Source of the DNA: Sphingomonas sp. LC-1
GTDB taxonomy: Bacteria; Pseudomonadota; Alphaproteobacteria; Sphingomonadales; Sphingomonadaceae
Direction: 5' to 3'
Length of the DNA: 64,000 bases
Assembly: GCF_025371035.1 (NCBI RefSeq)
Contig: NZ_JANZXB010000007.1
Location: forward strand, 1-64,000
Shown here: positions 1-64,000 of the stretch, piece by piece
Layout of the letters: every line of letters begins with the position of its first letter
Position numbering within the stretch: position 1 is the stretch's first letter
Program-made: the position numbers and the translations under genes
Notes under the pieces: generated by a model
What the model was told of the DNA's origin: nothing
What the model saw: only the letters and a program-made list of their open reading frames with translations
Databases searched by the model: none

Positions 1-53
1 GGGTGTGTCTGTCGCTCCTCGGGGCTTCGCCCCTCGTCCCGACAGACACACCC
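1..53. repeat. Perfect 14-bp inverted repeat with nested hairpin
   Basis: Arms at 1-14 and 40-53 are perfect reverse complements (GGGTGTGTCTGTCG). A second small stem, GGGGC/GCCCC at 21-33, sits inside with loop TTC. No T-run follows on either strand, so a classical intrinsic terminator is not well supported. The structure lies at the extreme left edge, next to direct repeats and an excisionase-like gene, so it could belong to a mobile-element end or be a terminator of a gene left of the window. What precedes position 1 cannot be seen. Confidence 0.6.
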
Positions 54-59
54 CCGCCA

Positions 60-103
60 TTCTCATCTAGATTGTCGCGCTGTTCTCACCTTGATTGTCG
101 CGC
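60..103. repeat. Two direct repeats with 23-bp spacing (possible transposase or regulator sites)
   Basis: Positions 60-80 and 83-103 match at 19 of 21 bases, with core GATTGTCGCGC. A degenerate third copy (GTGTCGCA) follows near 119-126. Evenly spaced repeats like these resemble transposase-binding sites in element ends of the IS21 or Tn7/TniA type, or operator repeats for the HTH protein encoded from 161. The repetition is seen directly; the role is inference. Confidence 0.45.
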
Positions 104-160
104 AGCACTAAGTTGCGTGTGTCGCAGAGCCCACCAGCCTCCCTGCTAGGAGTCTGGTAC

Positions 161-415
161 ATGAAGGACATTCGGGAGCCAGCTGGCGCCATTACCACAC
201 GGCACCCTCTCACCGTCACGGTGAAGGTGGCGCTTGCTATGATCGGCATCGGACGCACTCGCTTCTACGAGTTGGTCGCGGCCGGTCAGATCACCACCGT
301 CAAGATCGGCCGGCGACGACTGGTGCACGTAGAGTCGCTGCAGCGCTTGGCAGCTGAGGGCTATGTCGCGGCACCGCCATACATGCGCCCAGAGCAGATA
401 GACCTCGATCTTTGA
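161..415 (+). CDS. Excisionase-like helix-turn-helix DNA-binding protein
   Basis: An 84-residue protein with the winged helix-turn-helix layout of the excisionase/MerR-like family. A short helix pair (about residues 20-38, around GIGRTRFYELVAAGQ) is followed by a KIGRRRLVHVESLQRL segment, which in this family forms the wing and recognition region. I chose ATG161 because AGGAG at 148-152 is well placed; an upstream start at 95 would only add poorly conserved residues. Such proteins act as recombination directionality factors or small regulators in prophages and integrative elements. It stands alone between direct repeats (60-103) and tRNA-Arg, with no integrase inside the window. Function as an excisionase is inference; it may be only a DNA-binding regulator. 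Confidence 0.6.
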   Translation: MKDIREPAGAITTRHPLTVTVKVALAMIGIGRTRFYELVAAGQITTVKIGRRRLVHVESLQRLAAEGYVAAPPYMRPEQIDLDL

Positions 416-569
416 ACTGGCGCAAGAGCCTATCGGGAGAGGTCGTTTGACCGACTCCGTTCGCCAGCATTCAGCTCTAGTCGCAACAAAATGTGGGAAC
501 GGAAGAGGGAGTCCGCGGGAGATGCGATCAGAAAAACCCAAAAAATTCAGACACTTTACTGGCATTGCG

Positions 570-646
570 TGGTGACCCCGACTGGATTCGAACCAGTGGC
601 CCCCAGATTAGGAATCTGATGCTCTATCCTGCTGAGCTACGGGGCC
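570..646 (-). tRNA. tRNA-Arg (anticodon CCT)
   Basis: Full cloverleaf on the minus strand with CCA encoded. The acceptor is GGCCCCG paired with CGGGGTC (one G-T pair), the D-arm contains GCTCAGCAGGATAGAGC, the anticodon loop is TTCCTAA with CCT at 34-36, and the T-loop is TTCGAAT. It decodes AGG, a rare codon in such a GC-rich genome. tRNA 3' ends are common integration targets; here the 3' end faces the excisionase-like gene. No second copy of the 3' end is visible in the window. Confidence 0.97.
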
Positions 647-706
647 CCACGCGGCGGCGGTGATACTCGGGACGGACGGCATGGTCCAGAGTGGTTTGAC
701 GGCGGC

Positions 707-1138
707 TCAGTTCACCTGCTTGGGCGGCACCACCGGAAAGGGCAAGGGCGCGACCGGTACGCCGTCCTCGACCAGCGCCTTGGCCTCGGCCAGGCTGGCC
801 TGGCCATGGATCTGCGCGACCGGGGCCTCGCCCTCGTGCATCGCGCGGGCCTGATCGGCGAAGGCGGTCCCGACCCAGGTGGATTTCTCCAGCATCCTGG
901 CCTGCTGCCCCGCCAGTTGCTCCAGCGCGGCACGGATCGCCTGCGGGGACGCGGTGTCGGGACGACTATTGCCCTTGGCGGCGATCTGGGGGGCCATGAC
1001 CGCCTTCTCGATGTTGCGATCGCCACAGAGCGGACATTCCACCTGCCCGCCCTCGCGCTGGTCGGCATAGGCGGCGGATGAGGCGAACCAGGCCTCGAAC
1101 ACATGGCCCTGCGCGCATCGCAGGTCGAAGACGATCAT
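707..1138 (-). CDS. DUF1178 family protein
   Basis: A 143-residue protein of the DUF1178 family, whose function is unknown. The N-terminus (MIVFDLRC then GHVFEAWF) and a second pair in VECPLCGD give four-cysteine/His-type metal-ligand candidates resembling the small zinc ribbons of regulatory proteins. The C-terminus ends in a Pro/Val-rich stretch. The start at 1138 overlaps the stop of the upstream nitrilase gene by four bases (ATGA), so the two are probably translated in a coupled way. The nitrilase, glutaredoxin and DUF1178 genes form one run of overlapping genes. Family assignment is from recognisable sequence; zinc binding is inference. Confidence 0.85.
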   Translation of the reverse strand: MIVFDLRCAQGHVFEAWFASSAAYADQREGGQVECPLCGDRNIEKAVMAPQIAAKGNSRPDTASPQAIRAALEQLAGQQARMLEKSTWVGTAFADQARAMHEGEAPVAQIHGQASLAEAKALVEDGVPVAPLPFPVVPPKQVN

Positions 1139-1959
1139 GACTGGCCCACCGGTGGGATAGGGCGGCGATGGCGGATGGCGGGCAGGCGCTGGCGGACCGC
1201 ATCGACCTGTGCCGAATCGATGGCGGCAAAGCCGAGACCCGCCGCCTCGCCCATATCGAGCAACACCTCGCCCCAAGGTCCGACCACCAGCGAATGGCCA
1301 TAGGTAGCGCGGCCGTCCTGATGCTCGCCTGTCTGCGCGGCGGCGACGAGATGCACCCCCGCCTCGATCGCGCGCGCGCGCAGCAGCACATGCCAATGCG
1401 CCGCACCGGTGGGCCGGGTGAAGGCGGCGGGCACCGACAGCAAGGTAGCCCCCGCCTCCGTCAGCGCGGCGAACAGCGCGGGAAAGCGCATATCGTAACA
1501 AATGGCGAGCCCCAGCCGCCCGACCGGCGTATCGACCACCACCGCCCGCTCGCCCGGTGCATAGGAGGCCGATTCCCGCCAGCTTTCGCCGCTGGGCAGA
1601 TCGACGTCGAACAGGTGCATCTTGTCATAGCGGGCACGAATGTCGCCCCGATCGTCGATGACATAGCTGCGATTGGCCAGCCGCCCATCCTCGCGCCGCA
1701 CCGCGAGCGAGCCGAGATGAACCCACAAACCATGCGCCGCCGCCGCCGAACGCACCCTCGCCAGGACGGGATCGCGGTCCTCCGACATCAGATGCTCTGC
1801 CGCACGCGCTTTATCGCGGTCGATCAGCCCCGACATTTCGGGCGTGAACAGCATCGCCGCGCCCCCCGCCCCCGCCTCGGCGATGGCGCGTTCCAGCGTA
1901 TCGGCATTGGCGGCAGGTTCGATTCCCGCCGTCATCTGGAGAACCGCGATGGCGGTCAT
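1135..1959 (-). CDS. Carbon-nitrogen hydrolase (Nit2-like amidase)
   Basis: A 274-residue member of the nitrilase superfamily. The catalytic triad is in place: Glu41 in FTPEMSG, Lys113 in YDKMHLFDV and Cys154 in AICYDMRFP. The sequence most resembles the Nit1/Nit2 branch (omega-amidase or deaminated-glutathione amidase), which hydrolyses amides of dicarboxylates and acts in metabolite repair; the exact substrate cannot be read from the sequence. It overlaps grxC upstream and the DUF1178 gene downstream by four bases each, so all three are likely on one mRNA. A neighbouring glutaredoxin would fit a link with glutathione metabolism, but that is inference. Confidence 0.92.
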   Translation of the reverse strand: MTAIAVLQMTAGIEPAANADTLERAIAEAGAGGAAMLFTPEMSGLIDRDKARAAEHLMSEDRDPVLARVRSAAAAHGLWVHLGSLAVRREDGRLANRSYVIDDRGDIRARYDKMHLFDVDLPSGESWRESASYAPGERAVVVDTPVGRLGLAICYDMRFPALFAALTEAGATLLSVPAAFTRPTGAAHWHVLLRARAIEAGVHLVAAAQTGEHQDGRATYGHSLVVGPWGEVLLDMGEAAGLGFAAIDSAQVDAVRQRLPAIRHRRPIPPVGQS

Positions 1960-2213
1960 GCGGACAGAAGCGGGTCCAGCCCTCCGCGTTTGTCGAGCGC
2001 GGCCAGATCGTCCGAACCGCCGATATGCTGTCCGTCGATGAAAATCTGCGGCACGGTGGTCCGTCCATGGGCGCGCTCGATCATCTCGGCGCGCTTGGGA
2101 CCACCCATACTGATGTCAAATTCCTCCGGCTCGACGCCCTTGGAAGCGAGCAGCGCCTTGGCCCGGGTGCAATAGGGACAGAACGCCTTGGTGTAGATTT
2201 CGACCTTTGCCAT
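1956..2213 (-). CDS. grxC: Glutaredoxin 3
   Basis: An 85-residue glutaredoxin, the usual length for GrxC. The dithiol active site CPYC lies at about residues 12-15, followed by the cis-Pro segment TVPQIFIDG and the glutathione-binding GGSDDL. It reduces protein disulfides and glutathione mixed disulfides in the cytoplasm with GSH as donor. ATG at 2213 gives the canonical MAKVEIYTK start. The stop overlaps the start of the nitrilase gene by four bases. The comF gene lies 31 bp upstream in the same direction, so the run comF-grxC-nitrilase-DUF1178 may be one operon. Confidence 0.95.
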   Translation of the reverse strand: MAKVEIYTKAFCPYCTRAKALLASKGVEPEEFDISMGGPKRAEMIERAHGRTTVPQIFIDGQHIGGSDDLAALDKRGGLDPLLSA

Positions 2214-2244
2214 CCCCCTCAGGTGTGGCGCGTGGGCGCGCTTG

Positions 2245-3006
2245 TCAATCGTCGGGGTCCGTTGCGTCATGATCGACGACCCGCGCCCAGCACAGGATCG
2301 CCACCGATGCCGCCCCCGCCGCCAGCAGCACGCGGACACAGGCGCCCGCCGTCGCACCCGTCGTATACACATCGTCGATCAGCACGACGTGGCGCCCCGC
2401 CACCGCCGCCGGGTCGGGCGCGCGAAAGGCCGATGTCACCGCCGCCCGCCGTGCACGGGGCGACAGGCCGCGCAGCAACGGCGTCGCGCGAACCCGCTCC
2501 AACCCGTCGCGCAGCAGCGGAACGCCGGTCCGCCGCGACACGCCCGCACCGATCAGCACCGCCTGATTGAACCCCCGTCGCCACAGCCGCCAGCGATGCA
2601 ACGGCACCGGGATCAGCAGATCGGCCCGTTCGGGCATCAACCGCGCCATGGGCCCGGCCATGGTCTCCGCCACGCCAATCCGGCCGCCATGTTTCAGGCG
2701 GATCGGCAATTCGCGCGCGATCGGACCATAAGCGACCGCGGCATGGATACCGGCATGGCGCGGCGGATCGGCGAGACAGGTTCCGCACCAGCCTCCCCCA
2801 CCATGGCCCTCCGCGACCGGCAGGCCACAACGCACGCAGCCCGCCCCGTCCAGAAACCGCAACCGTCCCCAGCAAGAGGCGCAGAAGCGATGATCCGCCT
2901 CGACCGGCTCGGCACAGCCCGGACAGCGCGGCGGCAGGGCCCAGCGGACCGCCCCGGCCAGCCACCCGCCCGGCGCGAATCCCTGCCATTTCGCCTGCCC
3001 GCCCAT
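2245..3006 (-). CDS. ComF family phosphoribosyltransferase-like protein
   Basis: A 253-residue ComF-family protein. The N-terminal part has paired cysteines (CPGC, CASC, CVRCG, CGTC) forming a zinc-ribbon-like region, and the C-terminal part is a type I phosphoribosyltransferase fold with the PRPP loop VVLIDDVYTTGAT. ComF is needed for DNA uptake in competent bacteria; in non-competent species its role is unclear. ATG3006 was chosen to give an N-terminus close to the family norm and to leave room for the divergent methyltransferase gene starting 46 bp away. An in-frame upstream start would run into that gene. Confidence 0.88.
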   Translation of the reverse strand: MGGQAKWQGFAPGGWLAGAVRWALPPRCPGCAEPVEADHRFCASCWGRLRFLDGAGCVRCGLPVAEGHGGGGWCGTCLADPPRHAGIHAAVAYGPIARELPIRLKHGGRIGVAETMAGPMARLMPERADLLIPVPLHRWRLWRRGFNQAVLIGAGVSRRTGVPLLRDGLERVRATPLLRGLSPRARRAAVTSAFRAPDPAAVAGRHVVLIDDVYTTGATAGACVRVLLAAGAASVAILCWARVVDHDATDPDD

Positions 3007-3052
3007 CGGGTTCGACTTGTTCCCGATCGCACAAGCGCGCACAAGCGCGCGG

Positions 3053-3901
3053 GTGAACAGCCCGACCATCTTCGACCGTAACGCCCGCCGTCTCCGCCGC
3101 GACCGCGCACAGCCGGATTTCGCCGCGCACGACTTTCTGCGCGCGGCCATGCTGGATGGCCTTGCCGAGCGACTGGATGCGGTCACGCGGCCGTTTCGCG
3201 ACATTCTGGATCTGGGCTGCTTCGACGGCGGCTTCCAGGCGCCGCCGGGCGCGCGGGTCGCGCGGCTGGACCCCGGCTTTGCGTTCGCACATGCGGCGGG
3301 CGGGGTGCAGGGAGATGAGGATCGTCTGCCCTTCGCGGATCGCAGCTTCGATCTGGTGGTCAGCGCGGGCGTGCTCGATCAGATCGATGACGTGCCCGGC
3401 GCACTGACGCTGATCCGGCGGGTGCTGCGCCCCGATGGACTGTTCCTCGGCGCGTTCGTGGGCGGCGGTTCGCTCCCCCGGCTGCGCGCGGCGTTGCGCG
3501 TGGCGGAGGCCGAGCGGCCGGTCGCGCGGCTCCATCCGCAGGTCGATGTCCGTTCGGCGGGGGATTTGCTGATGCGGGCGGGCTTTACCCTGCCCGTCGC
3601 GGATATCGAGACGCTGGAGGTGCGCTACCGCGACTTCGGGCGGCTGCTGGGCGATCTGCGCGGCATGGGCAGCAGCAATATGCTGGCCGAGCGGCGGCCG
3701 ATCGGCCGTGCGGCACTGGCGGCGGCGGCGGCGGCCTTTGCAGATATGGCCGACCCCGATGGGCGGGTGTCGGAACAGTTCAACCTGATCTTCCTGACCG
3801 GCTGGGCCCCCGACCCTTCGCAACCGCTCCCCGCCAAGCGGGGCAGCGCGACCGCGTCGCTGGCCGATGCGCTGCGCCCCAAACCGGATGTGGCGAGCTA
3901 G
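3053..3901 (+). CDS. SAM-dependent methyltransferase (BioC/NDUFAF5-like)
   Basis: A 282-residue class I methyltransferase. The SAM-binding motif is ILDLGCFDGGF, the acidic post-motif LDPGF follows, and SFDLVVSAGVLDQIDDV forms the motif II/III region. The N-terminal IFDRNARRLRRDRA segment matches the alphaproteobacterial family related to BioC and to human NDUFAF5, which acts on arginine of complex I. The substrate here is not determined. The GTG at 3053 gives the N-terminus VNSPTIFDR expected for this family; an upstream start would add 12 residues inside the intergenic region. It is transcribed away from comF. Confidence 0.85.
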   Translation: MNSPTIFDRNARRLRRDRAQPDFAAHDFLRAAMLDGLAERLDAVTRPFRDILDLGCFDGGFQAPPGARVARLDPGFAFAHAAGGVQGDEDRLPFADRSFDLVVSAGVLDQIDDVPGALTLIRRVLRPDGLFLGAFVGGGSLPRLRAALRVAEAERPVARLHPQVDVRSAGDLLMRAGFTLPVADIETLEVRYRDFGRLLGDLRGMGSSNMLAERRPIGRAALAAAAAAFADMADPDGRVSEQFNLIFLTGWAPDPSQPLPAKRGSATASLADALRPKPDVAS

Positions 3902-3929
3902 ATAGAAAGCCTGTCCGGCGCGGAGGCGA

Positions 3930-4319
3930 TCAGCCGATCATCGCGCCGCCGCGATCCCCCGCCAGGATGCGGCCCATCGCCTCGAACAACTGGTCCATCG
4001 CCACCGGCTTGACGATGACGTCATCGGCCCCCGCCGTCATACAGCGTTCGCGCAGGTCGACGCCGCTATCAGCAGTGACAACGATGATCGGCACTTCGCC
4101 CTTGGCATCGCCACGGGCCCGGATCTGCTGAATGGCGGTGATACCATCCATGCCCGGCATCCGCAGATCGATCAGGATCATATGATAGGAATCGCGCTCG
4201 ATCATCGCGAGGCCGATCTCGGCATTTTCCGCTTCAGCCATATTGGCGCCCGCCACGTCGAGCATATCGCGGACCACCCGGCGGTTCATGCGATCATCCT
4301 CGATGAAAAGGACGTTCAT
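3930..4319 (-). CDS. Single-domain response regulator (CheY-like)
   Basis: A 129-residue receiver domain with no output domain. The acidic pair sits in LFIEDDR, the phosphoacceptor Asp in LIDLRMPGMDG, the Thr switch in VVTADS, and the conserved Lys in VIVKP. ATG4319 is preceded by AAAGGA at proper distance, so I prefer it over a start eight codons upstream. It lies 66 bp downstream of a hybrid-type histidine kinase gene on the same strand, so it is the likely phosphorylation partner or phosphorelay shuttle. The EAL gene at the head of the cluster suggests the output is a change in c-di-GMP level. Confidence 0.92.
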   Translation of the reverse strand: MNVLFIEDDRMNRRVVRDMLDVAGANMAEAENAEIGLAMIERDSYHMILIDLRMPGMDGITAIQQIRARGDAKGEVPIIVVTADSGVDLRERCMTAGADDVIVKPVAMDQLFEAMGRILAGDRGGAMIG

Positions 4320-4385
4320 CGGCGTCCTTTCCCCGTATCGCATCCCATTCCGGTCATGACGCAGATCATAATCCCGCCCTAGCGA

Positions 4386-6797
4386 TCATGCCGCTTGCGT
4401 TACAAGTGGCGTGGCGGCGGTTTGCGGTGAGGTGCCAAACATCTTGTGCATCACCTCAACCCCCGAGACCGGTTTTGCGATAACCTCAATTAACCCGGAG
4501 GCAAAATATTCGTTCCTCTCCAAAGGCTCCGATTCCGGCCACAACAGGAAAGTCGGGATTTGCGAGGAAACGCCCGTCTCGATCGGAGACAGGATCGGGC
4601 GGCCATCGGCATCACGAATCGCGCTATCGTCGATCAGCAGGCGCGCGATACCCCCTTCGCCCAGACGCGCGACCGCCTCGTCCGCGTCGCCGACGAAGGT
4701 GGCGGCGGCATGCGGGTCACACAGCTTGGTCCACATCGCCCGCCGGATCGGGTTGCGATCAAGGATCAGGACGATGGGACGCTCGGACGCCGGCTCGACG
4801 GCCAGTTCCTCCAGCGACAGCGTCAGGGTGAAGGTCGATCCCTGCCCCACCATGCTCTCCACCGTCACGTCGCCGCCCATCGCCCGTGCCAGTCGCCGAC
4901 AAATCGCCAGCCCCAGCCCGGTGCCGCCGAAATGCCGCGTAGTGCTGGCGTCCGCCTGGCGGAATGCCTCGAATATCTCCTCCTGCTTGTCGGGCGATAT
5001 GCCGATGCCGCTGTCGGTGACACGGATCGCAACGCCGTCCGTCGTCCGCTCCGCCGACAGCGTCACCCGGCCCGAGGCGGTGAATTTCAGCGCGTTGGAC
5101 AAAAGGTTGAAGACGATCTGCCGGATACGCGCCGAGTCGCCCAGCACCGTCGCGGGACAGTCGGACAGGTCGACCGAAAAGCCGATCGCCTTGGCCTCCG
5201 CCTGCCCCTCGAACAGACGCGACGCGTCACGGACCGTGGCCGCCAGATCGAAGGGCGCGCGCTCCAGTGTCATGCGGCCATTCTCGATCTTGGCCACGTC
5301 CAGCAGATCATCGACCAGCGCGCGCATGGTCATGCCCGCGCCGTGCATCACCTCCACCCGCTCGCGCTGATCGCCGGGCAGCGCGGCGTCGGCCAGCATG
5401 ATCTGGGTCATACCCAGAATGCCGTTGAGCGGCGTGCGGATCTCGTGGCTGGTGGTCGCCAGGAACTCGGTCTTGACCGCCAGCGCCTTTTCCAGCCGGT
5501 CGTTGGTCACCGCCAGATCGCCATGCGCCGCGCGGATGCGGTTGCGGCTGCGACCCAGCGTGACCAGCCAGATGCCCAGCAGCGCCAATACCACGATGAT
5601 CGCCGCAACCGAGCCGATCAGGATGATCCGCTCGGTGCGCAACTGCTCGCGTTCGAAGGCGATATTGCGTTGCAGGTCGGCAGCCTTCATCCGGGCGATC
5701 CGCAACTCCTGGTTGGCGAAGTCGAACCGGGCGCCCATCAGGGCGAGGCTGGTGGAGGTCGCAAGGCGGGTGGCCTCGTCGTCGATCCGCTTCAGCGCCT
5801 CCAGATGGCGCAGGGCGTCCGCCGTCCGACCTATGGCTGCGTAGATTTGGTAGGCGCTCTGATGCGCATCCCTGAACGAAATGCCGGTCTGAAGGGTATC
5901 GACGCCTTCGAAACTGCGATCGATCAGCCGCGCGGCCTCGTCGAATCTGTTGCGCTGGAATGCGACCTGCGCTGCGATGCTATCCAGCGCACGCGCGTCT
6001 TCGGGATCGGCACGCCGCGCACGCGCGATCGATGCTTCTGCCGCCTCGACGCGCCCCAGGCGCAATTCGCTGCGCGCGATATTGCGCCATACCTGCGCCA
6101 GCATCGGGGGACTATTGAGCTGCTGCGCCAGCGCCCCTGCCTCCCGCAACTGAGCCAGTGCATCTTCTGGGCGTCCCAACTCGCCAAGGGTCAGCGAACG
6201 GTTGTTGAGCACGACCATTCGCAGGGCGTCGTCCCCCTGATAGGCGGCACGCGCCTGTTCCAGATAACGCAGCGCGGACGCGAAATCCTTGCCGTTGATA
6301 TACAGGTTCGCCATCTGGACGAGCGCCCGCGCCTGACCGCGTGGATCGTTCAGATGTTGAAAGACCCGGTACGCCGTTTGAAAGGACTGAAGGGCGGCGG
6401 AGATATTGCCGTTGTCGGTATCCAGGCTGCCCTTGGACAAAAGGACATTGCCATACAGATCGGATCGGGGGGCCAGTCGATGCGCGGTAGTCAACGCTTC
6501 GGCAATGGCCGCACGGGCCCTTTGACCGTCTCCAAGCCGGAGCGCGCCCTCGCCACGTAGCCAGTCTGCGGTCGCGAAGGCCAGCGCTCGCTGGTCGGCA
6601 TCCACGATCTGCGCAGCGGATTGGCGCGCGCCTTCGGCCTTTCGAACGGCGGCCGCCGGATCGCGGAGCATCTCGGCCTTGGCCGCCTCGATCGCACGAT
6701 CGAACAGGGGTTGCGGCCCCTTCGCTCCGCGCGCGCCCGACTCGAGTCCCGCCGCGAGCAAGGCTGCGACGATCAATCCGATCCTAACCGCGCGCAT
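4386..6797 (-). CDS. TPR-containing sensor histidine kinase with C-terminal receiver-like domain
   Basis: An 803-residue membrane kinase. A signal-like segment (residues 1-24) is followed by a periplasmic stretch of tetratricopeptide-type helices (about 30-340), one membrane span (about 391-413), a coiled linker, a HisKA domain with His451 in TSHEIRTPLNG, and an HATPase_c domain with N, G1 (DSGIGI) and G2 (GGTGLGLAI) boxes. The last 120 residues form a receiver-like domain with an Asp in LLIDDS and a Lys in VIAKP but only one acid at the first pocket position, so its activity is uncertain. Periplasmic TPR repeats suggest it senses a protein or peptide. Its start overlaps the end of the EAL gene by 14 bp. 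Confidence 0.92.
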   Translation of the reverse strand: MRAVRIGLIVAALLAAGLESGARGAKGPQPLFDRAIEAAKAEMLRDPAAAVRKAEGARQSAAQIVDADQRALAFATADWLRGEGALRLGDGQRARAAIAEALTTAHRLAPRSDLYGNVLLSKGSLDTDNGNISAALQSFQTAYRVFQHLNDPRGQARALVQMANLYINGKDFASALRYLEQARAAYQGDDALRMVVLNNRSLTLGELGRPEDALAQLREAGALAQQLNSPPMLAQVWRNIARSELRLGRVEAAEASIARARRADPEDARALDSIAAQVAFQRNRFDEAARLIDRSFEGVDTLQTGISFRDAHQSAYQIYAAIGRTADALRHLEALKRIDDEATRLATSTSLALMGARFDFANQELRIARMKAADLQRNIAFEREQLRTERIILIGSVAAIIVVLALLGIWLVTLGRSRNRIRAAHGDLAVTNDRLEKALAVKTEFLATTSHEIRTPLNGILGMTQIMLADAALPGDQRERVEVMHGAGMTMRALVDDLLDVAKIENGRMTLERAPFDLAATVRDASRLFEGQAEAKAIGFSVDLSDCPATVLGDSARIRQIVFNLLSNALKFTASGRVTLSAERTTDGVAIRVTDSGIGISPDKQEEIFEAFRQADASTTRHFGGTGLGLAICRRLARAMGGDVTVESMVGQGSTFTLTLSLEELAVEPASERPIVLILDRNPIRRAMWTKLCDPHAAATFVGDADEAVARLGEGGIARLLIDDSAIRDADGRPILSPIETGVSSQIPTFLLWPESEPLERNEYFASGLIEVIAKPVSGVEVMHKMFGTSPQTAATPLVTQAA

Positions 6798-8136
6798 TCG
6801 CTACCAAGCGGGCAAAGGGCGTCGGCCGGGACAATGCCACGGCGGCCTCATGCCCCTGTTCCGCCAGGAAATGGGTCAGCGCATCCAACCCGATCGGACG
6901 GCTGATCAGATAGCCTTGGACCATATCGCACCCCATGACGCTGAGCAGGGCGAGCGCGGCCGGGGTTTCGACCCCTTCCGCCACCACTTCCATTTCCAGC
7001 GCATGGGCCAGATCGATGGTCGACCGGACGATCAGGGGATCGCGGTTGGAACTGGTCAATTGGGTGATGAACAGCTTGTCGATCTTGAGTTCGCAAGCGG
7101 GCAACTGCTTGAGATAGGACAGCGAGGACAGTCCCGCGCCATAATCGTCGATCGCAATGGTGATCCCTATATCGACGAACACCTGCAGATTCGCCATCGC
7201 GCTGTCCGGATCGCGGATTACCGAGGTTTCGGTGATCTCGAACCCGATACTGGCGCCGCTATCGGTCACCAGCGCGCAGGCCTCGCGCACGAAATTCTGA
7301 TCGCTCAACAACATGCCCGAGATGTTGACATAGACCCTCAGGTCATGACCCGCGCATTTGAGGCACCGCTGGTCGGCGATCACCCGGCGGAGCGTCCATA
7401 GCGTCAGCGCCGCGATGGTGCGCGACTCCTCCGCCACCGGAATGAATTCCATCGGCGAGATCATGCCATAGGTCGGATGCCGCCAGCGCAACAGTGCCTC
7501 GATGCTGCAAATCCGTTGCTGACGGACATGGACCTTGGGCTGATATTCGACATAGAGGCCATCGTGCTCGACCGCCTGGCTGAGATCGCGGGCCAGCGCG
7601 ATGCGGTCGAGGCGGTCGGCGCGCGCCGCCATCTCACGCACCACGGGCCTCGATTCGATATGCGCGTCGGCCAAGGCCTGTTCGGCATTTTCCAACAGGC
7701 GGATATCGTCGTCATGCGGCACCGTCGTCACCGCCGCGCCCAGAACCGGCTCGATACGGCATCGCTCGCCGGCCACTTCAAAAGGTTCGGACAACAAGGC
7801 GCTCATCGCCGCGAGATGCTCTTCCAGCACATCGCGGACCGGGGCCAGCATCATGATTTCAATCTGTGCCGGTGCCGTCGGGCGGATGACGCCATCGGGA
7901 AAAGCCGCGGCCAAACGCGCGGCCACCATCTCGACCAGGGCGGCGAAATGCACGCGCCCGAAGCGCCGTCGCAGGATCGTGAAATTGCCGACCGCAAGTA
8001 GGATCAGGAACTGCCATTGCGGATCCACTACACCCCCCGCCGCCATGGCGCCGGTAGGAAGGCCGTTCGGCTCAGCGGCGCTGGCGGCGATTCGAGGAGG
8101 AGTGTCGTTCACCACCTCAAATGTAATCGCGATCAC
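6784..8136 (-). CDS. EAL-domain cyclic-di-GMP phosphodiesterase with degenerate GGDEF-like region
   Basis: A 450-residue protein. Residues about 35-190 look like a decayed GGDEF domain without the GGDEF signature. Residues about 190-440 form an EAL domain with the catalytic set intact: EALLRW at 213, the NISG Asn, FEITET, DDYG, a Lys in LKIDK, and EGVE. This pattern predicts hydrolysis of c-di-GMP to pGpG. The start is uncertain: GTG8136 has AAAGGAGG about 15 nt upstream, while ATG8046 would remove 30 low-conservation residues. A TTAACC CtrA-type half-site lies at 8148-8153 and a full CtrA box at 8209-8227, so cell-cycle control of this gene and its two downstream partners is plausible. Confidence 0.9.
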   Translation of the reverse strand: MIAITFEVVNDTPPRIAASAAEPNGLPTGAMAAGGVVDPQWQFLILLAVGNFTILRRRFGRVHFAALVEMVAARLAAAFPDGVIRPTAPAQIEIMMLAPVRDVLEEHLAAMSALLSEPFEVAGERCRIEPVLGAAVTTVPHDDDIRLLENAEQALADAHIESRPVVREMAARADRLDRIALARDLSQAVEHDGLYVEYQPKVHVRQQRICSIEALLRWRHPTYGMISPMEFIPVAEESRTIAALTLWTLRRVIADQRCLKCAGHDLRVYVNISGMLLSDQNFVREACALVTDSGASIGFEITETSVIRDPDSAMANLQVFVDIGITIAIDDYGAGLSSLSYLKQLPACELKIDKLFITQLTSSNRDPLIVRSTIDLAHALEMEVVAEGVETPAALALLSVMGCDMVQGYLISRPIGLDALTHFLAEQGHEAAVALSRPTPFARLVANARG

Positions 8137-8208
8137 TGAAGAAGGTGTTAACCTCCTTTTACGGGCGTTCTCAATCCGTTGCCGGATCAGTTACCCATTG
8201 CCTCTTGG

Positions 8209-8227
8209 TTAATTCTATATTAACCAT
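8209..8227. promoter_or_regulatory. CtrA-binding box (TTAA-N7-TTAACCAT)
   Basis: TTAA at 8209-8212, seven bases, then TTAACCAT at 8220-8227. This matches the CtrA consensus TTAA-N7-TTAAC known from Caulobacter and other alphaproteobacteria. It lies in a divergent region between the EAL gene (minus strand, 73 bp to its GTG) and a tiny ORF with a terminator (plus strand, 45 bp to its GTG). A further half-site TTAACC is at 8148. The sequence match is exact; binding is inference. Confidence 0.72.
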
Positions 8228-8271
8228 ATCTCCGCGCTTTTCGAAACGGGCGCCAACGAGGGAGACTATCC

Positions 8272-8325
8272 GTGCTGAAGTTCATCATCGCACTGATCTA
8301 CGGCGAGACCATGCGCCCTTGGTAA
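8272..8325 (+). CDS. Putative 17-residue small protein
   Basis: A GTG-initiated ORF of 17 codons encoding VLKFIIALIYGETMRPW, with GGAG at 8261-8264 at proper spacing. The first ten residues are hydrophobic, then a Glu, Arg and Trp end the peptide. It sits between a CtrA box (8209-8227) and a 13-bp-stem terminator (8336-8375), so a discrete transcript of roughly 120-170 nt is predicted. It might be a membrane-associated micropeptide, or the transcript might be a small RNA in which the ORF is incidental. No homologue is known to me. Translation is unproven. Confidence 0.42.
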   Translation: MLKFIIALIYGETMRPW

Positions 8326-8335
8326 TCAGATATGC

Positions 8336-8380
8336 CATGGGGCGATCCCTGGCGACGAAGCCGGATCGCCCCATGACTTT
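8336..8380 (+). terminator. Intrinsic terminator of the small transcription unit
   Basis: A perfect 13-bp stem (CATGGGGCGATCC at 8336-8348 with its complement at 8363-8375), a 14-nt loop and the tail ACTTTTGG. It stands 10 bp after the stop of the 17-codon ORF. On the opposite strand it would lie upstream of the EAL gene and far downstream of nothing, so plus-strand termination is the sensible reading. The argE stop at 8407 approaches from the other side, so it could also serve argE. Confidence 0.75.
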
Positions 8381-8406
8381 TGGTTGAAATGCCGACTTCC
8401 TGACGG

Positions 8407-9576
8407 TTAGATTTTTAGGTCATCCGCCAGCCGCAGCATGAAGGCAGCGCCGCGCTCCATCTGAGCCACCTCGATATATTCGTCCGGTTGATGCGCCTGA
8501 GCGATCGAACCTGGCCCGCAGATGACCGTCGAGAAACCCGCCCCCTGAAATTGCCCGGCCTCCGCCGCATAGGGCACCGCGCGCGCCGGACCATTGTCCC
8601 CCGCCCAGCCCCGCGCCAGCCGTTCCGCCACTCCGTCCCTTTCCGGCGCGAAAGCGGGCGTACGCGACCGTCGCTCCACCGACACGCCAGCCCCGGGAAA
8701 GCGTAGGCGAAGCGCCGCATCGGCCTCCGTGCAGGCGGCGAAGAAGGGTGCCAGCACCGCCTCCGGCTCCTGCCCCGGCAACGTCCGCAGATCGAAGACG
8801 AACCGACATTCGCGCGCCAGGATGTTGACGGCGGTGCCGCCCGCCATCTGCCCGATGGTCAGCGTGGCGTGATGGGGGCAGAAGGGGCTGTGCGGGTCCC
8901 CTTCCCCCGTCAGCCGGTCGGCCAGATCGGCAAGCTGCTGCATCAGCCGGATGGCGACCATATTGGCCGACGCGCCCAAATGGGTCAGGCTGGAATGTGC
9001 CTCATGCCCCGTCACCGTGACGTTCCAGGTCGCGATCCCCTTATGACCACTTACCACGACCATCTCGGTCGGCTCGCCCACAACCACGGCAGCGGGCGAG
9101 GGAAGCTCGCGAGCGATCTCGGCGATCATCGACGGTGCGCCCAGACAGCCGACCTCTTCATCATAGGAGATCGCCAGATGCAGTGGACGCCGCGCGCCCG
9201 CACGCGCGACATGTGGTGCCAGTGCGAGCGACAAGGCGAGAAAACCTTTCATGTCGCAGGTGCCCCGCCCGAACAGCCGGTCGCCGCGCCGGGTCAATCG
9301 CCAGGGGTCGCTGGTCCAGGGCTGACCATCGACGGGCACCACATCGCTATGGCCCGACAGGACCACACCACCCGGCTCCATCGGCCCGACGGTGGCATAG
9401 AGATTGGCCTTGCTGGCGTCCGCGTTGAAGACCCTCCGCCCGGTAACACCGAACCCCGCCAGATGCCGCTCGACATAGGCGATCAGGTCGAGGTTGGATT
9501 CGCGCGACGTGGTGTCGATGGCGATCAGGTCGGCCAATATGGCGGTGGCCTGGGCGGAGAGCTGGTCCGGGGTCAT
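8407..9576 (-). CDS. argE: Acetylornithine deacetylase
   Basis: A 389-residue M20-family metallohydrolase. Metal ligands are visible in order: GHSDVVPVDG (His, Asp), GRGTCDMKG (bridging Asp), YDEEVGCLG (catalytic Glu and ligand Glu), GEPTEM, and the late AQAHQPDEY His. It removes the acetyl group from N-acetylornithine in arginine biosynthesis; close homologues also act on other N-acyl amino acids. No other arginine genes lie nearby. It is separated from tamB by a strong terminator hairpin and is probably a single-gene unit. Confidence 0.9.
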   Translation of the reverse strand: MTPDQLSAQATAILADLIAIDTTSRESNLDLIAYVERHLAGFGVTGRRVFNADASKANLYATVGPMEPGGVVLSGHSDVVPVDGQPWTSDPWRLTRRGDRLFGRGTCDMKGFLALSLALAPHVARAGARRPLHLAISYDEEVGCLGAPSMIAEIARELPSPAAVVVGEPTEMVVVSGHKGIATWNVTVTGHEAHSSLTHLGASANMVAIRLMQQLADLADRLTGEGDPHSPFCPHHATLTIGQMAGGTAVNILARECRFVFDLRTLPGQEPEAVLAPFFAACTEADAALRLRFPGAGVSVERRSRTPAFAPERDGVAERLARGWAGDNGPARAVPYAAEAGQFQGAGFSTVICGPGSIAQAHQPDEYIEVAQMERGAAFMLRLADDLKI

Positions 9577-9606
9577 GCCGGCATCCTGCCCGATGTGACA
9601 ATCCGG

Positions 9607-9640
9607 TGAAACCCCGCCGAATCATTCCGGCGGGGTTTCA
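9607..9640 (-). terminator. Intrinsic terminator after tamB
   Basis: A perfect 13-bp stem (TGAAACCCCGCCG at 9607-9619, complement at 9628-9640) with an 8-nt loop. It starts 10 bp beyond the tamB stop on the minus strand. The A/T-rich base of the stem supplies TTTCA-type tails in both directions. Confidence 0.8.
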
Positions 9641-9649
9641 TCATGGAAG

Positions 9650-12600
9650 TCAGAAGTCGCGCGAGTAGCGCAACGATGCCGCGGACCCACCGAACGATCC
9701 GGTCTGGGTCAACAGGCTGAGCGTGCGGGTCAGTGCGATCTGCAACTGGGTGGCGGTGAAGCCGCGCGCATCGGTCACGATCTCGACATAGATATTGTCG
9801 GTCAGATACTTGCCCGCCGCCAGGCTGGTGCCCCGCCCGGTCGCCTCGTCCGCGCCCAGCACGCGCAACCGGTCGAACCCAGTGGCCGAGCGCAGCTTAC
9901 CCAGCGGGTTCAGCCCGCCGCCGCCAGACCCGCGCAGCGAGTTGAGCGCGGCGGCCAGTTGGATCGCCTCGGTCGCCGACAGATTCTCCGGATTGGTCCC
10001 GAACAGCAACCGGCTGAGCACCTCGTCCTGCGGCAGGGTCGGCGTTGAGGTGAAGCTGATCTGCGGACGCTGGCCGGTGCCGGTCACGTTGATGACCGCG
10101 GTGATCCCGTCGGTGGTCGTGGTGGCCTGGATATTGATGTCAGGATCGGTCAGCGCGCCGCCCCGGAAGCGGATCGTGCCACGATTCACCTCGAACCGCT
10201 TGCCCGCGAAGCTGTAGGTGCCGCGTACCAGATCAAGCCCACCATTGATCGTTGGCGCCGCGCTGGTGCCGCCGATACGCAGGTCCATCTCCCATTCGGA
10301 CTCCAGCCCCATGCCGGAGACGAACAGCTGGTTGTCCGCGCGCACCCGCAGGTCGAGGCGGAACAGCCCCGGCGGCGGCGTGGGTGCCGGACGATCGGTC
10401 GGACGCGGGGTACGAATCTCGCTGCGACGGCGTACGCCGGTCAACTCGGGTACCTCGGCCTGGCCCTGGCGGATGATCTGATAGCGGGCATTGGGCACGG
10501 TCAAATCGCCCTGGATCAGGCCGCCGTCACGATTATGGGTCAGGCGGATCGTGCCGCTGGTCGTGGCGGCCAGCGCATCGCTGTCGGCCAGACGGGCATT
10601 GTTGAGCTGCGCTCGGATGTCGATCGGATAACCGCTATCCGCCGCCAGACCGATCGTGCCCTGCGCCTGGATGCTGCCCTCTCCCGCCTTGGCCTGGAGC
10701 CGGGTGATTTCCAACCGGTCATTGGAGAAGCGGCCCGCAAGCTGCATGTTGCTCAGCCGAGTACCATAGGCCTCATTGTCATAGGTCAGATTGTCGGCGC
10801 GGATCAGGCCGTTCAACTGCGGCGCGGAAACCCGGCCGGAGAAGTCGGCGGCCACCGCGATCGGTCCGCTCAACTGCTGGTTGGGCAGCGCCGCGAAGGA
10901 GAAGAGCACCGCGGACGGGCCGTTATAGCGGATACCGCCCGACAGCGGAGCCTGCATCAGCCGGTTGACCCAGCCGCCATTGCCCGGCGGCAGCGGACGC
11001 AAGGTGGCGACCATGCGGCCGACCACTGTCTGCCCACGCCGGATCAGCGCACGCGCTTCGCCACCGTCGGGCACGAGGCGTCCGGCAAAGACGATGTCCA
11101 CCGCCTCCGATACTGCCGCCAGACCGGTGCGCCGGAAATTGGCGATGGTCAGCCGGGCCTCGGCCGCCGGGAAGCTGGCGCCCTGCGCCTGGGTGAAGTC
11201 CAGCGCGCCGCTGGCCTGCCCCGAAATGCCCAGATTGGGGACGAAGGCGTCGAGGATCGACATGTCCAGACGGTCGAGGCGGGTCTGTACCTTCATGCCG
11301 TTGCCATAGGATCCGGCGACGCGCACCGATCCCTGTCCCAGATCGATGCGGGTCGGCATCAGCCGCCACTCGCCGGCGACATTCTGCACCCGCGCCGGGT
11401 TGGTCGTGCGGAAGGCGATGCCGTTGGCCTGCCCCTTCGCCGCGATCAGATAATCATTGGGGGACAGGCGCGCATTGAGCGCGACGTTGAACGGGATGCT
11501 CGACGATCCGGTCAGCACCGCCTGCGCCGTGCCGCGCCCGCCGGTATAGTTCACCTTGGCGCGGGCCGACTGAATGACGACCTCGCCATAGCGGGTGTCG
11601 GCCAGTTGCGCGTCGGCGACGATCTGCGGCGCGTTCGGCAGCATGACGATGCTGGCGTTGACGATGGCGCGGCCGATGGTGAAGTCGACCATGCCGGGCA
11701 CGCGCGCATTATAGGCCCGAGCTGCCACATCGGCGCGCTGGTTGCCGCCTTGATCGGCCAGTTGGACCCGCCCGGTGATCCCCTGCCCGGCGAATTGCAG
11801 TGCACCCGCGAAGGGCCCGGCGGCGGTCTGCACGACTCGCCCAGTGGTGTTGATCCCGGCAAAGACCAGGCTGCGTATGTCGATCGCCAGCTGCCGCCCC
11901 GTGCTGACCAGCACATTGGCGGTGAACGGCCCGTAATTGGTGTCGCCGCTGGCGTTCACCGCATAGGCGCCGTTCCGTCCGACGACCCGTGCCTGAAGGT
12001 TGGCCAGCCCGACGCCGACGCCGGGCTTGGCCGCGCGCAGCACGATGACCGGGTTGGTCTGCGATCCCGTCACCCTTGCGGTGATCGGGCCATATTGGTT
12101 GGAATAGGCATCCGCCTCCACCGCCAGCGCGCCATTGGCCGGGTTGTAGCGTCCGCTACCGCGCGTCACGCGGAATTGTGGCGCGGCCAGCCGCAGGCCG
12201 CTGAACGTCACGATGCCTTCGGGGCTATATTCGACATCGGCGCGAATGATCGCATTCCCGCCCAGGAAATTGCGCGCACCCTCGTTGAAGATCTGTTGCG
12301 TCCGCGCGACCACCCGGCCCTTTATCCCGAAGCCGGTCGGTGTCGCGACCAGATTGGCATCCGTGGTCAGGTTGATGATGCCGATACTCTCGACCCGATA
12401 ATTGTTCACCCGGCCCTTGAGGGCACCGGTGTAGCGCCCGGTCGACAGGTTCGCGACGACGACCGCCGTGGCATCGATATTGTCCGACCGGATACGCAGG
12501 TTATCCGACAGGATATTGGGCATGGCGATCGCGAAATCGCCCTGGATCGCGACATTGTTGGTGAGCCCGCCCACCGCCGCGTTCAGCCCCGCGATCCGCT

Positions 12601-13882
12601 TCGCCCGCGCCTTGACGGGCACCAGGATTCGGTCGGCATTCACCTTGGCCAGACCCTCGGCATAGAGATTCTGGACCGAGGTTTCGCCAAATCCCAGCGC
12701 CGCCGCGCGGATCTTGTAGTCCACCGTCGGAGTCGCGAACGCGCCGTTCAGCACCACGCGCGCCAGCACGTCGCGGCCCGTCAGATTGGGCGCGATCGCC
12801 CCTGGCGTCAGCAGCTTGGCATCGACCGCGAAATTGCCGAACTGGCTGTTCGCCAGATCGAGGATACCGCCCGCATCGACCATCAAGGCCGAGGAACGCA
12901 GCTTCATCCGCGTATCCGCGCGCCGCTCGTTCAGCGTAGTGTCGATCGCGACCTGCAGTGCGGGGGCGGTCAGTCGTTCGACCGGACCTTCCAGATACAG
13001 GCCGGGGCGGGTCAGTCCGCGCACCTCGATATGGCCGTTGCGCGCGGTAGCGTTCAGATTGGCGAGTTCGCCGCCGCCCAAAGTCGCGATGGCGCGCCCC
13101 TGCCAAGCCTTCCAACCGCCACGCCCATCGACCGACAGGGTCAGCGGAGCCTTCAACCCGGCCATGGACGCGACGACACCGCCGGTCGGCGCGGTCAGCT
13201 TCACATCCACCGCCAGCCGGTCGGCATCGGGCACCGCGTCGAGTACCAGGCGCAGCCGGTCGCCGCCCGCGATACCGGGCCCGCGCAGCGCGTCGGCGCT
13301 GGCGGTCACCTGCGCTCGCCGGTCCGCGATATGCACCTTGCCGTCGATCGCCAGCACATGGCGCTGCCCCGTCACCGGCGCGCCGATCACGAAGCGCTGC
13401 ACGGCCAGCCGGTTCACGTCGATGTCGAGATCGGGGAGCAGCGGCGCGTTCGGATCGCTCGGCGTCTGCTTCAACTCGGGCTTGCGCGCCAGCGTGACGA
13501 GGTTAGCGGTCAGCGAGCGGACATCGATATGATTGTTGGTATAGGCGAACGGCCGCCAGTCCACGTCCAGCCGCGGGCTCGACAGGAACACGCCCTTGGG
13601 ATCGCTGACCCGCAGGTTGACGAGGCTCATCCGGCCATAGAGCGAACCCTCGATCCGCCCGACCTTGATGTTCAGCCCCGACGCCGTGGTGTAACCGCCC
13701 AGCTGGTCCGCGACGAAGCGGCGACCCGGATCGGTGTTGATGCCCAGCAGGATCGCCCCGACCAGCAGGATCAGCCCCAGGATCGTGAAGCCGATCCATT
13801 TGAGCACCCGCTGCCACAAGGGGCGACGCACGACGACGGTCTCGGTGGCGGGCTCGGACGACATGATCTGTTCGTCCGCCAT
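9650..13882 (-). CDS. tamB: Translocation and assembly module subunit TamB
   Basis: A 1410-residue protein with one N-terminal membrane anchor (about residues 28-52, FTILGLILLVGAILLG) and a very long periplasmic part made of short beta repeats. This is the bridge-like AsmA/TamB architecture that spans from inner to outer membrane. The last 350 residues form the TamB (DUF490) domain and end in the aromatic RYSRDF. With TamA it helps insert outer-membrane proteins and is implicated in phospholipid transport. Its start overlaps the tamA stop by one base, so the two are co-translated. Length is typical for alphaproteobacterial TamB. Confidence 0.95.
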   Translation of the reverse strand: MADEQIMSSEPATETVVVRRPLWQRVLKWIGFTILGLILLVGAILLGINTDPGRRFVADQLGGYTTASGLNIKVGRIEGSLYGRMSLVNLRVSDPKGVFLSSPRLDVDWRPFAYTNNHIDVRSLTANLVTLARKPELKQTPSDPNAPLLPDLDIDVNRLAVQRFVIGAPVTGQRHVLAIDGKVHIADRRAQVTASADALRGPGIAGGDRLRLVLDAVPDADRLAVDVKLTAPTGGVVASMAGLKAPLTLSVDGRGGWKAWQGRAIATLGGGELANLNATARNGHIEVRGLTRPGLYLEGPVERLTAPALQVAIDTTLNERRADTRMKLRSSALMVDAGGILDLANSQFGNFAVDAKLLTPGAIAPNLTGRDVLARVVLNGAFATPTVDYKIRAAALGFGETSVQNLYAEGLAKVNADRILVPVKARAKRIAGLNAAVGGLTNNVAIQGDFAIAMPNILSDNLRIRSDNIDATAVVVANLSTGRYTGALKGRVNNYRVESIGIINLTTDANLVATPTGFGIKGRVVARTQQIFNEGARNFLGGNAIIRADVEYSPEGIVTFSGLRLAAPQFRVTRGSGRYNPANGALAVEADAYSNQYGPITARVTGSQTNPVIVLRAAKPGVGVGLANLQARVVGRNGAYAVNASGDTNYGPFTANVLVSTGRQLAIDIRSLVFAGINTTGRVVQTAAGPFAGALQFAGQGITGRVQLADQGGNQRADVAARAYNARVPGMVDFTIGRAIVNASIVMLPNAPQIVADAQLADTRYGEVVIQSARAKVNYTGGRGTAQAVLTGSSSIPFNVALNARLSPNDYLIAAKGQANGIAFRTTNPARVQNVAGEWRLMPTRIDLGQGSVRVAGSYGNGMKVQTRLDRLDMSILDAFVPNLGISGQASGALDFTQAQGASFPAAEARLTIANFRRTGLAAVSEAVDIVFAGRLVPDGGEARALIRRGQTVVGRMVATLRPLPPGNGGWVNRLMQAPLSGGIRYNGPSAVLFSFAALPNQQLSGPIAVAADFSGRVSAPQLNGLIRADNLTYDNEAYGTRLSNMQLAGRFSNDRLEITRLQAKAGEGSIQAQGTIGLAADSGYPIDIRAQLNNARLADSDALAATTSGTIRLTHNRDGGLIQGDLTVPNARYQIIRQGQAEVPELTGVRRRSEIRTPRPTDRPAPTPPPGLFRLDLRVRADNQLFVSGMGLESEWEMDLRIGGTSAAPTINGGLDLVRGTYSFAGKRFEVNRGTIRFRGGALTDPDINIQATTTTDGITAVINVTGTGQRPQISFTSTPTLPQDEVLSRLLFGTNPENLSATEAIQLAAALNSLRGSGGGGLNPLGKLRSATGFDRLRVLGADEATGRGTSLAAGKYLTDNIYVEIVTDARGFTATQLQIALTRTLSLLTQTGSFGGSAASLRYSRDF

Positions 13883-16125
13883 CAGAAAGCCTGCCCGATC
13901 GAGATATACAGGGCCACCTTGCCGTCACCCGGACGCGGGTTCAGCGGGGTCGCGACATCGACGCGCAACGGCCCGAAATTGGTGTAGAAGCGCCCGCCGA
14001 CACCGGCGCCGAAGCGTAGATCCTTGCCCGTCGGAAGCGTGCTTTCATAGCTGTTGCCCGCATCGACGAACGGCACGATGCCGAAATTGCCGAAGCGATA
14101 GCGCGCCTCCAGCGCAAACTCGTTCAGGCTGCGCCCGCCGACCGGATTGCCCTGCGGATCGAACGGGCCCAGCCGCTGGAAGCCATAGCCGCGTACCGAA
14201 CCGCCGCCGCCGCCATAATAGCGCCGCGACGGAGCCAGATCGTTGCGGTCGATCCCGAAGATCGCCCCCGCCCGCGCCCGACCCGCAATGACGAGGCTGT
14301 CGTTGAAGGGATAATAGAAGGTCCCCTCCACCATCGTCCGCGCATAGGGGCGCACCGCACCGCGCACCGAGGTTTCGGGGCTGAGATTCAGTTTCAGGCG
14401 ATAGCCGCGTGTCGGGTTGAGCAGGTCATTGGACTGGTCGAACACCACCTGCCCCGGAATGGCGGCGATGCCATAGGTGCCGCGCACCCGTTCGCCACGC
14501 GTGAAATCATAGACGCTTTCGTTCGTGCCGGTCAGCTCGCCGCCAAAGGCATAGGTGAACTTCTTCTGCCAGATCGGCGTCGAGTCATAGCTCCAGCGGA
14601 AGGCGACCGTGCCGATGAACGCATCGAACGCGTCGTAATTCTGGTGGCTGGCCGAAGCGATGACCTGAAACGTCCGGTCGCGCCGCCCGGCATTGGAGCG
14701 ACGGAAGGTGCCGCTGAGCCCCTGTTCCTGGGTACCCGCGATGATCGACGCGATCAGCGCGCCTTCGGGTTTGAAGGCGTTGCGGTTGGTGAAGCTGCCC
14801 TGCAAGCGCACGCCTTGCCCGGTCGAATAGCCGCCTTCACCCGACAGGGTCCGTGCGGGGCCCTTGGTCTGGGTGACCTGAAGGTCGATCGCCTCGGTGC
14901 CGTCGGGGTTGATCCGCCCGGTCCGCTTGGGCTCGACCGCGACGCCGTTGAACAGGCCGGTCGCGACCAGCGCATTGCGCAGATCGTCGGTCAGTCGCGA
15001 GTCGTACAGCTCTCCCTCATCGAAGCGCGGGAAGACATTCAAATGGTTCAGGTCGAACACCTGATCGCCGGTCGTGGTCAGCTTGCCAAAGGCCGAGCGT
15101 GGCCCCGTATCGACGGGCAGGGTATAGGCCCCGACCGGTTCCGGCCCCTGATCCTCGAGCAATATGTCGCGGTCGCCGACCTTGACGAAGGGATAGCCGC
15201 GCTGCGGCAGGACGAGGCTGACATTGGCCTCCGCCCCCTGGATGCGGGCGGCCTCGATGGGGTCACCTACCTTGAGCGGCAGGTTGGAGCGCACCAGATC
15301 GGGTGGCGTCGTCGCCTGCGCATTCACCGTGATCGACGACAGGCGATAGAGCCGCCCCGGCGTCGCGGTCAGCACGACCTTCAACCGGCCCGCCTCGCCC
15401 TCGCCCTGCTGTTCGCGCTGCAGGGTGGAGACGGCGGTCGCATCATAATAGCCGAGCGACTTCATCAGTCGGATCGCCAACTGCTCGTCCTCGCGCGCAC
15501 GGGCGGACACCTGGGTCGCATTGGCCGCCTTGCCCTTGCCCTCGCGCAGCGATGACAAGCCCTTGAACTCGTCGTCCAAGTTCAGATCGGCCAGCCCGCG
15601 GACTTCCATATCATAGCGTATGTCCGGTGCCCGCTCGCCCTTGGGGTCGGCGGCGGTCTGGAGCGGCGTGGAGTCGAAGTTGCTGAGCGGGGTGAGGGGT
15701 TGGGCCAGTTGCGGGTCTTCGGGGTCGACCGGGCCGATCGCTTCGCCGGTGGCCAAAGGCTGGGCGGTCTGTGCGCTTGGCAGCGGGGTCGTGGGCAGCG
15801 GCGTCGTGGGCAGCGGGGTCGCAGTCTGGGGCGCGGGGATGGTCTGCGTCTGCGGCTGGGTCGTCGCCATGGTCGACATGGGCTCCAGCGGCGCGTTGAT
15901 GTCGCCGCTCAACGGGGGCAGCGCGGCGTTGAATTGGGCATCGGGAACGATCGGGGCATTGGCCTGCGGATCGGCCATTCCCTCGCGCTGATCCTTCGGC
16001 ACGCTGGGCCCCTGGGCCGGCGCGGTACCGGGCTTCGACAATTGCCCGAGAGCCGGGGAAGTAAGCGATGAGGGAGCAATCAGCGCGACCGCGAGCCAGT
16101 AATGTCTGCCAATCCGTCCCGCCAC
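13882..16125 (-). CDS. tamA: Outer-membrane BamA/TamA-family protein
   Basis: A 747-residue Omp85-family protein starting with GTG. After a signal peptide (about residues 1-27) there is an unusual 150-residue Pro/Thr/Gln-rich region including three 15-bp tandem repeats (15780-15824, encoding PLPTT). Then come POTRA domains (about 180-400) and a C-terminal 16-strand barrel with the RGYGFQRLGP motif, the conserved VRGYG/F signature of the L6 loop. It acts in the outer membrane with TamB, encoded directly downstream. TamA proteins are usually 570-600 residues, so the Pro-rich insertion explains most of the extra length. Confidence 0.93.
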   Translation of the reverse strand: MAGRIGRHYWLAVALIAPSSLTSPALGQLSKPGTAPAQGPSVPKDQREGMADPQANAPIVPDAQFNAALPPLSGDINAPLEPMSTMATTQPQTQTIPAPQTATPLPTTPLPTTPLPSAQTAQPLATGEAIGPVDPEDPQLAQPLTPLSNFDSTPLQTAADPKGERAPDIRYDMEVRGLADLNLDDEFKGLSSLREGKGKAANATQVSARAREDEQLAIRLMKSLGYYDATAVSTLQREQQGEGEAGRLKVVLTATPGRLYRLSSITVNAQATTPPDLVRSNLPLKVGDPIEAARIQGAEANVSLVLPQRGYPFVKVGDRDILLEDQGPEPVGAYTLPVDTGPRSAFGKLTTTGDQVFDLNHLNVFPRFDEGELYDSRLTDDLRNALVATGLFNGVAVEPKRTGRINPDGTEAIDLQVTQTKGPARTLSGEGGYSTGQGVRLQGSFTNRNAFKPEGALIASIIAGTQEQGLSGTFRRSNAGRRDRTFQVIASASHQNYDAFDAFIGTVAFRWSYDSTPIWQKKFTYAFGGELTGTNESVYDFTRGERVRGTYGIAAIPGQVVFDQSNDLLNPTRGYRLKLNLSPETSVRGAVRPYARTMVEGTFYYPFNDSLVIAGRARAGAIFGIDRNDLAPSRRYYGGGGGSVRGYGFQRLGPFDPQGNPVGGRSLNEFALEARYRFGNFGIVPFVDAGNSYESTLPTGKDLRFGAGVGGRFYTNFGPLRVDVATPLNPRPGDGKVALYISIGQAF
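15780..15824. repeat. Three 15-bp tandem repeats inside tamA
   Basis: Units of the form GCAGCGGGGTCGTGG occur at 15780-15794, 15795-15809 and 15810-15824, with one or two differences. They encode repeated Pro-Leu-Pro-Thr-Thr in the linker region of TamA. Slippage could change linker length in steps of five residues without breaking the frame. Confidence 0.75.
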
Positions 16126-16227
16126 GCCGTTAGAAACCCCTTTCCGCTCAAAGGTCTTCCGTCGTTCGGATCGATCCCCCAGCCTCTCCCAAACGCCACA
16201 AGGTCAGCCAGGGTTCCCTTAATATCG

Positions 16228-16650
16228 TCATCTTGGCGTCGGGGCGCAGCCGACCAGCCCGCCAACGGGTACGATGATCTCGTCCTGCCCCGTGCGGGCG
16301 ATGCTCAGGCTGGCGTCGGAGACGATGGCGCCGTCCTGCAATGTTTCGCGTTGCGCGATCGTCATGGTCACGGTCGCGCTGACGCCGTTACCGGCATAGC
16401 GCGTGCTGCTCGCCAGCCCGAGCGCGCCGCCCCCCGCCGCCTCGGTCGCCGCCAGATCGATCACCTTGCCGTCCAGCGACAGCCGCAGCCGCGTCGGCTC
16501 GACCATCGCGACGAAGCGCTGATCCTGCACCGTCCACAGATAGGCGGCGCATCCCCGTTCCGGCAATTGCTGGCGCGGCAGGGTTCCGGGCGTCGGAACG
16601 GCGACCTGCGCTTGCATCAGCGCCAGGGCGAGGAGAGGCGAAACCATCAT
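16228..16650 (-). CDS. Hypothetical secreted protein
   Basis: A 140-residue protein with a short signal-like N-terminus (MMVSPLLALALMQAQVAV). Two cysteines (in RGCAAYLW and LVGCAPTPR) could form a disulfide. The rest is predicted beta-rich with no recognised domain. The start overlaps the prepilin peptidase stop by four bases (ATGA), so it is probably co-translated with that gene. I do not recognise the family. Confidence 0.7.
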   Translation of the reverse strand: MMVSPLLALALMQAQVAVPTPGTLPRQQLPERGCAAYLWTVQDQRFVAMVEPTRLRLSLDGKVIDLAATEAAGGGALGLASSTRYAGNGVSATVTMTIAQRETLQDGAIVSDASLSIARTGQDEIIVPVGGLVGCAPTPR

Positions 16651-17408
16651 GGCGCCGATGCTATCATCAACAGCCAGCACGGGTAAGCCGCCACCGCCAG
16701 CAACAGCCCCAGCGGCACCATGTCGTCCCCCGCGATCCGCGCGCCCAGCATCCGGCGGACCAGCACATGGCCCAGCCCGATCAGGCATGCCGCCAACAGC
16801 ACGGCCGGCAGCATCCGCCAGCCCAGCCACAGCCCGATCGCCCCCAGCAGCTTGGGATCGCCGCCGCCCATCCCCTCTCGCCCGCGCCATCGGCGATAGC
16901 CAGCGGCAACGGCCCAGAGCGCGCCGAAACCGGCCAGCCCCCCGACGATCCGGTCCCCCAGCAGCGGCGCGAAGCCGAGCGCTCCGGTCACCAGGCCCGT
17001 CCCCGCCAGCCATGCGGTCAAGCGATCGGGCAACCACAAGGCCAGCGCGTCGAGCGAGGCCAGGGCCAGCAACGACCAGCCGAACATCGCGCCCGTCCAG
17101 CCGTCCGGCCCCGCCAGCCAACCTGCCACCGCGCCGACCAGGACGGCCAGAAGCTCGACGCGGATATGCACCGGATCGATACGCTGTCCGCAGCGCGCGC
17201 AGCGCCCGCGCAGGATGACGGCGCTGACGATCGGTATCAGTTCCCAGGCGCGCAACGTCTTGCCGCATCCGTCGCAGGCGGAACGCCCCGACAGCACCGA
17301 TCGATCGTCCAGCCAGCGCAGCACCAGGGCCGCGATGAACGACCCGATGATCGCCCCCGCCACTCCATAGATACAGGCCCAAAGTCCCGATGCCGCCCCG
17401 AACGTCAT
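16647..17408 (-). CDS. Prepilin peptidase (A24 aspartic peptidase)
   Basis: A 253-residue polytopic membrane protein of the PilD/GspO family. It cleaves type IV prepilin-like leader peptides, and in the bifunctional class also N-methylates the new N-terminus. The zinc-type motif C-x2-C-x21-C-x2-C is intact near the N-terminus, as in the bifunctional enzymes. The two catalytic aspartates are in SLDALALWLPD and GGGDPKL. ATG17408 is preferred over an upstream start because it gives a normal first membrane helix. No pilin or type II secretion genes lie nearby, so this is an orphan copy. Confidence 0.9.
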   Translation of the reverse strand: MTFGAASGLWACIYGVAGAIIGSFIAALVLRWLDDRSVLSGRSACDGCGKTLRAWELIPIVSAVILRGRCARCGQRIDPVHIRVELLAVLVGAVAGWLAGPDGWTGAMFGWSLLALASLDALALWLPDRLTAWLAGTGLVTGALGFAPLLGDRIVGGLAGFGALWAVAAGYRRWRGREGMGGGDPKLLGAIGLWLGWRMLPAVLLAACLIGLGHVLVRRMLGARIAGDDMVPLGLLLAVAAYPCWLLMIASAP

Positions 17409-17497
17409 GGCGTCGCCCCTACTCCGCCGCCCCTTTGCGCGCCACGGGCAAAAGGCGTAAGGCCGCGGCAAAACATATCGATCGGAGAGTATGCGCC

Positions 17498-18679
17498 ATG
17501 ACGGATCCCATCGTCATCCTGTCCTATGCCCGCACCCCCATGGGGTCGTTCCAGGGAAGCCTGTCGAGCCTGTCCGCGACCCAACTGGGCGCGGCGGCGG
17601 TCAAGGGTGCAGTCGAGCGCGCGGGCGTCGATCCCGCCGCCATCGAGCGCATCCATATGGGTTGCGTCCTGCCCGCCGGTCTGGGCCAGGCCCCGGCGCG
17701 GCAGGCGGCGATCTTCGCCGGGCTGGGCGAGCATGTCGAGGCGACCACCGTCAACAAGATGTGCGGATCGGGCATGCAGGCCGCGATCATGGCCGCCGAA
17801 GCGCTGGCGGCGGGTTCCGCCGAGATGATCGTCGCGGGCGGCATGGAGAGCATGACGAACGCCCCCTATCTCAGCCACAAGCATCGGAGCGGGGCGCGGA
17901 TCGGGCATGACACGCTCTATGACCATATGTTCCTCGACGGGCTGGAGGACGCCTATGAGCGCGGGCGGCTGATGGGGCATTTCGCCGAGGAGGCGGCGCA
18001 GGACTATCAGTTCACGCGGGCGGCGCAGGACGATTTCGCCATCGCATCGCTGGAACGCGCCAAGGCGGCGCAGGGTTCGGGCGCGTTCGACCGGGAAATC
18101 GTGCCGGTCACCGTCAAGACCCGCAAGGGCGAGGAACGGATCACGCTCGACGAACAACCCGCCAAGGGTGATCCGGCGAAGATCCCGACCTTGAAGCCCG
18201 CTTTCGCCAAGGACGGCACGATCACGGCGGCCAATGCGTCGTCCATCTCGGACGGTGCGGCGGCACTGGTGATGACGCGGGCAAGCGTCGCGGATCGGCT
18301 GGGCCTTACCCCGATCGCGCGGATCGTGTCGCATGCCGCCCATGCCCATGCGCCCGCGCGCTTCACGACCGCGCCCGTCTTCGCGATGCGCAAGGCGCTG
18401 GACCGGGCGGGCTGGTCGACGGGTGATGCCGATCTCTACGAGGTCAACGAAGCCTTTGCGGCGGTCGCGATGATCGCGATGCACGACATGGGATTGTCGC
18501 ACGACCGGCTGAACGTCCATGGCGGCGCCTGTGCGCTGGGCCACCCGATCGGGGCGAGCGGCGCGCGGGTGCTGGCGACTCTGCTCTCCGCCCTGGAAAC
18601 GAAGGGCGCGCGGCGGGGCATGGCCTCGCTATGCATCGGCGGCGGCGAGGCCACCGCGATGGCGGTGGAGTTGATGTAA
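17498..18679 (+). CDS. Acetyl-CoA C-acetyltransferase (thiolase)
   Basis: A 393-residue thiolase of the biosynthetic/degradative class II size. The acyl-accepting Cys89 is in NKMCGSGMQ, the NEAFA motif follows, and the C-terminal active site is GGACALGHPIGASGAR with the His; CIGGGE supplies the second Cys. It interconverts two acetyl-CoA and acetoacetyl-CoA, or shortens 3-ketoacyl-CoA. ATG17498 has GGAGAG upstream. It is divergent from the prepilin peptidase gene and followed by a GC-rich hairpin, so it is probably monocistronic. Whether it serves beta-oxidation or PHB synthesis cannot be read here. Confidence 0.93.
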   Translation: MTDPIVILSYARTPMGSFQGSLSSLSATQLGAAAVKGAVERAGVDPAAIERIHMGCVLPAGLGQAPARQAAIFAGLGEHVEATTVNKMCGSGMQAAIMAAEALAAGSAEMIVAGGMESMTNAPYLSHKHRSGARIGHDTLYDHMFLDGLEDAYERGRLMGHFAEEAAQDYQFTRAAQDDFAIASLERAKAAQGSGAFDREIVPVTVKTRKGEERITLDEQPAKGDPAKIPTLKPAFAKDGTITAANASSISDGAAALVMTRASVADRLGLTPIARIVSHAAHAHAPARFTTAPVFAMRKALDRAGWSTGDADLYEVNEAFAAVAMIAMHDMGLSHDRLNVHGGACALGHPIGASGARVLATLLSALETKGARRGMASLCIGGGEATAMAVELM

Positions 18680-18690
18680 GGGCTCTCCGT

Positions 18691-18713
18691 CCCCCTCGCG
18701 CAGGCGGAGGGGG
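18691..18713. terminator. Hairpin between convergent genes
   Basis: CCCCCTC at 18691-18697 pairs with GAGGGGG at 18707-18713 over a 9-nt loop. It lies between the thiolase stop (18679) and the SH3 gene stop (18744), which converge. There is no T-run, so this is a weak terminator candidate or a REP-like element. Confidence 0.4.
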
Positions 18714-18743
18714 CGGGCAGGGCCGCCAGCGACCGCCTGGCTT

Positions 18744-19244
18744 TTACGGCAGCGTTTCGCCGGGCTCGACGCCCCACAGGCTCCCGACCGGCACGAAGCC
18801 TGCCTGCCCCTTCACGTCCAGCCGGCACCAGCCGCCATTGCATTCGCTCAACCGCCCGACGACGCCGGGGGCCGCGCGCCATAGCGTCTTGGCCGTGTCA
18901 TTGGGTGCGGAGCGCATCGGCAAGGGTTCGGACCCGCGCACGATCGCGGTGCGCGTGTTCCGCAGGAGGACGGCGAGCATCCACCCCTCAGTCCCATCGG
19001 GGTCCTGCACCTTGCGCCATTCCTTGAACGCGGCGACGACCTTCACCGGAAGATCGGGACGGCGATAGGTCCAGCTGGCGGGATAGGCACGCGCGGGGCC
19101 GGTCCGCATCCGCGCCAGCGACGCGCCGATCGAACCATAATAGGGCATGGCCCGCTTCTCGGGCGCGGCGGATGCGACCGACGCGACCGGCCCCATCGTC
19201 ACCGTCACCGCCGCCAAGGCCAGTCCGATCATGGACCTGCGCAT
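18744..19244 (-). CDS. SH3-domain secreted protein
   Basis: A 166-residue protein with a signal peptide (about residues 1-26, ending ASA-A). Two bacterial SH3-like (SH3_3/YgiM-type) units follow: one around MRTGPARAYPASWTYRRPDLPVKVV and one around MRSAPNDTAKTLWRAAPGVVGRL with a final RLDVKGQAGFVPV. Such domains bind peptidoglycan stem peptides or other wall components in the periplasm. ATG19244 follows AAGGAAACAGG, a good ribosome-binding site. It is divergent from the dehydrogenase gene at 19368. Confidence 0.85.
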   Translation of the reverse strand: MRRSMIGLALAAVTVTMGPVASVASAAPEKRAMPYYGSIGASLARMRTGPARAYPASWTYRRPDLPVKVVAAFKEWRKVQDPDGTEGWMLAVLLRNTRTAIVRGSEPLPMRSAPNDTAKTLWRAAPGVVGRLSECNGGWCRLDVKGQAGFVPVGSLWGVEPGETLP

Positions 19245-19367
19245 CCTGTTTCCTTCTTCTCGCCCGCTGTTTCCGGGCTCTACGACGAGGCGGGGGGATG
19301 CTTCAACCATGTTCCGCCGCCGCATCGCCGGTTGACGCGGTGCCGGGCTTGCCGCAATCCCGTGGCC

Positions 19368-20366
19368 ATGGTCGATCCGCGCCGCTGCCTGAACCCCAGG
19401 GTGGTCGTCACCCGCGAACTGCCCGATCCGATCATGGACCGGATGGCCGCGCTGTTCGACACGCATCTGAACCGCACCGACGAGAAATGGAGCCGCGATC
19501 AGCTGGTCCAGGCGGTGGCGGAATGCGACGTGCTGGTTCCCACCGTCACCGATGCGATCGATGCCGATCTGATCGCCCAGGCTGGCCCCCGGCTGAAGCT
19601 GATCGCCAATTTCGGCGCGGGCGTGAACCATATCGACCTTCGCGCGGCACGCGCGCGCGGTATCATCGTCACCAACACACCGGGCGTCCTGACCGAGGAC
19701 ACTGCCGACATGACCATGGCGCTGATCCTGTCGGTTCCACGCCGCCTGGCCGAGGGGGAGAAGCTGGTCCGGTCGGGCGCCTGGAAGGGGTGGAGCCCCG
19801 GAGGGATGCTGGGCCACCGGATCGGCGGCAAGGCGCTGGGCATCGTCGGCATGGGGCGGATCGGACAGGCCGTGGCGCGGCGCGCACGCGCGTTCGGCCT
19901 GTCGATCCATTATCATAATCGCCGCCGCCTGCCCGCCAGCATCGAAGCGGAGTTGGGCGCGACCTGGCACGCCGATCTCGACACGATGCTGGGCGCGGTC
20001 GACATCGTGTCGATCCACACGCCGCTCAACGCCGACAGCCACGACCTGATCGATCGTCGCCGCATCGGCCTGATGCGCAGTCACGTTTACCTCATCAATG
20101 CCAGCCGGGGCGGCATCGTCGACGAGGATGCGATGGTCGACGCGCTGGAAGCGGGACGGCTGGCGGGGGCGGGATTGGATGTCTGGCGCCACGAGCCGGA
20201 AATCGACCCTCGCCTGCTCGCGCTCCCCAATGTGGTGATGACCCCGCATATGGGCTCGGCGACGTTGGAGGGGCGCATGGCCTCGGGCGAGCGGGTCATC
20301 GCCAATATCCGAAGCTGGGCCGATGGCCACCGCCCGCCGGATCAAGTGCTGGAGGGGTGGCTTTAG
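19368..20366 (+). CDS. D-2-hydroxyacid dehydrogenase (glyoxylate/hydroxypyruvate reductase-like)
   Basis: A 332-residue NAD(P)-dependent dehydrogenase. The dinucleotide-binding motif is GIVGMGRIGQAVA; the catalytic set is Arg in INASRGG, Glu in the HEPEID region, and His in MTPHMGSAT. It resembles glyoxylate/hydroxypyruvate reductases such as GyaR. The HNRRRLP motif after the second beta strand, with basic residues, hints at NADPH preference (inference). I chose ATG19368; a TTG 12 codons upstream is possible. It stands alone between convergent and divergent neighbours. Confidence 0.9.
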   Translation: MVDPRRCLNPRVVVTRELPDPIMDRMAALFDTHLNRTDEKWSRDQLVQAVAECDVLVPTVTDAIDADLIAQAGPRLKLIANFGAGVNHIDLRAARARGIIVTNTPGVLTEDTADMTMALILSVPRRLAEGEKLVRSGAWKGWSPGGMLGHRIGGKALGIVGMGRIGQAVARRARAFGLSIHYHNRRRLPASIEAELGATWHADLDTMLGAVDIVSIHTPLNADSHDLIDRRRIGLMRSHVYLINASRGGIVDEDAMVDALEAGRLAGAGLDVWRHEPEIDPRLLALPNVVMTPHMGSATLEGRMASGERVIANIRSWADGHRPPDQVLEGWL

Positions 20367-20387
20367 GCCCGTCCCCTCGCGCCTGCG

Positions 20388-20750
20388 TCAGTCGACCGTC
20401 TGGACGCCGAATGTAAACCACGCGCCGACCGCGTGATCGTATAGCCGGACCAGATCGTCGTCTATTCGGCAGGTGAAATGGCCGGCGCTGCTGCGATCAT
20501 AGCCGCGCGCCTCGCCATCCGCGATCTCGAAATGGATCGATCCCCCGGCAGCATTGTCCTGAATTTCGGGTAGTGTGCCGCCGAATTTCACGCCACGGTC
20601 GCCGTCGAAGCCCTGCAGATGCTCGCCCCGCGCTTCCGCCGCGATCCGACGATGGCGGTCCTCCGCCTGGTCATAGAGTCCGGCGACTTTCCTGCCCTTC
20701 ACGAGCGCATGGGATGAGGCGGCGATGATCGCCCGCATGTCTGACTGCAT
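20388..20750 (-). CDS. Hypothetical protein
   Basis: A 120-residue soluble protein without signal peptide or membrane segment. It has a charged helical first half and a beta-rich second half ending TFGVQTVD, which mixes acidic and aromatic residues. I do not recognise a domain. The start at 20750 lacks a strong ribosome-binding site; an internal Met four codons later is an alternative. It is convergent with the dehydrogenase gene, leaving 21 bp between stops. Confidence 0.55.
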   Translation of the reverse strand: MQSDMRAIIAASSHALVKGRKVAGLYDQAEDRHRRIAAEARGEHLQGFDGDRGVKFGGTLPEIQDNAAGGSIHFEIADGEARGYDRSSAGHFTCRIDDDLVRLYDHAVGAWFTFGVQTVD

Positions 20751-20931
20751 GGCCTGCGCCTGACACAAGCGATTGGGCCGATCAACCGCGCGTCGACAGA
20801 CTGCTTCACGCGCAGACAGCGGACAGGCGAAAATGGAGCCCCGTGCCTTGCTCCATATCAAAATGTTGCGACGCGGAACCGAGGGTTCGTCGCTGCATTC
20901 CCCTCCTGTCATTCCAACAGGAGCTACCATC

Positions 20932-21123
20932 ATGAAAAAGCTGGCAATTGCCCTCACCTTCACCGCGCTCGCCCTGTCGACTTCGGCCTGTTCGACGCTG
21001 AAGGGCGCGGCGATCGGTGGTGCGGGTGGCGCCGGGGTCGCGGCGGCGACCGGTGGCAGCGTGGAAAAGGGTGCGGCGGTCGGCGGCACGGCGGGCGCGG
21101 TGGTCGGCACCGTCGCCGACTGA
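20932..21123 (+). CDS. Small glycine-zipper lipoprotein-like protein
   Basis: A 63-residue protein with a signal peptide ending STSAC, a plausible though weak lipobox with Cys20. The remainder is a run of Gly/Ala-rich repeats (GAAIGGAGGAG, GAAVGGTAGAVVG) typical of glycine-zipper segments in OsmB/YmgG-like envelope proteins. AGGAG precedes ATG20932 at the right distance. Such proteins are often induced by envelope or osmotic stress. The next gene is convergent with one base between stops. Confidence 0.8.
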   Translation: MKKLAIALTFTALALSTSACSTLKGAAIGGAGGAGVAAATGGSVEKGAAVGGTAGAVVGTVAD

Positions 21124-21124
21124 G

Positions 21125-21610
21125 CTATCGGGCGGGAGAATCCGGGCTCGGCTTCACTCCCGCCCTCTCCAGCGCGGCAATGCGCGCGGCGTCCTTGGGG
21201 CGCCCGAAGAGGCGGAACAGCGACAACAATTCGGAGCGATCCGGTACGAACAGCAGGGCATCGCCGATCATCGTCCGCTCGCGGGATCGCGGCTCGACCG
21301 GACGCCAAATGCCGCCCACCGAGACTTGAAACCCCGCCATCATCTCGACCGGAACGCGCGGCACATCCCATCGCGCGAAGACCGCCGAACGGAACAGCGG
21401 ATCGGGCGGCAGTGTCAGCGGCGCGACGCCCAGCCGGTCCAGCACCGCCGGTGCCAGCGACAGGTCGACCAACAGATCAACATCCTTCACCGGCCCGGCC
21501 TCAATGCCGTGCAGCGCCAAGGCCGCGCTGCCGATCATCCACCAACCCTCGGGAAATGACGCCATCGCCGCCGCGACGCTTCGCAACGTCGTGTCGAGCT
21601 CCGGCGTCAT
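21125..21610 (-). CDS. Nucleotidyltransferase-fold protein
   Basis: A 161-residue protein with the minimal nucleotidyltransferase signature: GSAALALHG followed by KDVDLLVD, i.e. GS-x-DxD as in the pol-beta/MNT superfamily and AbiEii-like proteins. The C-terminal half lacks a recognisable partner domain. No antitoxin or HEPN gene is adjacent, so a toxin-antitoxin role is not supported by context. The nitronate monooxygenase gene begins its unit upstream, with its stop 10 bp from this start on the same strand, so it may be co-transcribed. Confidence 0.75.
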   Translation of the reverse strand: MTPELDTTLRSVAAAMASFPEGWWMIGSAALALHGIEAGPVKDVDLLVDLSLAPAVLDRLGVAPLTLPPDPLFRSAVFARWDVPRVPVEMMAGFQVSVGGIWRPVEPRSRERTMIGDALLFVPDRSELLSLFRLFGRPKDAARIAALERAGVKPSPDSPAR

Positions 21611-21619
21611 CCTCCGGGC

Positions 21620-23023
21620 TCAGTCGCCGGTCAGGATGCGATCGACCAGCTGCTTCACGCTCGGTACGAAGCCGTTGGAATAGAAGGGATCGCGCTTGAA
21701 GTTATAGGCCGCATGCCCGGCGAACATCAGGTTCTGCTCGACATCACCGCCATGCGCGATCTCTTGCAGCGTCTTCTGGATGCAGAAGCTGCGCGGGTCC
21801 GCCAGACGCCCGGTCGAGTTGGTCTCGCTATCGGCCCAGCTCGAGAACAGGCACTGCGACAGGCACCCCATGCAGTCGGCCTGATCCTTGCGGATTTCCT
21901 TGGCTTCTTCAGGGCTGACGAAGACCAGCGTATTGTCCGGCGTCTTGAGCGCCATGGTGAAGCCGCTGCCGAACCATTCGCGCGCGCGCAGCAGATCGCC
22001 CTTGGTCACCCAGAAATTCTTGCCCTTCACGCCGACATCGAGCTGGAAGACATGGTCGCCCGCTTCCTGCGTAGAAAAGGCGATCTGCCGGTCCGACCGC
22101 GCTTCGAGATTGCGCAGGAAGGGATTGCGCACCGCGCTGGAATAAAAGCCGGTCGGCGAGAAGCGATGGAGAAGGACATCGCCCTGCTCGATCGTCATCA
22201 GCCGCTGCTTCCACTCTTCGGGGATCGGGCTTTCCTGCGTCAGCAGGGGACGCGTGCCGAACTGGAAGGCGATCTTGCCCAGCTCGGGATTGTCGATCCA
22301 GTCGTTCCAGTCGCGCAGGTACCAGACGCCGCCCGCCATCACGATCGGCACCTCGTCCGAGATACCACCCTCGCGCATCGTGTCGCGTAGCGCCTTTACG
22401 CGCGGATACGGGTCCTGGGGCTGCAACGGGTCTTCGGCGTTGGACAGGCCGTTATGGCCACCGGCCAGCCAGGGGTCCTCATAGACCACCGCCGCCAGCC
22501 ACTCCGCCGCCTTGGAATAGGCACGCTTCCACAGCGCGCGGAAGGCGCGGCCCGAGGAGACGATCGGCAGATAGCTGACCTGATGATGCGCCGCGATCTC
22601 CGACAGCTTGTAGGGCATGCCCGCACCGCAGGTGACGCCCGCGACCAGCCCCTTGGTACGCGCCAGCACGCCTTCCAGCACCCGCTGCGCGCCGCCCATT
22701 TCCCACAGCACGTTGATGTTGATCGCGCCCTTGCCACCGGCGATGTCCCAGGCACGCTTCACCTGCTGGACCGCGCCCTCGATGGCATATTCGATCAGTT
22801 CCTCATGCCGCTCGCGCCGGGTCAGGGCGCGGTAGATCTGGGGAATGATCTTGCCTTCGGCGTCATAGCTGTCGGCATTGACCGCCGAGACGGTCCCGAC
22901 GCCGCCCGCCGCCGCCCAAGCCCCCGCCGAGGCGTGATTGGTCGCAGCGACACCCTTGCCCCCTTCGATCAGCGGCCAAACCTCGCGGCCGTTATACAGG
23001 ATGGGGCTCAAGCCTTTGAACAC
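21620..23023 (-). CDS. Nitronate monooxygenase family flavoprotein
   Basis: A 467-residue FMN-dependent TIM-barrel protein of the nitronate monooxygenase/2-nitropropane dioxygenase family, starting with GTG. Recognisable are the N-terminal GGKGVAATNHASAGAWAAAGGVG glycine-rich region, VMAGGVWY and the FQFGTRPLLTQES phosphate-binding area. It is longer than the usual 320-360 residues: a C-terminal extension carries a CMGCLSQC cysteine cluster, not part of the core fold. The flavin chemistry is oxidation of nitronates with oxygen; the real substrate is unknown. The cysteine cluster may bind a metal or Fe-S cluster (inference). Confidence 0.85.
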   Translation of the reverse strand: MFKGLSPILYNGREVWPLIEGGKGVAATNHASAGAWAAAGGVGTVSAVNADSYDAEGKIIPQIYRALTRRERHEELIEYAIEGAVQQVKRAWDIAGGKGAININVLWEMGGAQRVLEGVLARTKGLVAGVTCGAGMPYKLSEIAAHHQVSYLPIVSSGRAFRALWKRAYSKAAEWLAAVVYEDPWLAGGHNGLSNAEDPLQPQDPYPRVKALRDTMREGGISDEVPIVMAGGVWYLRDWNDWIDNPELGKIAFQFGTRPLLTQESPIPEEWKQRLMTIEQGDVLLHRFSPTGFYSSAVRNPFLRNLEARSDRQIAFSTQEAGDHVFQLDVGVKGKNFWVTKGDLLRAREWFGSGFTMALKTPDNTLVFVSPEEAKEIRKDQADCMGCLSQCLFSSWADSETNSTGRLADPRSFCIQKTLQEIAHGGDVEQNLMFAGHAAYNFKRDPFYSNGFVPSVKQLVDRILTGD

Positions 23024-23111
23024 GTCGTTACCTTGTCTGACCGAAAGGGTCTCATATAGCGTGTTAGGAACGCTAGGCGAGGGGGAATTAACGGCACCGG
23101 CCCGTGCCGGA

Positions 23112-24248
23112 TCAGCCCAGCGCGCCGGGCCGACCCAGGACCTGTTCGTACAGAGCCTTGTACCGGGCGACCATCTGGCTCTGGTCGAACTCGGCCCGCG
23201 CGCGCTGCTGGTTGGCGGCGCCGGCCTGAGCGCGCAGATCGGGATTGGCGATCAGCGCCTGGATGACGTCGCGCAGGCGGACCTCATTGGCTGCATCCGC
23301 GATGAACTGGCGATTGGGCTCGGACACCATCGACCGCACATCGCCGACGGGCAGCGACGCGATGGGCAGCCCCGCCGCCATTCCCTCCAGGACCGAAATC
23401 GGCGCCTGTTCGGACAGCGAGGACAAGGCGACAATGTCGAAATGCCGGATGAAGCTGTAGGGCCGTTCCAGAAAGCCCGGCATGACCAGCCGGTCGGCAA
23501 TGCCCATGGCCGCGGCGGCCTGCTGGATCGTCGCGCGCTCCGGCCCCTCCCCGACGATGACCAGCCGGAAACGCCCCGGAACGCCGCCCATCGCACGGAC
23601 CAGCATCGGCAGGTTCTTGACCACCCGCAGTCCCGCCAGCGCACCGACGACGATCTCCTTGGGCTGGCGGACGAAGCCGGGAATCGCCTTGGGATCGGGA
23701 TCGCGGGTGTAGAGCTGGGTCGCGATGCCGTTGGGAATGCGGTGAACCCGCTCGGCGGGCTGTTTCCAGGTCCGCAGCGCGATCCCCTCCAGCACATGGC
23801 TGGGCACCGCCAGCGCGTTGGCCGCCGACAGGGCGATGCGGCGATAGATATTGCGCTCCAGCTTCAGCCCGCGCGCTTCATCGGCGTTGAAACCATCCTC
23901 GTGATGGACCAGCGGCGGCGCACCCTTGGGATAGACGCGCCGTGCCATCACCCCGTCGATCGCCCCCCAATTATAGGTCAGCACCAGGTCGAAGCGGCGC
24001 ATATAGGCCGCGATCGCCTCGTAACGCTTGACCGAGGGCTTGCCGGTCAGCGGCGGCGCATCCTGCGCGATTTCATAGCGTATGCCCTTGGCGATCGAAT
24101 CCCGCGCGCCGAGTTCGTCGGGCATGGCGGAGACGATGGTGTGCCTCGTCGCATCGCCGAACGCGTTCATCAGCGCGACCGCGCGCGCCTCCTTGCCGCC
24201 CAGCGAAAAGGAGGAGTGGAGGTGAAGGATGTTCAGCGGTCGAGCCAT
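23112..24248 (-). CDS. Glycosyltransferase family 4 protein
   Basis: A 378-residue GT-B glycosyltransferase. The N-terminal acceptor domain contains the SLGGKEAR loop; the C-terminal donor domain has VGEGPER, then LSSLSEQAPISVLEGMAAGLPI, which is the E-x7-E motif that binds the nucleotide sugar. It probably transfers a hexose in cell-surface polysaccharide or glycolipid synthesis; donor and acceptor are unknown. ATG24248 gives MARPLNILHLHSS. No other polysaccharide genes lie near. The hydrolase gene upstream is 40 bp away on the same strand. Confidence 0.9.
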   Translation of the reverse strand: MARPLNILHLHSSFSLGGKEARAVALMNAFGDATRHTIVSAMPDELGARDSIAKGIRYEIAQDAPPLTGKPSVKRYEAIAAYMRRFDLVLTYNWGAIDGVMARRVYPKGAPPLVHHEDGFNADEARGLKLERNIYRRIALSAANALAVPSHVLEGIALRTWKQPAERVHRIPNGIATQLYTRDPDPKAIPGFVRQPKEIVVGALAGLRVVKNLPMLVRAMGGVPGRFRLVIVGEGPERATIQQAAAAMGIADRLVMPGFLERPYSFIRHFDIVALSSLSEQAPISVLEGMAAGLPIASLPVGDVRSMVSEPNRQFIADAANEVRLRDVIQALIANPDLRAQAGAANQQRARAEFDQSQMVARYKALYEQVLGRPGALG

Positions 24249-24288
24249 GCGCCCCGGATTAGCGGGCAAGGCAGGGCTTGAAAACCGC

Positions 24289-25149
24289 CTATCCCTCCAC
24301 GCGGTCGAGCAGGCGCCCGATCCCCGCCAGCGCCTCCGGCTCGGTCAACAGCGGCGTATGGCCGACATGCGGCACCGTGACCAGTTCGGACGGCGACAGC
24401 ATCTCGACCATCCGGTTCGCGACGGCCGCGCTCAGAATGTCGGACCGCTCGCCCCGCACCACCAGCGTCGGTACGCCGTTCAGCGCGGACAGCGCCGCCC
24501 ACATGTCCGGCCCGGCCTCGGTCCCCGGCACGCGGAACGGCTCGGCGATCCTCAGGTCGTAATCGAGCACGATCCGCCCGGCGCTGGTCAGCCTATGGGT
24601 TCGCTTGGCCATGGCCAGCCAATCCTCGACCCCCCAGTCGGGATAGACATCCTCATTATTCTCGTGGAGGCAACGCGCCGCGTGAAGCCAGGTCGGAAAG
24701 CTCTGCCCCTTGCCGACATAGCCGCGAATGCGCGCCAGGCCGGCCGCCTCGATCTCCGGCCCGATATCGTTGAGCACCGCGCCCGCCAGCCGCCCGCGCG
24801 CGGTCGCCGCCAGCACCATGGTCACGATCCCGCCCAGCGACGTGCCGACCGCGACGAACCGGGTGATGCCGTATTCGTCCAGCATCGCCTGCACGTCCTG
24901 CACATAGGTCAGGGGCACATAGGTCATCGGGTCCTTGGCATGGGCGCTTTCGCCGCGCCCGCGAAAGCTGACCGCGATTACCCGCGCACGCCCATCGAGC
25001 GCCCGGGCCAGCCCGTCGAAATCGCGGGCGTTGCGGGTCAGGCCCGGCATGCAGATGATCGGGGGAAGCGTATCGGACCCCGGATAGTCGCGCGCATGCA
25101 ACCGCAAGCCGTCTTTCGACCACCAATAACGATTCTCATAGGCCGACAT
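24289..25149 (-). CDS. Alpha/beta hydrolase
   Basis: A 286-residue alpha/beta-hydrolase fold protein. The nucleophile is the Ser in GTSLGG, the Asp is probably in RGERSDILS and the His in VPHVGHTP. The oxyanion-side segment is CMPGLTRNARDF, as in many serine hydrolases of this fold. Substrate unknown; haloalkane dehalogenase is excluded because the nucleophile is Ser rather than Asp. ATG25149 has AGGA upstream and its ATG overlaps the divergent selO start in a CATG palindrome. Confidence 0.88.
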   Translation of the reverse strand: MSAYENRYWWSKDGLRLHARDYPGSDTLPPIICMPGLTRNARDFDGLARALDGRARVIAVSFRGRGESAHAKDPMTYVPLTYVQDVQAMLDEYGITRFVAVGTSLGGIVTMVLAATARGRLAGAVLNDIGPEIEAAGLARIRGYVGKGQSFPTWLHAARCLHENNEDVYPDWGVEDWLAMAKRTHRLTSAGRIVLDYDLRIAEPFRVPGTEAGPDMWAALSALNGVPTLVVRGERSDILSAAVANRMVEMLSPSELVTVPHVGHTPLLTEPEALAGIGRLLDRVEG

Positions 25150-26563
25150 GCTTGAACGTCCTCCGGTGCACCCTCCATATCGCGGCATGCCCGTATCCCC
25201 GCAAGCCTATCGCCCGTCCCGCGCCCTCGCCGAAGTCGCCGATTTCCTCGCGGATTCCGTCGCACCGGCCGATTTTCCGCAGACCGTCGTCCGCTTTCGC
25301 AACGATCGCGCGGCGGGCGAAATCGGGCTGGAGACGCTGACCGACGACGAATGGGCCGACCATCTCGGCCGATTCCGGCCGCTGCCCGACACGCTGCCGG
25401 GGCCGCTCGCGCTGCGCTACCACGGCCACCAGTTCCGCCAGTATAATTCCGACCTGGGCGATGGGCGCGGCTTCACCTTCGCGCAGATGCACGGCGTGGA
25501 TGGCCGGTTGCTCGAACTCGGCACCAAGGGATCGGGGCAAACGCCCTATAGCCGTTTCGGCGACGGCCGCCTGACGCTGAAAGGCGGCGTGCGCGAAATC
25601 CTGGCGACCGAGATGCTGGAGGCGCTGAACGTCCCCACCTCGCGCACTTTGTCGCTGATCGAGACGGGCGAGTCGCTGCACCGGGGCGACGAACCCTCCC
25701 CCACCCGCTCCGCGGTGATGGTGCGGATGAGCCATGGCCATATCCGCATCGGCAGTTTCCAGCGCCTCGCCTTCGAGCGCGACGAGGAGAATATGCGGCG
25801 CCTGGTCGCCTATGTGCTGCGGCATTTCTACGCTGAGACTTCGGACGATCCGGTGCGGCTGCTGACCCTGGTGGCGGAGCGGACCGCGACACTGGCGGCG
25901 CGATACATGGCCGCCGGGTTCGTGCACGGCGTGCTCAATTCGGATAATATCAACGTAACGGGGGAAAGCTTCGACTATGGTCCGTGGCGGTTCGCGCCCA
26001 GCTGGGACCCGGAGTTCACCGCCGCCTATTTCGACCAGACGGGTCTCTATGCCCTCGCCCGCCAGCCCGAGGCGATCCAGTGGGACGTGATGCAACTCGC
26101 CTCCAGCCTGCGTCTGATCGCGGAGAGCGAGCCGCTGATCGCGGCGCTGGAGGGGTTCGCCACCCGTTATCAGACGGAGATCGTGACCGCGATCCTGTGG
26201 CGACTGGGGGTGACGCCGCGCGAAGGCACCGAAGACCGCGCACTGGTCCAGACGTTCGAGCGGGCTCTGCGCGCCTCGCAAGCCCCGATCGACCGCGTCT
26301 ATTTCGATCTGTTCGGCGGGCAGGTGCCGGATCAATATGACGAGACGTGGAACGAACTCCGCGACCTGATCGAGCCCTATGCGCCCCGCCGCGCCCGCGA
26401 TCATGACTATTGGCGGGGCGAACCCGAGTCGATGCTGATCGACGAGGTCGAGGCGATCTGGGCCCCGATCGCCGAGCGCGACGACTGGTCGATGCTGTAC
26501 GACAAGGTCGCGCGGGTGCGTGCGATGGGTGCGGCGCTTGCCGCCCCCGATGCGGCGGCCTAG
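25148..26563 (+). CDS. selO: Protein adenylyltransferase SelO
   Basis: A 471-residue pseudokinase-fold protein of the SelO/YdiU family, which transfers AMP from ATP to Ser, Thr or Tyr on proteins involved in redox balance. Family blocks are RYHGHQFRQYNSDLGDGRG, LELGTKGSGQTPYSRFGDGR, VREILATEML and the metal-binding HGVLNSDN followed by DYGPW. The protein contains no cysteine at all, so the redox disulfide known in the E. coli protein is absent. The start is uncertain: ATG25148 or ATG25187, neither with a strong ribosome-binding site. astD begins 9 bp after the stop. Confidence 0.93.
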   Translation: MLERPPVHPPYRGMPVSPQAYRPSRALAEVADFLADSVAPADFPQTVVRFRNDRAAGEIGLETLTDDEWADHLGRFRPLPDTLPGPLALRYHGHQFRQYNSDLGDGRGFTFAQMHGVDGRLLELGTKGSGQTPYSRFGDGRLTLKGGVREILATEMLEALNVPTSRTLSLIETGESLHRGDEPSPTRSAVMVRMSHGHIRIGSFQRLAFERDEENMRRLVAYVLRHFYAETSDDPVRLLTLVAERTATLAARYMAAGFVHGVLNSDNINVTGESFDYGPWRFAPSWDPEFTAAYFDQTGLYALARQPEAIQWDVMQLASSLRLIAESEPLIAALEGFATRYQTEIVTAILWRLGVTPREGTEDRALVQTFERALRASQAPIDRVYFDLFGGQVPDQYDETWNELRDLIEPYAPRRARDHDYWRGEPESMLIDEVEAIWAPIAERDDWSMLYDKVARVRAMGAALAAPDAAA

Positions 26564-26572
26564 CCTTTCCGA

Positions 26573-27979
26573 ATGACCCGCCATCTGTCGACATTCGAGC
26601 CCGCCACCGGCGCGCTGATCGCCGAGCTTCCCATCGGCGACGCCGCACGCGAGGTAGCCACCGCCCGCGCCGCCTGGAGTGGCTGGGCGGCGACTCCGCT
26701 GACGGAGCGGATCGAGACGTTGCGCCGCTTCGCCGAGATCGTCCGGACCCGCGCCGAGGCCTTTGCCGATCTGATCGCGCGCGAGACGGGCAAGCCGCTA
26801 TGGGAAGCCAGGACCGAGGTCGATACGGTGATCGCCAAGGTCGCCATCTCGATCACCGCGCAAGCCGAACGCGCCGGCGAACGCGTCAGCGATCAGCCGG
26901 GTGGCGGGCGCATGGCGCTGCGTCATCGTCCACATGGGGTATTGGCGGTGCTGGGCCCCTATAATTTCCCCGCGCATCTGCCCAACGGCCATATCGTGCC
27001 CGCGCTGCTGGCGGGCAATGCGGTGGTGTTCAAACCATCCGAAAAGACGCCCGCGACCGGAGCGTTCCTGGTCGAATGCTATCATGCGGCGGGGGTGCCC
27101 GAGGGCGTCGTCCGGCTGCTGATCGGTGGGCCGGATGAAGGGCGGGCCCTGGCCGGGCATGACGGGATCGACGGGCTGCTCTTCACGGGTTCGGCGCGCA
27201 CCGGCATCGCGCTCAACCGGCAATTCGCCGAGCGGCCTGAGAAGATCCTCGCGCTCGAAATGGGTGGCAACAACCCGCTGCTGGTCTGGGACGATCCCGA
27301 CCTCGACGCCGCCGCCGCTCTGATCGTCCAGTCGGCCTATACCACCGCCGGACAGCGGTGCACGGCGGGGCGGCGATTGATCGTGGAGGACCGGCTCTAC
27401 GATCCGCTGATCGCCGCGCTGACCCGGCTGACCGACCGGCTGATCGTCGGCGCGCCGCATGACGAGCCCGCCCCCTTCATGGGGCCGGTGATCGACAATG
27501 ACGCAGCGGAATTGCTTGATATGGCTTTCGGCAAACTCGTCGACATGGGCGCCCATGTCATCCGTTCGCTCGAACGCCCGATCCCCGACCGCCCCTTCCT
27601 CACGCCCGCGATCCTCGACGTGATGGATGTGACCGATCGGCCCGATGACGAGCTGTTCGGCCCGGTGCTGCAAGTCTCCCGCACTCGCGACTTTGCCGAT
27701 GCGATCGGGCAGGCCAACGCCACCCGCTACGGCCTGTCGGCCTCGCTGATCTCTCCGTCGCGCGAGCGGTACGAACAATTCTGGAGCGGCGTCCGCGCCG
27801 GGATCGTCAATTGGAACCGCCCGACCAACGGCGCGGCATCGAGCGCCCCGTTCGGGGGCATCGGCTGGTCGGGCAACCACCGCCCCAGCGCCTATTACGC
27901 CGCCGATTACTGCGCCTATCCGGTTGCCAGCGCCGAAGCGGACCAGGCCGCCGCAACGATCCCGGTCGGCCTGCGCTGA
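26573..27979 (+). CDS. astD: Succinylglutamate-semialdehyde dehydrogenase
   Basis: A 468-residue aldehyde dehydrogenase. The catalytic Cys is in AGQRCTAGRR, the general base Glu in ALEMGGNNP and the cofactor Asn in LGPYNFPAHLPNGH, the AstD-type signature. It oxidises N-succinylglutamate 5-semialdehyde to N-succinylglutamate in the AST pathway of arginine catabolism. Other ast genes are not in the window. It lies 9 bp after selO, so it is likely read from the selO promoter. A strong bidirectional hairpin follows it. Confidence 0.88.
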   Translation: MTRHLSTFEPATGALIAELPIGDAAREVATARAAWSGWAATPLTERIETLRRFAEIVRTRAEAFADLIARETGKPLWEARTEVDTVIAKVAISITAQAERAGERVSDQPGGGRMALRHRPHGVLAVLGPYNFPAHLPNGHIVPALLAGNAVVFKPSEKTPATGAFLVECYHAAGVPEGVVRLLIGGPDEGRALAGHDGIDGLLFTGSARTGIALNRQFAERPEKILALEMGGNNPLLVWDDPDLDAAAALIVQSAYTTAGQRCTAGRRLIVEDRLYDPLIAALTRLTDRLIVGAPHDEPAPFMGPVIDNDAAELLDMAFGKLVDMGAHVIRSLERPIPDRPFLTPAILDVMDVTDRPDDELFGPVLQVSRTRDFADAIGQANATRYGLSASLISPSRERYEQFWSGVRAGIVNWNRPTNGAASSAPFGGIGWSGNHRPSAYYAADYCAYPVASAEADQAAATIPVGLR

Positions 27980-27986
27980 TGGAGAA

Positions 27987-28014
27987 ATGGCCCGGAACCG
28001 GGGTTCCGGGCCAT
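27987..28014. terminator. Bidirectional hairpin terminator
   Basis: ATGGCCCGGAACC at 27987-27999 pairs perfectly with its complement at 28002-28014. It lies between the convergent astD and TonB-receptor stops (27979 and 28023). It is preceded by GAGAA and followed by CCCGTC, so the U-tract is poor, but stem strength and location support termination. Confidence 0.65.
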
Positions 28015-28022
28015 CCCGTCAG

Positions 28023-31000
28023 TTAGAAGCGGGCGGATATGCCGACCCGCAACGTCCGCCCCCGTACCGTGTAATAGGTGGGGAAGGTGTTGAAATAAGC
28101 ACCCGTCGCATAGTTGGTATCGGACCCGATCAGCGGCGGGTCCTTGTCGAAGAGATTCTGGACATTGAACCGCACATCGATCCCCTTCACCAGCGTGATG
28201 TTGGTGTTGAAATCGAAATAGCTGTAGCCGGGAATACGCTGCGTCAGCGGATAGGTCTGGCCTGCCGATGCCGCCAGCACGGTGTTGGTCGACAGCTTGG
28301 AGTTGCTGGTCGGCCCGATATAGCGCCAGGTAAAGCCCAGGCCGCCCCTGATCCAGGGCAGCTGCCAGTTCACGCCTGCGACGTGACGCCAGCGCGGCAT
28401 TGGATCGCCACAGGCAAATCCGAAATACCCCAGGCATGACCAGGGCGTGTTGCCCGGTGCGAATTGCCGTTCGAATTTGGTGGTCAGCGTTCCGTTGAAG
28501 TTCAGGCCGAAGGTGCCGATATTGTTGGTCATACCCAGACGCTTGGGGTCCAGCGCATAGTTGGTGCTGAAGTCGATACCCCGCGTCGCCGTATAGCCCG
28601 AATTGTTATAGCGTGCATCGGCGATCAGCAGCTGTCCCGTCTGCGGATCACGCTTGTAGAACTGGCAGAAGAATTCGACCTTGTTGCGATAGCATTGGTC
28701 GAACGCCATACCGATGCGGGTCCATTCGAACGCGCCCTGGATATTGATATCGTACCAGTCGACCGATGCAGTCAGACCGGGAATGAAGCGCGGCTGGAAC
28801 ACCACGCCCAGCGTCTTGCTGCGCGACCGTTCGGGCTGAAGGTCCGAATTGCCGCCATTGACCAGCGTCGTCGGGCAGAAACCGTTCGTGTCGCAGCCGG
28901 TATAGCTGGTCAGCGCATCATATTGCGCGCGCGTCATGCCGATCGAGCATTGTTCGAAGGTGTAGCGCGTCGCCCCCTTGCCGTCGGTGGACGCCCGCGG
29001 CGGCGCGCACAGGTCCAGCATTGGATAATTGGGATAGCGATTCTCGCCCTCCAGACGCTGGAGCACGCCCACACGCACCGCGCGGTTATAGCTGCCCCGG
29101 AAGCGCAGGCCGTCCACCGGCGCCCAGCTCGCCTCCGCCTTCCAGCTATGGATCAGGTTCTGATAGACGTCGTAATCGGAAATCCGATAGCCGCCATTGA
29201 TGCTGAGTTCCTTGGCGAAGGGCTTGTCCTCGACCAGTGGGATGTCGATTTCGCCGCCCAGTTCCTTGACGCTGGTCCGCCCGTCGAAGGTCGTGAAGGT
29301 CGACCATGAGCCGAAGCCCTGCGACTGGTTGCGATATTTGCGATATTCGCCGGTGATCGCAAAGCCGATGCCGTTGGTGGCGAACGGGCTCTTGATTCCG
29401 TAATCTTCCAGCGTGCCCGATACGATCGCATTAATGACCTGCAGATCGTTCTGCTGGCGACGACTGCCGATGCCCGTCACCCAATTATAGACCGCATCGC
29501 TGATCGAGCTATTCGACGAAAAGGCGTCTATCGGCTGACAGTCGGGATCGGTGCCGTTGATTTTCGACAGACAGGTCGGCACGCCGTTCACATTGCGCAC
29601 CTGAAGACCGCGTGCCAGCCGATCGGCCTGATCGGGCACATATTGGTGATCGGACGACCCGAGCATGATGTTGCGGGTCTGCTGATAGCTAAGCTCGAAC
29701 CGGATCTTGTCGACGATCATGCCCGACAGATTGAGCGCGCCGCGCCAGTCGTCCGTCGAGTTGCGGAAGTTATAGATCATGCCGGGCCGGAACAGCGACA
29801 GCGAGATGGGTTGGCTGAGCGCGGTGGTTCCTGCCGCCGTGCCGCAAATCTCCTGCGCCTGCGACGCGCTGAGGAACGGATTGTCGCAATTGACCGGCGC
29901 GGACGGCGTCCACAGCCCGCCATCGACCGAGTTGGCTCCTGTCTCGACGATCCGGCTATACAGGAAGCTGCCGTTCACGCGCATGCCCAGCGGCAATTCC
30001 GCCGTCAGGAAGCCGCCGGTATTGAACGTCTCGCTGCGCCGCTGAATCGAGTCGACGCGCTGGATACGCACCTCATCCGCCGTGTCATAGGGGCGAAAGC
30101 TGCGCGAACCATCACGCGCATTGCTCCGGTCCTGACCGTTGATACTGAAATAATTATACGGGTTGTACGTGGTGCCGTCGCACGCCCAAGTCGTGTTGCC
30201 CGCATCGCGATTATTGGGGTCGAACATCAAAAGCGGACAGTTGACGGTATCGATATTGCGGAACTGGATCGGGTCCGCCTTTTTATAGGTCGCGAAGCCG
30301 CTGACGTTCAGGCGGCCGTCCAACAGGTTCTTGCCCGCCGCCAGCGAGGCGAAATAGTTGCCGCCGCCCAGATAGGTGCCGCGCGGATAGGTATAGCCCG
30401 CATTCTGTGCGACCTTGGCGAGCAGCGGATTGTCGTTGTTGTGGTTGAAGCCGCTGACCTCGCCATCAAAGGCGATGCCGTCGAACTTGCGCTTGACGAT
30501 GAAGTTGACCACGCCCGCGATCGCGTCGGAGCCATAGACCGCCGAGGCGCCGCCGGTCATGATGTCGATCCGCTCGATCAGCGCGCCGGGGATGATGTTG
30601 ACGTCATTGTCCATCCGCTGTCCGTTGAGCAGCGTCAGGGTGCGCCCGGCACCGAGATTGCGCAGCCCGACCGAGGCGGCACCCGATGTCCAGCTCTGCC
30701 CCTGCAACCCCAACATCGGCGTGACCTGCGGCAATTGCGACAAGGCATCCTCGACCCGCGCAAGCCCCCGCTCCTTCAGATAGGTCGAGTCGATGGTGGT
30801 GATCGGCGCGTTGCTGGTCATGTTGGGGCGCACGATCCGCGTGCCCGTGACGATGACATCCGACGGATCGCTCTTTTCCTGCTTGGCGTCGATCTTGTCC
30901 GTCGAGGCAGCCACACCGGTCAGCGGCGTGTCGTCCTGCGCGGCCGGGTCAGTCGCACTGCCGCCAGACTCCTGGGCGGATGCCACGCCCGACCACATCA

Positions 31001-31052
31001 GCGCAATCAACGACGCCCCTAACAAGCGCTTCGCGTAACGAAATTCCCCCAT
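28023..31052 (-). CDS. TonB-dependent outer-membrane receptor
   Basis: A 1009-residue receptor. A signal peptide (about residues 1-26, ending ASAQ) is followed by a plug domain with VIVTGTRI, DALSQLPQVTP, LRNLGAGRTLTLLNGQR and IERIDIMTGGASAVYGSDAIAGVVNFIVK, and then a 22-strand barrel ending GRTLRVGISARF. It imports large substrates across the outer membrane with energy from TonB-ExbB-ExbD, whose genes are at 41.8-44.3 kb. The substrate is not indicated by neighbours. ATG31052 leaves a proper signal peptide; the upstream ATG31097 would not. Confidence 0.93.
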   Translation of the reverse strand: MGEFRYAKRLLGASLIALMWSGVASAQESGGSATDPAAQDDTPLTGVAASTDKIDAKQEKSDPSDVIVTGTRIVRPNMTSNAPITTIDSTYLKERGLARVEDALSQLPQVTPMLGLQGQSWTSGAASVGLRNLGAGRTLTLLNGQRMDNDVNIIPGALIERIDIMTGGASAVYGSDAIAGVVNFIVKRKFDGIAFDGEVSGFNHNNDNPLLAKVAQNAGYTYPRGTYLGGGNYFASLAAGKNLLDGRLNVSGFATYKKADPIQFRNIDTVNCPLLMFDPNNRDAGNTTWACDGTTYNPYNYFSINGQDRSNARDGSRSFRPYDTADEVRIQRVDSIQRRSETFNTGGFLTAELPLGMRVNGSFLYSRIVETGANSVDGGLWTPSAPVNCDNPFLSASQAQEICGTAAGTTALSQPISLSLFRPGMIYNFRNSTDDWRGALNLSGMIVDKIRFELSYQQTRNIMLGSSDHQYVPDQADRLARGLQVRNVNGVPTCLSKINGTDPDCQPIDAFSSNSSISDAVYNWVTGIGSRRQQNDLQVINAIVSGTLEDYGIKSPFATNGIGFAITGEYRKYRNQSQGFGSWSTFTTFDGRTSVKELGGEIDIPLVEDKPFAKELSINGGYRISDYDVYQNLIHSWKAEASWAPVDGLRFRGSYNRAVRVGVLQRLEGENRYPNYPMLDLCAPPRASTDGKGATRYTFEQCSIGMTRAQYDALTSYTGCDTNGFCPTTLVNGGNSDLQPERSRSKTLGVVFQPRFIPGLTASVDWYDINIQGAFEWTRIGMAFDQCYRNKVEFFCQFYKRDPQTGQLLIADARYNNSGYTATRGIDFSTNYALDPKRLGMTNNIGTFGLNFNGTLTTKFERQFAPGNTPWSCLGYFGFACGDPMPRWRHVAGVNWQLPWIRGGLGFTWRYIGPTSNSKLSTNTVLAASAGQTYPLTQRIPGYSYFDFNTNITLVKGIDVRFNVQNLFDKDPPLIGSDTNYATGAYFNTFPTYYTVRGRTLRVGISARF

Positions 31053-31222
31053 TTGACCCGTCCCCGCTTTGATTTTTGCGAATCCATTCAACCACATTTT
31101 AAACTGACAAGCAAATATATTATACTATATGCGCTGCAACATGAACTGCCCCAAGTTGATCTACCGCCTCCCCAAGCATCGCTCGGTTGTGGAGCGGACG
31201 GCGGGGGCTCATCTGTCAGATC

Positions 31223-32014
31223 ATGGCTAGCCTTCTCGACCCTGCCGCGCGTGGCCGCGTGATCCTTGTCGGTGCCGGGCCCGGTGATCCGGGCCTGCTG
31301 ACCGTTCGTGCGGTCGAAGCGCTGAAACAGGCCGATGTCGTCGTGCATGACGGCCTGATCGACCCGCGCGTGCTCGATATCGCCCCGCCGCAGGCCCAGC
31401 GCATCTCGGTCGCCAAGCGGCGCGCGCGGCATACCTTGTCGCAGGACGCGATCAACGCGCTGATCGTCGCGCATGTGAAGACCGGCGCGATCGTCGTGCG
31501 ATTGAAGGGCGGCGACCCCTTCATCTTCGGGCGCGGTGGCGAAGAGGTGGAGGCGGTGCGCGCCGCCGGCCTGCGCGTCGAGGTGATCCCCGGCGTCTCG
31601 GCGGCGCTCGGCTGCGCGGCGGAGGCGATGTTGCCGCTGACGCACCGCGATCACGCTTCCGCGGTGTCGTTCGTCGCGGGCCAGTGCAAGGGGCTGACCG
31701 ATCAGGACTGGTCGGGGCTGGCGGGCCAGGGGCGCACGCTCGTCATCTATATGGGCGTCGCGACCGCCAACGCCATCGCCGACAAGCTGATGGCGGACGG
31801 CGTCGCCCCCGACATGCCGGTTGCGGTGCTAGAGCGCGGCACGCTGGAGGGCCACCGCGCCATTCGTACCCTGCTCGCCGATCTCGGCCCGATGGTCGAG
31901 CGTGAGAAGGTGCAGAGCCCGGCGATCATCGTCGTGGGCGAAGTCGTCGAATTGTCGGATGCCGAGGACAAGCTGGCGCGTTGGGCCCGTGTGGCGGAAG
32001 GGATGAACGCATGA
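31223..32014 (+). CDS. cobA: Uroporphyrinogen-III C-methyltransferase
   Basis: A 263-residue SUMT. Motifs include LVGAGPGDPGLLTVRA at the N-terminus, VRLKGGDPFIFGRGGEE, the VIPGVSAALGCAA loop and a late RGTLEGHR. It makes precorrin-2 with SAM, the first step towards siroheme for sulfite and nitrite reductase. It is a stand-alone SUMT, without the CysG dehydrogenase/ferrochelatase half. It starts a five-gene sulfur-assimilation run and its stop overlaps the DUF2849 start by four bases. The 125 bp upstream is AT-rich with a possible CTGACA-N16-TATATG promoter at 31104-31131. Confidence 0.93.
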   Translation: MASLLDPAARGRVILVGAGPGDPGLLTVRAVEALKQADVVVHDGLIDPRVLDIAPPQAQRISVAKRRARHTLSQDAINALIVAHVKTGAIVVRLKGGDPFIFGRGGEEVEAVRAAGLRVEVIPGVSAALGCAAEAMLPLTHRDHASAVSFVAGQCKGLTDQDWSGLAGQGRTLVIYMGVATANAIADKLMADGVAPDMPVAVLERGTLEGHRAIRTLLADLGPMVEREKVQSPAIIVVGEVVELSDAEDKLARWARVAEGMNA

Positions 32015-32307
32015 AGCTTTTGACGGGCAATGATCTGGCGACCGGCGATGTCGTCTGGTGGACCGGCCAGGACTGGTCGCGCCATGTCGAAGATGCGGTC
32101 GATGTCGGCGCGAGCGGTGAAGCGATCCTGCGGGCCGAGGAAGGCGCGCGCCGGGTCAACGTGCCCTATCTGATCGATGCCGAGGCGACCGAACAAGGCC
32201 CCCGCCCCGCCCATATCAAGGACCGTATCCGCGCGCTCGGCCCGACGGTGCGCCCCGACCTGACGCTGAAGCCCGCTGATGCGGATGCCGGCGCCTGGGT
32301 CATCTGA
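32011..32307 (+). CDS. DUF2849 family protein
   Basis: A 98-residue protein of the DUF2849 family, typically found between the SUMT and sulfite reductase genes in alphaproteobacteria. Function is unknown; the genomic position argues for a role in sulfite reduction, for instance cofactor or electron supply. The N-terminus reads KLLTGNDLATGDVVWW. ATG32011 overlaps the preceding stop. The nitrite/sulfite reductase gene begins 12 bp after its stop. Confidence 0.9.
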   Translation: MKLLTGNDLATGDVVWWTGQDWSRHVEDAVDVGASGEAILRAEEGARRVNVPYLIDAEATEQGPRPAHIKDRIRALGPTVRPDLTLKPADADAGAWVI

Positions 32308-32318
32308 GAGAGTAATCG

Positions 32319-33944
32319 ATGTACGTTTACGACGAATATGACCAGAGCATCGTCGATGCCCGTGTCGAGGAATTTCGCGATCAGGTGGAACGCCGCCTGT
32401 CGGGCGCGCTGACCGAGGATCAGTTCAAGCCGCTGCGGCTGATGAACGGCCTCTACCTTCAGCTTCACGCCTATATGCTGCGCATTGCGGTGCCCTATGG
32501 CACGCTGGACAGCCGCCAGATGCGGATGCTGGGCCATATCGCGCGCAAGTACGATCGCGGCTATGGCCACTTCACCACGCGGCAGAACATCCAGTATAAT
32601 TGGATCAAGCTGGCCGATGCGCCTGACATCCTGGCCGAGCTGGCGACCGTCCAGATGCATGCCATCCAGACTTCGGGCAATTGCATCCGCAACATCTCGT
32701 CCGACCAGTTCGCCGGTGCCGCCGCCGACGAGGTCGCCGATCCGCGTCCCTGGGCCGAGCTGATCCGGCAATGGTCGACCTTCCACCCGGAATTCACCTA
32801 TCTCCCGCGCAAGTTCAAGATCGCGGTGATCGCGGCGGACGAGGATCGCGCGGCGATGCGGCTGCACGATATCGGCATCCAGTTGCTGGAGCGGGACGGT
32901 GTGCTCGGCGCGAAGATCTTCGTCGGCGGCGGCATGGGCCGCACCCCGATGATCGCGCATGAGGTGAAGGACTTCATCACCGCCGACCATCTGATGAGCT
33001 ATCTGGAGGCGTGCCTGCGGGTCTATAACCGCTATGGCCGCCGCGATAATATCTACAAGGCGCGGATCAAGATCCTGCTGCATGAGATCGGCGTGGACTC
33101 GTACCGAGAGCAGGTGGAGGCGGAATTCGCCGCGATCCGCGATCTTGGTATCGACCCGCCGGTCGCCGAACTGGCGCGGATCACCGCCATGTTCGCCGGG
33201 CCCGATTTCGCCAGCGACGCCCCCGACACGGTGGATCGCTCCGACCCCGACTTCGCGGTCTGGCTCGATCAGAACGTCGCGGCCCACAAGCAGCCCGGCC
33301 ATGCCATCGTCACGATCAGCCTGAAGCCGATCGGCGGCATCCCCGGCGACGCCTCGGCCGACCAGATCGACCTGATGGCCGACCTCGCCGAGCGTTACGG
33401 CCATGACGAACTACGCGTCACCCATGCGCAGAACATCGTGTTGCCGCACGTCCGCAAGGCCGATCTCTACGCCATCTGGACCGCCCTGCGCGACGCCGGG
33501 CTGGCCGAGGCCAATCTCGACCTGATCTCGGACATCATCGCCTGCCCGGGTCTGGATTATTGCAGCCTGGCGAACGCCCGCTCCATCCCGCTGGCGCAGA
33601 AGATCGGCGAGCGATTTGCCGGGCGGCAGCGCGAGCTGGGTGAGTTGAAGTTGAAGATTTCGGGCTGCATCAACGCCTGCGGCCACCATCATGCCGGGCA
33701 TATCGGCATCCTCGGCGTCGATAAGAAAGGCACCGAGAATTACCAGCTTCTGCTCGGTGGATCGGGTGCGGAGGATGTGTCGCTCGGCAAGATCACCGGA
33801 CCCGGCTTCGATGAGGACGGCGTGGTCGACGCGATCGAGCGCGTGACCGACCGTTACGTGGCGCTGCGCGAGGGCGGCGAGCGCTTCCTCGACACCTATC
33901 GCCGCGTCGGAATGCAACCGTTCAAGGAGGCGATCTATGGTTGA
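32319..33944 (+). CDS. cysI: Sulfite reductase (siroheme hemoprotein)
   Basis: A 541-residue nitrite/sulfite reductase of the siroheme/4Fe-4S family. The cluster and siroheme ligands are ACPGLDYC and CINACGHHH near the C-terminus (C-x5-C then C-x3-C). The two ferredoxin-like halves are visible around GHFTTRQNIQYNW and LRVTHAQNIVLPH. It reduces sulfite to sulfide, probably with ferredoxin or an unidentified reductase because no CysJ is encoded here. The partner genes are APS reductase and SUMT. It overlaps the DUF934 gene by 8 bp. Confidence 0.93.
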   Translation: MYVYDEYDQSIVDARVEEFRDQVERRLSGALTEDQFKPLRLMNGLYLQLHAYMLRIAVPYGTLDSRQMRMLGHIARKYDRGYGHFTTRQNIQYNWIKLADAPDILAELATVQMHAIQTSGNCIRNISSDQFAGAAADEVADPRPWAELIRQWSTFHPEFTYLPRKFKIAVIAADEDRAAMRLHDIGIQLLERDGVLGAKIFVGGGMGRTPMIAHEVKDFITADHLMSYLEACLRVYNRYGRRDNIYKARIKILLHEIGVDSYREQVEAEFAAIRDLGIDPPVAELARITAMFAGPDFASDAPDTVDRSDPDFAVWLDQNVAAHKQPGHAIVTISLKPIGGIPGDASADQIDLMADLAERYGHDELRVTHAQNIVLPHVRKADLYAIWTALRDAGLAEANLDLISDIIACPGLDYCSLANARSIPLAQKIGERFAGRQRELGELKLKISGCINACGHHHAGHIGILGVDKKGTENYQLLLGGSGAEDVSLGKITGPGFDEDGVVDAIERVTDRYVALREGGERFLDTYRRVGMQPFKEAIYG

Positions 33945-34395
33945 TCCGATCACGGCGAACGGCGATGCGGGCGAGACGCTGCTGCGGTTCCGCGATGACG
34001 TGGTGCATGACGAACCGGCGGTGACGCTGGACGCCTTTCTGGGTCAGACCAACGCCACCGCCGTCCGGCTGGAGGCGGGCGACGATGCGCGCGCGCTGCT
34101 GTCGCATCTGGGGCAGATCGCGCTTGTCGAGATCAGCTTTCCGACGTTTCGCGACGGGCGCGGTTATTCGGCGGCGCGGATTTTGCGCGAGGCGGGGTTC
34201 GAGGGCGAGTTGCGTGCGGCGGGCGACGTGCTGGTCGACCAGATCCCGCATATGCGCCGCTGCGGCTTCGACAGTTTCGCGCCCGAAAAGCCGATCGACG
34301 CGGCCACGCTGACCAAGCTGCTGAATCTCTATCCCCAGCCCTATCAAAAGGCCGCCGATGCGCGCGTGCCGGTGTGGAAACTGCGCCATGGCTGA
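33937..34395 (+). CDS. DUF934 family protein
   Basis: A 152-residue protein of the DUF934 family, annotated in many genomes as an oxidoreductase without direct evidence. The family is nearly always next to sulfite reductase and CysH. Conserved features are EISFPTFRDGRGYSAARILRE and GDVLVDQIPHMRRCGFDSF. It overlaps cysI by 8 bp and cysH by 8 bp, so all are translated as one unit. An accessory role to sulfite reductase is inference from context. Confidence 0.92.
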   Translation: MVDPITANGDAGETLLRFRDDVVHDEPAVTLDAFLGQTNATAVRLEAGDDARALLSHLGQIALVEISFPTFRDGRGYSAARILREAGFEGELRAAGDVLVDQIPHMRRCGFDSFAPEKPIDAATLTKLLNLYPQPYQKAADARVPVWKLRHG

Positions 34396-35137
34396 GGCGC
34401 GGCAGCTGGACCGGATCGACGTTCGCCCGGCCTATACGGCCGAGGATGCGGCGGCGTATGAAGGGCGGTTCGCAGGCGTGTCTGCACCGGACATGCTGCG
34501 CACCCTGCTGACCGGCGAATTACGGGGACAGATCGCGGCGGTGTCGTCCTTCGGCACCGAGTCCGCCGTGCTGCTGCACATGGTCGCGCAGGCCGATCCG
34601 GCGACGCCGGTGGTGTTCACCGACACGCTCAAGATGTTCCCCGAAACGCTGGCCTATCGCGACATGCTGGTCGACCGGCTGGGCCTGCTCGATGTGCGGG
34701 TGATCCAGCCAGACCCCGCGCTGCTCGCGGCCAAGGACCCGGAGGGCATCCGCCACGGTTACGACCCCGATGGCTGCTGCGACCTGCGCAAGGTCGAGCC
34801 GCTGACGCGTGGCCTGGCGCCGTTCGAAGCATGGATTTCCGGCCGCAAGGGCTTCCAGGCGGGCACCCGCCGCGCCCTCCCCCGCTTTGAAGTCGAGGAT
34901 GGCCGGTTGAAGCTCAACCCGCTGGCGGACTGGGACAAGGCGGCGTTGGACGGCTATTTCGCCGCTCACGACCTGCCGCGCCATCCGCTGGAGGCGCAAG
35001 GCTATCCCTCGATCGGCTGCGCACCGTGCACCAGCCAGGTGAAACCTGGCGAAGACCCCCGCTCCGGGCGCTGGCGCGGCTTTGCCAAGGTGGAATGCGG
35101 CATCCACCGTCCGGTCGAAGCCGCTCAGCCGGTTTGA
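34388..35137 (+). CDS. cysH: Adenylyl-sulfate (APS) reductase
   Basis: A 249-residue assimilatory reductase. The PP-loop-like SSFGTESAVLLH and the substrate-binding region are present. It has the paired cysteines of 4Fe-4S APS reductases (GCCDLRK and GCAPC) and the C-terminal catalytic ECGIH. The four Fe-S cysteines distinguish it from PAPS reductases. It reduces APS to sulfite with thioredoxin; sulfite then goes to the upstream-encoded reductase. It ends the operon, before 300 bp of palindromic repeats. Confidence 0.93.
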   Translation: MAEARQLDRIDVRPAYTAEDAAAYEGRFAGVSAPDMLRTLLTGELRGQIAAVSSFGTESAVLLHMVAQADPATPVVFTDTLKMFPETLAYRDMLVDRLGLLDVRVIQPDPALLAAKDPEGIRHGYDPDGCCDLRKVEPLTRGLAPFEAWISGRKGFQAGTRRALPRFEVEDGRLKLNPLADWDKAALDGYFAAHDLPRHPLEAQGYPSIGCAPCTSQVKPGEDPRSGRWRGFAKVECGIHRPVEAAQPV

Positions 35138-35159
35138 GCCCTTCAGGCAATAGGGCGGG

Positions 35160-35364
35160 ATGACATCAGGTTGATCCTCCCACCCCTTCAAGGGAGGGGC
35201 TCGGGTCGACTCCATGTCATCCTGCTCTAACGACACCACCCCGGCGAAGGCCGGGGTCCAATTGCGATGCGTTCGGTAGCGCGGAGACGTAAGCGAGCGG
35301 CGAGATAGGCACCCACGCCCCGGCTCAAAGTTGGTGGCGACTAGAGCCCCGGCCTTCGCCGGGG
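35160..35364. repeat. Intergenic palindromic repeats (REP-like pair)
   Basis: The region 35138-35440 contains no gene. It holds a near-palindrome CCCCGGCGAAGGCCGGGG at 35239-35256 and its reverse-complement copy at 35347-35364, so the pair can form a long cruciform. A second nested palindrome lies at 35160-35220 (ATGACAT/ATGTCAT outside, CCTCCC/GGGAGG inside). It resembles the BIME type of REP element and may end transcription of the cys operon and dnaB or protect mRNA. Confidence 0.75.
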
Positions 35365-35440
35365 TCGTTAGGGAGTGTGGGAGACCCAACCCCAACATCC
35401 GCTCGCACTGAACGGCGCGCGGGGATAAACTTGTCCTCGC

Positions 35441-36934
35441 TCAATAGCCCGCGAAGTCGGTAAACCGCGTGATCGTCGGGTCGAACTTCATCACGACCTT
35501 CCCCGTCGCGCCGTGACGCTGTTTCGCGACGATCAGTTCGGCCAGGCCATAGACCCGCTCGACCTCGGTCGCCCATTTCGCGTGATCCTCGAAGACCTTG
35601 CCGTCATCGCCTTCCATCGGGCGCTTGGGCTCGCGCTGCATCATGTAATAGTCTTCGCGGAACACGAACCAGACCATGTCGGCGTCCTGCTCGATCGAGC
35701 CCGATTCGCGAAGGTCGGACAGCATCGGGCGCTTGTCCTCGCGCTGCTCGACCGCACGGGATAGCTGGGACAGCGCCAGCACCGGCACGTTCATGTCCTT
35801 GGCCAGCGTCTTCAGCCCGCGCGAAATCTCCGAGATTTCCTGCACTCGGTTGCCCTCGGACGACTTGCCCGAACCGGTCAGCAGCTGGAGATAGTCGACC
35901 ACGACCAGGCCCAGCTCGTTGTTCAGCCGCCGCTGAAGCCGGCGGACGCGGGTGTGAAGCGCCGAGATGGTAAGGCCGCCGGTATCGTCGATGAACAGTG
36001 GCAACTGCTCCAGCTCGGCGGCGGCGGCGGCGAGCTGGGCGAACTCGTTGCGGCTGATCTTGCCCATGCGCAGCGCTTCGGAACTGATCCCCGACTGCTC
36101 GGCCAGGATACGCGTCGCCAGCTGGTCGGCCGACATTTCGAGGCTGAAGAACGCGACCTTGGCACCGACCGACTCGGAGGGCGGGATGCCGTCCTGCATG
36201 TCGCGCATCCAGCGCCGCGCGGCATTGAACGCAATGTTGGTGGCGAGCGAGGTCTTGCCCATGCCTGGGCGGCCCGCCAGGATCATCAAGTCGGAGCGGT
36301 GCATACCGCCGATCTTGGCATTGACCGAGTCGAGACCCGTGGTGATGCCCGAGACATGGCCGCCGGAGTTAAGCGCGCGCTCGGCATTCTTGACCGCCAT
36401 GGTGGTGGCCTGAGAGAAGCTTTTCACGGCATTCTCGGAGCCGCCGTCCGCCGCGACCTTGAACAGCTCGTTCTCGGCCAGTTCGATCTGCGCGCGCGGA
36501 TTGACCTCTTCCGAGGTGTCCATTGCCCGGTCGACCAGCGTCCGCCCCACCGTCACCAGCGCCCGCAGCATCGCCAGATCGTAAATCTGCGTCGCGAATT
36601 GCCGCGCGCCGATCAGGCCCGCGCCCGATCCGGTCAATTGTGCCAGATAGGACGGGCCGCCCAGTGCCTTCATCCCCTCATCCGCCTCGAACATCGGGCG
36701 CAGGGTCACTGGCGTCGCCAACATGTCGGTGGCGCGCAGATTCTTGATCGCAGAAAATACGCGGCCATGCACCGGCTCGAAGAAATGCTCCGGGTCCAGC
36801 CGGTCGACCAGATCGTCGGCCAGCCGGTTGTCGATCATCATCGCGCCCAGCAGCGCGGCCTCCGCTTCGATATTGCGGGGAAGCTGCTGCGGCTCGGTGG
36901 CGGCAGCGGGGTTCGGGAATGCGAGGGTGGCCAT
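35441..36934 (-). CDS. dnaB: Replicative DNA helicase
   Basis: A 497-residue DnaB. The N-terminal DnaB domain begins LPRNIEAEAALLGAMM. The Walker A GRPGMGKTS has Lys227; Walker B is VVVDYLQL, followed by the LSQLSRAVEQREDKRPMLSDLRESGSIEQDAD block and the C-terminal KQRHGATGKV motif. It forms the hexameric ring at the replication fork. Length is normal; no intein is present at the usual insertion sites. It is a single gene with UPF0262 divergent. Confidence 0.97.
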   Translation of the reverse strand: MATLAFPNPAAATEPQQLPRNIEAEAALLGAMMIDNRLADDLVDRLDPEHFFEPVHGRVFSAIKNLRATDMLATPVTLRPMFEADEGMKALGGPSYLAQLTGSGAGLIGARQFATQIYDLAMLRALVTVGRTLVDRAMDTSEEVNPRAQIELAENELFKVAADGGSENAVKSFSQATTMAVKNAERALNSGGHVSGITTGLDSVNAKIGGMHRSDLMILAGRPGMGKTSLATNIAFNAARRWMRDMQDGIPPSESVGAKVAFFSLEMSADQLATRILAEQSGISSEALRMGKISRNEFAQLAAAAAELEQLPLFIDDTGGLTISALHTRVRRLQRRLNNELGLVVVDYLQLLTGSGKSSEGNRVQEISEISRGLKTLAKDMNVPVLALSQLSRAVEQREDKRPMLSDLRESGSIEQDADMVWFVFREDYYMMQREPKRPMEGDDGKVFEDHAKWATEVERVYGLAELIVAKQRHGATGKVVMKFDPTITRFTDFAGY

Positions 36935-37032
36935 TTCTTCGGCGTTAGCGCGGAGTGGGCCCGGATGAAAACGGATTGCGTCGATCAGCGAGGGATTTGC
37001 GGCGCGCGCGCTTCGCGACTATTCCGTTCGCC

Positions 37033-37515
37033 ATGGCCGATCCTCGGATCATCTCTATCGAACTGGACGAACGCAGCCTGGGCTGGCGCTCGGCCGATGT
37101 CGAGCAGGAGCGGCGGATCGCGATCTTCGACCTGATCGAGGAAAATTATTTCGCACCGCAGCGGCCGCAGGCCGATGGCTATGCCGGGCCCTACCGCATC
37201 AAGCTGGAGTCGGAGGAAGGCCGGCTGGGCATCCATATGTACCGGGAAGACGGGACGCATATCGAAACCCTGGTGCTGGCGCTGGGGCGGTTCCGGCGGC
37301 CGATCAAGGATTATTTCGCGATCTGCGACAGCTATTACCAGGCGATCCGCGCCGCCACGCCGCAACAGATCGAGACGATCGATATGGCTAGGCGTGGCAT
37401 CCATAATGATGCGGCCGAAATGCTGAAGGAGCGGCTGACCGGCAAGATCGAGGTCGATTTCGACACCGCACGCCGCCTCTTCACACTGCTCTGCGTCCTG
37501 CATATCCGCAACTAA
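37033..37515 (+). CDS. UPF0262 family protein
   Basis: A 160-residue protein of the UPF0262 family, restricted mainly to alphaproteobacteria and of unknown function. The family start RIISIELDERS and the IAIFDLIEENYFAP block are recognisable. ATG37033 gives the typical N-terminus; in-frame codons upstream lie in the dnaB promoter region. The stop overlaps the GH25 gene start by one base (TAATG). It is cytoplasmic, without membrane segments. Confidence 0.9.
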   Translation: MADPRIISIELDERSLGWRSADVEQERRIAIFDLIEENYFAPQRPQADGYAGPYRIKLESEEGRLGIHMYREDGTHIETLVLALGRFRRPIKDYFAICDSYYQAIRAATPQQIETIDMARRGIHNDAAEMLKERLTGKIEVDFDTARRLFTLLCVLHIRN

Positions 37516-38189
37516 TGGCGATTCTCTGGAAAATCGGCGCGGGGCTGCTGGCCCTTGGCGCGATCACGGCGGGCGGGCGGCATTGGGCGACGCATTGGCA
37601 GCCTTCGACCGAGCATTATCCCCTCCAAGGCATCGACCTGCCCGAAAACCCGCCTGCGGTGGAGTGGCGGACATTGCGCGCCAATGGTGCCGACTTCGCC
37701 TATATCGTCGCCACATCCGGCGCGGATCGGCGCGATCCGGCGTTCGAGGGGAATTGGGCCGCGCTGCCCGAGGCCGGGTTGCGGCGCGGGGCGATCCATG
37801 TCTATTCGCTGTGCCAGCCTGCCGCAGCGCAGGCGGACGCGTTCAACATCTTCGTGCCGCGCGCCGGCGATGCGCTGCCGGTGGCGATCGATCTGTCCTA
37901 TCATGACGATTGCACTGCCCGCCCCGAACGGCGCCAACTGGTCGCCGATCTGACCCGCTTCGTGACGATGGTCGAGACGCATACGGGCAAGCCCGTGATG
38001 CTGCGCGTGTCCAAGGCGTTCGAATCCGATTACAGCGTCACCGCCGCCCTGCCCCGCCCGGTCTGGGCGGTGGGCAATGTCCTCAAACCCGATTACGCCG
38101 CGCGCCCCTGGCGCATGTGGCGCGCGAGCGACTTCCGCCGGGTCGAAGGGGTGGAAGGCCCCGTCAACTGGGATGTCGTCACCTCATGA
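37515..38189 (+). CDS. GH25 lysozyme-like protein lacking the usual catalytic Glu
   Basis: A 224-residue protein with an N-terminal membrane anchor or signal (residues about 5-22) and a GH25 muramidase fold. It keeps the family pattern IDxPEN, W(R)TLRANGADFAYI, DPAFEGNWAALPEAGLRRGA and DLSYHDDC. Active GH25 enzymes have Asp-x-Glu in the second pair; here the position is Asp126-Leu-Ser128. The Glu of the usual KATEG motif is also Ser (68). The first Asp (41) is kept. It may therefore bind peptidoglycan without cleaving it. It is flanked by UPF0262 (one-base overlap) and cdd (four-base overlap). Confidence 0.78.
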   Translation: MAILWKIGAGLLALGAITAGGRHWATHWQPSTEHYPLQGIDLPENPPAVEWRTLRANGADFAYIVATSGADRRDPAFEGNWAALPEAGLRRGAIHVYSLCQPAAAQADAFNIFVPRAGDALPVAIDLSYHDDCTARPERRQLVADLTRFVTMVETHTGKPVMLRVSKAFESDYSVTAALPRPVWAVGNVLKPDYAARPWRMWRASDFRRVEGVEGPVNWDVVTS

Positions 38190-38644
38190 ATTCGATCGAT
38201 CCGAAAGCGGCGCAACTGATCGCCGCCGCCCGCGCCGCCGCACGCCATGCCCATGCGCCCTATAGCCGCTTCGCGGTCGGGGCCGCGCTGTTGATGGAGG
38301 ATGGCTCGGTCATCACCGGCGCCAATTTCGAGAATGCCAGCTATGGCCTGTCGCTCTGCGCCGAGACGGTCGCGATCGCGACCGCCTCGGCTGCGGGGCG
38401 GCTGCGCGAGATCGTCGCGATCGGGGTGATCGGCGGCGCGATGGATGCGAACGGCGCTCCGACCGGCACCACACCGGTCAGCCCCTGTGGTCGCTGCCGC
38501 CAGGTCATCAACGAAGCCGCACAGATGGGCGGTCGCGACCTGCCCGTCCATTGCGGCGCTGCCGAAGGCGATGCGGTGCGGACCTATCGTCTGTCCGAGT
38601 TGCTGCCGGATGCCTTCGGTCCTGCCGATCTGGGGATCGGCTGA
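38186..38644 (+). CDS. cdd: Cytidine deaminase
   Basis: A 152-residue homotetrameric-type cytidine deaminase. The zinc site is CAE (SLCAETVAI) and PCGRC (SPCGRCRQV), and the substrate loop is NFENASYGL. It converts cytidine and deoxycytidine to uridine and deoxyuridine in pyrimidine salvage. ATG38186 overlaps the stop of the GH25 gene by four bases, so the three genes from 37033 form one unit. The next 180 bp hold a palindromic repeat. Confidence 0.95.
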   Translation: MNSIDPKAAQLIAAARAAARHAHAPYSRFAVGAALLMEDGSVITGANFENASYGLSLCAETVAIATASAAGRLREIVAIGVIGGAMDANGAPTGTTPVSPCGRCRQVINEAAQMGGRDLPVHCGAAEGDAVRTYRLSELLPDAFGPADLGIG

Positions 38645-38676
38645 CTTTCTCACGAAGCAGCGAATAGGAGACGGGG

Positions 38677-38802
38677 ATGCCCGCGCAGACGCGCGAGCGC
38701 AGAGAAAGCGGAACACGGCCACAACGCCATCGCGTGCGCTGACCGGCCATCGACCGAGACCGGATACGACCTCTCTGCGCTCTCCGCGCCTCCGGGCGAA
38801 GA
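38677..38802. repeat. Imperfect inverted repeat, GCGCAGAG family
   Basis: Arms around 38680-38708 (CGCGCAGACGCGCGAGCGCA) and 38771-38800 (CTGCGCTCTCCGCGCCTCCG) are imperfectly complementary. They share core words with the larger repeat at 55.76-55.98 kb, so both belong to one dispersed family. The element lies between the convergent cdd and MerR stops. Confidence 0.6.
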
Positions 38803-38827
38803 TCACTTTCCTTCAAACGCCGTACCG

Positions 38828-39610
38828 TCAAGCGTCCTGGGGCTTGTCGCCTCGCGCACGCATCGCCGCCCCGGCCGCCTGGATGAACTGCCACACCTCC
38901 GCGGAGAATCCCGGATCGGCCTGCCCTTCCCACTCCGCCCGGTTCTCGTGGAGCCGGGTTGCCCCCGACCACATTTCGGGCGTCGCGACCGCGCGGAACG
39001 GAGCCAGCAGCGCGAACCACTCGCGCACGAAACCTCGTGCCGCCTCCGAATCCGGGTCGAGCGGCAAGGCCGTCGCGATCCGCTGGCCCAGATCGGCCCA
39101 TTGCGCCTGATAGGCATTCTGGTCGAAATCGACGGGCAAGGCGGTCATCCGCTTGGCCCAATGGGCCTGTTCCTTGGCGGTGAAGTGGCGGTCGGCGACC
39201 GCCTTCCACTGTGTCGTCGTCATGCTGTTTCCCTTTCGAATCAGCGAGCAGAGCGTCGCGACGTCGATGCGCTCGCCGGCATCGATGCGGGACTGGATCG
39301 ATTGGAGCAGCGCGGCGGTATCGGCCAGCGTCGCCCGCTGCGCCTCGACCACCGAAAGCTGTGCAGCCACCATCGGGCCAAGCCGCGCGTCGGGCCGGTC
39401 GAGCATGCGCCCGATCGCCGCCAAGGTGAAACCCGCCCTTTTGAGCGCGACGATAGCATGCAGCCGTTCCAGTTCGCCCGCGCCGAAAATCCGCCGCCCG
39501 CCTTCGCTGCGCAGGGGCCGGATCAGCCCCCGCGCCTCATAGAAGCGAAGCGCGCGGCTGCTGAGTCCGGTCGCCCGTGCGATCTCGGCAATGTCGAGCA
39601 TGCTGGTCAT
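38828..39610 (-). CDS. MerR-family regulator with TipAS-like domain
   Basis: A 260-residue regulator. Residues 1-70 form a MerR winged-helix domain (IAEIARATGLSSRALRFYEARGLI, then RIFGAGELERLHAI). A coiled-coil (about 75-120) follows, and residues 130-250 match the TipAS antibiotic-binding fold (AKEQAHWAKRM, GATRLHENRAEWEG). In the TipA family the C-terminal domain binds thiopeptide antibiotics. It lies divergent from dcd; a self-controlled promoter in the 113-bp gap is probable. The ligand is unknown. Confidence 0.87.
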   Translation of the reverse strand: MTSMLDIAEIARATGLSSRALRFYEARGLIRPLRSEGGRRIFGAGELERLHAIVALKRAGFTLAAIGRMLDRPDARLGPMVAAQLSVVEAQRATLADTAALLQSIQSRIDAGERIDVATLCSLIRKGNSMTTTQWKAVADRHFTAKEQAHWAKRMTALPVDFDQNAYQAQWADLGQRIATALPLDPDSEAARGFVREWFALLAPFRAVATPEMWSGATRLHENRAEWEGQADPGFSAEVWQFIQAAGAAMRARGDKPQDA

Positions 39611-39722
39611 GGCGTGACCCTACCGCTTGACGCAACGTCAACCGCAAGCCCCTTTTTGGAGGTTGCCGCTTGCCCTGTCCCCGCGATCCGGCGATGAGCG
39701 GCCACGCAAAAGGGGAATGAAG

Positions 39723-40277
39723 ATGTCGATCCTGTCCGACCGCTGGATTCGCGAGGCCGCGCAGACCCAAGGGATGATCGAGCCGTTCGTCGAGAATCAG
39801 CGCCGCGATGGCTGCATCAGCTATGGCCTGTCATCCTATGGCTATGACGCGCGGGTGGCGGACGAGTTCAAGATCTTTACGAACGTCGACAGCGCGGTGG
39901 TCGACCCCAAGGATTTCGCGTCCAACAGCTTCGTCGATCGCAAGACCGATGTCTGCATCATCCCGCCCAACAGCTTCGCGCTGGCTCGCACCGTCGAATA
40001 TTTCCGGGTGCCGCGGGACGTGCTGGTCATCTGCCTAGGCAAGTCGACCTATGCGCGGTGCGGAATCATCGTGAACGTCACGCCGCTCGAACCCGGCTGG
40101 GAGGGGCATGTGACGCTGGAATTCTCCAACACGACTCCCCTGCCCGCTAAGATCTACGCCAATGAAGGCGCGTGCCAGTTCCTGTTCCTGAAGGGGAACG
40201 AACCCTGCGAGACCAGCTATGCCGATCGCGCGGGCAAATATATGGGCCAACGCGGGGTGACCCTGCCGCGATTGTAA
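39723..40277 (+). CDS. dcd: dCTP deaminase
   Basis: A 184-residue trimeric dCTP deaminase. The typical [10 protein letters not shown] start, the [13 protein letters not shown] substrate segment, [14 protein letters not shown] and the terminal [12 protein letters not shown] are all present. It converts dCTP to dUTP, supplying dUMP for thymidylate. ATG39723 was chosen over ATG39717 for the family-typical start; AAAAGGGG precedes both. It is convergent with a TPR gene. Confidence 0.96.
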
Positions 40278-40463
40278 GGCGCGAACGCCCGTTTCGCGGG
40301 CCGCGCGGTGCAAGATCCGGCCTTGGCACGGCACAGGCTCCACCTTGCGCCGCCTGGACCGGAGTCGTGCGCATCAGTCGCCGGCCACGTCACAAGTGCC
40401 ACCCATGCCGGATCATTCATCGGCAAGTCCGATGCGGCGTTCCGCCCGGACTTGCTCCTGCGA

Positions 40464-40823
40464 TCACCGGGCGGCGATGGTCTGTGGCAAATGGCGCAGG
40501 CCGGTGCGCGCCACCGTATGCGACGAGAGGATCGCGCCCGATGGCATGTCCATCGCAATCGCCTTCTCCTCCAGCACGGAGGCATAAAGCGCGCGCGCTT
40601 CGTCGGTGCGGCCGGTCTTGGCATAGACGGCGGCAAGGTTGAGCATCAGTTCCGGACTATCGGGACTGGCGCGCCGCTCCTGAACCAGCGTGCGCTCGGC
40701 GGCCACGAAGTTGCCCGCCGCGATCTCCTGAAACCCCGTGCGCTGCGGCCAGGAATCCTGGGCCATGGCCGGGGCCGCCATGCCCGCCGCCGCCACAAGC
40801 AAAACCGAAACGACTCCGCGCAT
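40464..40823 (-). CDS. Secreted tetratricopeptide-repeat protein
   Basis: A 119-residue protein with a signal peptide (about residues 1-22, ending AMAQ). Two helix pairs follow, with GNFVAAERTLVQERRASPDSPELMLNL and AAVYAKTGRTDEARALYASVLEE, matching one and a half TPR units. It probably mediates a protein interaction in the periplasm. ATG40823 follows AGGAGATCGGAG. In its upstream region a TGAC-N8-GTCA palindrome lies at 40850-40865 and could be an operator. Confidence 0.82.
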   Translation of the reverse strand: MRGVVSVLLVAAAGMAAPAMAQDSWPQRTGFQEIAAGNFVAAERTLVQERRASPDSPELMLNLAAVYAKTGRTDEARALYASVLEEKAIAMDMPSGAILSSHTVARTGLRHLPQTIAAR

Positions 40824-41719
40824 CTCCGATCTCCTATGTTGCACTTTTATGACGTTACGTTGTCATTTTTGTGAAACGCCCGCAAGAGGCGAAAGATGCG
40901 GTTCCTGTGTACAGGCAGGAACGGGAAATCGGATGTCTGCGGGATTGGGATCCGACGGCACAGTGCGACCCGATTGCCGGTCTCAGAGGAGCTGGACGGA
41001 GGCCGCTCAGAGCGTCGCCATGCTCGCATGGGAAGGAACGCGATCTGTCGGATCCGTGCCATCCCAAACGGTTGGAATGCCCCCTCATCTAGGCTGATTT
41101 GAAGGCTCGGCTATCTGCCTCACCGGCAAGACGGATCTATAGGCGTTAACTTTGGCCGGTTTAGGCTCTGCGGATCTTGGGGGCGGATCACCCTGGAGCG
41201 AGACTTTGCCGTGCCCTTCGGCTGTACTCGAGCCGAACAGCGTTAGGACATCACCCGCCGGGTCACGTCACCGTCGCGCCGCCACTGGGGCCCGCTTGCG
41301 TGATGGTATGCTTTTCATCCGGAGCGATATTGCTCGCCGCTCACGGTGCTTCGGCTATGCGCCCTCTCGCGCGATGCCCCGAACCGAAGTCGCTACGGTA
41401 ACGGGACTCAAGCTTCGGCAGGAAGCGATTTGAAGCGGTTTCCGTTCAAGTCGGACCACCGCGATTGACCCTCGCAACCGCTGCGCCGCGAACGCTTTCG
41501 ATGCGGCGCCGCGTTGCCCGTCGGTCCGGCGTTTCAGCTTCGCCCCATCCTCCAGCCTTGCGCCAAATCGACATCGCTTCCGTGCCACCGATCCAGCCTG
41601 ATCGGAGACCGCTGTGGCACGATCGTCCTTCGCCTACGCACGGCCGGTCAGCCGGAACGCTGGCGCAGGCCGGGGGCCCTGCCGCAACGCCAACCTTCGA
41701 AATGCCGAGCCTCAAACGA
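40824..41719. other. Long intergenic region without a recognisable gene
   Basis: About 900 bp without an ORF of plausible composition on either strand. It starts with the promoter region of the TPR gene and ends at the terminator of the tonB operon. The only structures seen are the TGAC-N8-GTCA palindrome (40850-40865) and a 7-bp hairpin TTCGGCT/AGCCGAA (41217-41237). Base composition is more AT-rich in places than the neighbouring genes. It may be a decayed gene or insertion, or hold a non-coding RNA. Confidence 0.6.
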
Positions 41720-41751
41720 AAAAGGGCGGCCTCCGGAGAGACCGCCCTTTT
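41720..41751 (-). terminator. Intrinsic terminator of the tonB operon
   Basis: AAAAGGGCGG at 41720-41729 pairs with CCGCCCTTTT at 41742-41751. Read on the minus strand the stem is followed by TTTTTCG, a good U-tract. It stands 29 bp past the exbD stop at 41780 and closes the operon tonB-exbB-exbD-exbD. Confidence 0.9.
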
Positions 41752-41779
41752 CCTGTCGTCCGACAGTGACCGCGAGGGA

Positions 41780-42205
41780 TCAGAAGTCGTTGCGATACTG
41801 CTCGTTGCCGATGAAGCCGAGCTTGCTCACCGCCGAGCGCTTGATGACGGCCAGGGTCTGATCGACCTTGTCGTACTTCGCGTCGGGGGCTGGCTGGAAG
41901 TGCAGTTCCGGCTCGGGGTTCATGGCGGCCGACTGGTCCAGATACTGGCGCAGAGTGACTTCGTCGACCGGCGCACCGTTCCAGGTGACCGTGCCGGCGG
42001 CGTCGATGCCGACCTTGTTCTTCTCGCTGTTCACCTGCGGCTGGTTTCTCGGAGAGTTGACCGGCAGGTCGACCTTCACCGCGTGAGTCTGGATCGGAAT
42101 GGTGATGATGAACATGATGAGGAGCACGAGCATGACGTCGATCAACGGCGTCGTGTTCATGTCCATCATGGGCTCGCCATCATCGGATCCGGCGCTCATT
42201 GCCAT
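41780..42205 (-). CDS. exbD: Biopolymer transport protein ExbD (second copy)
   Basis: A 141-residue ExbD/TolR protein. A short cytoplasmic N-terminus is followed by one membrane span (about residues 22-42) with the conserved Asp in PLIDVMLVLLIMF, which carries protons, and a periplasmic domain. It works with ExbB and TonB to energise outer-membrane receptors. It is the last gene of the operon and differs clearly from the ExbD encoded 35 bp upstream, so the two may serve different receptors or form a heteromer. Confidence 0.93.
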   Translation of the reverse strand: MAMSAGSDDGEPMMDMNTTPLIDVMLVLLIMFIITIPIQTHAVKVDLPVNSPRNQPQVNSEKNKVGIDAAGTVTWNGAPVDEVTLRQYLDQSAAMNPEPELHFQPAPDAKYDKVDQTLAVIKRSAVSKLGFIGNEQYRNDF

Positions 42206-42239
42206 GGCGTGCTAACTCCTATTCTGTCCGCCCGGCCGA

Positions 42240-42713
42240 TCAGGCGCGGGCGTTGCCGCCGGGGGGCGGCTCGGAGATGAAGCCGACACGGGCGAAACCG
42301 GCCTGCTGCATCGTGTAGATGGTGCCGCCGATGCACCGGTACGGCGTGTTCACGTCGCCGCGGATGTGGGCCTCGGGCAGCGAGTCCGGGGTGATGTTGG
42401 GCCCCAGACGCTCGACTTCGGCCTTCAGCTTTTCGACCGCACGGGTCCGCAGCTCATCCGAGGTCACCGGCGTCAGGTTCCAGTACACCTTGCACTGGCC
42501 ATTCTCGCTGGTCACCGAAAGCGACACGTTTTCCGGCTTCGTCGTGGTCGGATCGAAGCGGACGTTCGGCAGCTTCAGCGGAACGGTCTGAATCACGACC
42601 GGAACCGCGATCAGGAAGATGATGAGGAGCACCAGCATGACGTCCACGAGGGGCGTCGTGTTGATCTCCGACATCGGTTTCTCGGCGGAGTCCCCGCCAA
42701 CGCTCATCGCCAT
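42240..42713 (-). CDS. exbD: Biopolymer transport protein ExbD (first copy)
   Basis: A 157-residue ExbD/TolR protein with the essential Asp in TPLVDVMLVLLIIFLI within its only membrane span. The periplasmic domain is larger than that of the second copy and contains two cysteines (GQCKVYW, PYRCIGG) that could form a disulfide. It lies between exbB and the second exbD. The tonB-exbB-exbD1-exbD2 order matches the operon known in xanthomonads, where the second ExbD is needed for only some functions. Confidence 0.93.
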   Translation of the reverse strand: MAMSVGGDSAEKPMSEINTTPLVDVMLVLLIIFLIAVPVVIQTVPLKLPNVRFDPTTTKPENVSLSVTSENGQCKVYWNLTPVTSDELRTRAVEKLKAEVERLGPNITPDSLPEAHIRGDVNTPYRCIGGTIYTMQQAGFARVGFISEPPPGGNARA

Positions 42714-42813
42714 GAGAGAGCTATCCTATCCATGCATTCTATCGCCGCCCTGAATGGGTCGGCGGGGGGTGGCGGGGCCGCGTCCCGAAGGATCGGTCCC
42801 CGCCCCCTTAGGC

Positions 42814-43614
42814 TCAGGCGCGCGTCTGAACGCCACCGGCCTGACCGGCCGTGGTCGTCGCCGGGGTCGCCTTGACGGCGGTCGGCTTGGCAGCGGCGCC
42901 CGAAGCGATGGCCGGACGAACCGCACCGTTCGAAGCCAGGAAGCCCAGCACGTCGTTCGAGAAGGACGACAGGTCTTCCGCGATGCCCTTGTTGCGACGC
43001 TGCAGCCAGTTGAAGGCGAGCACGGCCGGAACCGCGACGACCAGGCCGAGCGCGGTCATGATGAGCGCTTCACCGACCGGACCGGCGACCGCGTCGATCG
43101 ACGCCTGACCCGACGAGCCGATCTTGATGAGCGCGCGGTAGATGCCGATAACCGTACCGAACAGACCGATGAACGGCGCGGTCGCACCGACGGTCGCGAG
43201 GAAGGCGAGACCGCCGCCCAGCTTCGAGTTAATCGCGGCTTCCGAGCGGGCCAGCGAACCATGCAGCCAGTCATGCGCTTCGACCGGATCGGTCAGCTTC
43301 GAATGCTGGTCCTGCGCGGCCAGACCGTCGTCGACGATCTGCTTGTAGGCCGAGTTCTTCTCGAGCTTGGCCGAACCTTCGCGCAGCGAGTTCGACGACC
43401 AGAAGCCCTGACGAACGCGCTTCGCCTGGTTGATGATCTTCTGCTGCTCGAACAGCTTCGAGAACAGGATGTAGAAGGACACGATCGACATCAAGCAGAG
43501 GATGGTGAACACCGACTGCGAGATGAGGCCGCCTTCCTTCAGGGCCTGGCCGAGACCGTAGGGGTTTTCGGCACCGGCCGCGGCGCCGCCCGCGGCGAGG
43601 ATGGTGGTGAGCAT
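42814..43614 (-). CDS. exbB: Biopolymer transport protein ExbB (MotA/TolQ/ExbB proton channel)
   Basis: A 266-residue three-span membrane protein. Spans lie at about residues 30-55, 140-165 and 180-210, with the family motif LATVGATAPFIGLFGTVIGIY and GPVGEALIMTALGLVVAVPAV. A C-terminal cytoplasmic extension rich in Ala, Thr and Lys follows. It forms the pentameric proton channel around an ExbD dimer and drives TonB. It begins 53 bp after the tonB stop. Confidence 0.95.
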   Translation of the reverse strand: MLTTILAAGGAAAGAENPYGLGQALKEGGLISQSVFTILCLMSIVSFYILFSKLFEQQKIINQAKRVRQGFWSSNSLREGSAKLEKNSAYKQIVDDGLAAQDQHSKLTDPVEAHDWLHGSLARSEAAINSKLGGGLAFLATVGATAPFIGLFGTVIGIYRALIKIGSSGQASIDAVAGPVGEALIMTALGLVVAVPAVLAFNWLQRRNKGIAEDLSSFSNDVLGFLASNGAVRPAIASGAAAKPTAVKATPATTTAGQAGGVQTRA

Positions 43615-43666
43615 GGTTGGTTAGGTCCTCTGACTAAAGCGTTGGGTTTTGATCGGCTTTTAGCCG

Positions 43667-44347
43667 TTATTCCTGTGGCAGCTGCCAACGGATGTTAAGC
43701 GTGTAGGACGACGCGACCGGATTACCGCCGGCATCCTGCGCCGGGGTAAAGCGAACGCGCGCCTTGGAGATGCGGCACGTCGCATCGTCCAGGGCCCGGT
43801 TGCCGCTGCTCGACAGGATCGAACAGTCGGTAACGCGCCCATCGGTGCCGATCGACAGCTTGGCCGACACGCGACCTTCCGCGCCTTCGCGCTGGGCCGA
43901 GGGCGGATAGGCGTCGGGACCGAAATACTGGCCCGGATTACCGCGCAGACCGGCCGCCTTCGAAACCGCGGGCGGAGCCGGCGGCGCAGGCGGGGCCGGC
44001 GGCGCAGGCGGAGCCGGAGGCGCAGTCGGCTGGCTGAGCGGGATGACCGACGTCGTCGTGACGGCGGGTGCCGGAACCGGCAGCTGCACGATTGGCGGCG
44101 GCGTCACCACCGTGGTCGGCGGCGGCGGCACATTAGGCTGCTCCGGCGGCGGGGGCGGCGGATCTTCCGGCGGTGGGGGGGGCGGCGGCTCTTCCACGTT
44201 GAACGTGTCGAGCTTTTCGGTGGCCTTCTTCACGTACTGGTAAGCCAGCCCCGTGACGAAGGCATAGCCCAGAGCAGCATGGATGAGCACGACGATAACG
44301 ATCGCGACCACCTTGCCCCCGGACATCTTCTGGTCAGTATAGGCCAT
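43667..44347 (-). CDS. tonB: Energy transducer TonB
   Basis: A 226-residue TonB. An N-terminal membrane anchor (about residues 11-31, VVAIVIVVLIHAALG with the conserved His) precedes a long Pro-rich spacer (residues 50-125, with PPAPPAPP-type repeats). The C-terminal TonB domain (about 140-226) has YPPSAQREGAEGRV and a disulfide-competent Cys pair. It spans the periplasm and contacts the TonB box of receptors. It heads the operon; the 215-bp divergent region upstream holds the promoter, and no clear Fur box was recognised there. Confidence 0.94.
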   Translation of the reverse strand: MAYTDQKMSGGKVVAIVIVVLIHAALGYAFVTGLAYQYVKKATEKLDTFNVEEPPPPPPPEDPPPPPPEQPNVPPPPTTVVTPPPIVQLPVPAPAVTTTSVIPLSQPTAPPAPPAPPAPPAPPAPPAVSKAAGLRGNPGQYFGPDAYPPSAQREGAEGRVSAKLSIGTDGRVTDCSILSSSGNRALDDATCRISKARVRFTPAQDAGGNPVASSYTLNIRWQLPQE

Positions 44348-44562
44348 TCAGCAACGAAACTCCTCAGTCTGCCAGTTTCGCCTCGCCGTAGCGTGGGGAC
44401 GTGGGAAACTCCTGCCATGCTCTTACGGCACGCGGCAGAGCCTTGAACCCTATCGCTACGACTGGCGCGGCGCAATCAGTTTGTCGGACGTAATAAACGT
44501 ACAACCGGCACATGACGAAATTATTTCTGTACCGTTAATACACGAAGGAGTAGCCGAAAGCG

Positions 44563-45456
44563 ATGAATCCCCTCTCCCACGCCATTCGCGCTTGCGTTTT
44601 GACGCTGGCGATTCCCGCTTTTACCTCCCCCGTTCCGGCGCAGATCGCGACCCGGCCGTCGATCGCTCAGGGTGATTCGATGGTAGCGCAAACAGGGCCC
44701 GGCTATGCCGATATGGCCGATTTGGTCCTGTCGGCCCCGGTGATCGCGGACGTGACGATCCGATCGGCGGCGGCGATCAAGGGGGCCGAGGCGGCGGGCG
44801 TCGCGGCCGGGCATCAGCGCTTCTATGTCGAGGCGGATGTGGGCACGTTGATCCGGGGGGCGGGCGGTTTGCCCGCACGGGTCGGCTATCTGTTCGATGC
44901 CGCCACCGATGCGCGCGGACGGGCACCGCGGCTGAAGAAGATGCGGGTGCTGATCTATGCGCGTCGCGTCCCGAATGCCGCGGATCAGTTGCAACTCGTC
45001 GCCCCCGATGCGCAGCTTGCCTGGACCCCAGATGCCGAACAGCGCAGCCGCGCCATCACGCGCGACGCCCTGTCGCCCGATGCGCCGCCGGTCATCACCG
45101 GCGTCGGCAATGCGTTTTACGTACCCGGCAGCCTGCCCGGCGAAGGCGAGACCCAGATTTTCCTGACCACCGCCAACAATCGCCCTGTTTCGCTATCCGT
45201 GCTGCGCCGTCCGGGCGAAGACCGCCGCTATGCCGTGGCGCTGAGCGAGATTGTCGACGAATCCGCCGCACCGCCCACGCGCGACACGCTGCTCTGGTAT
45301 CGCCTCGCCTGCGCGTTGCCGGAATCGCTGCCCGACCACAGCACGGCGTCGCTATCGCCCGAGGATGCCGGGGCGGCGCGCGACGATTATCGCTTCGTTC
45401 TGCAAAAGCTCGGCCCCTGCGGGCGCGAGCGTCAGGTGCCGACCGCGAGCAACTGA
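44563..45456 (+). CDS. Hypothetical secreted protein
   Basis: A 297-residue protein with a signal peptide (about residues 1-27, ending VPAQ). The mature part is beta-rich, with repeated patterns such as FYVEADVGTLIRG and LKKMRVLIYARRV, and two cysteines near the C-terminus. I do not recognise a named domain. AGGAG lies about 12 nt before ATG44563. Its 3' end overlaps the convergent gene at 45432 by 25 bp. It shares its promoter region with the divergent tonB operon, which could suggest common control. Confidence 0.8.
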   Translation: MNPLSHAIRACVLTLAIPAFTSPVPAQIATRPSIAQGDSMVAQTGPGYADMADLVLSAPVIADVTIRSAAAIKGAEAAGVAAGHQRFYVEADVGTLIRGAGGLPARVGYLFDAATDARGRAPRLKKMRVLIYARRVPNAADQLQLVAPDAQLAWTPDAEQRSRAITRDALSPDAPPVITGVGNAFYVPGSLPGEGETQIFLTTANNRPVSLSVLRRPGEDRRYAVALSEIVDESAAPPTRDTLLWYRLACALPESLPDHSTASLSPEDAGAARDDYRFVLQKLGPCGRERQVPTASN

Positions 45457-45719
45457 CCCGTGACGGCGTGTGCGGCGGCGAGATAGGCAACCGCCGCCGC
45501 GACCGATTCCGCCGTGGCGTCCGCCGTCGGGACGATCGCATTGATCCGCGCGCCGGGGGCGGCGGCGATGGCGAGCGGCGCGATCGTCGCCTCCGCCATT
45601 GCCTGCGACACGGGGTCACGCCCCGGAGTCAGCACCAGGACCAGATCGACACCGGGATTCGCGGCCACCACGACCGCGACATCGGCGTTGGGATCGAGAT
45701 CGATTCGCCGCGCCGCCAT
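45432..45719 (-). CDS. Short Rossmann-fold-like protein (SDR fragment)
   Basis: A 95-residue protein whose middle and end resemble the C-terminal part of short-chain dehydrogenases: ARINAIVPT, then SVAAAVAYLAAAHAVTGQLLAVG, as in the ...VTGQxLAVDGG ending of SDRs. It lacks the NAD-binding N-terminus and the YxxxK site. It may be a truncated SDR or a short domain that works with a partner. It lies 5 bp downstream of folB on the same strand, so it is probably co-transcribed. Coding status is likely but not certain. Confidence 0.6.
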   Translation of the reverse strand: MAARRIDLDPNADVAVVVAANPGVDLVLVLTPGRDPVSQAMAEATIAPLAIAAAPGARINAIVPTADATAESVAAAVAYLAAAHAVTGQLLAVGT

Positions 45720-45724
45720 GACGA

Positions 45725-46093
45725 TCAGCGGCGATGACGGACCAGGGTGATGCCGATCGCTTCGCCATCCTCGGCGATGGCCAGCTTGACGATCTTCACC
45801 TGCACCCGGCGAACCCGCTTGTCCTGAAGGAACAGCGTATCGCAGATATGATCCGCAACCCCTTCGATCAGCGTGAAATGCACGCCCTCCGGCAACGCCG
45901 TCGCGGCATGTTTGAGGTCGAGATAGTTCTTCGACTCGGTCAGCGGACTGTCCGGGGTATAGCGCGCCGGACAGTCGAGATCGACGGTCAGCGAGATGCG
46001 CAGCGGCTGCGGCAGGTGTGTTTCCTCGGAATAAATGCCGGTCAGGACCTGCACTTCAAGGTCGTGGACTTCGAGCTGGAGACGGTCTTCCAT
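45725..46093 (-). CDS. folB: Dihydroneopterin aldolase
   Basis: A 122-residue folB-family protein. The sequence has the EVHDLEVQVLTGIYSEE region, a catalytic-Lys-type segment and the LIEGVADHICDTL motif with Glu. It converts dihydroneopterin to hydroxymethyl-dihydropterin in folate synthesis. ATG46093 gives the typical length; an upstream start would add an improbable 20 residues. No other folate genes are adjacent except the downstream short gene. Confidence 0.86.
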   Translation of the reverse strand: MEDRLQLEVHDLEVQVLTGIYSEETHLPQPLRISLTVDLDCPARYTPDSPLTESKNYLDLKHAATALPEGVHFTLIEGVADHICDTLFLQDKRVRRVQVKIVKLAIAEDGEAIGITLVRHRR

Positions 46094-46206
46094 GCCCGCG
46101 CCTCTAGCAGAGGCCGTACGCCCAAGGAAAGCGCAAGGGAAAGCTTGCATCACTCCGCCGTCGCGCTAAGGGCGCGCGTCCCCCTCACCCACCGGACTGC
46201 CGCCCC

Positions 46207-46725
46207 TTGACCGTCACGCCCGTCCTTGTCCCGCTCGACGCGGTCGATCCCGCCGCGGTCGAGGCCCTGCTGGACTGTGCCTTTCCGCCGGGGCGGCAGG
46301 CGCGAACCGCCTATAAGATACGCGGCAACGTCGCCCCCATTTCGCCGCTCTGCTTCGCGATGGTCGAGGACGAGGCGCTGATCGGTTCGATTCAGTGCTG
46401 GCCGGTGGCGCTGACCGATGACGCCGGGAATGCGCATCCGCTCGTGATGGTCGGGCCGGTCGCGGTCGCACCCGATCGCCAGCGCGACGGCATCGGTCGG
46501 CACCTGCTTCACCATATGCTGACGGCGGCGGCCTCGCTGGGACGGGACAGCGCGCTGATGCTGATCGGCGATCCGGAATATTATGGCCGCTTCTTCGGCT
46601 TCACTGCCGAACGTACCGGCCAATGGCGGCTGCCGGGACCGGTCGAGCGGCATCGCCTGCTGGCCCGTGGTGCCGATGTGCCCGCCATGGCGGGGATGCT
46701 GGGCCCGGATCCCACCCGCGGCTGA
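46207..46725 (+). CDS. GNAT-family N-acetyltransferase
   Basis: A 172-residue GNAT protein beginning with TTG. The acetyl-CoA-binding motif is VGPVAVAPDRQRDGIGRHLLHHML (R/Q-x-x-G-x-G). The remainder matches the group of acetyltransferases with the ALMLIGDPEYYGRFGF motif, often annotated as YhbS-like. The substrate is unknown. The first in-frame ATG would remove 51 residues including part of the fold, so TTG46207 is preferred. DUF1285 follows 48 bp downstream. Confidence 0.87.
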   Translation: MTVTPVLVPLDAVDPAAVEALLDCAFPPGRQARTAYKIRGNVAPISPLCFAMVEDEALIGSIQCWPVALTDDAGNAHPLVMVGPVAVAPDRQRDGIGRHLLHHMLTAAASLGRDSALMLIGDPEYYGRFFGFTAERTGQWRLPGPVERHRLLARGADVPAMAGMLGPDPTRG

Positions 46726-46773
46726 GCCTGCGGCCTTTACCTGAGCGGTCTGCGTCCCTAACTCGGGTGGATC

Positions 46774-47346
46774 ATGCCGATGGCGCTGCCCCCCGATCTA
46801 TCCTCCCTCAGCCTGGCCGAAATCGTCCAGGCTATGGAAGCGCAGAAGCTGCCGCCCGTGTCGCATTGGAATCCCGGCCATTGCGGTGACAGCGACATGC
46901 GGATCGCGCGCGACGGCACCTGGTTTCACCAGGGCAGCCCGATCACGCGTCCGGCCATGGTCCGCCTGTTCTCCACCATTTTGCGACGCGAACCCGATGG
47001 TCGCCACGTCCTGGTGACGCCGGTCGAGAAGCTCGACATCGCGGTCGAGGATGCGCCGTTCGTCGCGGTGACGATGAAGGCCGAGGGCGAAGGGCGGGAT
47101 GCCCGGCTGGTTTTCCAACTCAACACCGGCGATCTGGTGGCTGCCGGCCCCGCCCATGGGCTGCGTTTCGTCGAGGGGGAAGACGGCCCCCGCCCCTATC
47201 TGCATGTCCGCGACGGGCTGGAGGCGTTGATCGCGCGGCCGGTCTATTACGAACTGGCCGAACGCGCGCTGGTCGGGGACGAGCAGCTGCCCGGCGTGTG
47301 GAGTGATGGCGCGTTCTTTCCCCTGACCGGTCCGGCCGCCGCATGA
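46774..47346 (+). CDS. DUF1285 family protein
   Basis: A 190-residue protein of the DUF1285 family. Recognisable are the PPVSHWNPGHCGDSDMRIARDGTWFHQGSPI start, IAVEDAPFVAVTM, and LERALVGDEQLPGVWSDGAFFPLG. Function unknown; structures in the family show a beta-rich fold. The stop overlaps the Nudix gene start by four bases, and the three genes DUF1285, Nudix and cca are consecutive, an order seen in other sphingomonads. Confidence 0.9.
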   Translation: MPMALPPDLSSLSLAEIVQAMEAQKLPPVSHWNPGHCGDSDMRIARDGTWFHQGSPITRPAMVRLFSTILRREPDGRHVLVTPVEKLDIAVEDAPFVAVTMKAEGEGRDARLVFQLNTGDLVAAGPAHGLRFVEGEDGPRPYLHVRDGLEALIARPVYYELAERALVGDEQLPGVWSDGAFFPLTGPAAA

Positions 47347-47936
47347 CGCTGGCCGAAAGGCTGGCTCAGGCGATGGCGCGCATTCCGGCCGCCGACCTGC
47401 TGACCGGCGACGGAGTCGAGACGCACGAGATGACGGTGACGCCCACCGCCGCCGCCGTGCTGGTGCCGGTCACCGACCGGGCCGAGCCGGGTGTCGTCCT
47501 GACCCAGCGGACCGAGAATTTGCGCAATCATGCCGGGCAGATCGCCTTTCCCGGTGGGCGGGCCGATCCCGGCGATGCCGATCTGGTCGCAACGGCATTG
47601 CGTGAGGCGGAGGAGGAAATCGGCCTAAGCCCCGGCGCCGTCACCATAGTCGGGCTGGCGGACCGTTATCGCACGGTGACCGGGTTCGAGGTGACTCCGG
47701 TGCTGGGTGTCATCCCGCCCGACCTGACCCTGCACCCGGCGGAGGCGGAAGTGGCCGACCTGTTCGAGGTCCCGCTGGCCTTTCTCCTCGATCCTGCCCA
47801 TCACCACCGGGTCAGCGCGCCGTGGCGCGGGCGGACCCGCCATTTCTACGAGATTTTATGGACCGACCGGCGCATCTGGGGCGCGACTGCCGCGATGATC
47901 GTCAACCTGTCACGGCGACTGCAATGGGCGACCTGA
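47343..47936 (+). CDS. CoA pyrophosphatase-type Nudix hydrolase
   Basis: A 197-residue Nudix hydrolase. The Nudix box is GGRADPGDADLVATALREAEEEIGL (REAEEEIG core), preceded by QIAFPGG as in the NudL/CoA pyrophosphatase group. Such enzymes hydrolyse CoA and its derivatives to 3',5'-ADP and phosphopantetheine. ATG47343 overlaps the DUF1285 stop; the 3' end overlaps the cca start by 13 bp. Confidence 0.9.
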   Translation: MTLAERLAQAMARIPAADLLTGDGVETHEMTVTPTAAAVLVPVTDRAEPGVVLTQRTENLRNHAGQIAFPGGRADPGDADLVATALREAEEEIGLSPGAVTIVGLADRYRTVTGFEVTPVLGVIPPDLTLHPAEAEVADLFEVPLAFLLDPAHHHRVSAPWRGRTRHFYEILWTDRRIWGATAAMIVNLSRRLQWAT

Positions 47937-49084
47937 ACGCCGCCAGCGCCCCTTGGGCGGACCGGATCGATCTGATCGCGCTGGCCGAGCGGCTGGAGGC
48001 GCGTTTCGTCGGCGGCGCGGTGCGAGACTCTCTGCTGGGCCATGCGGTGGCGGACATAGACCTCGCCACGCCGCTCTCGCCCGAGACGGTGATCGAGCGG
48101 GTGCGCGAATGCGGGTTCAAGCCGGTGCCGACCGGCATCGCGCACGGTACCATCACCGCCGTCCTGCCCGACGGCCCGGTCGAGGTCACGACGCTGCGTC
48201 GCGACGTCTCCACCGATGGCCGCCATGCCGTGGTCGCCTTCACCGACGACTGGCGCGAGGACGCGGCGCGGCGCGACTTCACCATGAACGCGCTTTACGC
48301 CGATCCGGCGACCGGCCGGATGTTCGACTATTTCGGCGGGCTGGACGATCTGAAGGCGGGGCGGGTGCGCTTCATTGGCGATCCGTTGCAGCGCATTGCC
48401 GAGGATCATCTGCGGATATTGCGCTTCTTCCGTTTCCACGCCCGTTTCGGCCAGGCGGTGGACGAAGCCGGGCTGGCGGCCTGTACGCAGCGCGCCAACG
48501 ACCTGATGGCCCTGTCGCGCGAGCGGATCGCGGCGGAGTTGCTGAAATTGCTGGTAGCGGCGCGCGCCGTGCCGGTGATCGCGCTGATGGTCGAACACGG
48601 CATTTTCCGGGCAGTGCTCCCGGAGATCGATGCCGAGGGGGCCGAGCGGCTGGCGCAATTGGCCGAGCGCGAGCGGGCCCAGGGGATTGCACCCGACGCC
48701 ATTCGCCGCCTCGCCGCGCTGATCCCGCCGCCGTCCGCCGAAGCGGTGGGAGCCCGACTGAAGCTCTCCAATCTCGACCGCAAGCGCCTGATCGCCGCCA
48801 CCGCCGGACCGGGAGAGGAAGGCCCCCGCGCGCTGGCCTATCGCGTCGGGGTCGGTGGAGCGATCGACCGGCTATTGCTGGCTGGGGAGCCCGTCGAGCC
48901 GATACGCGACTGGACCCCGCCCACCCTGCCGCTGACCGGGGGCGCGCTGGTGGCGCGCGGGATCGGCAAGGGGCCGGAGGTGGCGCGGCTGCTTCGCCAG
49001 ATCGAGACCCGCTGGATCGCGGAGGGTTTCCCGGACGAAGCGCGGGTCGGCGCCTTGGCCGATGCGGCGGTGGCTCAGGCCTGA
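47924..49084 (+). CDS. cca: CCA tRNA nucleotidyltransferase
   Basis: A 386-residue class II nucleotidyltransferase. The catalytic motif is FVGGAVRDSLLGHAVADIDLATP (G-G-x-V-R-D, then D-x-D), followed by RRDFTMNALYAD and RIAEDHLRILRFFRFHARFG. It adds or repairs CCA at tRNA 3' ends; poly(A) polymerase activity is the alternative in this superfamily. Both tRNAs in the window encode CCA, so its role is repair. It ends 10 bp inside the opposite GGDEF-EAL gene. Confidence 0.9.
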   Translation: MGDLNAASAPWADRIDLIALAERLEARFVGGAVRDSLLGHAVADIDLATPLSPETVIERVRECGFKPVPTGIAHGTITAVLPDGPVEVTTLRRDVSTDGRHAVVAFTDDWREDAARRDFTMNALYADPATGRMFDYFGGLDDLKAGRVRFIGDPLQRIAEDHLRILRFFRFHARFGQAVDEAGLAACTQRANDLMALSRERIAAELLKLLVAARAVPVIALMVEHGIFRAVLPEIDAEGAERLAQLAERERAQGIAPDAIRRLAALIPPPSAEAVGARLKLSNLDRKRLIAATAGPGEEGPRALAYRVGVGGAIDRLLLAGEPVEPIRDWTPPTLPLTGGALVARGIGKGPEVARLLRQIETRWIAEGFPDEARVGALADAAVAQA

Positions 49085-50745
49085 TCGGCGATCATCGCCC
49101 AAGCGGCATCGGGATCGAGCGGATGGGCATAGAAATAGCCCTGGCCGTAATTGCACCCCAGGGCTCCCAGCGTATGCCCCAGTTCGATCGCCTCGATCCC
49201 CTCGGCGGTGGTCTGCATGCCGAGCGCCTGGGCCAGGCCCAGGATCGCGCGGACGATCGCGATCTTGTCGCGGTCGGCCAGCATCCCGTTGATGAAGCTG
49301 CGATCGATCTTGAGCACGTCGATCGGCAATTTCTGAAGATAGGCCAGGCTGGAATAGCCGGTGCCGAAATCGTCCATCGCGATGGTGGTGCCCAGCGCCT
49401 TCAACGCCTTCATGATCGCGGTGACCCGATCGGGATCGCCGACGATCGCGCTTTCGGTCAACTCCAGCGCCAACCGCTCGCCGGCGATGCCGGCTTCGGC
49501 CAACGCCATTTCGATCAGCGCCGGAATATCGTCGCGCTGTAATTGGATCGCAGAGACGTTGACGGATATGCGGACCCCGCAGTCGCCGCCTGCCGCCCGG
49601 TCCCATTCGGCAAGCTGCCGCAGCGCCTCTCGCACCGCCCAGCGGCCCAGCGGGACGATCAGCCCCGATTCCTCGGCGACGGGGATGAATTCGGACGGCA
49701 AATGATCCTGCCCATCCACGTCGCGCCAACGCGACAGCGCCTCGAATGCGACGGTCTTGCCCGTGGCAAGGTCGCAGATCGGCTGATAGGCGAGGTGCAA
49801 TCCGTTCTGTTCGATCGCGCGGCGCAACGCGGTTTCCATCGCGAACTGGGCGCGCGCGATGGTGAAGGCCTGGGGATGATAGATTTCGGTGCGGCCCGCC
49901 GCCTTGGCATGCTTCACCGCGAACTGCGCGTGGCGGATCAACTCCTCCGCATCGCCATCGGGCCCTTCGTTGAAGGCGATACCGACCGATGCCTCGACAT
50001 TGACCTCGTAATCGGTGAGGCGGAACGGCGCGCGCATCGCGCGGTCGATCCGGGCGGCCAGGACATGCGCCTCGTCCTCGCTGCCGTCGATCATCATCAG
50101 AATGCCGAATTCATTACCACCGATTCGGCCGATCGAGTCGCGGGCGCGCAGCGCCCCCTTTACGCGCCGCGCCACGGTAATCAGCAATTCGTCGCCGACC
50201 AGCGAACCCATGCACGCGTTCAGCCGACCAAATCGGTTGAGGTCGATGACCAGCACGGCATGACGCTGGCCGGTCGCCATGATCGCCTCGATCAGGTCGC
50301 CAAAGCCCTGTCGATTGGGCAGCCCGGTCAGACTGTCGGTCATCATTTCGCGACGCAGGCTGCGCTCGGTATGATGCTGGGTGGTGTGATCGACGAGCAT
50401 CAGGACGCAATGATCCGCCGCCCCCTCCGCCGGGCGCGTCAGGGTCGCCTGATAGTAACGGCAGTCGATCACCTCGCCCAGTTGCAGCGGGAAGTCCACC
50501 GAGCCCTGGTCGCCCCCTAGAAACGCCTCGATCCGCTGTGCCAGTTCGGTCATCAGCATCATCTGGGTCCGGTCTTCATCAAGACCGGCACGGCGAAAGG
50601 CGTCATTGGCGGCGACAATGCTCAGGCAGCCCTCGGACAGCCGGATCTCCGCCGCCGGGATCGCCATGATCTGGATCGCGCATGACGTCAGCGACACGGA
50701 ATTTCGCGTCGAGGAACGTTGCGTGGGATAAGCGATTGAAGCCAT
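49075..50745 (-). CDS. PAS-GGDEF(GGNEF)-EAL protein, probable c-di-GMP phosphodiesterase
   Basis: A 556-residue protein. A PAS-like segment (about 30-125) precedes a GGDEF domain whose signature is GGNEF at 209-213; the Asp-to-Asn change usually removes cyclase activity but can leave GTP binding. The EAL domain has EALSRW with Glu335, NVSAIQ, LELTES, MDDFGTGYSS and AEGIE, so hydrolysis of c-di-GMP is likely. It may be allosterically tuned by GTP. It lacks predicted membrane segments. Its start is preceded by GGCGGGAG. Confidence 0.92.
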   Translation of the reverse strand: MASIAYPTQRSSTRNSVSLTSCAIQIMAIPAAEIRLSEGCLSIVAANDAFRRAGLDEDRTQMMLMTELAQRIEAFLGGDQGSVDFPLQLGEVIDCRYYQATLTRPAEGAADHCVLMLVDHTTQHHTERSLRREMMTDSLTGLPNRQGFGDLIEAIMATGQRHAVLVIDLNRFGRLNACMGSLVGDELLITVARRVKGALRARDSIGRIGGNEFGILMMIDGSEDEAHVLAARIDRAMRAPFRLTDYEVNVEASVGIAFNEGPDGDAEELIRHAQFAVKHAKAAGRTEIYHPQAFTIARAQFAMETALRRAIEQNGLHLAYQPICDLATGKTVAFEALSRWRDVDGQDHLPSEFIPVAEESGLIVPLGRWAVREALRQLAEWDRAAGGDCGVRISVNVSAIQLQRDDIPALIEMALAEAGIAGERLALELTESAIVGDPDRVTAIMKALKALGTTIAMDDFGTGYSSLAYLQKLPIDVLKIDRSFINGMLADRDKIAIVRAILGLAQALGMQTTAEGIEAIELGHTLGALGCNYGQGYFYAHPLDPDAAWAMIADQA

Positions 50746-50855
50746 CTCCCGCCCCGATTAGCCGGAGAGTCTTAAAACCCCCTAAAAACAGGGCGGTTTT
50801 CTCTCATCGCAATCGATTACGGATCGATCGATCGCGCGGAGCCGAAACGGGTTCA

Positions 50856-50890
50856 TCCGGCCCGGGCGTTCGCCCCGGAAACGGGCCGGA
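50856..50890. other. Strong nested hairpin in the parC-GGDEF intergenic region
   Basis: TCCGGCCCG at 50856-50864 pairs with CGGGCCGGA at 50882-50890; inside, GGGCG/CGCCC at 50864-50875 makes a second stem. It lies 60-95 nt past the parC stop. Lack of a T-run argues against a simple intrinsic terminator; a REP-like or mRNA-end structure is possible. Confidence 0.5.
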
Positions 50891-50951
50891 CGCCGGTTTT
50901 CAGCGGGCCGATGCCGCAAGAACGTCCCCCGGCCTATTTCGCAGAAAGCCT

Positions 50952-53204
50952 CTAATCGAAACGATTGTCGCGCGGGAAGCCGGTGGGGGGCATCCGCCCC
51001 GCCGCGCCGCGCGCCGTCCGCCAGGCCGACAGGTCGGTTTCGGTTCGGACCCGCCCGCTATCGCCGCCCATCGCCCAGCTCAGCCCGTCCTTGAAGACGA
51101 AGGTCGTGGCGTCCGACAATCCACCATCGCGGTAGCGCTGAAGCTGGACCCCGGTGCCACGCGACAACTCGACGAACTCCGTCAGCGGGAAGACCAGCAG
51201 CTTGCGATTGTCACCGATCGCCGCGACATAATCGTCCTCGACCCCGACCGGACGCACGACCTTCAATTGGGACCCGGCGCGCGGGGTCAGCACGGTCTTT
51301 CCTTTTCGCGTTTCGGCAATGGTATCGGCGGTCGGCACGACGAAGCCGCGTCCGTCCGACGCCGCGACCAGCAGCTTGGTCGCGCGCGCGGCGGGCAGGA
51401 AGCCGACGATGCCGATCGATCCGTCGAGGTCGATCATCGCGCGCACCGGTTCGCCAAAGCCGCGCCCGCCGGGCAGCTTGTCCGCCGCCAGCGTGAAGAA
51501 GCGCCCATTCGCCGCCGCCAGCAACAGCTTGTCGGTGGTCTGCGCGTGGAAGGCGAAGGCGGGGCCGTCACCTTCCTTGAACTTCGCCGTATCCGCCGAG
51601 GCGAGGTCGACATGCCCCTTCATCGCGCGAATCCAGCCGCGTTGCGATAGGATGACGGTGATCGGCTCGCGCTCGATCATCGCCTCCAGCGGTATGTCGC
51701 GGGTCGGCGCGGCTTCCTCGATCAGCGTGCGGCGCGCGCCCAGCGCAGTCTCGGGACCATAGCGGTCGCGAATCTTGCCCAGATCCTTCTTCATCCGCGT
51801 CCGCTGGCGCTGGTCGGACCCCAGCAGCAGGGTGAGCTGCTCGCGCTCCTTGTCGAGCTTGTCGCGCTCGCCGCGAATCTCGAACTCTTCCAAACGGCGC
51901 AGCGAACGGAGGCGCATGTTGAGGATCGCCTCGGCCTGACGGTCGGTCAGGCGGAATTCCGCGATCATCACCGCCTTGGGCTCGTCCTCGGTACGGATGA
52001 TCTCGATGACCCGGTCGAGATTGAGATAGGCGACCAGATAGCCTTCGAGCAGTTCGATCCGGTCGGCGATCTTGCCGAGCCGATGCTCGGAACGCCGCCG
52101 CAGCACCACGAACTGATGCTCGACCCAGGCCGCCAGCGCCTCGCGCAACGACATGACGCGCGGGGTGCGGTCCTTGTCGAGAACGTTGAGGTTCAAGCTG
52201 ACCCGCGTCTCCAGGTCGGAGAAGCGGAACAGCCCATCCATCAGAACCTGCGGATCGACGGTGCGCGCGCGCGGCTCCAGCACGATGCGAACCTGCGCAT
52301 CCGATTCGTCGCGGACATCGGCCAGGATCGGCAGCTTCTTGTCGTTGATCAGCGTGGCGATCTGTTCGATCAGCTTGCCCTTGGCGACGCCGTAAGGGAT
52401 TTCGCTGACCACGATCTGCCAGCCGCCGCCCTTCTCGCGCTCGATCTCCCAGCGCGCGCGGACGCGGAAGCCGCCCCGCCCGGTGGTGTAGCTTTCGCGC
52501 AATATGGCCGGCGCATCGACCACGATGCCGCCGGTCGGGAAATCGGGTCCCTTGACCAGCGCCAGGATCGCATCGTCATCCGCGTCCGGCCGATCGACCA
52601 GCAGGATCGCGGCCTCCAGCAGTTCGGCGGCGTTGTGCGGCGGGATGCTGGTCGCCATGCCGACCGCGATGCCGCTTGCGCCGTTCGCCAGCAGGTTGGG
52701 GAACAGGCCGGGAAACAGCTCGGGCTCCTGCTCCTCGCCATTATAGGTCGGGCGATAGGCGACGGCGTCTTCATCCAGCCCGTCCATCAGGTCGATCGCG
52801 ACCTGGGTCAGCCTTGCTTCGGTATATCGGTAGGCGGCGGCGTTATCGCCGTCGATATTGCCGAAATTGCCCTGCCCGTCGACCAGCGGGTAGCGAAGGG
52901 CGAAATCCTGCGCCAGGCGAACCATCGCGTCATAGACCGATTGGTCGCCATGCGGATGGTACTTACCGATCACGTCGCCGACGACGCGGGCGCACTTCTT
53001 ATACCCCGCCGCCGGATCGAGCTTGAGCAGCCGCATCGCCCAAAGCAGCCGCCGATGCACCGGCTTCAGCCCGTCGCGCACATCGGGCAGCGAGCGCGCG
53101 GTGATCGTGGACAGCGCATAGACGAGGTAACGCTCCGACAGCGCACTGTCGAAGGGCGCGTCCAGCACGCCGACGGGAGGATTGTCGCGGAGATCGATCG
53201 CCAT
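50952..53204 (-). CDS. parC: DNA topoisomerase IV subunit A
   Basis: A 750-residue type IIA topoisomerase subunit. The N-terminal block [30 protein letters not shown], the catalytic Tyr127 in AAYRYTEAR, and the coiled region are intact; the C-terminal beta-pinwheel has the KGHVDLA and GRGF repeats of ParC. The quinolone-determining segment reads [11 protein letters not shown], with Gln88 where the E. coli protein has Ser80. It decatenates daughter chromosomes with ParE, which is encoded elsewhere. ATG53204 gives MAIDLRD; an upstream in-frame start adds 13 residues. Confidence 0.93.
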
Positions 53205-53327
53205 GGAAGCATCGCTTCTAGCAAGCGTTGCACCGAAGAACAATCGGCGAGATCAAAAAGGGAACATATACATACGAAGCGGACGCGTGGGGTAGCCGCG
53301 CCCGCTTCGTCGAACCAGGGACCGGGC

Positions 53328-53717
53328 TTACGCCTGGGTCGCCTGAGCCTGGTTCACATCCTGGGCGAAGTGATCGCCCGCCGCCACGGTGCAATTCTGG
53401 AAGGCGACGGGGGTGAAGGTTTCGACCCCGGCCACATCCTCGTCGGTCTTCACCTTGCCATGCGGCCCGCGCACCGGCTGGAAGGCGACGACTTCGGGAT
53501 GGAAGGTCGCGAGGACGTCCGCCGTATCGCGGCAGGCGACCGTGCGCTCCGCATTACCATTCTTCACCACCGCGATGGCCTCCATGCCGTTGGCGAGCGG
53601 GACACGCGCCTGCTCCCAGATTTGCGGCTGCGGCGCCGCATGCATCGGCCGCGCCACGGCAGTACCCGCCGTCAACACCAGGGCTCCACCAACAACACCG
53701 ATCATCAGCTTGTTCAT
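53328..53717 (-). CDS. Hypothetical secreted protein
   Basis: A 129-residue protein with a signal peptide (about residues 1-21, ending TAVARP). The mature part is beta-rich with two cysteines ([17 protein letters not shown]) that could form a disulfide. I do not recognise a domain. GGAGGTAGTC directly before ATG53717 is an excellent ribosome-binding site, which decides the start. It is a single gene between parC and the purC promoter. Confidence 0.82.
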
Positions 53718-53994
53718 GACTACCTCCTTTGCAAGCATAGCCATAACCCGTGATCTACAGGGTCGGTTTCCGTTACTTCTGGCCTTACAATTTTTTAATC
53801 TGTCCTCCAAAAACTGTTCATTGTGTCGCGAGGATTACAACGCCGTCATCCTTGACGATGCTGTTCGCCGCACCATGTCAGTATGGCGCCCAACTCCATT
53901 GCGCCGCCGCGCCCCTTCCATTATAGGCGCGCCATCCCGCCTCGGGCCTCAGCATGGGGGCGCCGGGGCTGTACTCATTTCAGGGGACCGCCGC

Positions 53995-54774
53995 ATGGCT
54001 CGCCGCCGCCAAATCTACGAAGGCAAGGCCAAGATCCTGTACGAGGGCCCCGAGCCCGGCACGCTGATCCAGTATTTCAAGGACGACGCCACCGCGTTCA
54101 ATGCCCAGAAGAAGGGCACGATCAACGGCAAGGGCGTGCTCAACAACCGCATCTCCGAGCATGTCTTCACCATGCTCGACCATATCGGCGTGCCGACCCA
54201 CTTCATCCGCCGCCTGAACATGCGCGAGCAGTTGATCCGCCAGGTCGAGATCGTGCCGATCGAGGTCGTGGTGCGCAACGTCGCGGCGGGCTCGCTGTCC
54301 AAGCGCCTGGGCATCGAAGAGGGCGTGAAGCTGCCCCGCACGATCATCGAATACTACTATAAGGACGATGCGCTGGGCGACCCGATGGTCACCGACGAGC
54401 ATATCGCCTGCTTCGGCTGGGCCAGCCAGGAAGAGATGCACGACATCGCCGACCTGGCGATCCGCGTGAACGACTTCCTGTCGGGCATGTTCGCCGCGAT
54501 CGGCATCCGCCTGGTCGACTTCAAGCTGGAATTCGGCCGCATCTGGGACAATGACTTTGGTCGGATCATCCTGGCCGACGAGATCAGCCCCGATGGCTGC
54601 CGCCTGTGGGACATGACCACCAACGAAAAGCTGGACAAGGATCGCTTCCGTCGCGACCTGGGCGGCGAGGTGGAAGCCTATCAGGAAGTGGCGCGCCGTC
54701 TGGGCCTGCTGCCCGAGGGGGGCGACACCGCCGTCCTCGACCTCGAAGAACACCGCAAGAGCCGGGGCAAGTAA
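53995..54774 (+). CDS. purC: Phosphoribosylaminoimidazole-succinocarboxamide synthase
   Basis: A 259-residue SAICAR synthase. Features are [10 protein letters not shown] at the N-terminus, the [18 protein letters not shown] block, [18 protein letters not shown] and the [10 protein letters not shown] motif. It joins CAIR with aspartate in purine synthesis. ATG53995 gives the standard start. It overlaps purS by one base (TAATG). About 280 bp upstream form the promoter region of the purCSQ unit. Confidence 0.97.
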
Positions 54775-55004
54775 TGAAGCTGAAGATTTTCGTCACCCTG
54801 AAGCCCGGCGTGCTCGACCCGCAGGGCAAGGCGATCCACCACGCGCTGGAAAGCTTGGGCTTTGCTGGCGTGAACGACGTCCGCGCGGGCAAGCTGATCG
54901 AGCTGGAAGTCGCCGACGCGACCACCGACGCGCAGATCGACGAGATGTGCCGCCAGCTCCTCGCCAACACCGTGATCGAGAATTACCGGGTGGAGCGCGC
55001 CTGA
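54774..55004 (+). CDS. purS: Phosphoribosylformylglycinamidine synthase subunit PurS
   Basis: A 76-residue PurS. The sequence begins [19 protein letters not shown], typical of the family, and ends in IENYRVE. PurS bridges PurL and PurQ in the three-subunit FGAM synthase. It overlaps purC and purQ by one base each, so the three are translated in coupled fashion. purL is not in the window. Confidence 0.96.
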
Positions 55005-55672
55005 TGAAGACCGCCGTAATCGTCTTTCCGGGCTCGAACTGCGACCGCGACCTCGCCGTCGCGCTGGAGGCGGTGACGGGCGTCAAGCCGGCCATGGTCT
55101 GGCACGGCGACAGCGAACTGCCCGAGGGGCTGGGGCTGATCGGCGTACCGGGCGGCTTCTCTTACGGCGATTACCTGCGCTGCGGCGCGATCGCGGCCCG
55201 CTCGCCGATCATGCGCGCGGTCGTGGAGTCGGCGAACAAGGGCACGCCGGTCTTCGGCGTGTGCAACGGCTTCCAGGTGCTGGCCGAAACCGGGCTGCTG
55301 CCGGGCGCGCTGATGCGCAACCGCTCGCTTAACTTCGTGTGTCGCGACGTCGATCTGGAGGTGGCCAACACCGACAGCGCCTTCACCCGCCTCTACAAAC
55401 AGGGCGAGACGATCCGTATCCCGGTCGCGCATCATGACGGCAATTATTTCGCCGATGCCGACACGCTCGACCGTCTGGAAGGCGAAGGACGCGTGGCCTT
55501 CCGCTATGCCGAGGACGTCAACGGCTCGGCCCGCAACATCGCGGGCGTGCTGAACGAGAAGCGCAACGTGCTGGGCATGATGCCTCACCCCGAACGCCGC
55601 ATCGAAGCCGCCCATGGCGGCGATCATGGCCGACGCCTGTTCGAAGGCCTGCTGGAGATGGTGGGGGCCTAA
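55004..55672 (+). CDS. purQ: Phosphoribosylformylglycinamidine synthase subunit PurQ
   Basis: A 222-residue class I glutamine amidotransferase. The nucleophile Cys is in GVCNGFQVL, the oxyanion strand in [10 protein letters not shown], and the His-Glu pair in MMPHPERR. It supplies ammonia from glutamine to PurL. It overlaps purS by one base (TGATG). The 310 bp after its stop hold repeats and no gene. Confidence 0.97.
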
Positions 55673-55984
55673 CCCCTCCCCTGTTCAGCCTGAGCGAAGT
55701 CGAAGGCCACGGGACTACATCTGACAAAGGGGGAGCGAGGCGACTCGCTTCCACTTTTTTGTTCGCGCGAAGCCGCGATGGCGCGAAGAAGGTTTTTGTT
55801 CGCGCGGAGGCGCGGAGGACGCAGAGGTGTCTGGTCTTGTGGACGCCCTATCCCTTTCGCCTCATGCTTGCGGCAAAAGCATGCGGCTACCGCCGCGTAG
55901 GGCAGTTCCGCGCCCTCTGCGCCTCTGCGCGAACCCATTCATGCCCCGCTCCTTTGCGTCTTCGCGGCGTCGCGCGAACCCAAA
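55673..55984. repeat. Nested inverted repeats (GCGCGGAGG / GCGCAGAGG family)
   Basis: No gene in 312 bp. Two left arms, GTTCGCGCGAAGCCGCGATG at 55761 and GTTCGCGCGGAGGCGCGGAG at 55798, match two right arms at 55910-55934 and 55951-55979 in inverted order, so the whole can form a large nested stem. A shorter GTTCAGCCTGAGCGAAGTCG word at 55684-55703 is a motif I associate with sphingomonad intergenic repeats. The element follows the pur operon and precedes the convergent transporter gene. Confidence 0.72.
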
Positions 55985-56719
55985 TCAAACCCGCGCCCGG
56001 AATGGCGTGAAGTCGGTTCCCTCGTCGAAAACATCCACCCCCTCGGCGCGCTTCAGCCAGCCGACGATCAGATAGGTCACCGGGGTCAGCAACACCTCCC
56101 AACCTACTTTCAGCGCCCATTGGGTGAACAGCACCACGACCACCAGATGCGTGGTCCACCCCTGCGCGCCCCAGAAGGCCAGCGGATAGAAGATCAGGCT
56201 GTCGACCCCCTGCCCCACCAACGTCGAGCCGATGGTCCGCGACCAGAGATGCCGCCCGCCCGTCCAGACCTTCATCCGCGCCATGACATAGGCATTGACG
56301 AACTCACCCGCCCAAAAGGCGCAGACGCTGGCCAACACGATGCGCGGCACCTGGCCGAAGATCACCTCATAGGCTGCCTGGTTGGTCCAGCTCGGCGCCG
56401 GTGGCAGCGCGACGACGACATAGCTCATGAACGCCATGAACAGCACCGCCGCCGTCCCCGCCCAGATGACCCGCCGCGCGCGGGCATAGCCATACACTTC
56501 GGTCAGCACATCTCCGATGACGTAGCTCAGCGGAAAGAACAGGATACCCGCGCCGAACGGCCACTGTCCGACCAGCGGCAAGTCGATCACCGCGACCTTG
56601 CCCGCACCGATGACGTTGGACAGCAGCAGGATGGTGACGAACGCCGCCATCACGAAGTCAAACCAGCGAAACGTCGTCCGCTCCACATCGCGTCCCGTGA
56701 CCGCCCGTTCCCCACTCAT
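55985..56719 (-). CDS. Queuosine precursor transporter (YhhQ family)
   Basis: A 244-residue membrane protein with about six helices, of the YhhQ/VUT-1 family that imports queuine or preQ precursors for tRNA modification. Family motifs include LLLSNVIGAGKV, PLSYVIGDVLTEVYGYARARRVIW and the GQGVDSLIFYPLAF segment. ATG56719 lacks a signal peptide, as expected. AAGGGG lies upstream. It is a single gene between repeats and tRNA-Arg, which is not itself a queuosine-type tRNA. Confidence 0.92.
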   Translation of the reverse strand: MSGERAVTGRDVERTTFRWFDFVMAAFVTILLLSNVIGAGKVAVIDLPLVGQWPFGAGILFFPLSYVIGDVLTEVYGYARARRVIWAGTAAVLFMAFMSYVVVALPPAPSWTNQAAYEVIFGQVPRIVLASVCAFWAGEFVNAYVMARMKVWTGGRHLWSRTIGSTLVGQGVDSLIFYPLAFWGAQGWTTHLVVVVLFTQWALKVGWEVLLTPVTYLIVGWLKRAEGVDVFDEGTDFTPFRARV

Positions 56720-56802
56720 GCCGATCCCCTTCACCCTGTTCGGACCGACATTTATCGCCATTCCCAAAGCACGCAAACCACGCTACGAACCCGCCCATCC
56801 GC

Positions 56803-56879
56803 GCGTCCGTAGCTCAGTTGGATAGAGCAAGGAGCTTCTACCTCCTCGGTCGGGGGTTCGAATCCCTCCGGGCGCGCCA
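56803..56879 (+). tRNA. tRNA-Arg (anticodon TCT)
   Basis: Full cloverleaf with CCA encoded. The acceptor GCGTCCG pairs with CGGGCGC (one T-G), the D-arm contains GCTCAGTTGGATAGAGC, the anticodon loop is CTTCTAC with TCT at 34-36, and the T-loop is TTCGAAT. It decodes AGA and, by wobble, AGG. The window therefore holds both tRNAs for the rare Arg box AGR. No integrase or direct repeat is seen at its 3' end. Confidence 0.97.
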
Positions 56880-56937
56880 GTTCCTAAAATGGTTGCCGGG
56901 CAAAGCTCGACCCCTGGCCGGATTGCCCAGTTCCCCT

Positions 56938-57972
56938 TCAGTTCGCCGCGAAGGAGGGGACCTGGGTGGCCACCGTCGGAATGTCGCTCAGCGCGGCAAT
57001 TTCGTCGGCGTCGCCGAGCATAAGGCCAACCCGCTGGTGAAGCCCCGTGGGCGCAATATCGAGTATCCGCCTCTCGCCATCGGTCGCCGCGCCGCCCGCC
57101 TGTTCGATCAGATAGCTCATCGGATTGGCCTCATACATCAGGCGGAGCCTGGCGTGGCCGGTGCGCTCGTCGCGGGGATAGAGGAAGGTGCCGCCGCGTT
57201 TCAGGATGCGGTGGACATCGGCCACCATCGACCCAGTCCAGCGCATCGAATAGTCCCGGCCGCAAGGACCTTCGCTGCCCGCCACCCGATCGTCGACGAA
57301 GCGGGCGACCACATCCGACCATTGCCGCCGCCGCGCCACGTTGATCGCGAACTCAGGCGTCCCGCCGGGCATCCGGATCGGGCCATCGGTGAGGTTCCAG
57401 GCCCCGACCTCGCGGTCCAGCGTGAACTCGTACACACCGGTGCCGATCGACAGCATCAACAGCGTCTGCGGTCCGTAAATGGCATAGCCCGCCGCCACCT
57501 GCTCCGAGCCGGGCTGAAGGAAATCCTCCTCGCCAATCTCGCGACCGGCGGCGTCCGCCGGGGCCTTCAGGACCGAGAAGATGGTGCCGACCGACAGGCA
57601 GACATCGATGTTGCTCGACCCGTCGATGGGATCGAACAGCAGCAGATATTCGCCCTTGGGATAGCGATTGGGAATGCGGTGGATCGTCTCCATTTCCTCC
57701 GACGCCATCGCCGCGAGGTGCCCGCCCCATTCATTGGCATCGAGCAGGAAGTCGTTGGCGATCACGTCCAGCTTCTTCTGGACCTCGCCCTGCACATTCT
57801 CGCTGCCCAGCGACCCCAGCACCTCGCCCAGCGCGCCCTTCGACACGGCATGGCCGACCGTCTTGCAGGCGCGCGCCACCGTCTCGATCAGCAGCCGCAA
57901 TTCGCCGGGCAGCTTCGCGGGCCCCCGCTGCTGTTCGATCAGGAAGCGGGTGAGCGACATTCGTGGTGTCAT
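56938..57972 (-). CDS. fbp: Class I fructose-1,6-bisphosphatase
   Basis: A 344-residue FBPase. The metal and substrate region [18 protein letters not shown] is intact, as are the ASEEMET loop and the [17 protein letters not shown] motif with the substrate-binding Arg/Met. It hydrolyses fructose-1,6-bisphosphate to fructose-6-phosphate. The gene starts 2 bp after the LacI-family regulator stop on the same strand and is almost certainly co-transcribed with it, placing FBPase under the same control as fructose uptake. A TTG two codons upstream is possible but ATG57972 is preferred. Confidence 0.95.
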
Positions 57973-57974
57973 GG

Positions 57975-59003
57975 TCAAGCTCCAGGCTGGGTGGAGAGGA
58001 GGGAAAGCATTGGGTTGGAGGCCGCCGAGACGCTCGAGCCGCGGGCGATCAGCCGTCCGGCGAGCACGACCTTGCGGACCGCGGCATCGGCATGGTCGAG
58101 GCGATCGATCAGCATCGCCATGGCGGTGCGGCCGATTTCCTCGACCGGCTGTTCGATGACCGACAGGCCGCCGCCGACCAGGTCCATCCAGCCCTCATTG
58201 TCGAATCCGGCCAGCGCCATGTCGCCCGGTACCGATAGGCCCAGTCCGTGCAGCGTGCGCAGGACCGCCATCAGGGCCAGGCCGTTGCTGGCGACCAGAG
58301 CCTGAGGGCGATCCGGCCGCGCGAGCAGGTCGGTGACGATCCGCGCCACCTCGCCATCGCCATGCGGGACGGCGATCGCCTCGGCGGTAAGGCCCAGCCG
58401 CTGCGCCGCCGCCTCGAAGCCCGCACGGCGTTCCTCGCCCGTGCTGCTCGACGCGCCGAACAGCCCCGCGATCCGGCGGAACCCGCGCGCCTGGAGGTGT
58501 TCGACCAGCAGCGCCGCCATCGCGGCATTGTCGAGCACGACGCAGTCATGCGCGATGCCGGGCGTGGCGCGGTCGATCAGGATCATCGGATAGTCGGGCT
58601 TCGCCTTGCCCAGTTTCGCCAAACCCTGTCGGGTCGGCGCCAGGATGACGCCGGTCACGCGCTCTTCCTGCATCAGTTGCAGGTACATCGCCTCGCGAAC
58701 CGGGTCCTCGTCGGTGTTGCACAGGATTACGCGCAGGCCGCGCGCATAGGCCAGGTTTTCGATAACGCGCGAAACCGCGGTGAAGAAGGGGTTGCGGATG
58801 TCGGCGACGACCAGCCCGATGGTGTTGGTGTGTCGCGACCGCAGCCGCCGGGCGGCGAGGTTGGGGCGATAGCCGGTCGACCGCACCGCCGCGAGCACGC
58901 GGTCGCGCATCGCCTCATCGACATTGCGGCCGCTCAGCACCCGCGACACCGTCGCGGTCGAGACGTTGGCGACCAGTGCCACATCCTTGATACCGACGGT
59001 CAT
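57975..59003 (-). CDS. LacI-family transcriptional regulator of the fructose locus
   Basis: A 342-residue LacI/GalR-type regulator. The N-terminal HTH is [24 protein letters not shown], followed by the hinge [10 protein letters not shown]. The periplasmic-binding-like effector domain has the [14 protein letters not shown] and DNEGWMDLV segments. It is divergent from fruB and two palindromes flank it: one over the fruB promoter, one at its own start. The usual effector in such systems is fructose-1-phosphate; that is inference from known FruR-type systems. It probably represses both directions. Confidence 0.88.
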
Positions 59004-59017
59004 GGAAAACGTTCTCT
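59004..59017. promoter_or_regulatory. Operator-like palindrome at the LacI start codon
   Basis: GGAAAACGTTCTCT shares 12 of 14 positions with the perfect operator at 59104. It directly abuts the regulator's start codon on the minus strand, where bound protein would block its own expression. The sequence similarity is seen; autoregulation is inference. Confidence 0.68.
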
Positions 59018-59089
59018 CCTCTCCACTGCGCGTTCTGACGTCGCGTTCCCAAGTTTCATGCCTGCTCCGTCGTTTCGTGGCAAGCGCTA

Positions 59090-59118
59090 TTGACATAGTT
59101 TAGAGAAAACGTTTTCTA
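59090..59118 (+). promoter_or_regulatory. fruB promoter
   Basis: TTGACA at 59090-59095, a 17-bp spacer and TTTCTA at 59113-59118. The -35 matches consensus exactly; the -10 is weak and falls inside the operator at 59104-59117, so a bound repressor would cover it. The distance to fruB ATG59166 leaves about 40 nt of leader. Confidence 0.6.
59104..59117. promoter_or_regulatory. Perfect LacI-type operator AGAAAACGTTTTCT
   Basis: A 14-bp perfect palindrome with the central CG that LacI/GalR proteins favour. It lies between the -35 and -10 elements of the fruB promoter. A near copy is at 59004-59017, 100 bp away on the DNA, a spacing that could permit looping. The regulator gene next to it is the obvious candidate binder. 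Confidence 0.82.
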
Positions 59119-59165
59119 GGACGACAAGCGACGATCGAGAGTCGTGCCGGAGAGGCCAGAAAGAC

Positions 59166-61712
59166 ATGTCTACCCAAGCCCCGCCCCCTGCCATCCGCCC
59201 GGAGCTCATCCGGCTCGCGGCCACGGCGACCGACAAGACGGATGCGATCCGCCAGGCGGGGCAGCTGCTCGTCGCGGCGGGATGCGTCGGTGCTGGCTAT
59301 GAGGACAGCATGATCGCGCGCGAGGGCGTCGCGAACACCTTTCTCGGCGCGGGAGTGGCGATCCCCCATGGGCTTGGCGAGGACAAGGGACTGGTTCGTC
59401 GCGACGGGATCGCGGTGCTGCAATTCGTCGATGGGATCGAGTGGAATCCCGGCCAGGTCGCCCATCTGGTGGTCGGCATCGCCGCCAGTTCGGACAGCCA
59501 TATCGCAATCCTGCGCCGCCTGACCCGCCTGATCCAGGACGAAGCGCGACTGCATCAGCTGGCGACCACCGACGACCCGATGCTGATCATCGCCGCGTTG
59601 CAGGACGAGGCGACCGATAGCCATCGGACCCGCCTGCCCGCCGACGATCTGGACGAGCGGGTGACATGGACCGTCGATTATCCCACTGGCCTGCACGCGC
59701 GTCCGGCCGCCGCCTGGTCGGAAGCGGCCAAGGCGCTGCCGGTCGCGCTGCGTGTCCGGCACGAGGGGGAAACCGCCGATCCGCGCAGCCTGGTCGCCCT
59801 GCTCCAGCTCGGACTGAAGGCCGGGGACCAGATCACCATCTCGGCTTCCGGGCCCGGAGCGCGGGGTGCAGTGGACAGCTTCCATGCGGCGATCACGCGA
59901 CTGACCACTCGCGAAAAGGCCGATGCCGCGCGTGCCGCGCAAAAGGCGGCGGCGGCGGCCCCCGTCCAGGGCTGGAAACCCGTCGGGACGCCCGCGATGA
60001 TCGCGGGGGTCGCGGCCAGCCCGGGACTGGCGATCGGTTCGGTCCATGTCCTCGCCTCGGCGGAACTGGAGGTCGTCGACCATCCCGCCGACCTGGCCAC
60101 CGGGGGTGCGCTGCTGGAGGGCGCACTGATCCGCACGCGGGCGCAAATGCAGGCGCTGATCGACGACACCACCCGCCGCCTGGGCGCGGGCGACGCGGCG
60201 ATCTTCAAGGCGCAGGCGGGTCTGCTCGACGATACCGACCTGATCACGCTCACCTGCCAGTTGATGGTCGAGGGTCATGGCGTCGCCTGGGCCTGGCATC
60301 AGGCGATCGAGCGCATGGCGGGCCAGTTGTCGGCGCTGGGCAATCCCGTGCTCGCCGCACGCTCGGCCGATCTGCGCGACATCGGCCGCCGCGTCCTGGC
60401 GCAGATCGATCCCGGATTGGGGCTGGGGACACTCGACGACCTGCCCGAAGCGCCGTGCATCCTCGTCGCCGCCGATCTGGCGCCATCGGATACGGCCGCG
60501 CTCGACACGAACCGCGTGGCGGGCATTGCCACCGCATTGGGCGGCCCGACCTCGCACAGCGCCATCCTGGCGCGCACGCTCGGCCTGCCTTCGGTCGTCG
60601 CGGCGGGCGCGGACCTGTTGTCGCAGGCGGCGGGGACGGTCGCGATCGTCGATGGCGATACCGGGCGGGTGTGGCTCGATCCGTCCGAAGCGGATCTGGC
60701 CTCCGCCCGCGACTGGATCACCGCCATCGCCGCGCGCCGTGCCGCCGAGGAAGCCGAACGCAGCCGCCCGGCCGTCACCCTCGACGGCCATGGCGTCGCG
60801 ATCGCCGCCAATGTGAACCGCCCCGATCAGGTCGCCGAGGCGCTGGCGCAAGGTGGCGAGGGCGTCGGCCTGATGCGCACCGAATTCCTGTTCCTCGAAC
60901 GTGGCGACAGCCCCAGCGAGGACGAACAATATGCCGTCTACCGCGCGATGATTGACGGGCTGGACGGTCGCCCGCTGATCGTCCGCACCCTCGACATCGG
61001 CGGCGACAAGCAGGTGCCGCACCTGCACCTGCCCAAGGAGGAGAACCCCTTCCTCGGCGTGCGCGGCGCGCGGCTGCTGCTGCGCCGCCCCGACCTGCTG
61101 GAGCCGCAGTTGCGCGCGCTCTACCGCGCCGCCAAGGATGGCGGCGACCTGTCGATCATGTTCCCGATGATCACCTCGGTCGCCGAACTCGTGACGTTGC
61201 GGGAACGGTGCGAGGCGGTACGCGGGTCGCTCGACGCGCCGGTGGTGCCGATCGGCATCATGATCGAGGTGCCCGCCGCCGCCGTTCAGGCCCATGCGCT
61301 GGCGAAGCATGCCGATTTCTTCTCGGTCGGCACCAACGACCTGACTCAATATGCGCTCGCCATCGACCGGCAGAATCCCGAACTGGCGAGCGAAGCGGAC
61401 TCGATGCACCCGGCCGTATTGCGTCTGATCGCCATGACGGTGGAGGGAGCGCGGCAGCATGATCGCTGGGTTGGGGTGTGCGGCGGTCTGGCGGGCGATC
61501 CGTTCGGTGCGGCGCTGCTGACCGGCCTGGGCGTCACCGAATTGTCGATGACCCCGCGCGACCTGCCCGCGGTCAAGGCGCGGCTGCGCAGCAGTGAGCT
61601 GCCCGCGCTTCAGGCATTGGCCGCCCGCGCGCTGACGATGGAGAGCGCCGCCGATGTGCGCGCGCTCGACGTCGCACCGGTTGCGGAGTTGCGCGAAAGG
61701 AGTGCCGCGTGA
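59166..61712 (+). CDS. fruB: PTS fructose multiphosphoryl transfer protein (EIIA-HPr-EI)
   Basis: An 848-residue fusion that carries the whole soluble phosphorelay. Residues about 1-150 are EIIA-Fru with His68 in VAIPHGLGED; about 165-250 are HPr with His177 in TGLHARPAAAW; about 275-848 are Enzyme I with His464 in GGPTSHSAILAR, the PEP-binding MRTEFLFLERG and SVGTNDLTQY. Phosphate passes from PEP through these sites to FruA. GAGAGG precedes ATG59166. It is first in fruBKA and overlaps fruK by one base. Confidence 0.96.
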   Translation: MSTQAPPPAIRPELIRLAATATDKTDAIRQAGQLLVAAGCVGAGYEDSMIAREGVANTFLGAGVAIPHGLGEDKGLVRRDGIAVLQFVDGIEWNPGQVAHLVVGIAASSDSHIAILRRLTRLIQDEARLHQLATTDDPMLIIAALQDEATDSHRTRLPADDLDERVTWTVDYPTGLHARPAAAWSEAAKALPVALRVRHEGETADPRSLVALLQLGLKAGDQITISASGPGARGAVDSFHAAITRLTTREKADAARAAQKAAAAAPVQGWKPVGTPAMIAGVAASPGLAIGSVHVLASAELEVVDHPADLATGGALLEGALIRTRAQMQALIDDTTRRLGAGDAAIFKAQAGLLDDTDLITLTCQLMVEGHGVAWAWHQAIERMAGQLSALGNPVLAARSADLRDIGRRVLAQIDPGLGLGTLDDLPEAPCILVAADLAPSDTAALDTNRVAGIATALGGPTSHSAILARTLGLPSVVAAGADLLSQAAGTVAIVDGDTGRVWLDPSEADLASARDWITAIAARRAAEEAERSRPAVTLDGHGVAIAANVNRPDQVAEALAQGGEGVGLMRTEFLFLERGDSPSEDEQYAVYRAMIDGLDGRPLIVRTLDIGGDKQVPHLHLPKEENPFLGVRGARLLLRRPDLLEPQLRALYRAAKDGGDLSIMFPMITSVAELVTLRERCEAVRGSLDAPVVPIGIMIEVPAAAVQAHALAKHADFFSVGTNDLTQYALAIDRQNPELASEADSMHPAVLRLIAMTVEGARQHDRWVGVCGGLAGDPFGAALLTGLGVTELSMTPRDLPAVKARLRSSELPALQALAARALTMESAADVRALDVAPVAELRERSAA

Positions 61713-62680
61713 TGCGTATCGCCACCGTCACCTTCAATCCCGCGATCGACCAGACAATCATGGTCGACCGGCTGGTCCCCGGCGAAGTCCATCGCGCGCG
61801 CTCGATCCGCCAGGATGCGGGCGGCAAGGGCGTCAACGTCGCGAGTTGCCTCGCCGATTGGGGTGCGCCGGTCAGCGTGTTCGGGCTGCTGGGACAGGAC
61901 AATGCGACCCTGTTCGAAACGCTGTTCGAGCAGAAGGCGATCGACGACCGCTTCGTGCGCTTGGGCGGTGACACGCGCGTCAACATGAAGATCGTCGACG
62001 ACACGGACACCACCGACATCAACATGAGCGGCCCCGTGGTCGGCGAGGCCGATGTCGCTCGGGTCGAGCAGGCGGTGACGGATTTCGCGGGCGAGGACGC
62101 GCTGATCGTCCTGTCGGGCAGCCTGCCGCCGGGATGCGACACGATCCTCTATGCCGGGATGGTGGCGACGCTGACCGCGCGCGGCGCGCGGGTGCTGCTC
62201 GATACCAGCGGCGCGCCGCTGACCCAGGCGCTGCGCGCCGATGTGTTGCCGCACATCGTCAAGCCCAATCGCCGGGAACTGGCCGCCTGGGCCGACACCT
62301 CGCTCGACACCATCGCCGAGGTCGCCGCGTGCGCGACGGCGCTGCACCGGCGCGGCGTGGCGCTGGTGGTCGTGTCGATGGGCGAAGACGGTGCGCTGTT
62401 CGTATCGGACGAAGGCGCGCTGGTCGCGCATCTGGCCGCCGGGCCGCTCGCCAGCACGGTGGGCGCGGGCGACGCCATGGTCGCGGGGCTGGCCGCCGGG
62501 ATCGCCGAAGGCGCTGGACTGGAGCGGATCGCGCGCCTGTCCACCGCCTTCGCCGTCGCCAAGCTGGGGCGGCCGGGCCCGCACCTGCCAGACCTCGCGA
62601 CTATCGACGCATTGGCCGCACAGGTCACGATCAGCGGAGCCGGGGTTACCGGTCCGTCCATGGTGGGAGAGGATTCATGA
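61712..62680 (+). CDS. fruK: 1-phosphofructokinase
   Basis: A 322-residue PfkB-family kinase. The sugar-binding region is [10 protein letters not shown] and [10 protein letters not shown], and the C-terminal catalytic motif is [13 protein letters not shown] with the base Asp. It phosphorylates fructose-1-phosphate, the product of FruA, to fructose-1,6-bisphosphate. Start ATG61712 overlaps the fruB stop; a GTG at 61709 is an alternative. It overlaps fruA by four bases. Confidence 0.95.
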
Positions 62681-64000
62681 AGAGGCTGTTGGCGATCGTC
62701 GACGCCGGAGAGGCGGGCGTCACCGGCGTCCTGGCGGGCGAGGCACTGCGCCGCGCGGCCCGCGATGCGGGCCAGGCGATCGAGATCGAATTGCGCACCG
62801 CCCAAGGCGTGGTCAATCCGGTCGCCGCCGGAAATGACGACATGCTGCTGTTCGTCGGCGCCGAAGACAGCGCCGATGCCGACACCCGCGCGCGCGCCGA
62901 CCGGCTGTTGACGCTGGAAGCGGTGCTCGCCGATCCGGTCGCCGCGCTGAAGATCGGCAGCAAGGCGCCCGTCGCGACCAAGAAGATCGTCGCGATCACC
63001 TCCTGCCCCACCGGCATCGCCCATACCTTCATGGCCGCCGAGGGATTGCAGGAGGGCGCGCGCCAGCTCGGCTATGACATCCATGTCGAGACGCAAGGCT
63101 CGGTCGGCGCGGGCAACCCGCTGACGCCCGAGCAGATCGCCGAGGCCGATGTGGTCCTGATCGCCGCCGATCGCGAGGTCGATCGCGCGCGCTTCGCGGG
63201 TAAGCGGGTGCTGGTCAGCAACACCAAGCCCGCCATCACCGGCGGCGCGGCGCTGATCGAAAAGGCGCTGGCCGAGGCCAAGGTCCAGGGTGGGGCCGCC
63301 ACCGCCTCCTCCGCCGCCGCAACGACCGAGCGCGCGGGGCCGTACAAGCATCTGATGACCGGCGTGTCGTTCATGCTGCCCTTCGTGGTGGCGGGCGGCC
63401 TGCTGATCGCGCTCGCCTTCGCGCTGGGCGGCATCCACGCCAATGACGAGGCGAATGCCGGCACCTTGGCCTATGCGCTGTTCAGCATCGGCGCGAAGGG
63501 GGGCTTCGCGCTGATGGTGCCTGCGCTGGCCGGATATATCGCCTATTCGGTCGCCGACCGGCCCGGCATCGCACCCGGCATGATCGGCGGGATGCTTGCG
63601 AGCAACCTGGGTGCGGGTTTTCTGGGCGGCATCGTTGCGGGCTTCATCGCGGGATATGGCGTCGACGCACTCAACCGCGTCATCCGTTTGCCCAAGAACC
63701 TCCAGGGCCTGAAACCCGTCCTGATCCTGCCGCTGCTCGGCACGCTGCTGACCGGTCTCTTGATGATCTATGCCGTGGGCACGCCGGTCGCAGCGGTGCT
63801 GTCCTTCCTGACCGAATGGCTGCGCGGGATGCAGGGGTCGAACGCGGTCCTGCTGGGCCTGATCCTGGGCGGCATGATGGCCTTCGACATGGGCGGACCG
63901 GTCAACAAGGCCGCCTATGCCTTCTCGGTCGGGCTGGTCGCCTCGCAGGTCTATACGCCGATGGCGGCGACCATGGCGGCGGGCATGACCCCGCCGCTCG
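62677..64000 (+). CDS. fruA: PTS fructose transporter EIIBC (partial, runs off the window)
   Basis: At least 441 codons, open at the window end. Residues about 1-90 form a degenerate EIIB' domain, residues about 100-200 the active EIIB domain with phosphocysteine Cys110 in [14 protein letters not shown], and from about 225 the EIIC membrane channel begins ([21 protein letters not shown], then [11 protein letters not shown] with the substrate-binding region). It imports fructose and releases fructose-1-phosphate. ATG62677 overlaps the fruK stop by four bases (ATGA). Confidence 0.95.

What the first reader, a model, noticed from the sequence alone, without database searches (positions are those of the whole stretch)
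8207..8380. CtrA box driving a 120-170 nt transcript with a 17-codon ORF and its own terminator
Seen: an exact TTAA-N7-TTAACCAT box, a GTG ORF of 17 codons with a Shine-Dalgarno sequence, and a perfect 13-bp terminator stem, all within 170 bp and not part of any neighbouring gene. Known: CtrA boxes of this form control cell-cycle genes in alphaproteobacteria. Inference: this is a CtrA-controlled micropeptide or small RNA, located next to a c-di-GMP phosphodiesterase cluster whose output feeds CtrA in Caulobacter.
Basis: partly seen in the sequence, partly recalled or inferred. Interest (0 to 1): 0.72.

Follow-up and report, generated by a model that had tools for sequence, protein, structure and literature searches.

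The report
Tiny conserved peptide beside c-di-GMP enzyme
A gene for a peptide of only 17 amino acids, with its own promoter, ribosome-binding site and RNA hairpins, sits back-to-back with a signalling-enzyme gene in most Sphingomonas genomes examined and appears to be a real, unrecognised gene under a cell-cycle-type switch.

Summary
At 8209-8375 lie a CtrA-type site, a 5' hairpin that covaries in relatives, a Shine-Dalgarno sequence, a 17-codon ORF (MLKFIIALIYGETMRPW; start codon GTG) and a 13-bp terminator-like stem. A covariance model finds the unit in 250 of 295 genus genomes at E<=0.01 (198 at <=1e-6 by my count). The reading frame is under purifying selection (dN/dS 0.42 versus 1.1 and 2.3 in the other frames). 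In five genomes it has become four tandem ORFs, each with its own ribosome-binding site.

It is divergent from an EAL phosphodiesterase gene in 65 of 67 loci. Of 20 model-negative genomes followed up, the 15 with that EAL gene all carry an 18-20-aa version; the other 5 lack the EAL gene. Two CtrA-type sites face the two directions: the EAL-side one fits -35 (activator geometry), the peptide-side one overlaps the presumed -10 (repressor-like). So 'CtrA drives it' may have the wrong sign.

Best reading: a micropeptide partnered with the EAL enzyme and made in antiphase to it. Gene and promoter are well supported by sequence; target and sign of regulation are inferred.

The parts
8198..8200 (+). 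TTG of a presumed -35 element
   Evidence: TTG exactly 11 nt before the box in 66 of 71 aligned loci; 3 or fewer at every other offset from -20 to -6
8209..8227 (+). CtrA-type full site TTAA-N7-TTAA plus CCAT; its second half overlaps the presumed -10 (about 8222-8227)
   Evidence: In 67 loci: exact at the same place in 42 (mononucleotide shuffles mean 0.12, max 1); spacer 7 in 42, spacers 3-6 and 8-12 in 0-1 each. 71 of 82 within one mismatch at the usual place, 80 of 82 within -120..-40
8234..8253 (+). 5'-leader hairpin GCGCTT/GGGCGC; its first base is the predicted transcript start
   Evidence: 6-bp helix in 49 aligned sequences: 94.4% of cells paired, 55 double-change cells, covariation 0.640 against 0.274 (sd 0.022) in shuffles, 0 of 500 as high (alignment fitted to the model). 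Offset from box start 23-25 in 49 of 71. In the window copy the lowest-energy fold keeps only part of this stem
8258..8264 (+). Shine-Dalgarno sequence GAGGGAG
   Evidence: GGGAG-type motif starting 11-13 nt before the start codon in 67 of 67 loci (a motif within 22 nt was required for inclusion)
8272..8325 (+). Micropeptide ORF, 17 codons, MLKFIIALIYGETMRPW
   Evidence: Homologues in the genus; dN/dS 0.415 in frame, 1.118 and 2.326 out of frame
8336..8375 (+). Terminator-like hairpin, 13-bp perfect stem, short T run
   Evidence: not listed by the terminator scan. The same position in relatives folds with z<-2 in 62 of 67, with differing stem sequences
8137..8151 (-). Second CtrA-type site TTAACACCTTCTTCA (one mismatch) facing the EAL gene
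   Evidence: EAL-facing site within one mismatch in 63 of 65 loci; shuffles mean 0.7, max 3. TA peak 26-27 nt after the site start
6784..8112 (-). Divergent EAL c-di-GMP phosphodiesterase gene, probable start GTG 8112 (listed ORF start 8136)
   Evidence: PF00563 216 bits; 12 residues at motif positions invariant in 80 of 80 orthologues; adjacent and divergent in 65 of 67 loci
4386..6797 (-). TPR histidine kinase gene after the EAL gene (conserved neighbour)
   Evidence: Pfam HisKA, HATPase_c, TPR; found behind the EAL gene in 18 of the 19 longer loci
3930..4343 (-). Single-domain response regulator gene of the same cluster
   Evidence: PF00072 97 bits

Best explanation
This is a stand-alone gene for a structured ~145-nt mRNA that encodes a 17-residue micropeptide (16-20 residues in relatives), roughly M-[LF]-x-[FL]-hydrophobic-...-[IL]-[RK]-P-[W/F/other]. 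It shares a divergent promoter region with a c-di-GMP phosphodiesterase (EAL) gene. Shown by sequence: the conserved reading frame, ribosome-binding site, 5' hairpin, 3' hairpin, two divergent CtrA-type sites and near-obligate linkage to the EAL gene. Inferred from promoter geometry: CtrA~P activates the EAL gene (site at -35) and occludes the micropeptide promoter (site reaching over the -10), so enzyme and peptide are made in opposite CtrA states. Inferred from linkage, co-occurrence and tandem amplification: the peptide is needed in quantity and acts on the EAL enzyme (or the kinase encoded behind it), probably as an inhibitor or localiser that binds through its hydrophobic start and [IL]RPW end.
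For: Conservation: R2 matches 250 of 295 genus genomes at E<=0.01; 198 at <=1e-6 by my count of the table. Coding: dN/dS 0.415 versus 1.118 and 2.326; four in-register 19-codon ORFs with their own SD and 11-14-nt spacers in each of five genomes. Linkage: EAL gene divergent in 65 of 67. Of 20 R2-negative genomes, 15 have the EAL orthologue and in 15 of those 15 I picked out a divergent 18-20-codon ORF with SD ending in x-P-x; the 5 without the EAL gene are also R2-negative. Promoter. Leader hairpin. ChpT, the CtrA phosphorelay phosphotransferase, is in the own genome. Site-position rule: PMC4287350 passages. CtrA is reported to govern motility, EPS and c-di-GMP signalling in S. melonis (as cited in PMC8921679, passages).
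Against: No transcript, protein or CtrA binding was observed. In the own genome TTAA-N7-TTAAC gives 4 matches at 3 places, fewer than the reversed control pattern (7), so genome-wide enrichment does not support the site's identity. 11 of 82 loci lack a box within one mismatch at the usual place: of these, five (the tandem arrays) have an exact one at -95 and three at -52, one only sites further up, and two (L034, L080) none from -125 to -40. The published -10 repressor class consists of half sites, and our site's 5' end would lie near -24, between the two published positions. One second copy (L059, genome G264) lies without an EAL neighbour. In EAL-HK pairs of other genera (L089, L090, L092, L093, L104, L105) I recognised no such peptide upstream, so the enzyme does not need it in general. 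Endings were part of my ORF filter for most loci, and the 15 ORFs were picked by eye from printed candidates. Nothing tests binding of peptide to enzyme.
Confidence: 0.6

Rival explanations
1. A regulatory small RNA in which the ORF is incidental or secondary: 5' hairpin, exposed GAGGGAG and terminator act by base pairing with mRNAs.
For: Covarying 5' hairpin, AGGGAG invariant in the first 9 sequences, hairpin after the stop with z<-2 in 62 of 67, compact size.
Against: In-frame purifying selection, and four tandem ORFs each keeping frame and SD. The hairpin stem sequences vary between loci.
Confidence: 0.15
2. A leader peptide with attenuator hairpin controlling the downstream gene.
For: Short ORF followed at once by a stable hairpin is attenuator-like.
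Against: The downstream gene differs between loci and is convergent in the window: M20 peptidase convergent in 23 and TamB in 3 of 67; in the other 41, read only from translations, many show a convergent monooxygenase- or efflux-like ORF and 8 a co-directional UDP-glucose dehydrogenase-like ORF. No conserved gene to regulate.
Confidence: 0.04
3. A type I toxin-like membrane peptide (Ibs/Ldr style).
For: Length 16-20, hydrophobic in many lineages (MLAFVLALVGFVGTTIRPW), tandem copies.
Against: Near-strict linkage to one enzyme gene; some members look too charged to span a membrane (MFDLFRETYSEQLRPW). No antisense RNA gene was searched for.
Confidence: 0.08
4. The micropeptide promoter is CtrA-activated, the transcript starting after the hairpin.
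For: Caulobacter full sites as a class are activating with their 5' end near -35 (PMC4287350); such a start would lie about 21 nt before the ORF.
Against: It would leave the covarying hairpin untranscribed and the conserved TTG 11 nt before the site unexplained.
Confidence: 0.25
5. The TTAA-N7-TTAA pair is bound by another regulator or is only an AT-rich promoter element.
For: The exact motif is not enriched in the own genome.
Against: Spacer length 7 is held while the spacer sequence varies, a second site of the same form faces the other gene, and it matches the published CtrA full site (PMC4287350, PMC7200025 passages).
Confidence: 0.15

Closest known systems
CtrA full-site promoters of Caulobacter (PMC4287350, passages) and divergent CtrA promoters of Rhodobacter sphaeroides (PMC6180460, abstract and Discussion)
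   Same: TTAA-N7-TTAA sites; a divergent pair served by two independent sites; position decides activation or repression.
   Different: Here one side is a sub-20-residue peptide gene and a full site reaches over its presumed -10; in Caulobacter the -10 repressor class is of half sites, with one full site inferred to repress ctrA P3. CtrA binding untested here.
HfiA of Caulobacter (PMC3900383, abstract)
   Same: Small protein under cell-cycle regulators that targets a single enzyme of surface behaviour.
   Different: HfiA has 68 residues and a known target (HfsJ); no sequence comparison was made; here the target is unknown.
Ibs/Ldr-type type I toxins (search listing only; details recalled)
   Same: Very short, often hydrophobic peptides, repeated copies.
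   Different: No antisense RNA identified (none searched for), fixed enzyme neighbour, conserved polar [IL]RPW-like end.
Leader peptides of attenuators (recalled)
   Same: Short ORF followed by a hairpin.
   Different: No conserved downstream gene; often a convergent neighbour.

Membership tests
Direct CtrA regulon | TTAA-N7-TTAA(C) site in the promoter | tested here: met
Direct CtrA regulon | CtrA phosphorelay present in the organism | tested here: inconclusive
   ChpT family PF10090 at 101 bits in own genome; ctrA itself was not searched
Direct CtrA regulon | Motif enriched genome-wide as a regulon | tested here: not met
   Exact TTAA-N7-TTAAC: 4 matches at 3 places versus 7 for the reversed pattern
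Direct CtrA regulon | CtrA binding and expression change in a ctrA mutant | not testable with these tools
   Needs ChIP-seq and RNA-seq
CtrA-activated promoter | Site 5' end near -35 | tested here: inconclusive
   Predicted geometry fits for the EAL side and not for the peptide side; no mapped start sites
Bacterial small-protein gene | Conserved ORF with ribosome-binding site under purifying selection | tested here: met
Bacterial small-protein gene | Observed translation product | not testable with these tools
   Ribosome profiling or mass spectrometry needed
Attenuator leader peptide | Conserved co-directional gene behind the hairpin | tested here: not met
Type I toxin | Membrane-spanning hydrophobic peptide | tested here: inconclusive
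   Sequences read only; hydrophobic in some lineages, not in others
Type I toxin | Antisense RNA antitoxin | not tested
   No specific search made
Known RNA family (Rfam 15) | Match at gathering score | tested here: not met
   Only two tRNAs in the window
Known protein family | Match in Pfam, NCBIfam or PHROGs | tested here: not met
   The 20-aa member of L118: none in Pfam or NCBIfam; a doubled 17-mer: nothing below E 0.17 in PHROGs. The window's own 17-mer is too short for these tools

The most novel reading that the evidence does not exclude
A genus-wide regulatory pair in which CtrA flips one divergent promoter region between a c-di-GMP phosphodiesterase and a 17-residue peptide that tunes it, the peptide being raised in dose by tandem ORF quadruplication in one set of genomes.
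Probability: 0.35. Interest if true: 0.85.

Novelty: new variant of a known kind. Interest (0 to 1): 0.7.

Why it matters
Stand-alone bacterial genes for peptides under 20 residues that look like neither leader peptides nor toxins are seldom recognised (general knowledge, not searched), because annotation thresholds hide them. This one has unusually strong comparative evidence, a specific partner gene and a promoter that makes a sharp prediction about when c-di-GMP breakdown is switched in Sphingomonas. If right, it offers a very small natural modulator of a c-di-GMP enzyme, testable by deletion and two-hybrid assay.

Tried and rejected
Rejected: attenuation of a downstream gene. Rejected: an Rfam family. 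Taken as chance: R1 matches of 22-29 bits outside the genus that I inspected (L079, L081, L082, L083, L085), a ribosome-binding site plus the start of another protein, or gene interiors; eight of the 18 matching genomes (G364, G404, G420, G437, G443, G483, G533, G677) are other-genus matches of 21-27 bits that I count as chance, of which L116 and L119-L121 were not looked at. By the same token some of the weak genus matches between E 0.001 and 0.01 may be chance. The second R1 match in the own genome (L047, 20.7 bits) has stops in the frame. Kept but unproven: G449 (genus g61) MLKYILAIIWGDISPF at a contig end (39 bits), dropped from the 67-locus counts; L096 MSFLVGIISILFRDIPPWVD upstream of an EAL-HK pair in another genus, without a box. 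Led nowhere: neighbours of the two other exact boxes of the own genome. Six of the 15 BLASTN places match only the stem after the ORF (L011-L014, L016, L017) and were not used. The stem search is not selective by itself: 38 of 82 shuffled segments also reach its score, against 69 of 71 observed; the evidence for the leader hairpin is the covariation and its place.

Rows dropped before counts: duplicates of one genome among the loci; L078 (filter); L159, a named locus, gave no ORF under my filter; L191, a second EAL paralogue of G023, shows no peptide and no box. L114 was missed by the filter and added by hand. Of the 52 weak R2 genomes (E between 1e-6 and 0.01), 5 were inspected (G008, G252, G056, G275, G160), all with the ORF beside the EAL gene. 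45 genus genomes were R2-negative; 20 of them, those printed, were followed up. Two further genomes with four R2 matches (G037, G240) were not inspected.

Full report
What is there. The window carries, on the + strand, TTG (8198-8200), the site TTAATTCTATATTAACCAT (8209-8227), a hairpin (8234-8253), GAGGGAG (8258-8264), a GTG ORF of 17 codons (8272-8325) and a perfect 13-bp stem (8336-8348 with 8363-8375). The site is the only exact TTAA-N7-TTAA in 64 kb, 0.02 expected. On the other strand, divergent, lie an EAL-domain gene, a TPR histidine kinase and a single-domain response regulator; an M20 peptidase converges from the other side, followed by TamB. No Rfam family other than two tRNAs matches the window.

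It is conserved. BLASTN with 186 bases matched 14 of 100 genomes, own included, at 15 places; 9 places in 9 genomes are the ORF unit, the other 6 match only the stem region. A covariance model from these 9 (R1) found 192 of 295 genus genomes at E<=0.01. A model from 49 sequences (R2) found 250 of 295, of which 198 reach 1e-6 by my count of the printed table. In 397 family genomes, a few of them of the genus, R2 gave 18 at E<=0.001: 9 of the genus, one convincing other (G449) and 8 that I count as chance. An exact DNA pattern run over the collection of 84,980 named species genomes hit 23 stretches, all titled Sphingomonas, so the genus g1 is Sphingomonas by inference.

It is coding-like. Among 46 distinct 17-codon ORFs dN/dS is 0.415 in frame and 1.118 and 2.326 in the two shifted frames. 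In 82 loci the lengths are 16 (3), 17 (52), 18 (3), 19 (14) and 20 (10) residues; the penultimate residue is proline in 82 and the last tryptophan in 64. These endings are biased: my filter asked for [RKH]P[WFYLV] or SPF in the first set, and the 15 were picked by eye among printed candidates with a ribosome-binding site. In five genomes (L122, L123, L124, L126, L127) the ORF is present four times in a row, every unit with 19 codons and a ribosome-binding site, with spacers of 11-14 nt. This is hard to explain without translation.

The RNA. A 6-bp hairpin directly before the ribosome-binding site pairs in 94.4% of cells over 49 sequences with 55 double-change cells; covariation is 0.640 against 0.274 in shuffles and at most 0.149 when slid (the alignment was fitted to the model, and an independent MAFFT alignment of 9 gave 0.546 against 0.350). 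A stable hairpin follows the stop codon, z below -2 in 62 of 67 and below -3 in 48 of 67, with differing stem sequences and mostly weak T runs. The tool's terminator scan does not list the window's own stem.

The partner. tblastn with the window's EAL protein places its orthologue immediately upstream and divergent in 65 of 67 loci; the exceptions are a contig end (L007) and a second copy in G264 (L059). In 20 of the 45 genus genomes negative for R2, 15 had an EAL orthologue and all 15 carry a divergent ORF of 18-20 codons with a ribosome-binding site; the 5 without the orthologue are R2-negative too. Twelve residues at EAL motif positions (positions recalled) are invariant in 80 of 80 orthologues, so the enzyme is expected to be active. 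The EAL-HK pair also occurs in other genera, where I recognised no such peptide apart from one doubtful ORF in L096, so the peptide is probably a later addition.

The promoter. In 67 loci an exact TTAA-N7-TTAA lies at a fixed place in 42, against a shuffle mean of 0.12; spacer 7 is used in 42 and spacers 3-6 and 8-12 in none or one each. With 15 more loci, 71 of 82 have the site within one mismatch and 52 exactly; TTG stands exactly 11 nt before it in 66 of 71, and the leader hairpin begins 23-25 nt after the site start in 49 of 71. Of the 11 without it, the five tandem arrays have an exact site at -95, three loci one at -52, L006 only sites at -89 and -121, and L034 and L080 none. Read as a sigma-70 promoter, TTG is the -35, the second TTAA with C-x-A-T the -10, and transcription starts at the hairpin base. 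On the EAL side a second site within one mismatch is present in 63 of 65, shuffle mean 0.7, without the TTG but with a TA peak 26-27 nt on, which fits a site at -35. In Caulobacter, full sites with the 5' end near -35 activate, half sites over the -10 repress, and a full site at -14 of ctrA P3 is inferred to repress (PMC4287350, passages). Our site would have its 5' end near -24 and its second half over the -10, closer to the repressor case but not identical. Two independent CtrA sites in one divergent region are known in Rhodobacter sphaeroides (PMC6180460, abstract and Discussion). Hence the prediction of opposite responses.

Against the CtrA reading: the exact motif is not enriched in this genome (4 matches, reversed control 7), and only ChpT, not CtrA, was looked for. 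Published work reports that CtrA governs motility, exopolysaccharide and c-di-GMP signalling in S. melonis and that a phosphodiesterase with a CtrA motif responds in Sphingomonas sp. WG (PMC8921679, passages); I did not establish whether that enzyme is this EAL protein.

Function. Linkage, co-occurrence, a shared control region and dose amplification point to a partner of the EAL enzyme or of the kinase behind it. Inhibition or localisation of the enzyme is my preferred guess (about 0.45 given that the gene is real). The precedent in spirit is HfiA, a 68-residue inhibitor under cell-cycle control (PMC3900383, abstract). Membrane insertion alone is less likely because some members are charged and short (MFDLFRETYSEQLRPW).

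Prior reports. Full-text searches found nothing on it: 'small proteins'+Sphingomonas+sORF gave one paper, on CydX; Sphingomonas+micropeptide none; related searches listed nothing relevant by title and start of abstract (of, 8 of 42 papers were shown). Only open-licence papers are held, so this is not proof of absence from print.

Noticed in passing
L122:1527-1806, and L123, L124, L126, L127: Four tandem 19-codon micropeptide ORFs in one unit, each with its own ribosome-binding site, beside the EAL gene; the near CtrA-type site is lost there but an exact one lies at -95.
   Followed up: yes
window 8112 (-): The EAL gene probably starts at GTG 8112, not at the first possible start 8136; its CtrA-type site at 8137-8151 then lies about 25 nt upstream, implying a very short leader.
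   Followed up: partly
L059:1097-1186 (genome G264): A second complete unit (peptide MLRFVLALIYGDNIRPW, box and hairpin) without an EAL neighbour.
   Followed up: partly
L096, about 495 nt upstream of the EAL-HK pair: ORF MSFLVGIISILFRDIPPWVD with a ribosome-binding site in another genus; may be a distant relative or chance.
   Followed up: partly
G000:C45:71696 and G000:C6:49011: The only other exact TTAA-N7-TTAAC sites of the genome; neighbours not identified.
   Followed up: partly
L011-L014, L016, L017 (matches at 1501 onwards): Stretches of 23-35 bases in other genomes of the genus match the window's hairpin after the ORF at 86-96% identity, away from the ORF unit; possibly a shared terminator or repeat sequence.
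   Followed up: no
window 9650-16125 (-): TamB gene next to an outer-membrane-assembly-type gene (the second named from its translation, no search).
   Followed up: no
window 573-646 (-) and 56803-56876 (+): Two tRNA genes.
   Followed up: no
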